Origin: a virus
Length of the DNA stretch: 28,101 nucleotides
Virus record (IMG/VR): IMGVR_UViG_3300017758_000085
Span: 1 to 28,101 of that record
Strand: one strand, 5' to 3'
Below are positions 1 to 28,101 of the stretch, piece after piece (the first letter of the stretch is position 1; each line of letters opens with the position of its first letter). The notes under the pieces were generated by a model that worked only from the letters and a program-made list of their open reading frames with translations, made no database searches and was not told where the DNA came from. The translations under genes and the position numbers were made by a program.

Positions 1-9
1 CGGGGACAA

Positions 10-276
10 ATGCGAAAGCAAATAGAAAAAGCTCCCGCTTCTAAAAAGAAAAAGAAGCGTAAAATCCCTGCCAAATATTTAGCTGGTCTTAGTTCTGCTG
101 ATAAGGCCAAGCGTAAAAAAGAAATACAGCGAAATGCTAAAAAGTCTTCAAAGGATTCCTCTGCATATGTTTTCCCTAGCGATTATAAGAGCTCTGGAGT
201 TAGAAGAAAAACTAAGGAATCCAAGTACACAAAAGCATTTCGTAAAAAGTTCGGCACTACGAAGAGGAAAGCCTAA
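10..276 (+). CDS. Lys/Arg-rich small protein (DUF5872-like)
   Basis: An 88-residue protein in which about 37% of residues are Lys or Arg, with a run of five Lys near the N-terminus (KKKKKRK, residues 12-18). It ends in a YTKAFRKKFG motif that I associate with small basic proteins of marine phages and algal viruses (DUF5872-like, from memory). No catalytic motif is visible. Such charge suggests nucleic-acid binding, for example a packaged or DNA-compacting protein, but this is inference. The frame stays open to the window edge; ATG at 10 is chosen because GGGGA lies just upstream. The stop overlaps the next start (TAATG), so it is translationally coupled to two further basic proteins. Confidence 0.75.
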   Translation: MRKQIEKAPASKKKKKRKIPAKYLAGLSSADKAKRKKEIQRNAKKSSKDSSAYVFPSDYKSSGVRRKTKESKYTKAFRKKFGTTKRKA

Positions 277-422
277 TGCCTTACAGCAAATACACTCCAA
301 AACAAAAACGGCTTGCCGCTATTGCCCCACCTCGCAAAAAGATCACCCGTGCAGATATAATTACTGCGGCTAAAAGGAAGAAAAATGGCACTAAATCCAA
401 GCGTAAAAAAGGCTCTAGCTAA
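276..422 (+). CDS. Basic microprotein, 48 aa
   Basis: A 48-residue protein beginning MPYSKYTPKQKRLAAIAPP and ending in a Lys-rich tail. The ATG overlaps the previous stop (TAATG at 274-278). The core around PPRKKITRADIITAAKRKK recalls short proteins that recur beside Lys-rich genes in marine phages. Its last 38 bases also encode the start of the next gene in another frame, so both frames are read there. Function unknown. A nucleic-acid-binding role is only suggested by charge. Confidence 0.6.
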   Translation: MPYSKYTPKQKRLAAIAPPRKKITRADIITAAKRKKNGTKSKRKKGSS

Positions 423-663
423 CAAAGCAGAGGCGGCTCGCAAAAAAGGTAAGAAAGTAACGGCTGGCCAGCTCCAGCGTGTATACAATAAAGGTCTAGC
501 GGCGTACAGAACAGGACATCGTCCGGGAGCTACGCCTAACCAATGGGCGATGGCTCGTGTAAACAGTGTCTTAACGGGAGGTAAGGCGGCAAAGGTTGAT
601 GCTCATATTTTTGGTAAGGGCAAAAAACCAGAAAAGAAAAAGCCGTCTAAAAAGAAAACATGA
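385..663 (+). CDS. Basic protein with YRTGHRPGATPNQW motif (DUF5824-like)
   Basis: A 92-residue protein with basic ends and a distinctive centre, AAYRTGHRPGATPNQWAMAR (about residues 39-58). I recognise this as the signature of a small family shared by phages and large eukaryotic viruses (DUF5824-like, from memory). The C-terminus is almost all Lys, Pro and Ser. AGGAAG at 375-380 precedes the ATG. The gene starts 38 bases inside the preceding microprotein gene and its stop overlaps the next start (ATGA). Role unknown; the conserved His/Arg/Trp core argues for more than a simple DNA-neutralising peptide. Confidence 0.7.
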   Translation: MALNPSVKKALANKAEAARKKGKKVTAGQLQRVYNKGLAAYRTGHRPGATPNQWAMARVNSVLTGGKAAKVDAHIFGKGKKPEKKKPSKKKT

Positions 664-1334
664 GTTTTTTACAAAGCAATATTCCATATTTTAAATGTTG
701 GGTTAGAAAAGAATACACCTGTAATCACGAGCAATATCATGGTGAATTTTTATCCGCTATGGCGGTAGCCGTGACTACTCTACCTAATAGGTGTTTAAGT
801 TTTCAAGTTATTTTCACAGGTTACGAAGCAGATGACGGTGAAGAAAACGTCCACGGTGGGGCTATGTGGGCTAGAATGCCTATAACCGCCCTTGTGGGAG
901 ACACACCTTTTGATGAGTGGCCTTCACCTATGGATGTGCATCAGGCACAACCTTGGGATTGTATGTCAAGAACACACGCTGTTTATTCTATTAATAGAGC
1001 GCAACCTTGTCCGTGGTTGGCTAAAATAGGTGGCGATTTTTTCCCAGCTAAATACTATTTTACGGTAGACTATACAGATAGTGAAGTAGCTGATGATCCC
1101 GCCCAGCATAAACAGAGCCATGTTTTAGAACTCTTAGACGCTGGCGAATGGACAGGAAATATGGTAGCTTTACCTAACAACAGGGTTAGAGTTACACACC
1201 CTGCATGGTTTGAAACAGGCAATGGTGCGCCTGACTTCAAGCCTTCTCAACACATTCACTATTCAAAATCTGATTTAGACTATACAATGGATGTAAATCA
1301 GATCTTTAACAATCTTTATGCCAACAAGGAGTAG
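660..1334 (+). CDS. Conserved phage protein of unknown function, 224 aa
   Basis: A 224-residue, neutral-to-acidic protein unlike its basic neighbours. It starts MSFLQSNIPYFKCWVRKEYT and is rich in Trp, His and Tyr, for example AKYYFTVDYTDSE and SQHIHYSKSDLDY. No signal peptide or membrane segment is visible and I cannot match it to a named domain. Proteins with this opening recur next to head-tail genes in marine podophages, which suggests a virion or assembly role, but that is context only. Start and previous stop share ATGA at 660-663. Confidence 0.7.
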   Translation: MSFLQSNIPYFKCWVRKEYTCNHEQYHGEFLSAMAVAVTTLPNRCLSFQVIFTGYEADDGEENVHGGAMWARMPITALVGDTPFDEWPSPMDVHQAQPWDCMSRTHAVYSINRAQPCPWLAKIGGDFFPAKYYFTVDYTDSEVADDPAQHKQSHVLELLDAGEWTGNMVALPNNRVRVTHPAWFETGNGAPDFKPSQHIHYSKSDLDYTMDVNQIFNNLYANKE

Positions 1335-1337
1335 AGT

Positions 1338-1499
1338 ATGAAAAAGAAAAAAGGTTACGCAAAAGGTGGTCGCACAATGAAGTCAAAGGGCGGCATGATG
1401 GGCGGCAAGCGCATGATGAAGTCAAAGGGCGGCATGATGGGCGGCAAGCGCAAAAAGATGAAAAACGGTGGCAAAATGGTAAAAGGTCCGCACTCATAA
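1338..1499 (+). CDS. Gly/Met/Lys-rich repeat microprotein, 53 aa
   Basis: A 53-residue protein that opens MKKKKGYAKGG and contains the 12-residue block MKSKGGMMGGKR twice, separated by one Met. The block is duplicated exactly at DNA level. The composition (Gly, Lys and Met make up most of the chain) suggests a disordered, nucleic-acid-binding or virion-packed peptide like other K/G-rich peptides near phage capsid genes. It lies between two genes in the same direction, followed by AAGGAG and the adaptor gene. Function unknown. An antisense frame here is only a shadow of the repeats. Confidence 0.55.
   Translation: MKKKKGYAKGGRTMKSKGGMMGGKRMMKSKGGMMGGKRKKMKNGGKMVKGPHS
1377..1451 (+). repeat. 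Exact 36-bp tandem duplication, 39-bp period
   Basis: Copies at 1377-1412 and 1416-1451 are identical over 36 bp and are separated by a single ATG codon. Both are in frame and encode MKSKGGMMGGKR. The lack of synonymous differences points to a recent duplication or ongoing copy-number change. Confidence 0.9.
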
Positions 1500-1509
1500 G
1501 GAGTAAGGT

Positions 1510-2190
1510 ATGGCGACCTCTGGTTCTACGGACTTTGAGTTAGATGTAAGTGATTACATTGAAGAAGCATTTGAGCGTTGTGGTATGTCTGTCCGCACAG
1601 GATACGACCTTACTACAGCGAAGAGGTCGCTTAACCTTTTGTTTGCTGATTGGGCTAACCGTGGTTTAAATCGTTGGACAATTGAGCAAAGCACCGTGTC
1701 TTTGGTTGCGGGGACAAACAGTTATAATCTTGATGCAGATACGATTGATGTATTAAGTGCTGTTATTCGTACAAATGCAGGGGAGTCTACCCAATCCGAT
1801 GTTACCATTAATAGGGTGAGTCGCGATGAGTTTATCAACATCCCTAGCAAACTATCTCAAGCAAAGCCTGTGCAGTGGTATATAGATCGTTCGATTACCC
1901 CTGTTTTGAACATATGGCCTACACCTGATCAATCATATACTTTTGTATATGATAGGTTGACCCGTATCCAGGATGCCGATGATTATACAAATACGATAGA
2001 AGTACCGTTTAGGTTTTATCCGTGTTTAGCCGCAGGTCTTGCGTATTACATTTCTATGAAAAAAGCCCCTGATCGTATGCAGTTATTGAAAGCAGTGTAC
2101 GAAGAAGAGTTCCAACGGGCGGCATACGAAGATGTAGATCGCGCAAATCTTACGCTTACCCCACGCCGAGATTATTACGGGTTCATATAA
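1510..2190 (+). CDS. Head-to-tail adaptor, P22 gp4-like
   Basis: A 226-residue protein whose N-terminal half is a helical region (SDYIEEAFERCGMSVRTGYD, then LTTAKRSLNLLFADWANRG). A middle beta-rich part follows (VSLVAGTNSYNLDADTIDVL) and a C-terminal helical part ends in RRDYYGFI. This pattern is typical of the packaged-DNA stabilisation or tail accessory factor gp4 family of P22-like podophages, which sits under the portal ring and attaches the tail. It is longer than P22 gp4 (about 166 residues). AAGGAG at 1498-1503 supports the ATG at 1510. The stop overlaps the next start. Family assignment is by pattern, not by alignment. Confidence 0.65.
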   Translation: MATSGSTDFELDVSDYIEEAFERCGMSVRTGYDLTTAKRSLNLLFADWANRGLNRWTIEQSTVSLVAGTNSYNLDADTIDVLSAVIRTNAGESTQSDVTINRVSRDEFINIPSKLSQAKPVQWYIDRSITPVLNIWPTPDQSYTFVYDRLTRIQDADDYTNTIEVPFRFYPCLAAGLAYYISMKKAPDRMQLLKAVYEEEFQRAAYEDVDRANLTLTPRRDYYGFI

Positions 2191-2486
2191 TGGCATATGC
2201 AGTCGGTAAATATTCTCAGGCTATTTGTGATAGGTGTGGGTTTCAATACCCATATCTTGAAATGCGTGAGGAATGGAACGGCCATAAGGTATGCCCTGAG
2301 TGTTTTGAAACAAAGCACCCACAGTTAGACCCTATCTTTACACCAACAGACCCACAAGCGATACACAAGCCTCGGGTAGACCGTAAAGAACCTCTGGTTG
2401 TGCAAGTGGGAGAATCGGTGTTTAATGAAACAGCCCCCTTACAGATGATAACTTCTGTGGGCATAGTTACGGTGTCAGTATCATGA
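2190..2486 (+). CDS. Zinc-ribbon microprotein, 98 aa
   Basis: A 98-residue protein with two Cys pairs, C13-x2-C16 and C35-x2-C38, forming a likely four-Cys zinc ribbon. A Pro-rich linker follows, then a beta-rich tail ending VGIVTVSVS. It is coupled on both sides (TAATG upstream, ATGA downstream) inside the head-tail adaptor block, so it is probably a structural or assembly component. A second zinc-ribbon microprotein lies at 11224-11451, and the gene just before that one ends in nearly the same tail (VGTVTVSIT). No specific function can be assigned. Confidence 0.7.
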   Translation: MAYAVGKYSQAICDRCGFQYPYLEMREEWNGHKVCPECFETKHPQLDPIFTPTDPQAIHKPRVDRKEPLVVQVGESVFNETAPLQMITSVGIVTVSVS

Positions 2487-3130
2487 GTTTTACCTACGCA
2501 CAGCTTAAAACAGCTATTCAGGATTATACAGAAAACCAAGAAACTACTTTTGTTAACCATCTTGATGATTTTATCCGAGGGGCAGAAGAGCGTATCCTCA
2601 AATCTGTGCAACTTGAGTTTTTCCGTAAAAACGCCACTGGGTCTATGACATCAGGTAATAAATTCCTTGCTGTACCTACGGATTTTTTAACGCCGTTGTC
2701 TTTGTCTGTCATTAGTTCTAGCAATCATGTCTTTTTATTGTACAAAGATGTGAACTTTATTCAGGAAGTAAACCCTAACCCTGCTACAACAGGTGTTCCA
2801 AAATACTATGCTTATTTTGATGTAAGCAATTTGGTTATCGCGCCTACCCCTAATGATAACTATACCGCTGAGTTGCATTATATGTACCGACCAAACAGCC
2901 TCACTGCTGGTGCGGATGGTGGAACAACATGGCTCAGCATAAATGCAGATAGAGCTCTTCTTTACGGAAGTCTCTTAGAAGCGTATACTTTTATGAAAGG
3001 CGAAGCTGATGTGCTTCAGCAATATGAAAAAATGTTTACTGAGGCTATCGGTAGGTTGAAAAACTTCGGGGAAGCCCTCGAGGTTACTGACGCTTATCGT
3101 CAAGGAATGTTAATGAGGCAAAAGGCATAA
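2483..3130 (+). CDS. Phage adaptor protein, SU10 adaptor-like
   Basis: A 215-residue protein with an N-terminal helical stretch (MSFTYAQLKTAIQDYTEN and FIRGAEERILKSVQLEFFRK), a central beta-rich domain (FLAVPTDFLTPLSL) and a C-terminal helix pair ending AYRQGMLMRQKA. This is the pattern of the head-tail adaptor found next to portal or neck genes in many podophages (SU10 adaptor family, related in fold to T7 gp11). It probably forms a ring between portal and tail nozzle. The ATG overlaps the previous stop (ATGA) and the stop overlaps the next ATG (TAATG). Confidence 0.6.
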   Translation: MSFTYAQLKTAIQDYTENQETTFVNHLDDFIRGAEERILKSVQLEFFRKNATGSMTSGNKFLAVPTDFLTPLSLSVISSSNHVFLLYKDVNFIQEVNPNPATTGVPKYYAYFDVSNLVIAPTPNDNYTAELHYMYRPNSLTAGADGGTTWLSINADRALLYGSLLEAYTFMKGEADVLQQYEKMFTEAIGRLKNFGEALEVTDAYRQGMLMRQKA

Positions 3131-3423
3131 TGTTTAAGGCTGATTTAAATCTTCCTGAAACACCGATTGTAACGGTGCAAACGACCCAGAATCGGGGGTT
3201 TACCCCTGATGAAGTCGCAGAGCGGTGCGTAAATAAATTAATTTCGGTCTCAGAATCCGCACCCCCAGCTATACGAGACCAAGCCAGAGCTTTCCAAAAG
3301 CATATGGAAAAAGTTGTGGCATATTATATGCGGGAGGCTATTCGAAGTGATAGAACTACGGTATATAATAAATTATTGGATGCAGGTCATCCTGAACTGG
3401 CTGAAGCGATAAGGAGATTTTGA
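3130..3423 (+). CDS. Small helical conserved phage protein, 97 aa
   Basis: A 97-residue protein with a disordered N-terminus, the motif NRGFTPDEVAERCVNKL, and a helical C-terminal half ending DAGHPELAEAIRRF. I recognise the NRGFTP...EAIRSDRTTVY pattern as recurrent in marine phages but know no function for it. It contains no Cys pair, membrane segment or catalytic motif. It is coupled to the adaptor upstream (TAATG) and to the structural gene downstream (TGATG), so it is made with virion proteins. It could be a neck or completion protein, or an unrelated moron-like factor. Confidence 0.65.
   Translation: MFKADLNLPETPIVTVQTTQNRGFTPDEVAERCVNKLISVSESAPPAIRDQARAFQKHMEKVVAYYMREAIRSDRTTVYNKLLDAGHPELAEAIRRF
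3411..3416 (+). promoter_or_regulatory. Ribosome binding site deciding the start at 3423
   Basis: AAGGAG lies six bases before ATG 3423. The same frame also has a TTG at 3420, but the spacing and codon favour ATG 3423, which overlaps the preceding stop as TGATG. Confidence 0.6.
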
Positions 3424-3866
3424 TGGCTATCACCCAAGCATTGTGTACTTCCTTTAAACAGGGACTACTCCAAGCGAAACATAACTTTACGACCTCTTCA
3501 GGTCACACTTTTAAACTTGCTCTGTTTACCAGTAGTGCATCTTTAGATGCCGCTACAGCTAATTATAGCACGAGTAATGAGGCAAGTGGTACAGGGTATA
3601 CTGCTGGCGGTGCGGCGTTGACTAACGTCACCCCTACCACAAGTGGCACAACAGCACTTACAGACTTTGCTGATCTTACTTTTAGCACAGCGACAGTCAC
3701 AGCAAATGGTGCTCTTATTTATAACACCACGACTGCTGGTGGCTCTGGCACGACGGACTCGGTACTTGTTCTTGCTTTTGGTGGTGACAAAACTTCCACC
3801 GCAGGGGACTTTACTATTCAATTCCCAACTGCGGATGCAAGTAACGCTATCATCCGCATTGCCTAA
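3423..3866 (+). CDS. Virion structural protein, 147 aa
   Basis: A 147-residue protein rich in Thr, Ala, Ser and Gly, starting MAITQALCTSFKQGLLQAKH and ending FTIQFPTADASNAIIRIA. The central part (SGTGYTAGGAALTNVTPTTS) and the GGDKTSTAGDFTIQFP motif match a structural protein often found before tail-fibre genes in marine phages. A beta-sandwich virion decoration or tail component is likely. No transmembrane segment is seen. AAGGAG at 3411 supports this start. Confidence 0.7.
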   Translation: MAITQALCTSFKQGLLQAKHNFTTSSGHTFKLALFTSSASLDAATANYSTSNEASGTGYTAGGAALTNVTPTTSGTTALTDFADLTFSTATVTANGALIYNTTTAGGSGTTDSVLVLAFGGDKTSTAGDFTIQFPTADASNAIIRIA

Positions 3867-3879
3867 GTAGGGGGTAAAA

Positions 3880-5139
3880 ATGGCTCTTGTCATTGCGGAT
3901 AGAATAAAAGAAACGACTGCGACCTCTGGTACAACGGATTTTGTATTAGGTGGGGCGGAAACGGGTTTTTCTGCCTTTAGTTCTGCTTTGTCTAATAGCG
4001 ATACTACTTACTATGCTTGTGTGGATGGTTCTGATTATGAAGTAGGGCTTGGTACTTATGTCTCTGGCACAAACACTTTGCAAAGAACTACGGTGTTAGC
4101 CAGCACAAACTCAGGTTCAAAAGTTAGTTTCTCGTCTTCAGCCAAAGAAATATTTATCACCTATCCCGCTGATAAATCCGTTTTCCTTGACGGTAGTGAT
4201 AACATCATTGCCGCTAATGGTAGTGCGCTGACCAACTTAAATGCCAGCAATCTTGCTAGTGGGACAGTAGCCGATGCACGGCTTCCTGCCAGCATCTCTT
4301 CTGATATCACGGGTAATGCGGCTACGGCCACAGCATTGGCTACAGGTCGTACCATTGCTTTGAGTGGCGATGTAGTGGCTTCCGGAGTTAGTTTCGATGG
4401 TACAAGCAATATAACGCTTTCCACTACTATCCAAGCAAACTCTGTTGCATTAGGCACGGACACAACTGGCAATTATGTAGAGGATATTACAGCGGGTAGT
4501 GCTATTGATGTATCCGGAGGTGGCTCAGAAACGGCCACTGTCACTATAAATGTAGATTTGTCAGAGTTAGCTACTTCCACCACAGATGGTGATGGTGACT
4601 TTTTTATAGTTGTGGATGCTAGTAATGTCCAACGCAAGTTGACTAAAGGCAACATAAATATTTCTGGTTTTAATAATGATGCTGGTTACACTGCTAATGT
4701 TGGTGATATAACAGGGGTTACCGCTGGAACAGGTCTTTCAGGCGGCGGGGCTTCTGGTGCAGTTACCGTTGATATGGATATCAACGGTCTGACAACTGAA
4801 ACCAGTTTCCAAAGCACCGACTTAATTCCTGTGTACGATGTTACTGCAAGTGCTATCCGTAAAGGGACAGTGGCCAATGTTGCTTTGGCAGGACCGACAG
4901 GACCGACTGGACCGACAGGAGGAGATGGACCAGATGGACCTCCCGGACCATCTGGAGGAACGGGACCGACAGGACCGACTGGACCCGCAGGAGGAACGGG
5001 ACCTTCTGGACCTCCCGGACCAACTGGACCATCTGGAGGAACGGGACCGACAGGACCGACTGGACCAACTGGACCGACTGGACCGAGTGGTTCGCCAATA
5101 GGCAAAGTTCTACAGGTTCAAGTAGTTTTAATGAAATAA
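3880..5139 (+). CDS. Tail fibre with collagen-like repeat (5' part, frameshifted)
   Basis: A 419-residue product. Residues 1 to about 110 ([20 protein letters not shown] onward) match the N-terminal, virion-proximal domain of many marine phage fibres. The middle contains fibre-type repeats, for example [14 protein letters not shown]. Residues 338-404 are collagen-like Gly-Pro-Thr/Gly-Pro-Pro triplets, a trimerising rod. The frame then gives [12 protein letters not shown] and stops. In the -1 frame the sequence is open from 4863 and continues to 5486 with a typical fibre C-terminal domain, so this product probably lacks its natural end. Cause unknown: a one-base loss (perhaps in TTTT at 5126-5129), an assembly error or frameshifting. 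The fibre probably binds the host surface. Confidence 0.75.
4891..5090 (+). repeat. Collagen-like Gly-X-Y coding repeat
   Basis: About 200 bp of degenerate 9-bp units, mainly GGACCGACN, with GGAGGAACG spacers, encoding Gly-Pro-Thr and Gly-Pro-Pro triplets. The block around 4960-4990 closely repeats at 5038-5062. Such repeats are prone to slippage and length change. All six frames remain largely open here because of the composition, which creates misleading long shadow frames on both strands. Confidence 0.9.
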
Positions 5140-5486
5140 ATACGGCTTATCGAGTCACAATAACGCCTTCATCTACCTCAAGCAAAATACTGCTTTGGTT
5201 TTTTGGAAACCCTTCAGTTGATGGTGGTCTTCATTTCGGATTGAATTTTTATCGAAGCATTGGTGGCGGCGGTTTTTCCAAAGTAAATAGTGGCAACGGC
5301 AATGAGGCTTTCAGGAATAGGGGTGGTAGTAAAATGCAGTTGTCTGCAACCGTTATGCACTTTGATTCCCCAAACACAACTAGCTCAATTGTATACACCA
5401 TATTTTTTAGAGCATCGGGGGGTACTTCTATTATGAATGACAACCCTATGGGTAGCTTTATGGTTGCAATGGAGATAGGAGCATGA
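5127..5486 (+). CDS. C-terminal domain of the tail fibre, -1 frame
   Basis: Continuation of the fibre gene in the -1 frame. From about 5127 the frame reads [20 protein letters not shown] and then a beta-rich domain to the stop at 5484-5486. The [11 protein letters not shown] pattern is characteristic of the C-terminal domain that follows a GKVLQV linker in many marine phage fibres, and GKVLQV is exactly what the upstream frame encodes. The only early start-like codon in this frame is TTG 5241, without a Shine-Dalgarno, which makes an independent gene unlikely. The stop overlaps the start of the tail assembly chaperone (ATGA), as expected for a fibre end. The start given is the most plausible junction, not a start codon. 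Confidence 0.6.
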
Positions 5487-5809
5487 TCATTCATTATGCC
5501 TTGTTAGCTCTGCGGCCAAATGCAGAATTTACGGTTAGGGGAGATAGTTACAGCGATATTGAGTGGTTTGATACATCTCAGACTATCCCAACTGAGTCTG
5601 AACTTACAGCAAAGATTGAAGAGCTTACTGCTGAACAGCCCCTGAACGAATTAAGAGAAGAACGCAACTACCGTTTGGCGGCGACTGATTGGTGGGCATC
5701 GTCCGATCTAACAATGACTTCCGAGCAAACAGCATATCGCCAAGCCTTGCGTGACATAACAAAAACTTATAGCAGTGTTGATAATGTAGTTTGGCCGGAG
5801 AAACCGTAA
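5483..5809 (+). CDS. Phage tail assembly chaperone (Phage_tail_APC-like)
   Basis: A 108-residue protein. The C-terminal half, LREERNYRLAATDWWASSDL followed by EQTAYRQALRDITKTYSS and ending VVWPEKP, is the signature of the tail assembly chaperone family (PF16778-like). These proteins assist folding or attachment of tail fibres. The ATG overlaps the stop of the fibre C-terminal domain by ATGA, a typical fibre-chaperone coupling that also supports the -1 frame segment being translated. The N-terminus ([20 protein letters not shown]) is a small beta-rich part. Confidence 0.8.
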   Translation: MIIHYALLALRPNAEFTVRGDSYSDIEWFDTSQTIPTESELTAKIEELTAEQPLNELREERNYRLAATDWWASSDLTMTSEQTAYRQALRDITKTYSSVDNVVWPEKP

Positions 5810-5813
5810 TTAG

Positions 5814-6362
5814 ATGCGTAATTTATGGCAGTTATGGTCTGGTGGAGCGAGTCAAGCTCAAATAGATTGGATCACGGATATTGCTAATACCAAGCCAGTT
5901 CAAGATGGCGGGATATTTTCCTCATCCGAGGTAAATGATAAAGTACGCACAAGTAGCGTTCGTTGGCTTACAGATGAGACCAAAGTACGAGATTGGCTGT
6001 TTGAATATGTCAAAACGGGCAATCGTAATGCGTTTAATCTAGATGTAGACAACTTTGCAGATATCCAATACACAGAGTATTTGGCTTCTGAAGGTGGCCA
6101 TTATGACTGGCATCATGATGTTGATTGGAACAGTGATATCGGGTATGATAGAAAATTATCTATAACTCTGCAATTAAGTTCACCTGATGAGTATGAAGGC
6201 GGCGACTTCGAGTTTAATGAAGTAGCTTCTCCTGGATCCGAATCTAAAGAAAAAGGAAGTGTGTTGGTGTTCCCTTCATACTTACAACATCGGGTAAAAC
6301 CTGTTACAAAAGGAAAAAGGATAAGTCTTGTAGCATGGTTTGAAGGACCAAGGTGGCGATAG
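5814..6362 (+). CDS. 2OG-Fe(II) oxygenase, prolyl hydroxylase-like
   Basis: A 182-residue oxygenase of the double-stranded beta-helix fold. The iron ligands are the HxD pair H100/D102 in YDWHHDVDW and the distal H159 in YLQHRVKPV. R169 in GKRISLVAWF is placed to bind 2-oxoglutarate. GSVLVFPSYLQHRV is typical of prolyl/PKHD-type hydroxylases. Expected reaction: hydroxylation of a protein or small-molecule substrate with 2-oxoglutarate and O2, giving succinate and CO2. It starts four bases after the chaperone stop and lies two genes after a collagen-like fibre, so a Pro residue in Gly-Pro-Thr triplets is a plausible substrate. That is inference; nucleic acid or a host protein is possible too. 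Confidence 0.85.
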   Translation: MRNLWQLWSGGASQAQIDWITDIANTKPVQDGGIFSSSEVNDKVRTSSVRWLTDETKVRDWLFEYVKTGNRNAFNLDVDNFADIQYTEYLASEGGHYDWHHDVDWNSDIGYDRKLSITLQLSSPDEYEGGDFEFNEVASPGSESKEKGSVLVFPSYLQHRVKPVTKGKRISLVAWFEGPRWR

Positions 6363-7025
6363 ATGCTAGGTTTTACCACATTATCTGGTGATACCCTATC
6401 GGGTGTAGGATCTGGGGCTATCACTGTAGCTGTCACAGGTGTTTCTGCTACGGGTGGTGTTGGGACAGTTACGGCTACTGGTATTGCTAATATCCCTGTC
6501 ACTGGTTTAGTTGGAACAACAGGTATTGGCAGTGTAACGGTAAAAGCAGATGCTGATGTATCTGTTACAGGAGAAGCCGCCACAGGCAACGAAGGTTCAG
6601 TCACTGTAGTTGCTGAAGCAGTTGTTAGCCCTACAGGTGAAGCCGCTACTGGTGCAGTTGGCAGTGTGTCTGTAACTGCAGATGCAAATGTAACCGTTAC
6701 AGGTGAAGCCGCGACTAGTGCGATCGGTAGCGTTGGTGTCACGGCCGATGCAAATTTACCAGTCACAGGTATTGCGGCTACTGGATCAGTAGGCTCTGTT
6801 TCGGTAGCAGTTTTCCAAACTGTAGCAGTTACAGGTAACTCTGCTACGGCTTCTGTGGGTTCAGTAACCGTAACAGCAGATGCCAATGTATCTGTTACGG
6901 GAATATCTGCTACCGGAGAAGCAGGAAAAGTGTTAGTATGGGGAACAATCGTTCCTGATCAAACACCGAGTTGGTCTCAGGTTTCACCAAGCCAGACACC
7001 AAGTTGGACAGAAATAGCGGCGTGA
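6363..7025 (+). CDS. Virion protein with eight 22-residue beta repeats
   Basis: A 220-residue protein. After a 24-residue N-terminus it contains eight repeats of 22 residues starting at Thr-Gly positions 25, 47, 69, 91, 113, 135, 157 and 179. Each has the form TG-x-(A/S)AT-x3-GSV-x-VTADANV-x-V. The last decays into a Trp/Pro-rich tail with two QTPSW motifs, ending TEIAA. The VWG...QTPSW ending is common to a family of marine phage structural proteins. The repeats probably form a beta-solenoid or extended beta-rod, so a tail spike or fibre component is likely. It starts immediately after the oxygenase stop (TAGATG). The opposite strand is open here only because of the repeat composition. Confidence 0.7.
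   Translation: MLGFTTLSGDTLSGVGSGAITVAVTGVSATGGVGTVTATGIANIPVTGLVGTTGIGSVTVKADADVSVTGEAATGNEGSVTVVAEAVVSPTGEAATGAVGSVSVTADANVTVTGEAATSAIGSVGVTADANLPVTGIAATGSVGSVSVAVFQTVAVTGNSATASVGSVTVTADANVSVTGISATGEAGKVLVWGTIVPDQTPSWSQVSPSQTPSWTEIAA
6435..6962 (+). repeat. 66-bp tandem repeat, eight units
   Basis: Eight in-frame 66-bp units encode the 22-residue repeats of the surrounding gene. They differ by many synonymous and non-synonymous changes, so this is an old expansion, unlike the exact duplication at 1377-1451. Confidence 0.85.
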
Positions 7026-7035
7026 GGAGGGAAAT

Positions 7036-8211
7036 ATGCCTAGTGTATATACTAATAATCTGAGATTAGAACTCATCGCTACTGGTGAAGCTGGCGGTAC
7101 TTGGGGTAGTAAGACTAATACAAATATTGATTTAATTGCAGAAGCCCTTGGTTATGCCGCATCAAACATGACGTCAGATGCTGACGCTACGCTGACAATG
7201 TCAGATGGTGCTACATCTGCTGTGCGTTCATTAATGCTGAAAGTTACTTCTGGGGTTAGTCTTACGGCTACTCGTAAATTGACTATTGCGCCTGTTACCG
7301 TAGCTAAAGTTTGGATAATTGATAATGCTACTACAGGTGGCCAGAGTATTACTATCGCACAGGGTTCTGGTGCTGATATAACTATTGCTAATGGTGATAC
7401 CCGTGTCGTTTATTCAGAAGGTTCGGGTTCAGGAGCGGCAGTTGTAGATGCTTTAGATAATCTAACTATTTCGGGTACGCTTACAGCTAGTGGTTTTGTC
7501 GGTGCTCTTACAGGCAATGCGACAGGAAACCTTACTGGCAATGTGACAGGTAATGTAACTGGTAATGTGACAGGCAACCTTACAGGCGATGTGACAGGCG
7601 ATGTGACGGGTGCTCTTACAGGCAATGCGACAGGAAACCTTACTGGCAATGTGACAGGCAATGTGACAGGCAATGTGACAGGCGATGTTACTGGAACGGC
7701 TACGAATGCTACGAACACAACGGTTACAGATGACACATCCACAAACGCAACTTATTATCTAACTTTTGTTGATGGAACTTCTGGTAACCAAGCTCAAGAA
7801 GTTTCAAGTTCTAAGTTAACATTTAATCCATCTTCTGGAACACTAACATCTACAACATTTAGTGGCGATGGGTCAAATCTGACAGGTATAAGTAGCGAGG
7901 GCTCGTCAAAGGCTTGGGGAGCACTCCAACAATCTGGAACACACACGTTTCGAGACTCGTTCAATTTTAGTTCTGTTACTGACATCGGGACTGGCCAATC
8001 AAGACTTGTTTTCACAAACAATATGTCAAATGCAAATTATGCAACTACTGGTATGAGTGGTGAAGAAAGTGGTGGTGGTAACCGATGTGTTGGTGTGAAA
8101 GGAAACTCTGCGGCTCCTGCAACAACAGGTTTTGATATTGCAAACTTTACCTTAACCAACAGCGCATCTGATGACACAAGAATAAGCGTTTCAGTCCTTG
8201 GAGACCAATAA
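7036..8211 (+). CDS. Tail fibre / minor structural protein with TGNV repeats
   Basis: A 391-residue protein. The N-terminus MPSVYTNNLRLELIATGEAG followed by GTWGSKTNTNIDLIAEA is a well-known opening of marine phage fibre proteins. Residues about 156-222 are tetrapeptide repeats of TGN(V/L/A). The segment TTFSGDGSNLTGIS leads into a C-terminal domain, KAWGALQQSGTHTFRDSFN to the end, that resembles distal fibre domains. AGGAGG at 7025-7030 is one of the strongest Shine-Dalgarno sequences in the window and fits high expression. The stop overlaps the next ATG (TAATG). It probably forms a trimeric fibre alongside the collagen-like one. Confidence 0.75.
   Translation: MPSVYTNNLRLELIATGEAGGTWGSKTNTNIDLIAEALGYAASNMTSDADATLTMSDGATSAVRSLMLKVTSGVSLTATRKLTIAPVTVAKVWIIDNATTGGQSITIAQGSGADITIANGDTRVVYSEGSGSGAAVVDALDNLTISGTLTASGFVGALTGNATGNLTGNVTGNVTGNVTGNLTGDVTGDVTGALTGNATGNLTGNVTGNVTGNVTGDVTGTATNATNTTVTDDTSTNATYYLTFVDGTSGNQAQEVSSSKLTFNPSSGTLTSTTFSGDGSNLTGISSEGSSKAWGALQQSGTHTFRDSFNFSSVTDIGTGQSRLVFTNNMSNANYATTGMSGEESGGGNRCVGVKGNSAAPATTGFDIANFTLTNSASDDTRISVSVLGDQ
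7501..7700 (+). repeat. 12-bp and 108-bp nested repeats
   Basis: A 12-bp unit of the form GGCAATGTGACA is repeated about 16 times. On top of it a 108-bp unit beginning GGTGCTCTTACAGGCAATGC is duplicated (7501 and 7609), identical over its first 50 bases. Recent recombination within the fibre gene is likely. Confidence 0.85.
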
Positions 8212-8681
8212 TGGACACTCCTGATTTTCAAGGTAAACACATTTTAGATAGGCTTGATTGGGCTAGGCTAAATCTTAAAAAAGTTCACTCTAAGTATGTT
8301 GTTGTTTATGAAGAGGGTGTTGATGACTGTGCAAGGATACTTTCTCCCGACCCTAACTGGTTGGCATGTGCTCTTCAAGGCGGCATCCTTCCACCCGTAT
8401 GGGTGTACTGGGAACTAGCAAAGGATGAGGCACAACCTGATTTTAATAATCATACTCGTAGCTATCTGTTGCACACAACAGAACCAATGCCAGCAATGAC
8501 AGAAGAACAAGCTATTGAGTATCTGATTATGAAGGACATACCACAGAAAGTGTGGCAAAAATGGAACACGGGCAACAAGCCCAAGTTGGTGATTTGCAAA
8601 AGAGAGCAGTTGCCACAAACACGCGAATGGCGAGATGCGTGGCGTATTAGCGAAAACGTCGCCGTAGACATGGTAGCATAG
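8211..8681 (+). CDS. Fibre-associated protein of unknown function, 156 aa
   Basis: A 156-residue protein with a conserved-looking centre, SPDPNWLACALQGGILPPVW, and an end (QTREWRDAWRISENVAVDM, about residues 136-154) that resembles the start of the next gene product (SDRHFRGAWSLSGTVISEDM). The shared R-x-(W/F)-R-x-A-W pattern is typical of small proteins encoded after fibre genes, some of which help fibre assembly. No enzyme motif is visible. It is coupled to the fibre gene by TAATG. Confidence 0.65.
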   Translation: MDTPDFQGKHILDRLDWARLNLKKVHSKYVVVYEEGVDDCARILSPDPNWLACALQGGILPPVWVYWELAKDEAQPDFNNHTRSYLLHTTEPMPAMTEEQAIEYLIMKDIPQKVWQKWNTGNKPKLVICKREQLPQTREWRDAWRISENVAVDMVA

Positions 8682-8690
8682 GAGGTTAAA

Positions 8691-9062
8691 ATGCCTGAAA
8701 CCTATATTTTAGATAAAGATGGTAATCAAGCAAATGCCGCAGAAGTTACCATGCCTTCTGACCGCCACTTCCGTGGCGCATGGTCATTGTCAGGCACTGT
8801 TATCAGTGAAGACATGGCCAAAGCAAAAGAAATTTTTCGGGATAAAATCCGTGAAGTCCGCAAGCCCCTGCTTGATGAAGAAGATGTTGTGTATATGAAA
8901 GCAATGGAAGTAAATGATGCTACGGCTAAAGCCGCATCAGTTGCAAAGAAAATCAGCCTTCGTGACGCACCAGCCGCATCAGCAATAGACAGTGCTGGTG
9001 ATGTTGCCAGCCTGAAAACCGCATGGGATGCTGATTTACTCGGTACAAGCCCTTACGCATAA
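8691..9062 (+). CDS. Fibre-associated / tail assembly-like protein, 123 aa
   Basis: A 123-residue protein. SDRHFRGAWSLSGTVISEDM (residues 23-42), followed by helices AKAKEIFRDKIREVRKPLLD and VAKKISLRDAPAASAIDSAG, matches a recurrent family of small proteins downstream of phage fibres, probably chaperone or fibre accessory proteins. The N-terminus reads METYILDKDGNQ-like and beta-rich. GGAGG at 8681-8685 precedes the ATG. No membrane segment. Role inferred from family resemblance and position only. Confidence 0.65.
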   Translation: MPETYILDKDGNQANAAEVTMPSDRHFRGAWSLSGTVISEDMAKAKEIFRDKIREVRKPLLDEEDVVYMKAMEVNDATAKAASVAKKISLRDAPAASAIDSAGDVASLKTAWDADLLGTSPYA

Positions 9063-9071
9063 GAGGTAGTA

Positions 9072-10934
9072 ATGCCACTGAGTAAGCTACAGTTCAAGCC
9101 TGGAATCAACCGTGAGGGAACCAACTACTCTAACGAGGGTGGTTGGTTTGACGGTGATAAAATACGCTTCCGTTATGGCTATGTTGAGCGTATTGGTGGT
9201 TGGACTAGAGTCAATGACTCAGCCTATATTGGTACTCCCCGCAAGATACATGCTTTTGTTACGCTAGATTCTTCTAACCTTTTGTTCATAGGTACTGAGG
9301 AAAAGGTGTATCTAGAAGAAAACGGAACATTAAATGATATTACGCCTCTCCGTAGAACAGTAACCCTTGGTGCAAACCCTTTAGCATCTACTACGGCAGG
9401 AACTGGTGTAATAACCATCAGTGATACAGGTCATGGTGCTTCCCTTGGAGATTATGTCACTATCAGTGGTGCTACGGCATTTGATGGGTTGACTACAGAA
9501 AATTTAAATCAAGAGTTGATTGTTACGAACGTGATTTCAGCTAATTCATATCAGGTAGACACAGGTGGTTCTGCTACGTCTGGTTCTACTTCTGGTGCGG
9601 GTAGTTCCGTTCAAGTAGCCTATCAAATACCTGTGGGACTTAATACCACTGTTCTTGGCACAGGCTGGGGTGCTGGTACTTGGGGCAGACTTACTTGGGG
9701 AAGTACTACAGGATCATTAGCGGGTGAATCATTGCGCTTATGGTTTGCTGATGATTTTGGTGAAGATTTAATCTTTAACGAAGCTGATGGTGGCGTTTAT
9801 TACTGGGATGCAACGAGCGGTGTTTCTACACGAGGGGTAAACATAACTGAGCTATCTGGCGCAATAGATGCTCCCACTGTTGCCCGTAAAGTCATGGTGT
9901 CAGATGTTGACCGCCATGTGCTTTGTTTTGGGGCAAATACTATCGGCACTAGCGCACAAGACCCATTATTGATTCGTTGGTCTGACCAAGAATCCATAAC
10001 AGATTGGAGTCCTACAGCTATAAATACCGCAGGTGATTTACGCTTATCACAAGGTTCTGAAATAGTTACAGCAGTGCGTACCAACCGACAGTTTCTAGTT
10101 TGGACAGACCATAGTTTGCATTCTGTTCAATATGTGGGTGCGCCATATACTTTTGGAACAGCTCTGTTAGCAGACAATATCCGTATTGCTAGTCCTAATG
10201 CCGCTATCAGTATTAATGACCTTGTGTTTTGGATGGGTCAAGAAAACTTTTACCTTTACGATGGTCGTGTAACACCAATACCGTGTTCGGTTAGAGATTA
10301 TGTGTTTAGTGATTTAAACCGCAACCAGTCGCTTAAGATTCATGCGGGTAGCCTAGCCAGCCAAAGCGAAATTTGGTGGTTCTATTGTTCTAGCGATTCT
10401 GAAGAAATTAATCGTTATGTTGTGTTTAACTACGCGGAACAAAGTTGGTATTACGGTTCTTTGGTGCGTACAGCATGGAATGACCGTGCCGCAGGAACTC
10501 GTAGCTTCCCACAGGCTACAGGCACAGATGGGTATTTATACGATCATGAGTTTGGGTTTGATGACGGTAGTGTAGACCCTGCTGTGGCTATTGATGCCTA
10601 TGTCCAGTCTTCTGATTTTGACATAGGCGATGGTGATCAATTTATGCTAATACGGCGTGTATTGCCCGACCTTACCTTCAATGGTTCAGAAACGGGTTCC
10701 CCTGCGGCGGTGTTTACGATGTCAAGCCGTGATTTTAGTGGTGACCCGTACACAGAAAGCCCAAGTGGGACAGTTACCCGAGCGGTAGCAAGTCCTATTG
10801 AACAATACACTGACCAAGTATTTGTACGAGCGAGAGGACGTTCTATGGCTTTAAAAGTGAGTAGTGATGCGTTGGGGGTAAAATGGCGGTTAGGTGCGCC
10901 GCGTTTAGATGCTCGTCCGGACGGTAGAAGATGA
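9072..10934 (+). CDS. Tail stabilisation / nozzle protein, P22 gp10-like
   Basis: A 620-residue protein opening MPLSKLQFKPGINREGTNYS and FDGDKIRFRYGYVERIGGW, the diagnostic start of the phage stabilisation (tail nozzle/hub) family related to P22 gp10. The rest is beta-rich with blades such as NRYVVFNYAEQSWYYGSL and WMGQENFYLYDGRVTP, consistent with a beta-propeller-like body. It is longer than P22 gp10 (472 residues), with an insertion-like Gly/Ser/Thr region near 105-195. It should plug and extend the tail below the adaptor ring. AAGAGGT lies upstream; the stop overlaps the next start (ATGA). Confidence 0.75.
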   Translation: MPLSKLQFKPGINREGTNYSNEGGWFDGDKIRFRYGYVERIGGWTRVNDSAYIGTPRKIHAFVTLDSSNLLFIGTEEKVYLEENGTLNDITPLRRTVTLGANPLASTTAGTGVITISDTGHGASLGDYVTISGATAFDGLTTENLNQELIVTNVISANSYQVDTGGSATSGSTSGAGSSVQVAYQIPVGLNTTVLGTGWGAGTWGRLTWGSTTGSLAGESLRLWFADDFGEDLIFNEADGGVYYWDATSGVSTRGVNITELSGAIDAPTVARKVMVSDVDRHVLCFGANTIGTSAQDPLLIRWSDQESITDWSPTAINTAGDLRLSQGSEIVTAVRTNRQFLVWTDHSLHSVQYVGAPYTFGTALLADNIRIASPNAAISINDLVFWMGQENFYLYDGRVTPIPCSVRDYVFSDLNRNQSLKIHAGSLASQSEIWWFYCSSDSEEINRYVVFNYAEQSWYYGSLVRTAWNDRAAGTRSFPQATGTDGYLYDHEFGFDDGSVDPAVAIDAYVQSSDFDIGDGDQFMLIRRVLPDLTFNGSETGSPAAVFTMSSRDFSGDPYTESPSGTVTRAVASPIEQYTDQVFVRARGRSMALKVSSDALGVKWRLGAPRLDARPDGRR

Positions 10935-11227
10935 GTAGTGGTGCGGGTAGCAATATTATTCGTACGATTATACCTGTTGCGCCACAGCAGTATGATCAAA
11001 CTTTTTCGAATCAGTTAGCTCGCAACCTTGAATTTGTTATTGATCAAGTAAGGTCGCCTGTATCTAACATACCGAATATTGCAACTTCTGGTCAAGCTGG
11101 AACATTGCAAGTGGGTGATTTATATGAAAAAGATGGGTTTGTAAAAATCGTTCGTGAGAACGATGTTTTGGCGGGAACAACAGAAGCAGTTGCCGCCGTT
11201 GGAACTGTAACAGTGAGTATAACATGA
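10931..11227 (+). CDS. Small tail-associated protein, 98 aa
   Basis: A 98-residue protein opening MSSGAGSNIIRTIIPVAPQQ, with a helix NQLARNLEFVIDQVRSPVSN and a beta-rich C-terminus ending VGTVTVSIT. That ending nearly repeats the VGIVTVSVS end of the zinc-ribbon protein at 2190-2486. Coupled by ATGA to both the gp10-like gene and the next gene, it is probably a virion component. No known domain recognised. Confidence 0.65.
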   Translation: MSSGAGSNIIRTIIPVAPQQYDQTFSNQLARNLEFVIDQVRSPVSNIPNIATSGQAGTLQVGDLYEKDGFVKIVRENDVLAGTTEAVAAVGTVTVSIT

Positions 11228-11451
11228 CTGATATATTAACAATGCCTGATGGCTCTAAATGGAAACCTTCAACAAGCCGTGATATTATTCATTGTGCGAG
11301 TTGCCCTAATGAAGTGGATACTCCTGCTGAGATAGCAAGTTACCCTGATGGTAATTGCCCTGAGTGTGATAATCCATGGGTGGGGACAGAAAAAAGAAGC
11401 ACTGTCATTCAAGTAACTGTACCTGAAGGTTTGTCAGGTGGAACTTCGTAG
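11224..11451 (+). CDS. Zinc-ribbon microprotein, 75 aa
   Basis: A 75-residue protein with C24-x2-C27 and C45-x2-C48, a probable four-Cys zinc ribbon, preceded by MPDGSKWKP and followed by a short beta tail (STVIQVTVPEG). It is the second such protein in the tail module (the other at 2190-2486). The spacing between Cys pairs is similar (17 against 18 residues). It overlaps the preceding gene by ATGA. Function unknown; perhaps a small tail or neck component, since zinc ribbons also mediate protein contacts. Confidence 0.65.
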   Translation: MTDILTMPDGSKWKPSTSRDIIHCASCPNEVDTPAEIASYPDGNCPECDNPWVGTEKRSTVIQVTVPEGLSGGTS

Positions 11452-11468
11452 GTTGCGAAAAAGGATTA

Positions 11469-11516
11469 ATGAGGGTATGCTAATATCAGCAAATCACAGG
11501 AATAGCTACCCTGCAT
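11469..11516 (+). promoter_or_regulatory. Possible leader hairpin before ejection-protein genes
   Basis: ATGAGGGTA (11469-11477) can pair with TACCCTGCAT (11507-11516) with one bulged G, enclosing a 29-base loop that holds a weaker GCT/AGC stem. It sits in the 84-bp gap between 11451 and 11536, one of the few gaps in the late region. No U-run follows, so it is not a classical terminator. Weak evidence; it might be an mRNA processing or translation-control structure. Confidence 0.25.
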
Positions 11517-11535
11517 CACATTATATTGAGGTTTT

Positions 11536-12933
11536 ATGATGCAAGGTATAGCAACGCTTCCATTTGAAGTACAAAATGCACCACTTGTGCCGACAGGCGG
11601 ACTTGAGTCTGTTCGCCAAGCGGCCGATATGCTTGCTGATTTTGGGCGTGAAGGTGATACATACATTGTACATGCCGCCGAGGGTGAAACAGTTATCCCT
11701 GTAGAAGTCCTTGATGCTAACCCCCGTATGAAGAAAATGCTGTTTAAGCAAATGGAAGATATGGGGCTAGAGCCTGAGCGTTACATTGTCGGCAGTGAAT
11801 TAAACAGTATTAATCCATCTACTGGTCAGCCTGAGTTTTTCCTTAAGAAGCTGTTCAAAAGCGTTAAAAAAGTTGTTAAAAAGATTGCGCCGATTGTATT
11901 GCCTATCGCCGCTCCTTTCCTTTTGCCAGCCATGCCTCTCGCTTTTGCTACGGGTTTGGGTAGTTTCGCTGGCGGTATGATTGCTGGTCAAAAACCTAAA
12001 GACGCACTGAGAAACGCGGTTATCACAGGTGGTTTGGCTGGTCTCGGCAATGTTGCTTTCGGTGGGAGTGAAGGCTTTGGCAGTGGTTCTTTCTTTGGTA
12101 GCCGTGCCGCACCTTCTGCGGGATTAGGAACATTTAGTGCTGGAGAAGCAATGACACCTGTGAATCCGTTTAGTCAAGCGGGGCAGGAACAATTAGCGGC
12201 ATTCCAAACACAAGCAGGGGTTGCTCCCAAAGTAGCGGCTGAGCAAAACATTTTTGAAAAAACATTGTATGATCCAGACCCTAATGTGGTTACGGGTGTT
12301 GACGCAACTACGGGGAATATCACAACCAGTGGAGAGTCATTCCTTGAAAAGTATCTCAGCCCTAGCCGTACAAGCCTGACTCCTCAGTATAAAGCGGCAC
12401 AAGCGGCACAGTCAGCGGCAAAAAGTATTGAGGTTACGAATAAAGCACTGCAACTATCTGGTCAGCCCGTGTTAACCGAAGCCGCCCAACAAAAAATAAT
12501 TTCAGATGCAGTTACTAAAGCCGCGACGAGTAAAGCTCCTGGAATACTTTCTCAGTATGGTCCGTTAGCGGGTGCTGGAGTAGGTGTTGCCGCTCTAATG
12601 GCTCCTCCTGTAGATGAGGACGGTGATGGGTTTGATGATATAACGGGTATGCAGTTGTATGAACAAGATCGTGAGAAGTACGGATTTGATGAAAGGTTCT
12701 ATGGCGATAACCCTTATTACCAAAACCCAGCCTTACGTCCCCCAATAGTGGCGGCAAGTGGAGGTGAAATCGTTGGTCCTGGAACACCAACCAGTGATTC
12801 TATCCCAGCCATGCTTAGTGATGGTGAATTTGTAATTAATGCCCGTGCTGTCCGTGGTGCTGGTGATGGCGATCGCCAGAAAGGTGCTAAGAAAATGTAC
12901 GCGATGATGAAACAACTTGAGGGGAGGGCATAA
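11536..12933 (+). CDS. Internal virion / ejection protein, 465 aa
   Basis: A 465-residue protein. Residues 101-119 form a cationic amphipathic stretch (KKLFKSVKKVVKKIAP), followed by a hydrophobic Gly/Ala-rich segment to about 150 (PIVLPIAAPFLLPAMPLAFA) that could insert in a membrane. At 360-368 lies DEDGDGFDD, an EF-hand/dockerin-like calcium loop. The C-terminus has the motif GPGTPTSDSIPAMLSDGEFV, which recurs in internal virion and tape-measure-like proteins of marine phages. Together with the three following genes this suggests a DNA-ejection protein that crosses the cell envelope. A GAGG precedes the ATGATG start, so the first or second ATG may be used. Function by analogy. Confidence 0.65.
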   Translation: MMQGIATLPFEVQNAPLVPTGGLESVRQAADMLADFGREGDTYIVHAAEGETVIPVEVLDANPRMKKMLFKQMEDMGLEPERYIVGSELNSINPSTGQPEFFLKKLFKSVKKVVKKIAPIVLPIAAPFLLPAMPLAFATGLGSFAGGMIAGQKPKDALRNAVITGGLAGLGNVAFGGSEGFGSGSFFGSRAAPSAGLGTFSAGEAMTPVNPFSQAGQEQLAAFQTQAGVAPKVAAEQNIFEKTLYDPDPNVVTGVDATTGNITTSGESFLEKYLSPSRTSLTPQYKAAQAAQSAAKSIEVTNKALQLSGQPVLTEAAQQKIISDAVTKAATSKAPGILSQYGPLAGAGVGVAALMAPPVDEDGDGFDDITGMQLYEQDREKYGFDERFYGDNPYYQNPALRPPIVAASGGEIVGPGTPTSDSIPAMLSDGEFVINARAVRGAGDGDRQKGAKKMYAMMKQLEGRA

Positions 12934-13895
12934 TGGCTACTGAAACCCAACAAGTAATCCAGCGCGAAGCCCCAGAAATTGAAGCCTATAAGATAGGCTT
13001 AATGGAACAAGCTAAAGCTCTTACCAGTGCTCCCCCTACTGGTGGGCTTCCTAGCATTACGTCAGAAGGTATGACGCAAGCAGGGACAGATGCTCTTAGT
13101 GCGGCTTCTGAGGGGTTAGGTGCATTCCAACCGTATCTTACGGCGGGTGCGACAACAATGGGTGCGGCATTGCCAGCATATGCGGCAGGGATGGGACTGG
13201 TAGGCCAAGCCGCTAATACATATGCGGCAGGGATGGGTGCGCCTACAGAAGCGCAAATGTCAGCCTATATGAACCCTTACCAGAAAGCTATCCAAGATGA
13301 AATTAATCGGGCTTATGATATTCAGGGTATACAATCGGATTCTCAAGCTGTTGGACAGCCTGGAGGTCCAAGTGCTTTTGGTGGCAGTCGTGCAGAAATA
13401 GCACGGCGGGAAATAGACCGCAATCGCACCCAAGCACTAGCACAGAGCCAAGCACAAAATTTCTTGCAAGCCCAACAAGCCTCTCAACAAGAATTAAATC
13501 GTGCTCTACAGGCGGCACAAGGCATCGGTCAGTTGGGTGGTGTGCAAGCAGGGTTAGCGCAAGGTATTGGTCAACTCGGCCTTGGCCAAGCAAGTCTGAG
13601 TGAGCTTGGCAGTAAAATATCACAGTCTGAAATTGGTCAGTTGGCACAGCTCGGTGAACAAGAGCGTCTGGTATTGCAACAAGCCGCAGAAGCAAAAAGA
13701 GCAACTGACTTGCAAGATGTTTACGAACCGTATCAGCGGCTTGGCTTTTACAGCGATATACTGCGTGGTGCGCCTTCTACACAGCAAACTATCAGCACAG
13801 CCTCTGCTCCTCAACCAGGATTCCTTAACCAAATGCTCGGTGCGGGTATCGGTGGGTTGAGCTTGTATGGCGCGGCTAACAAAGCATTTGGGTGA
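12933..13895 (+). CDS. Internal virion / ejection protein, 320 aa
   Basis: A 320-residue, Ala/Gln-rich, mostly helical protein. Motifs AYMNPYQKAIQDEINRAYD and SAFGGSRAEIARREIDRN (about residues 110-170) are typical of internal virion proteins encoded before the large ejection proteins of marine podophages. A long Gln-rich helix follows, then a Gly-rich C-terminus (GFLNQMLGAGIGGLSLYGAA). A 19-bp direct repeat with 42-bp period (13177 and 13219) encodes YAAGMG twice. The gene is coupled to the previous one by TAATG with GGGGAGG upstream. Likely ejected with DNA; inference by position. Confidence 0.6.
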   Translation: MATETQQVIQREAPEIEAYKIGLMEQAKALTSAPPTGGLPSITSEGMTQAGTDALSAASEGLGAFQPYLTAGATTMGAALPAYAAGMGLVGQAANTYAAGMGAPTEAQMSAYMNPYQKAIQDEINRAYDIQGIQSDSQAVGQPGGPSAFGGSRAEIARREIDRNRTQALAQSQAQNFLQAQQASQQELNRALQAAQGIGQLGGVQAGLAQGIGQLGLGQASLSELGSKISQSEIGQLAQLGEQERLVLQQAAEAKRATDLQDVYEPYQRLGFYSDILRGAPSTQQTISTASAPQPGFLNQMLGAGIGGLSLYGAANKAFG

Positions 13896-13899
13896 TAAT

Positions 13900-16296
13900 A
13901 TGGATGATATCCTACAACGAGCAATGTTTCAAGGTCAACAGCCCCAGCCACAGCCACAGCCACAGTCTATGCAAGCTGATGGGACAGGTATCACTTCGGG
14001 TTTGTCGGATGCCGCTGAAGCTATGGAAGAAGTAGGAGCAAAGATTGACACAGCTGAAGATTATGCTGGTGTTATGGATGCGCTCCGTGGAGATGAAGCC
14101 TCAATAGAGGAACGCCGTACTGAACTTGCAGGGTATGTAGGCCGTAAAGATGCTGGTAAAACCCCTGATTCTGTTCTGACTTTGCTACAGCCTACTTTTA
14201 CCATTTTGGAAATAGCTGAAAATGAAGCTCCTGAGGGAGGCATCAATATGGGTATGATGCAAGCTCCTCGTCAGCAAGAAGCTATGGCTCGTATGGCTAT
14301 GGGCGAACAACCTGTAATGCGGAAGGATGGAACACCTAATTCAGAAACGGGAGGTGAGACTGTTCCTGCTGGGTTCAATATTGATGCTTATAGACAGATT
14401 ATGGGTATGGTTCCTGAGCCAACCAGTTACGAAAGTTATTTGAAACAGTACCAAGATTTATTGGGAAGTGATCAAACAGGATATGAGTATGCCCCGTATA
14501 TTTCGGGTTTGCAGTTAGCGGCGGCTGTCGCAAATGCGCCTGAAGGTGGACTGTTGAGCAGTATCCTTGCTCCACAAACCATTTCTGCTGTTGCTGATCC
14601 TATTTTGAAAATGGCTCAGGCTAAAGGGAAGCAGGAGCAAGCTATCAAACTTAAAGCGGCTGACGCGGCAAGTAAAAGCCAAGCGGCTTCACAAGAAGCT
14701 AAAACAGACATGCTTAAGACTTTTGCTACTGAAGCACTTAAAACACCCGACCTTAAGATTTTTGGCAGTGATGCACTTGGGCAGTATGCAGTAGACCCAC
14801 GCAATCCTGACAAAATTATCACTTTGAAACCAGGATTGGGTCGTAAGAAAGTACCATTTGGTGATTCTACAATGGGCTATTACTTAATTGGCGATGATGG
14901 CAAAACAACTACCTTGAAAGTAGGTCTAGGTCGTAAGCCTGATATTTTCGGTAACGCAGAATCAGGGTTTTATTACCTTGATGACAACAAAGCTGTTGTT
15001 ACTGCTAAAGCGGGTCAGGGTCCGGATAAACAAATCTACGGTAATGCCGAGTTTGGGTTCTACACCTATAACCCAAAGGATGGTACAAGCTCTGTCCTGC
15101 AAGCGGGTCAGGGTCCGGAAGCCCCTGAGTTTGTTCAACTTATTGAACGCTTTAATGATCAAAAAGCCGTTGTTGACAACCCTGCTTCTACCCCAGATTC
15201 TATAGCAAAAGCCAAACAAGAACTTACCTTCTTGTCTGGCAAACTTACTCCTTCTCCACAGGGTACAGAGTTTGAGCGTCTGCTCCAAGCGGGTAAAGAC
15301 AAAGTATATGCTCAAACAGAGGGTACAGAAGCACAAAAACTGGCGGCGGCTAATAAGTTTGAAGCTAATGCTTTGCAAGGTTACATTACGGCTAAGACAA
15401 CACCTAATTTGCAATACAACCCACGAAAATCTATTGATGATGTATTTGCAAAAATGCTGGGTGAGGATATTGCTGGTATCAATGCTAATGTTGCATCAAC
15501 ACAAGACCTTAAAAACTTTGCCAATCAAGCGGCACAGGCTTCCGAAGGGTTTGAAACAGGTGCTCTGGCTGGCACTCGCTTGCGTATCCAGAAGTTTGTT
15601 AAAGCAATCCCAGGATTGGATACCTTCATTAAAGATGGTATGTCGCCCGAAAACTATTCTGTTATTATGGGCGGCGATCCTGTCAAGGGTGAACTTGCTG
15701 AACGAGCCAGTAACCAGTTTGCATTGAGGATGTCCCAGTTTATTCCTGGAAACCTCAATGTTGAAGAACTGCAAATGGTTCAAAAAGCAGGTCCGAGCCT
15801 TTACACCACACCTGAAGGCTTGCAAGTATTGTCGCAAATTTACAATGCCTCCGCTGAACGCGCTGTCAGTGAGCAAGCCTTTGCAAATGACTGGATGCAA
15901 ACCAATAGCCCGAAATATCCGAATGCTTCAGATATGTACACCGCATTTAGCAAAGCAAGAGCAGAGTGGCGTTCAGAAAACCCTGTTGTGGATTCTGAAA
16001 TCATAGCAAACCTTCCTTCAGCACAGATAGGGGGAGAAATTACCGCCCAGCGTGTAGTGGGTGAGGGGACTGATCGCGAAACACAAAGTATGCGATTGAC
16101 TCAGGATCAAAACAAAATCGCTAGGTTTGTGACCAAATTTGATACTATAGAACAATTTAAAGCAAATGTTGGTGGTTTGATTCAACTTGGCGTACTAAAA
16201 GATAGAGATGGTGCGGTTATTACTACTAATCCGAATGATACCTCTATGAATAAACTTTGGGAAATCTACTCAGGTTTCCAATTTGGGGAGCAATAA
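13900..16296 (+). CDS. Large internal virion protein, 798 aa
   Basis: A 798-residue protein. ATG 13900 (MDDILQRAMFQGQQ) is preferred to ATG 13867, which would overlap the preceding gene by 29 bp and has no better ribosome site. Residues about 13-22 are a Pro-Gln dipeptide run. Residues 286-408 hold four imperfect repeats of about 30 residues with a (I/V)-x-(F/Y)-G-x4-G-x-Y core. The C-terminal half is helical (FVKAIPGLDTFIKDGMSPEN onward) without a recognised enzyme motif. Size and place between the 320- and 1053-residue proteins suggest a DNA-ejection protein analogous to T7 gp15/gp16 or P22 gp16/gp20. No lytic transglycosylase motif was seen. Confidence 0.65.
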   Translation: MDDILQRAMFQGQQPQPQPQPQSMQADGTGITSGLSDAAEAMEEVGAKIDTAEDYAGVMDALRGDEASIEERRTELAGYVGRKDAGKTPDSVLTLLQPTFTILEIAENEAPEGGINMGMMQAPRQQEAMARMAMGEQPVMRKDGTPNSETGGETVPAGFNIDAYRQIMGMVPEPTSYESYLKQYQDLLGSDQTGYEYAPYISGLQLAAAVANAPEGGLLSSILAPQTISAVADPILKMAQAKGKQEQAIKLKAADAASKSQAASQEAKTDMLKTFATEALKTPDLKIFGSDALGQYAVDPRNPDKIITLKPGLGRKKVPFGDSTMGYYLIGDDGKTTTLKVGLGRKPDIFGNAESGFYYLDDNKAVVTAKAGQGPDKQIYGNAEFGFYTYNPKDGTSSVLQAGQGPEAPEFVQLIERFNDQKAVVDNPASTPDSIAKAKQELTFLSGKLTPSPQGTEFERLLQAGKDKVYAQTEGTEAQKLAAANKFEANALQGYITAKTTPNLQYNPRKSIDDVFAKMLGEDIAGINANVASTQDLKNFANQAAQASEGFETGALAGTRLRIQKFVKAIPGLDTFIKDGMSPENYSVIMGGDPVKGELAERASNQFALRMSQFIPGNLNVEELQMVQKAGPSLYTTPEGLQVLSQIYNASAERAVSEQAFANDWMQTNSPKYPNASDMYTAFSKARAEWRSENPVVDSEIIANLPSAQIGGEITAQRVVGEGTDRETQSMRLTQDQNKIARFVTKFDTIEQFKANVGGLIQLGVLKDRDGAVITTNPNDTSMNKLWEIYSGFQFGEQ
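14755..15123 (+). repeat. Four imperfect about 90-bp coding repeats
   Basis: Units begin at KIFGSDALGQYAV (14755), VPFGDSTMGYYLI, DIFGNAESGFYYL and QIYGNAEFGFYTY, with lengths of 32, 30, 30 and 31 residues. Each ends in a Gly-x-Gly turn (GLGRK or GQGP). Shared 17-bp GCGGGTCAGGGTCCGGA occurs in the last two. This looks like a beta-blade or beta-hairpin repeat inside an otherwise helical protein. Confidence 0.75.
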
Positions 16297-19200
16297 ATGG
16301 CTAGACCAGATGACCCTCTTGTAGTTGATACCATTGCTGGTGGGCAAGTTGAGGTACCACAGGAGTTTATGACTCTTCCTGAAGATTCTTTAGTAGTAGA
16401 TGCTTTGCCAGAAGCGTTCTTCACTCCTAGAGGTGCAAGGATAACACCGTATACTAAGGAAGACGTACCTACCCGACAGTTAGACCCTGAAACAATTGAA
16501 ACTGTAAACCGTGCCGCTATAGAGTCACAGTTTATAGAAGATGTCACTAGTGCTAGGGATATGGGTATTGGTCGCCCTGATGATTTCAAACCCCTTACTA
16601 TTGAACCCGATGTAGGGGAGGGTCAACTACTTACGGATAAACCTTTCAAAAGCGACCTTGAGCTTGAGAACCTTAACCGCGATCGTATTGAAAACTTGAT
16701 TATTGATCAATATGGTGGAAACAATTATCAAGGGGCAGATACAGTCGGTCCAATAAAACTAGGTGTGCGCGAAGGTTTGGCTCGCCGTAATAAGTTTGAC
16801 GACCGTAAAGGTTATTTCAAAAAGCATTATCCTGAAGGCCGTTATCTACGGGTAGATGTAGGTGGCGGTGAAACAGTAGAACTGTACAGTATTGTGCCAA
16901 ATGGTGCGTTATATCGTGCTGACCCTACCTTTAACCCAGAGGCTCCAGGAGCAGGGTATGAATTCTTAGCCGATGTGCTGGATGTAGAAGCTAATATTCT
17001 TACGCCCACGAATGCAACGGCAGTAGCCGCTAGTATTATTTTCCCACCTAGCCTAGTTGGTACGCTTGGAGTTGCCGCCACAACGACAGGGGCTAATGTT
17101 TTAGAACAATGGGCGATGAATGAAACAGGAAGGCCGTTTTGGGAGCTGGCGGGTGATCCTTCTGTTTGGAAAGATGCCGCGTTAATAGGTAGTTTGGAAG
17201 CTACCCTTTTTGCAGTTTCACCTATTGTCGGTAATCGCTTTAGGTCTATTTTTACTAGCGAAGGTCCAAGTGCCATTCTTGCTGGTAAAACTGCTCCAGG
17301 AGCTATTGCTGGTCAGGAAGCCGCAGAACGGTTGGGCTTACCACTACTCACGGTTTCCCAGTTAACTGAAAGCCCTATTATCAAGCGTATCCAAGGGCAA
17401 GTAGCGGGTTTGTCTAAAACACCTCAGCAAGTGTTGAATAATCAACAAGCAAAACTGTGGGGTGTGCTTCATGAAAAATCTTTAAGACCAGAAGGCATGG
17501 AAGGGTTTACTGCGGCAGAGTTGAGTCAGTATTTAGATTTGTCTGCGCGTAGACTTAGTGTAGAACTTGACGATATGTATAAACTCCGTGCTGAAGGTGC
17601 AAATGTTGACACCAAAACGCTACAAAAAACGCAAGAAGACATCCGTATGCTTACAGGTCAGTTGGACAAAAGTCTGCGGGAAGTAACGGATCAAGCCTAT
17701 ACCCGTGCTTTTGAAACAGCAGATGCTGAAAATGTTGTTTTTGATTTAGCTCCTGTAAAAGAAGTAGCTCAAGATATTCGGGTTGGCACACAAACTCGGG
17801 CGGGTACGACTGACGCTACAACAGAAACAATAGAAACAGGTTTGTTGGGTCCGGATGGTAATCCTATTACCCGTACTGTTACTACACCTTCTAAAGAACT
17901 AACTGAAACTATTGAATCTGTAGACCAACGGTTGCTGAACGTTGCTGATAAGTTTGAGAATGTTTGGAATCAGGAAGTTACTACCCTTTCAGTTCGTGAT
18001 AAAGGCAAAGACTATAGTTTCAATGCTCTCAAACAACTTCAAGCCATGCGTAATGAGGTTGCGGATATTGCGTTTGGTGGTGGTCAAACTAACCAAAATG
18101 CTGTGAAACTACTAAAGTCTATAGACGAAGTTTTGCAAAACCCTAGAGGTGGTGGTACTGGATGGAAGGAAGCATGGGAAGAAGCTACTTCGCTCTCTAG
18201 ACTTGCTTCTGATGTTAAAAACGCCAGTAAGCTCCACAGCTTTTTTTCAAGGGATACACAAGTAAATCCTGCTGAACTTGGTAAAAAATTCTGGTCAGGT
18301 GAGTTTAATTCTTCCGATTGGAATGTAATGACCAACTGGTTGATTAGCTCTTCTAAAACTCCAGCAGGGCGGGATGCCGCTAACCAACTTATTCGCGATG
18401 TGCAAAATGGTTTTTTACAAGATCTTGGTTCAAAACCTGATTTGATTGCTGAGCGGATCCGCATTATGAAAAAACAAGACAATGATTTGTTTTTGAAACT
18501 TGTGCCTAATGCGGCTGATAGAGCGGCAATAAATGATATTGCACAACGGGCGGCTTGGATACAATCAGATGCTGTTCAAGGTGCTTTAGCCAGAGATATG
18601 TCAAACGGTGCTCGGTCTACCACTCTTATAAGAACTATGACAGATAATGAAGTGGCTAAGTTCATTGCAGATGGCGGCGGGTTTATGGGCAACCGTGCGC
18701 TTAATATGCGAGCTTCTGTTTTTGATGAAATCCTTAAAAAATCAACTTCTTTCAACACAGATTTAGGTAGAGAGGTTGTTGACCCCAAGGCTCTTGGTAC
18801 TGAAATACAAAAACTTTTGAAATTTGACGGTCAGTATGAGGGTCTTCAGCCTTTGTTTAAAGACGCCGCTCATCCAGAGTATATGCAAGAGTTGGCTGAC
18901 ATCCGAACTTATGTCATGTATTCTAATCAATTAGATGACATGGGTTCAAGTTTGCAGTCTGCTTCTGTTGTTGCTGATTTGCAAAACCTTGATATAGTTG
19001 CTTTGAAACAAATCCTGCAAGCCAACCTTATGGCTAAGTTTTTAGCATCGCCACCTTCGGTTGCCCAAATGCAAAGAGTCCATGGTCCAAATGCCTTTAA
19101 ACTTGGAAAAGATTCAGTGTATGGCGTTATACTAGACACTATGCGTAAGGGTTTTGTAGACCAAAGTGAGACTCTAGAGGAAGAAGTGTTACGCACCCAG

Positions 19201-19458
19201 ATGGCTCCAGCTATGGGCGACACCTCGGCTGTAGAAACTGATGCTACCACCAATGTAGTAAGTGCGCCTGTTACCCCTCCTGTAATCGCTCCTGCGCCTC
19301 CTGTAGCGAGTGCTAACATAGGGTTGCCTAAAATACCTCTGGCAAGTACGCCCCCTGCAACACAGTCAAGAACCACGGACTTTGCCTCTTTGTTTCCAAG
19401 GGATGATTTGGGTGGTGCAATATCAAGGCGTGGCCAAGGCATTATGAGTTTAGGATAA
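16297..19458 (+). CDS. Large internal virion protein, 1053 aa
   Basis: A 1053-residue protein, the largest here. The N-terminus is disordered and acidic. Residues about 240-275 form a hydrophobic Ala/Thr/Gly stretch (VAASIIFPPSLVGTLGVAAT) that might span or enter a membrane. The body is long helical segments. A Pro-rich linker (PVTPPVIAPAPPVASA) near 990-1006 precedes the C-terminal SLFPRDDLGGAISRRGQG, an ending that recurs in large internal proteins of marine phages. No peptidase, transglycosylase or polymerase motif was recognised. GGGGAG at 16285-16290 supports the start. It probably forms the main ejectosome barrel, by analogy with T7 gp16; this is inference. Confidence 0.65.
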   Translation: MARPDDPLVVDTIAGGQVEVPQEFMTLPEDSLVVDALPEAFFTPRGARITPYTKEDVPTRQLDPETIETVNRAAIESQFIEDVTSARDMGIGRPDDFKPLTIEPDVGEGQLLTDKPFKSDLELENLNRDRIENLIIDQYGGNNYQGADTVGPIKLGVREGLARRNKFDDRKGYFKKHYPEGRYLRVDVGGGETVELYSIVPNGALYRADPTFNPEAPGAGYEFLADVLDVEANILTPTNATAVAASIIFPPSLVGTLGVAATTTGANVLEQWAMNETGRPFWELAGDPSVWKDAALIGSLEATLFAVSPIVGNRFRSIFTSEGPSAILAGKTAPGAIAGQEAAERLGLPLLTVSQLTESPIIKRIQGQVAGLSKTPQQVLNNQQAKLWGVLHEKSLRPEGMEGFTAAELSQYLDLSARRLSVELDDMYKLRAEGANVDTKTLQKTQEDIRMLTGQLDKSLREVTDQAYTRAFETADAENVVFDLAPVKEVAQDIRVGTQTRAGTTDATTETIETGLLGPDGNPITRTVTTPSKELTETIESVDQRLLNVADKFENVWNQEVTTLSVRDKGKDYSFNALKQLQAMRNEVADIAFGGGQTNQNAVKLLKSIDEVLQNPRGGGTGWKEAWEEATSLSRLASDVKNASKLHSFFSRDTQVNPAELGKKFWSGEFNSSDWNVMTNWLISSSKTPAGRDAANQLIRDVQNGFLQDLGSKPDLIAERIRIMKKQDNDLFLKLVPNAADRAAINDIAQRAAWIQSDAVQGALARDMSNGARSTTLIRTMTDNEVAKFIADGGGFMGNRALNMRASVFDEILKKSTSFNTDLGREVVDPKALGTEIQKLLKFDGQYEGLQPLFKDAAHPEYMQELADIRTYVMYSNQLDDMGSSLQSASVVADLQNLDIVALKQILQANLMAKFLASPPSVAQMQRVHGPNAFKLGKDSVYGVILDTMRKGFVDQSETLEEEVLRTQMAPAMGDTSAVETDATTNVVSAPVTPPVIAPAPPVASANIGLPKIPLASTPPATQSRTTDFASLFPRDDLGGAISRRGQGIMSLG

Positions 19459-19461
19459 GTT

Positions 19462-19908
19462 ATGAATTTAGAACAGTTACGCAAAGAAATAGAAGCAGAT
19501 GAGGGGTGTAGATATGACATTTATTTGGATCATCTTGGCTATCCTACTTTTGGCATTGGCCATCTTATTAGCAAAACGGATCCAGAGCATGGAGCAGAAG
19601 TCGGGACAAGTGTCAGCGAAACTCGTGTCATACAAGCATTCAATACAGACATGGATATCGTATTGGATGACTGCAATACGCTCTATGAAAATTTTGAAAC
19701 GCTTCCGGAAGAAGTCCAACACATAATTGCAAACATGATGTTTAATATGGGTAGACCGCGCCTCAGTAAATTTAAGGGGATGAAGGCTGGTGTAGATGCT
19801 CAGGATTGGAATAAAGCCGCTGATGAAATGGTTGACTCACGCTGGTATCAACAAGTTACAAATAGAGCGCAACGGCTTGTAGACCGTATGCGAGCAGTAG
19901 AGGCGTAA
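19462..19908 (+). CDS. Endolysin, T4-type lysozyme (GH24)
   Basis: A 148-residue muramidase that cleaves the MurNAc-GlcNAc bond of peptidoglycan to lyse the host. The catalytic triad of T4 lysozyme (E11, D20, T26) is matched with identical spacing by E14, D23 and T29 in DEGCRYDIYLDHLGYPTFGIGHL-like context. The C-terminal lobe (MMFNMGRPRLSKFKGMKAG, then WNKAADEMVDSRWYQQVTNR) is also typical. There is no signal peptide, so export should depend on a holin or the downstream membrane protein. It starts three bases after the large virion protein and directly abuts the next gene. Confidence 0.92.
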   Translation: MNLEQLRKEIEADEGCRYDIYLDHLGYPTFGIGHLISKTDPEHGAEVGTSVSETRVIQAFNTDMDIVLDDCNTLYENFETLPEEVQHIIANMMFNMGRPRLSKFKGMKAGVDAQDWNKAADEMVDSRWYQQVTNRAQRLVDRMRAVEA

Positions 19909-20382
19909 ATGGATCCCGTTAGCGCAATGGCAACCGCTTCAGCGGCTTTTGGTGCGCTTAAAAAAGGCTTTGCTATAGGCCGTGATCTAGAATCTATGTC
20001 TAGAGATTTGTCAAGATGGATGGGTGCGCTTTCCGACATTGAACAAGCTGAAAAAGAAGCTAAAAACCCACCTATTTTCAAGAAAATAATGAGCAGTAAA
20101 ACTGTAGAACAAGAAGCGATAGAAGCCTTCGCCGCAAAGAAAAAAGCCCAATCACAAAGAGACGAACTTAAACAGTGGTTACAGTTTACCGTTGGTTCAA
20201 AAGCATGGGACGAGCTTATTGCAATGGAAGGCCAAATCCGTAAACAGCGTCAAGAAACAATTTACCGACAGCGTGAGCGCAGACAAAAGTTTGTTGAAAT
20301 AGTAGTAATCATTTTAGCTATTGCTAGTGGAGCGGCTTTATTGTTCGGATTTATATGGTTTATGAAGAGCAGACAGAACTAA
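19909..20382 (+). CDS. Tail-anchored membrane protein, candidate lysis factor
   Basis: A 157-residue protein with an Ala-rich N-terminus, a charged helical body (RKQRQETIYRQRERRQK before the membrane) and one hydrophobic helix near 129-151 (VEIVVIILAIASGAALLFGF), followed by a short basic tail. The predicted topology has the N-terminal domain in the cytoplasm. It abuts the lysozyme gene with no gap. The MDPVSAMATASAAFGALKKG opening recurs in phage proteins beside lysozymes. It could act as a holin or spanin-like factor, but its single C-terminal helix is unusual for either, so the lysis role is tentative. Its stop overlaps the stop of the opposite-strand helicase gene. Confidence 0.6.
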   Translation: MDPVSAMATASAAFGALKKGFAIGRDLESMSRDLSRWMGALSDIEQAEKEAKNPPIFKKIMSSKTVEQEAIEAFAAKKKAQSQRDELKQWLQFTVGSKAWDELIAMEGQIRKQRQETIYRQRERRQKFVEIVVIILAIASGAALLFGFIWFMKSRQN

Positions 20383-21815
20383 ACAATCCAATCCCTGAAG
20401 TCTTCTGCAAGGACTTGGCTTGCTATATTGATTTTATTCCGCAAGGCTTTGAGGATACGCTCATCGACTGTGTCTTCCGCTACAATATCAATGTATGTGA
20501 CTTTGCTAGTTTGCCCGATACGGTGCGCTCTATCCTCACTTTGTAGTCGTATTTCAAGGTCGAAGTTGTTACTGTAATAAACAACAGTCTTAGCTTCTGT
20601 TAAGGTTAGACCATATCCCCCTGTTCGTGGTTGCCCTACAAAATAAGTCAATGGGTCGTTAGGGTCTTGGAAACGTTCTACAATTTCCTGCCGCTCATCA
20701 CTCTCGGTTTCACCGTAGTATGTGGCTACTGATTGTTCTCCATACACTTTTGCGATTGATTGCTCTATATTCTTAATATCGTGCGTGAAGTTAGCCCAGA
20801 TGATAACTTTACCATCAACCTCTTCTAAAACGGACATTAGTTCAGGCAACTTGGCTGAATCAAATATTTTCATTTCACCGTCATCCATTCGCACATGCCC
20901 AGAGCATACTTGCTGTAGCCTGAGCAGTTGTGTGAGGATAGTATCTGTTGTTACAGAACCTTCCTCAAGCATGGCAAGAGCAAATGTTTTAAGGCTTGAG
21001 TAAACCGATTTTTGTTCAGTGGTAAGTTCCACACTGCGTTTGATATACACTTTATCAGGCAAGTCTAAGCAGTCTTCTTTCTTTACACGGAAACTAAAGT
21101 TTTCTAAAACACCGTTGAGTTTATCAAGGTTACGGTATCCAACCACTTGGTTAAAACTGTGCGCTCCCATTGTACGGCGTTGCACCACAGCATATTCGTA
21201 TTGGAAGCTGAAGTAACTACTATGGCCAAGTAACCATGAATCAAGAAACTCACATTGTGTGTATAAGTCCATAGGGCTTTTGGTTACTGGTGACCCTGTT
21301 AGTATGCGTTTGAAGGTAGCGTTTTTGCCTATCTTCACAATGTTTTTAGTGCGTTTAGCATCCTTGCTTTTTATGGTGGTGCTTTCATCCACAGCCATAA
21401 GACATTTGTGAGCATTGATAAAACGCTCAGCAATATCACAACCCTTCTTTGTGCTGAAGGCTTCAACATTCATAACAAAGATCTTGAGGTTGTCATCAGG
21501 GAAAAACAAGGTTTTTTGTTTTTCAAGTTGTGTTTTGGTTTGGCTAGGGTTCCACAGCACTGTGTCATACATAACATGGTCTGGAATGTGCGTGGGCAGT
21601 TCACCTTTTTCCCAGTTTCGGTATACACCCTTGGGGGCGATTATCAACGCCGCTGTGATCTGACCTCGGTCGTACAACACGCACATATTATCAATAAGCA
21701 CTTTTGATTTGCCTGTCCCCATATCCATGAAGTAAGCAAATTCTGGCTTGTTCCAAGATCTTTTTAGTGCCTCGAGCTGATGCTCATAAGGCTTGTATTT
21801 AAATTTGTAACGCAT
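20379..21815 (-). CDS. SNF2-family DNA helicase/ATPase
   Basis: A 478-residue SF2 ATPase. Walker A MGTGKS (32-37), a DEAH-box variant DEST (143-146), motif III TGSP (173-176), motif V around GYGLTLTEAKTVVYYS, and motif VI QSEDRAHRIGQ (425-435), which is diagnostic of the Snf2 family. Phage members probably act as translocases or helicases in replication or recombination. It is the only minus-strand gene. ATG 21815 (MRYKFKYKPYEHQ) is preferred because the helicase domain starts there and a TGCTATTAT extended -10 lies 29-37 bases upstream. ATG 21872 would add 19 unrelated residues. Its stop overlaps the plus-strand stop in CTAA. Confidence 0.88.
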   Translation of the reverse strand: MRYKFKYKPYEHQLEALKRSWNKPEFAYFMDMGTGKSKVLIDNMCVLYDRGQITAALIIAPKGVYRNWEKGELPTHIPDHVMYDTVLWNPSQTKTQLEKQKTLFFPDDNLKIFVMNVEAFSTKKGCDIAERFINAHKCLMAVDESTTIKSKDAKRTKNIVKIGKNATFKRILTGSPVTKSPMDLYTQCEFLDSWLLGHSSYFSFQYEYAVVQRRTMGAHSFNQVVGYRNLDKLNGVLENFSFRVKKEDCLDLPDKVYIKRSVELTTEQKSVYSSLKTFALAMLEEGSVTTDTILTQLLRLQQVCSGHVRMDDGEMKIFDSAKLPELMSVLEEVDGKVIIWANFTHDIKNIEQSIAKVYGEQSVATYYGETESDERQEIVERFQDPNDPLTYFVGQPRTGGYGLTLTEAKTVVYYSNNFDLEIRLQSEDRAHRIGQTSKVTYIDIVAEDTVDERILKALRNKINIASQVLAEDFRDWIV

Positions 21816-21843
21816 AACACCGCTTTCTAATGGGTACTTTTGT

Positions 21844-21852
21844 ATAATAGCA
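21844..21852 (-). promoter_or_regulatory. Extended -10 promoter for the helicase gene
   Basis: On the minus strand TGCTATTAT fits the extended -10 consensus TGnTATAAT with one mismatch. Transcription would start near 21837, giving a leader of about 22 bases before ATG 21815. No good -35 is seen, which an extended -10 can tolerate. The opposite strand reads TATAAT at 21843-21848, also without a -35. Confidence 0.4.
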
Positions 21853-21922
21853 CCGAACGCAAAAAACTGCATATGTTTTTGGGTCTGTTTTAAATCCGCG
21901 CGACCAGTCTAAGTAAGTATTT

Positions 21923-21985
21923 GTTTTAGGATAAAACCCAGATATCAGATATCTGATATTAAAATATCTGATTAATCGTAACGAT
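21923..21985. repeat. Cluster of three perfect palindromes
   Basis: GTTTTA-GGA-TAAAAC at 21923-21937, ATATCAGATATCTGATAT at 21942-21959 (18 bp, no spacer) and ATCGT-A-ACGAT at 21975-21985. ATCTGAT occurs again at 21966-21972, a third half-site 15 bp from the one at 21951. Stacked dyads of different sequence in 63 bp suggest operator sites for dimeric DNA-binding proteins or an origin-type element. Confidence 0.7.
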
Positions 21986-22030
21986 AACTTTTATGTTTTA
22001 CCCCTATATATAAAAGTGTAGGTTAAAGCT

Positions 22031-22050
22031 GTTGGGTAATTCTGCCCAGC
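22031..22050 (+). promoter_or_regulatory. Leader hairpin before the early operon
   Basis: GTTGGG (22031-22036) pairs with CCCAGC (22045-22050), one G-U pair included, around an eight-base loop. No U-run follows, so a terminator is unlikely. It sits in the predicted 5' leader 28 bases before the GTG start, where it could affect mRNA stability or translation. Confidence 0.35.
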
Positions 22051-22077
22051 ATAGAAAGCAAAACGGAGTAGAAAGCC

Positions 22078-22410
22078 GTGACAGTCTACATAACACAAGA
22101 AGTGCGTGGTAGAAATATCACAGATGCAGTTGCCTTTGGTGACTTACAAATACTCGTTCCTGCAAAGGAGCAAGTATCATTTAGCACTCAGCCGACGGTT
22201 CGTAGGATTCATCGTGGCCTTCGCAACTTTTGTGACGAGGATTACATTTTGTTATCTGGTGACCCTTTGTGCATTGGTATTGCCTGTGCAGAAGCGGCAC
22301 GGCGTAACAACGGTAAGTTCAAAGCACTCAAGTGGGATAGGTTAGAAGAACGTTACTACCCTTTGGAAGTGGACTTATATCATAGGAAGGAGGTCCCAAA
22401 TGGACTTTGA
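22078..22410 (+). CDS. Early conserved phage protein, 110 aa
   Basis: A 110-residue protein starting at GTG (22078), with GGAG at 22065-22068. MTVYITQEVRGRNITDAVAF and FSTQPTVRRIHRGLRNFCDE are patterns I associate with the first early gene of related marine podophages. A compact region DYILLSGDPLCIGIACAEAA leads to KALKWDRLEERYYPLEVDLY. No named domain recognised. First gene after the divergent control region, so it may be a host-takeover or regulatory protein. It overlaps the next gene by 11 bp. Confidence 0.7.
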   Translation: MTVYITQEVRGRNITDAVAFGDLQILVPAKEQVSFSTQPTVRRIHRGLRNFCDEDYILLSGDPLCIGIACAEAARRNNGKFKALKWDRLEERYYPLEVDLYHRKEVPNGL

Positions 22411-22942
22411 AAGTGTAGCTGGAAACCTAACCAGCATAAATCAATCTGGTATCAGCACTATCAGTAACCTATGCAAACAACAACTTGCCTTGGAAAAACG
22501 GATCGCTGATCTAGAAGAAGAGCTGAAAGATACTAAGCGTGAACATCGCAAAATTGCTGAGGATTTACTCCCAGCCGCGATGGATGAGCATGGTATGTCT
22601 CAGTTAAAAATGGATGATGGTAGTGAAATAAGTGTTTCACCTTATTACAGTGCCAGCATTTCCAAAGACCGTGCTGATGAAGCCTTTCGATGGCTTACTG
22701 AAGCAGGGCATGGCTCACTTATTAAAAACCATGTCACAGCGGCCTTTGGGCGTGGCGAGGATAACTTTGCCAAAGATTTGCTTGCCGAGCTAGAACAGCG
22801 CGGTATGGCAACTCAAACTAAGACTTGGGTTGAGCCCATGACACTCAAGTCTTTTGTTAAGGAACAGGTTGAAAAAGGTGAGAACCTTCCATACGACCTG
22901 TTGGGTATATTTGTGGGACAGCGAGCCAAGATACGGAGGTAA
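22400..22942 (+). CDS. Coiled-coil early protein of unknown function, 180 aa
   Basis: A 180-residue protein with a coiled coil at about 24-56 (LALEKRIADLEEELKDTKRE), a small beta-rich part (LKMDDGSEISVSPYYSASIS) and a C-terminal helical part (EPMTLKSFVKEQVEKG) ending in a basic tail, QRAKIRR. AGGAAGGAGG at 22384-22393 is a very strong ribosome site. It is placed directly before the SSB-like gene, with only two bases between stop and start, so it may act in replication, but no family is recognised. Confidence 0.7.
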   Translation: MDFESVAGNLTSINQSGISTISNLCKQQLALEKRIADLEEELKDTKREHRKIAEDLLPAAMDEHGMSQLKMDDGSEISVSPYYSASISKDRADEAFRWLTEAGHGSLIKNHVTAAFGRGEDNFAKDLLAELEQRGMATQTKTWVEPMTLKSFVKEQVEKGENLPYDLLGIFVGQRAKIRR

Positions 22943-22944
22943 GT

Positions 22945-23757
22945 ATGGCAACAGAAGTAGCAAAGAAAGAATCAACTGCGGTAGCGATGGCATCACAGTT
23001 TGAGAATATGGGTGGTTTGGGTTTTGAGGAAACAACATCACAGGATATGGCAATCCCATTCCTGCGTATCCTCGCACAACTCAGCCCACAAGTTAATAAG
23101 CGTGATGGCGCATATGTTGATGGTGCAGAAGCTGGCATGATCTTCAATACAGTAGCCAATAAAATATATGACGGTGAAAAAGGCGTGACTGTAGTGCCAT
23201 GCTATTACAATCGTCGATATGTTGAGTGGGCTCCGCGTGAAAAGGGTGGTGGCTATTTTGGCTCTTATGCACCTGATGACGCCATTGTCAACACAACAAC
23301 CAAAAATGAGCGGGGCGAGGAAATTTTGCCTAACGGTAATCTCCTGACTAACACTGCTCAGTTCTTTGTAATCCTGCTAGATGAGGATGGTCCTCAGCGT
23401 TGTTTGATCACAATGTCTAGCACACAGCTTAAGAAAGCTCGTAAGTGGGTTACACAAATGCAAGCTCTCACAGCACAGGGTAAGGATGGTCCATTCACTC
23501 TGCCAATGATGTCACACAGCTATAAGCTCGGCACTGTTGCAGAAAGCAATGACAAGGGTAACTGGTTTGGTTGGGAAATCAATAAAATCGGAGTACTTAA
23601 CCTTGAAGACAACCAAGATAATTCCGTGTTTGAAATGGCGGTAGCGTTTGCACAATCGGTAAAGGCTGGTGAGGTAGAGGTAAAAGAACAAGCACCCACT
23701 GATTCAGCACAGCAGAACAAGGGTTCTGTAGCCGATGATGACGACATTCCGTTCTAA
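22945..23757 (+). CDS. Single-stranded DNA-binding protein-like
   Basis: A 270-residue protein ending DDDDIPF, the acidic tip with terminal Ile-Pro-Phe found in bacterial SSB and used to recruit replication partners. The body has beta-strand-like segments with aromatic and basic residues (VTVVPCYYNRRYVEWAPREK, LITMSSTQLKKARKW) and a disordered Gln/Asp linker, as in phage SSB proteins. It should coat ssDNA during replication and contact the primase and helicases encoded next to it. ACGGAGGT at 22933-22940 gives strong initiation. The OB-fold is inferred; the tail is direct evidence. Confidence 0.75.
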   Translation: MATEVAKKESTAVAMASQFENMGGLGFEETTSQDMAIPFLRILAQLSPQVNKRDGAYVDGAEAGMIFNTVANKIYDGEKGVTVVPCYYNRRYVEWAPREKGGGYFGSYAPDDAIVNTTTKNERGEEILPNGNLLTNTAQFFVILLDEDGPQRCLITMSSTQLKKARKWVTQMQALTAQGKDGPFTLPMMSHSYKLGTVAESNDKGNWFGWEINKIGVLNLEDNQDNSVFEMAVAFAQSVKAGEVEVKEQAPTDSAQQNKGSVADDDDIPF

Positions 23758-23874
23758 GTTCAACTGTGGGGGTTGATCGCCCTATGGTTGCTCGGGGGTG
23801 GGGTTAGCGACGTGGAAGGTAAATCATCTATAGTTGCTATGCCCTGCCCCCACCATTTCATATTGGAGTAAAAC
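23758..23874 (+). other. G-rich intergenic region before the primase gene
   Basis: A 117-bp gap with runs GGGGG (about 23768-23772), GGGGG (23794-23798) and GGGG (23800-23803). GGTGGGG (23797-23803) can pair with CCCCACC (23848-23854) across 44 bases just before the ribosome site TTGGAG. No U-run, so not a classic terminator. It may modulate primase translation or hold a promoter; no -10/-35 pair is convincing. Confidence 0.3.
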
Positions 23875-25389
23875 ATGTCTTTAGCAGAGAAATTTCTAAA
23901 GCTATTTGATGGTAACAAACGAGCGCATGGTGTGTTCAACCCTGAAGAACAGCGTGGGGATGGCAAGCGTCTTGGCGTTTACAAAATCATAAAACAGCCG
24001 CCGACTGAAGAACTTTGGCAACAGCACTTAGAGGGTAAGCAAGGGCTTGGGATAATACCCATACGCGATGATAACCTTTGTATGTGGGGTGCAATTGATA
24101 TTGATACTTATGATGTAGATCATAAGGTTCTTGTTGAAAAACTTAAAAATGCCAAAATTATAGGATGGGTGGGTCGCAGTAAATCTGGCGGCGCACATAT
24201 TTATTTCTTTTTTACAGATGCGTTAAAAGCTGAGTTTGTACAATCCAAACTTACTGAGCTTGCCGCATCACTCGGCCATGCCGAAGGTGAAATATTCCCT
24301 AAACAATCAACCATTCTTGTAGACCGTGGTGACACAGGTAATGGTCTGAATATGCCTTACTTCAAGGGTGACTTTAGCACACGGTCTGTTTATGACTTCA
24401 AGGGTGAACTTATGTCACCTGAAGAGTTTGTAACCAAGACGTCCCGTAACAAAATTAGCCCTGAAGATTTTGCTAAGTATCGTATATCTGAACCAGAACC
24501 TAAGTTAAAGGATGGTCCACCGTGTTTGAACGAGCTTTGTCAACAGGGCTTTGGCGAAGGCTCACGGAACAATGCTCTCTTCAACCTTGGTGTATATGCA
24601 CGGATGTTTGACCCAGATAATTGGGAAGCATTGATCCAGCGTTATAATGTCGAGTATTTGCACCCACCGCTCAGTCACAATGAGGTTGGCGCAGTAATCA
24701 AACAGTTACAGCGCAAGGATTACTACTACAAATGCGAAGACCAGCCTATCAAACCTTTTTGTAATAAGGATATATGCGTCACTCGTAAGTTTGGTGTTGG
24801 TCCAGCTGGTGTACAAAACCAGATGTCTAGCTTAACAAAAATTGATGGTGACCCACCTATTTGGTTGCTAGATGTAGATGGCAATCGGCTGGAGTTAAGC
24901 ACTGATGGATTGATTAGTCAGACACGTTTTCAACGTGATTGTGTGGCACAGATTAATAAATTGCCTATCGCAGTAAGCCAAAGGGCATGGCAGACAAGAA
25001 TACAACTGCTATTAGATAACTTAACCATTGTAGAAGTACCGCCTGATGCTACTATTAAAGGAGAGTTTGAAGACCTGTTATCGCAGTTTTGCACTGATAG
25101 AGCTAAAGGTGTAGAGCGTGAAGACATATTACAGGGTGTAGCAGTTTGGTCGGAAGGAAATGTATATTTCCAAGTTAAGGATATTAAGAAACACTTGACT
25201 GTTAATGACTTTAACCATTACACCTCTAACAAAATTACGCTGAGGCTTCAGGGAATGGAAGCAGAAAAAATGTTTTGGCGAATAAAAGGTAAAGGTATCC
25301 ATGTGTGGTCACTGCCGCAGGATTTCTTTGCTGATGACGATGAGCCAATGCAACTGCCCGACTTACCTCAGCAGGACGACATATTATAA
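23875..25389 (+). CDS. Archaeo-eukaryotic-type primase (AEP)
   Basis: A 504-residue primase or primase-polymerase. Motif I is D75-I-D77 in WGAIDIDTYD, the metal-binding pair. Motif II is S104-GGA-H108 in GRSKSGGAHIYFF. The third region includes EIFPKQSTILVDRG and GLNMPYF. A downstream Cys cluster (C287, C296, C301 in KCEDQPIKPFCNKDICVTRK) may bind zinc, as in the accessory domain of related phage primases. The C-terminal 200 residues resemble no enzyme. It should make primers for phage DNA synthesis. A DnaG-type primase is absent from the window. TTGGAG precedes the ATG and the stop overlaps the helicase start. Confidence 0.85.
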   Translation: MSLAEKFLKLFDGNKRAHGVFNPEEQRGDGKRLGVYKIIKQPPTEELWQQHLEGKQGLGIIPIRDDNLCMWGAIDIDTYDVDHKVLVEKLKNAKIIGWVGRSKSGGAHIYFFFTDALKAEFVQSKLTELAASLGHAEGEIFPKQSTILVDRGDTGNGLNMPYFKGDFSTRSVYDFKGELMSPEEFVTKTSRNKISPEDFAKYRISEPEPKLKDGPPCLNELCQQGFGEGSRNNALFNLGVYARMFDPDNWEALIQRYNVEYLHPPLSHNEVGAVIKQLQRKDYYYKCEDQPIKPFCNKDICVTRKFGVGPAGVQNQMSSLTKIDGDPPIWLLDVDGNRLELSTDGLISQTRFQRDCVAQINKLPIAVSQRAWQTRIQLLLDNLTIVEVPPDATIKGEFEDLLSQFCTDRAKGVEREDILQGVAVWSEGNVYFQVKDIKKHLTVNDFNHYTSNKITLRLQGMEAEKMFWRIKGKGIHVWSLPQDFFADDDEPMQLPDLPQQDDIL

Positions 25390-26909
25390 TGAACATTATA
25401 CTCGGACCTCCAGGAACAGGGAAAACAACATACCTCCTCAACAAGGTCGAAGAGTATTTGCAAAAAGGTGTCGCTCCTGACCGTATCGGTTATTTTGGTT
25501 TTACTCGCCGTGCCGCAAGTGAAGCCATAGACCGCGCTTGTGAAAAGTTCAAACTGCACAGGCGCGACCTACCCTTCTTTCGTACACTACACAGTCTAGC
25601 GTTCATGCAGATGGGTATAAACCAAAACCAAATAATGACCTCTGATAAATATTCAGAAATAGGTGATTGGTTAAAAATCGGTGGGTTTTTTGGAAGTAAC
25701 CAACCTGTAGACCAAGGTCCGTATAAAGACTTTGGCTACGGGGATAAGTTTCTGGAAATAATAAACATTGCTCGTATCCAGCAACAGCCATTGCGCGGAG
25801 TATACAACGCGTCTACTGTGCCACTTAAAACAGATTGGGCAAGGGTTGATTATGTTGACCGTGGCTTAAAGGCTTGGAAAGATAGATATCATCTGTTTGA
25901 TTACACGGACATGCTTGAGCAGTTTTGCTATAGGGAGTTAGCCCCAAAATTAGAGGTGGTGTTTATTGATGAAGCCCAAGACCTATCACCTTTGCAATGG
26001 AAAATGGTGCGTCTGTTACAGGCCAACTGCAAAGAGATATTTGTAGCTGGCGATGATGACCAAGCCATCTTCCGTTATGCGGGTGCAGACGTAGACTATT
26101 TCATAGGATTGGAAGGTAGTGTTACTGTCCTGAATCAGAGTTACAGGATACCCGCCCTGCATCACACACTTAGTCAAAAAGTAATTCAGCGCGTCGTCAA
26201 CCGCCGCCCCAAACAATTCAACCCAAGGGATGAGGATGGGTTTGTCCATTGGCATCGCCACTCCGAAGAAGTTAATATGGCCGATGGTGATTGGCTCTTA
26301 CTTAGTCGTACAACCCGAGGTGCTAAACAAATAGAGGAAGAAGTTCGTCGCCGTGGCCACCTCTATATCTACAATGGCAGTAAATCGATAGATGGTAAAG
26401 TTCTTGAAGCAGTTCGCCTTTGGGAAAACTTAAGAGGTGGTGGGAGTTTAACGGCTGAACAAGTGCGTACCGTCTATGGTCAGATGCTGTTAGGTACTCA
26501 GGTTGAGTATGGTCATAAGACTTTTAGCAAAGGTCAATCTGACCAACGCTATGGGATGCAAGAGTTATTAGACTTTCACGGTTTATTGCACAGCCTCCCG
26601 TGGGATGAAGGGTTAGGTAAAATATCAGATACTGATAAACGCTATATCAAAGCCTGTTTGCGTAAGGGGGAGTCACTCACAAAAGAGCCTCGTATTCGAA
26701 TCTCAACGATTCATTCTGCAAAGGGAGCTCAGGCGAATAATGTTATGCTTCTCACTGATACTATGCGTCGTTCCTATTCTATGTGGCGTAAGTTTGAGAA
26801 CGAACATTTGGATGAAGCTCGCGTGTTTTATGTGGGTCTTACTCGTGCTTTACAACATCTTCATTTGATACACCCGATGTACAGTAGAGGTTATCAAATA
26901 CCAGCATGA
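25389..26909 (+). CDS. UvrD/PcrA-like superfamily 1 DNA helicase
   Basis: A 506-residue SF1A helicase with all main motifs: Walker A GPPGTGKT (6-13), motif Ia YFGFTRRAASEA, DEAQ (194-197), motif III GDDDQAIFRYAGAD (221 on), motif IV NQSYRIP, motif V around HSAKG (442-446) and motif VI VFYVGLTRA (479-487). It unwinds or translocates on ssDNA with ATP. It is shorter than UvrD (about 720 residues), closer to T4 Dda in size, and lacks an extra nuclease domain. TAATG coupling to the primase suggests the two act together in replication. Confidence 0.92.
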   Translation: MNIILGPPGTGKTTYLLNKVEEYLQKGVAPDRIGYFGFTRRAASEAIDRACEKFKLHRRDLPFFRTLHSLAFMQMGINQNQIMTSDKYSEIGDWLKIGGFFGSNQPVDQGPYKDFGYGDKFLEIINIARIQQQPLRGVYNASTVPLKTDWARVDYVDRGLKAWKDRYHLFDYTDMLEQFCYRELAPKLEVVFIDEAQDLSPLQWKMVRLLQANCKEIFVAGDDDQAIFRYAGADVDYFIGLEGSVTVLNQSYRIPALHHTLSQKVIQRVVNRRPKQFNPRDEDGFVHWHRHSEEVNMADGDWLLLSRTTRGAKQIEEEVRRRGHLYIYNGSKSIDGKVLEAVRLWENLRGGGSLTAEQVRTVYGQMLLGTQVEYGHKTFSKGQSDQRYGMQELLDFHGLLHSLPWDEGLGKISDTDKRYIKACLRKGESLTKEPRIRISTIHSAKGAQANNVMLLTDTMRRSYSMWRKFENEHLDEARVFYVGLTRALQHLHLIHPMYSRGYQIPA

Positions 26910-26920
26910 CAACTTAGTTT

Positions 26921-26989
26921 GTCGCGGCGACTTGTTACTGGTTGCGCTCCACCCACTATACCTTTTTAATATACCCATAACGTAACCAG
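26921..26989 (+). promoter_or_regulatory. Palindrome and long hairpin after the helicase gene
   Basis: GTCGC-G-GCGAC at 26921-26931 is a perfect dyad. CTGGTTGCG (26938-26946) pairs with CGTAACCAG (26981-26989) over nine pairs with one G-U, enclosing a 34-base AT-rich loop containing TATACC twice. It lies in the 100-bp gap between the helicase and the next gene. No U-run follows. It could be an operator, an mRNA processing site or a weak terminator-antiterminator. Confidence 0.4.
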
Positions 26990-27009
26990 CCATAGAAGGG
27001 GCTAAATTT

Positions 27010-27276
27010 ATGGATGTACCATACCTAACCAAAGAGCAGTTTATACAGCTCAACGACCGTGCTATTCGCCGCAAGGCTAACCGCACACTCAAGCGTAAGT
27101 TTCTTGATGCGCTTGACGACACTTGCAAATACCCCATTATCGATACCATGTTGCACAACGATGTTGAGATGCGTTGTCAGATTGCGTATAGTGCAATGGG
27201 GGAAACTTGTTGGCTAGACATTGCGCTGGCCGACTTTGACGTGCTTCCGATTGTGGAAGCTGAACACAACGCCTAG
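27010..27276 (+). CDS. Small conserved early protein, 88 aa
   Basis: An 88-residue protein starting MDVPYLTKEQFIQLNDRAIR with a helical, basic N-terminal half (RRKANRTLKRKFLDALDD) and an acidic C-terminus ending VLPIVEAEHNA. AGAAGGGG lies upstream of the ATG. No domain recognised. It sits between the helicase and the DUF932 gene in the early operon, so an early host-interaction or replication-accessory role is possible but unsupported. Confidence 0.65.
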   Translation: MDVPYLTKEQFIQLNDRAIRRKANRTLKRKFLDALDDTCKYPIIDTMLHNDVEMRCQIAYSAMGETCWLDIALADFDVLPIVEAEHNA

Positions 27277-27297
27277 TTTTGTAGAAAGGAAACAATC

Positions 27298-28101
27298 ATG
27301 GCACATATGGTAGAAACAATGGCTTATGCAGGACAAGTTCCATGGCATGGGCTTGGTGAAAAAGTTGAGCATAGCCTTACTCCTGAGGAAATGCTTAAAG
27401 CGGCTGGCCTTGACTGGACAGTTAGCAAGCGGCCTGTCTATTACGCTGACAAGCCTAACACTTGGAACCTCAACGACCCACGCGGTGAAGCCGAGATGCT
27501 TCGGGCTCACGATCATTATATGGTGGTGCGTGATACCGATAACCGTGTGCTATCGCACTGCGGTGAAGGGTTTGTTCCATTCCAGAACCACGAAACAATG
27601 TCCTTCTTTAAAAAGTTTACTGAAGCAGGGCATATGGAAATGGATACGGCGGGTAGCCTTAGTGATGGCGAGCGCATTTGGGGCTTGGCCAAAATCAAGA
27701 AGGGTTTTACCCTCGCTGGTGGTGACGAAGTTGAGGGCTACTTGCTCATGGCCAACAGCCACAAGGTTGGTTCGGCAATGACCATTATGTTCACGCCTAT
27801 CCGCGTAGTGTGTAACAATACGATTACTATGGCTCTCAACCAAGAAGGGCTTACTGGTAAGTTCCGTGTGTTGCATTTGCAAATGTTTGACGAGGAAATT
27901 ATGAAAGCGGCTGAAACAGCACTTGGTATTAGCGGTGAGCAAATGACCAAGTTCAAAGAGCAGTCCGAGTTCCTTGCCAAGCAAAAGGCTACTAAGGATC
28001 AGGTTGATAACTTTATCGCTGAGTTGTTCCAGCCGAAGTTGTTAGTGGAGCGCGGTAAGTCTAAAGAGGCTGACCTTCCACCGCTCCATGAGGATTTTAG
28101 C
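27298..28101 (+). CDS. DUF932 / TIGR03299-like protein (3' truncated by window)
   Basis: Open for 268 codons to the window edge, with no stop. It starts MAHMVETMAYAGQVPWHGLG, the opening of the phage/plasmid-like DUF932 (TIGR03299) family, and continues with RAHDHYMVVRDTDNRVLSHC, GEGFVPFQNHE, and MTIMFTPIRVVCNNTITMAL, all typical of that family. These proteins occur in phages and plasmids and their biochemical role is not established. Family members are usually longer, so the C-terminus is missing here. AAAGGA at 27285-27290 supports the ATG. It follows the replication genes in the same early direction. Confidence 0.85.
   Translation, partial: MAHMVETMAYAGQVPWHGLGEKVEHSLTPEEMLKAAGLDWTVSKRPVYYADKPNTWNLNDPRGEAEMLRAHDHYMVVRDTDNRVLSHCGEGFVPFQNHETMSFFKKFTEAGHMEMDTAGSLSDGERIWGLAKIKKGFTLAGGDEVEGYLLMANSHKVGSAMTIMFTPIRVVCNNTITMALNQEGLTGKFRVLHLQMFDEEIMKAAETALGISGEQMTKFKEQSEFLAKQKATKDQVDNFIAELFQPKLLVERGKSKEADLPPLHEDFS

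What the first reader, a model, noticed from the sequence alone, without database searches (positions are those of the whole stretch)
3880..6362. 2OG-Fe(II) oxygenase next to a collagen-like fibre: possible viral prolyl hydroxylase
The oxygenase (H100, D102, H159, R169) resembles prolyl/PKHD-type hydroxylases and lies two genes after a fibre with about 67 residues of Gly-Pro-Thr/Gly-Pro-Pro triplets. Fibre, chaperone and oxygenase are contiguous. Hydroxyproline stabilises collagen helices, and large viruses are known to modify their own collagens, so a phage that hydroxylates its own fibre is a testable idea. Phage oxygenases near fibres without collagen repeats are also known, so the link may be coincidental.
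Basis: partly seen in the sequence, partly recalled or inferred. Interest (0 to 1): 0.72.

Follow-up and report, generated by a model that had tools for sequence, protein, structure and literature searches.

The report
Phage enzyme that hydroxylates collagen fibres
This marine bacterial virus carries, beside a tail fibre with a collagen-like stretch, an enzyme of the prolyl-hydroxylase kind that in more than a hundred related viral sequences is found only with proline-bearing collagen fibres, so these viruses very probably modify their own collagen much as animals do; no chemistry has been shown yet.

Summary
Window 3880-5139 encodes a fibre with 23 Gly-X-Y triplets (mostly Gly-Pro-Thr); 5814-6362 encodes a 2OG-Fe(II) oxygenase with intact H100/D102/H159/R169. 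The fibre's C-terminal domain is out of frame here: a 40-bp deletion relative to two near-identical contigs that hold an intact 548-aa fibre.

In 121 loci with this oxygenase subfamily and a tract, all lie on one strand, 118 have the tract upstream, 118 within 3 kb. The window's clade holds 40 collagen, 0 collagen-free and 4 truncated rows. Sister oxygenases of pelagiphages and other cyanophages have no collagen. The window phage's nearest structural relatives lack both genes.

Some relatives also carry a GT25 + PLOD-glucosyltransferase + lysyl-hydroxylase protein, only where lysines fill the Y position (66 with both, 30 with neither, 1 exception). Among these, loci without the small oxygenase have almost no tract proline; those with it have 14-61% (47/47 concordant, but only two changes on the tree). 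Threonine does not discriminate.

Best reading: a phage prolyl hydroxylase for X-position prolines of Gly-Pro-Thr. No modification has been measured, and most phage GPT fibres elsewhere lack the enzyme.

The parts
3880..5139 (+). Tail fibre with collagen-like tract; this reading frame ends early
   Evidence: ORF; PHROG tail fibre families and Pfam Collagen
4891..5097 (+). Gly-X-Y tract, 23 triplets, mainly Gly-Pro-Thr; proposed substrate
   Evidence: L006 3067-3273 plus offset 1824; translation
5109..5121 (+). 13-bp direct repeat at which the window lacks 40 bp that L001 and L006 have; shifts the fibre's frame
5142..5486 (+). Out-of-frame remainder of the fibre's C-terminal domain
   Evidence: continuous with the fibre in L001 and L006 (548 aa)
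5483..5809 (+). Tail fibre assembly chaperone (Phage_tail_APC), not constant in relatives
   Evidence: PF16778 6.8e-13; not between fibre and oxygenase in L002, L018, L020, L034
5814..6362 (+). 2OG-Fe(II) oxygenase, proposed collagen prolyl hydroxylase; H100, D102, H159, R169
   Evidence: PF13640 1.1e-15; PHROG 61; AlphaFold2 pLDDT 91.8; Foldseek best hits prolyl hydroxylases

Best explanation
The 182-aa oxygenase is a phage prolyl hydroxylase whose substrate is the collagen tract of the fibre encoded just upstream. During the late phase it would use 2-oxoglutarate, O2 and Fe(II) of the host to hydroxylate prolines in the X position of Gly-Pro-Thr/Ala/Ser triplets on newly made, still unfolded fibre chains. 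That would stabilise or help nucleate the triple helix that holds the receptor-binding tip away from the virion. In relatives with lysines in the Y position, a second enzyme (GT25 + PLOD glucosyltransferase + lysyl hydroxylase) would build glycosylated hydroxylysine on the same fibre. Shown by sequence: the genes, their intact active-site residues and their tight association with matching tract composition. Inferred: catalysis, the target residue, the timing and the effect on stability.
For: 1) Co-occurrence: 121/121 loci same strand, 118/121 tract upstream, 118/121 within 3 kb, median 1.4 kb. Window clade 40 collagen / 0 collagen-free / 4 truncated; S-PRM1 clade 5/5 (with L064 counted after one search found an interrupted GPT tract). 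2) Related oxygenases outside these clades have no collagen nearby: 10 cultured-phage loci and 80 pelagiphage-type loci with no proline-rich tract. 3) 78 of 79 newly fetched relatives of the window phage (by structural protein 9072-10934) lack both genes, and the one with oxygenase has a GPT tract; window + L004 are nested among oxygenase-free, collagen-free rows with 97-100 support. 4) Substrate-specific contrast: in lysyl-hydroxylase loci with oxygenase P fills 31% of X, without it practically none, while Thr at Y is 51% vs 42%; 47/47 dereplicated loci concordant. 5) Second branch: PLOD protein tracks Lys at Y, 66/30/1; its domains match human LH3, procollagen galactosyltransferase and mimivirus L230, with catalytic motifs conserved. 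6) The C-terminal fibre parts fall into 23 unrelated families, so the tract is what the loci share. 7) Fold nearest to prolyl hydroxylases, among them PBCV-1 vCPH. 8) Erythrobacter MAG locus L456: 47% identical oxygenase downstream of a 100-triplet collagen gene.
Against: No hydroxyproline has been measured. 109 of 120 GPT-pattern loci from other viral contigs show no 2OG oxygenase in the DNA held (many loci short), so Gly-Pro-Thr fibres do not need this enzyme. Concordance rests on few independent changes: two on the PLOD tree, of which one on well-supported branches, three on the g9072 tree with mixed pairings because pelagiphage-type oxygenases lack collagen; sign tests are not significant. 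Roseobacter phage CRP-6 has a few prolines (6% of X) and no oxygenase. The 2OG-binding residue is Arg, not the Lys of collagen prolyl 4-hydroxylases (the latter from general knowledge). Structural similarity is moderate (TM 0.60-0.74).
Confidence: 0.74

Rival explanations
1. Hitch-hiking: fibre and oxygenase travel together in one late-gene module, but the oxygenase acts on something else, such as a host protein (EF-Tu, as the Pseudomonas putida P4H does), another virion protein or an oxygen/2OG signal.
For: Related phage 2OG oxygenases exist without collagen; the best structural match is the EF-Tu prolyl hydroxylase; few independent evolutionary changes.
Against: Linkage alone does not explain why the oxygenase follows proline content among loci that all carry collagen and a lysyl hydroxylase, nor why it stays with the tract across 23 unrelated fibre C-termini, in podovirus-type phages, cyanomyoviruses and a bacterial contig.
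Confidence: 0.14
2. The oxygenase modifies the collagen tract but at another residue: Thr, Asp/Asn or Ala in Y, perhaps to create a glycosylation site.
For: Gly-Pro-Thr dominates and Thr is in Y; locus L161 fuses this oxygenase subfamily to a family 2 glycosyltransferase and a methyltransferase-like region beside a 2839-aa collagen ORF.
Against: Tracts without the oxygenase are nearly as Thr-rich (42% vs 51% of Y) yet almost proline-free. Fold matches are mostly prolyl hydroxylases.
Confidence: 0.08
3. It is a DNA or RNA repair or stress enzyme, as phage 2OG-Fe(II) oxygenases are usually described.
For: Literature habit: PMC3037559 and PMC11288001 suggest DNA repair; some distant cyanophage members lie beside a UvsW helicase.
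Against: No repair gene beside it here or in the representative relatives read; nearest solved proteins are prolyl and PKHD-type hydroxylases; restricted to collagen-fibre phages in its clade.
Confidence: 0.03

Closest known systems
PBCV-1 viral collagen prolyl hydroxylase vCPH (PDB 5c5t)
   Same: Virus-encoded 2OG-Fe(II) enzyme of the prolyl hydroxylase fold; Foldseek rank 2, E 1e-10; profile match E 1.5e-13 with the broader alignment A1
   Different: Virus of a eukaryotic alga; the window enzyme shares only about 19% identity and is of a bacteriophage, genetically tied to a collagen fibre
Mimivirus L230 / animal LH3 (PLOD3) and COLGALT1
   Same: In Lys-rich relatives a neighbouring protein combines GT25, PLOD glucosyltransferase and lysyl hydroxylase domains; mimivirus L230 modifies viral collagen (review PMC9614988)
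   Different: Not in the window; three domains in one phage protein; the partner collagen is a tail fibre
Bacillus anthracis prolyl 4-hydroxylase
   Same: Bacterial prolyl hydroxylase in an organism with a collagen-like protein (BclA); hydroxylates X- and Y-position prolines in (PPG)n (PMC8968730)
   Different: Cellular enzyme, not phage; profile match to solved P4Hs of this kind only at E 7e-8
Phage PHROG 61 2OG-Fe(II) oxygenases
   Same: The window protein belongs to this broad cluster; EGLN3-like fold of such proteins was noted in PMC12774648
   Different: Related members tested here lie away from collagen; substrates unknown; that paper does not mention collagen
E. coli prophage collagen-like proteins EPcl
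   Same: Phage-borne collagen proteins (PMC3368898)
   Different: That paper states that bacteria and viruses lack the needed prolyl hydroxylases, the opposite of what is proposed here

Membership tests
2OG-Fe(II) oxygenase superfamily (PF13640) | Profile match above curated cut-off | tested here: met
   58.7 bits, cut-off 27
2OG-Fe(II) oxygenase superfamily (PF13640) | HxD...H iron triad and basic 2OG-binding residue, double-stranded beta-helix fold | tested here: met
   H100, D102, H159, R169 invariant in 33 sequences; model pLDDT 91.8 and Foldseek matches to this fold
Collagen-type prolyl 4-hydroxylase | Nearest solved structures are prolyl hydroxylases | tested here: met
   4iw3, 5c5t, 6t8m, 4j25, 3gze and PHD2 entries in the first 50, with PKHD-type 3dkq and PiuC among them
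Collagen-type prolyl 4-hydroxylase | Lys as 2OG C5-carboxylate ligand (general knowledge of C-P4H) | tested here: not met
   R169 in its place; invariant. It is therefore not filed as a canonical C-P4H
Collagen-type prolyl 4-hydroxylase | Hydroxylates peptidyl proline in Gly-X-Y | not testable with these tools
   Needs enzyme assay or virion mass spectrometry
PKHD-type hydroxylase (YbiX/PiuC) | Full-length similarity | tested here: inconclusive
   Best sequence match in PDB, E 1.3e-10, covers only residues 88-177
Collagen-like protein (PF01391) | Uninterrupted Gly-X-Y repeat | tested here: met
   23 triplets; Pfam 27.0 bits, 0.2 under the cut-off
PLOD / lysyl hydroxylase system | GT_PLOD and lysyl hydroxylase domains present | tested here: not met
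   None seen in the window proteins scanned; no Lys in its tract. Present in relatives

The most novel reading that the evidence does not exclude
Marine bacteriophages run a two-branch collagen-maturation system on their own tail fibres: a prolyl hydroxylase for X-position prolines of Gly-Pro-Thr, and a single three-domain lysyl hydroxylase/galactosyltransferase/glucosyltransferase for Y-position lysines, each kept only where its target residue occurs. Proline hydroxylation at X, rather than at Y as in animals, would be the phage way to a stable triple helix.
Probability: 0.62. Interest if true: 0.87.

Novelty: new variant of a known kind. Interest (0 to 1): 0.78.

Why it matters
Collagen hydroxylation is usually taken as a eukaryotic trait, and the literature says phage collagens go without it (PMC3368898). 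A phage enzyme bound genetically to its collagen substrate would give the many unassigned 2OG-Fe(II) oxygenases of marine phages a first concrete substrate, explain how fibre shafts of Gly-Pro-Thr can be stable, bear on where collagen-modifying enzymes came from, and offer small bacterial-type enzymes for making hydroxylated or glycosylated collagen. It is testable at once, because cultured phages (S-PRM1, S-CAM9, S-8S55, S-8S56) carry both branches.

Tried and rejected
A literature search for phage + collagen-like + prolyl hydroxylase + tail fiber gave no paper; other searches gave giant viruses, bacteria and the Phold survey, none that I saw linking phage oxygenases to collagen. I found no held paper on the Gly-Hyp-Thr peptide helices that I recall, so that point is memory only. 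Alignment A1 was too diverse for a scan. Clustering fibre N-terminal parts gave one big group, probably by low-complexity linkage, and is not used. Apparent exception L064 has an interrupted GPT tract; L015, L016 and L029 have too little upstream DNA to judge. L405 and L450 were scored as collagen by the regular expression but are not proline-rich and count as non-collagen. Considered and dropped: a programmed frameshift in the fibre, since near-identical contigs have 40 bp more and one frame; Thr hydroxylation as the main activity.

Full report
WHAT IS THERE. The window is a 28,101-base virus record of a phage whose structural protein 9072-10934 resembles those of Roseobacter, Pelagibacter and Planktothrix phages. 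The fibre has 23 uninterrupted Gly-X-Y triplets; its C-terminal domain is read in another frame up to 5486. Contigs L001 and L006, 99.6-100% identical, hold 40 bp more at a 13-bp direct repeat and have a single 548-aa fibre. The window copy is thus broken by a deletion or an assembly collapse; intact copies exist.

CO-OCCURRENCE. A scan of IMG/VR with the oxygenase gave 80 loci; 66 contain a Gly-X-Y tract of at least 8 triplets, and most of the other 14 are contigs that end close upstream of the oxygenase. L064 has an interrupted GPT tract; L015, L016 and L029 are too short to tell. Over all sets, 121 loci with this subfamily and a tract show the same strand every time, the tract upstream in 118 and within 3 kb in 118 (some loci are overlapping pieces of one contig). 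In several relatives the oxygenase starts right at the stop codon of the fibre gene, without a chaperone in between. C-terminal fibre parts fall into 23 unrelated families, so the tract is the common element.

CONTROLS. Ten cultured-phage loci with more distant oxygenases have no collagen within 12 kb, nor do 80 pelagiphage-type loci have a proline-rich tract. On the oxygenase tree the window's clade has 40 collagen rows, none collagen-free and 4 undecided; the S-PRM1 clade is 5 of 5. The 79 new loci fetched by the structural protein give 1 with both genes and 78 with neither; many of them have little DNA on the relevant side, but those with at least 6 kb upstream also lack both, and window + L004 sit nested among them. 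In the reverse direction, a pattern for GPTGPTGP found 120 stretches in viral contigs; only 11 show any 2OG oxygenase in the DNA held, all of this subfamily. So the oxygenase goes with collagen, but collagen does not require the oxygenase.

THE LYSYL BRANCH. Loci with GQKGQKGE-type tracts carry a further protein of about 600 residues. It matches PF25342 GT_PLOD (E 1e-44 to 1e-46), GT25 and, at its C-terminus, a 2OG domain. Its nearest solved relatives are human LH3, procollagen galactosyltransferase 1, R699 and the lysyl hydroxylase structure 6ax6. The Asp pair of the GT_PLOD domain, WP, DDQ, HxD and the distal His are conserved in 46-47 of 47 sequences. Cultured Synechococcus phages S-PRM1, S-CAM9, S-8S53/55/56 and Roseobacter phage CRP-6 carry it, mostly annotated as hypothetical or only as a 2OG oxygenase. 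It tracks Lys at Y: 66 loci with both, 30 with neither, one exception (L156, which has GT4 + GT25 + OGFOD2 domains instead). On the oxygenase tree four well-supported independent pairs differ, nearly all going the same way, too few for significance.

WHICH RESIDUE. The lysyl-branch loci form a natural comparison. With the small oxygenase (32 loci) proline fills 31% of X positions; without it (22 loci) practically none; Thr at Y is 51% and 42%. Per locus, oxygenase-positive tracts have 14-61% proline at X, negative ones 0-6%; 47 of 47 dereplicated loci agree, but the PLOD tree needs only two changes (L341 being the independent switch), so a phylogenetic sign test cannot be significant. In oxygenase loci without the lysyl branch, P at X is 68%, P at Y 2.9%. 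This points to X-position proline and away from Thr and from the Y-position proline of animals.

STRUCTURE. AlphaFold2 on 33 aligned sequences gave pLDDT 91.8. The best PDB matches are the P. putida prolyl hydroxylase, PBCV-1 collagen prolyl hydroxylase, PHD enzymes and the algal P4H with peptide, besides PKHD-type hydroxylases; profile searches agree and add prolyl 3-hydroxylase 1 and procollagen-proline dioxygenase structures. The 2OG ligand is Arg, unlike canonical collagen P4Hs (general knowledge), so it is not filed as a member of that family although it would work like one.

MECHANISM. Proposed: hydroxylation of X-position prolines in Gly-Pro-Thr on unfolded fibre chains, using host 2OG, O2 and iron, before trimerisation. 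From memory, Gly-4Hyp-Thr peptides form triple helices where Gly-Pro-Thr peptides do not; I could not confirm this in the held library. That a bacterial P4H can act at X is reported for B. anthracis (PMC8968730).

NOVELTY. Giant-virus collagen lysyl hydroxylation is known (PMC9614988), and a survey noted EGLN3-like phage oxygenases without naming a substrate (PMC12774648). A UniProt entry of an uncultured Caudovirales phage is already named procollagen-lysine 5-dioxygenase, so automated annotation has touched enzymes of the lysyl kind. I found no paper joining phage oxygenases to phage collagen fibres; the search covers open-licence papers only. The stated view is that phage collagens are not hydroxylated (PMC3368898).

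LIMITS. Everything is comparative sequence evidence. Metagenomic contigs are fragments, tract detection by regular expression misses interrupted tracts, independent evolutionary events are few, and no modification was measured.

Noticed in passing
window 5109-5121: 40-bp deletion between 13-bp direct repeats shifts the fibre's frame; near-identical contigs L001 and L006 are intact.
   Followed up: yes
L049:1982-3775, L201:12555-14399 and about 70 other loci: Phage protein with GT25, PLOD glucosyltransferase and lysyl hydroxylase domains, annotated hypothetical in several cultured phages; wherever a tract is seen beside it, the tract is Lys-rich.
   Followed up: yes
L161:10210-12312: Oxygenase subfamily fused to a family 2 glycosyltransferase and a methyltransferase-like region, after a 2839-aa collagen ORF.
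   Followed up: partly
L156:2939-5224: GT4 + GT25 + OGFOD2-like protein replaces the PLOD-type protein beside a Lys-rich tract.
   Followed up: partly
L201:11393-12004; also L372, L373: A second, different 2OG-Fe(II) oxygenase (203 aa) sits between collagen fibre and the small oxygenase in cyanomyoviruses; a third collagen modification is possible.
   Followed up: no
L456:1634-2176: Erythrobacter MAG contig of 312 kb: 47% identical oxygenase downstream of a 100-triplet collagen gene.
   Followed up: partly
L457, L464, L458: Bacteroidota genomes carry 39-42% identical oxygenases directly after genes of about 2,400-2,550 residues.
   Followed up: no
window 8211-8681: 156-aa protein of unknown family that recurs near the oxygenase in many loci, in changing positions.
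   Followed up: no
window 6363-7025 and 7036-8211: Repeat-rich proteins (Val-Thr-Gly-type repeats; runs of Thr-Gly-Asn-Val) beside the fibre, the second with tail fibre matches.
   Followed up: no
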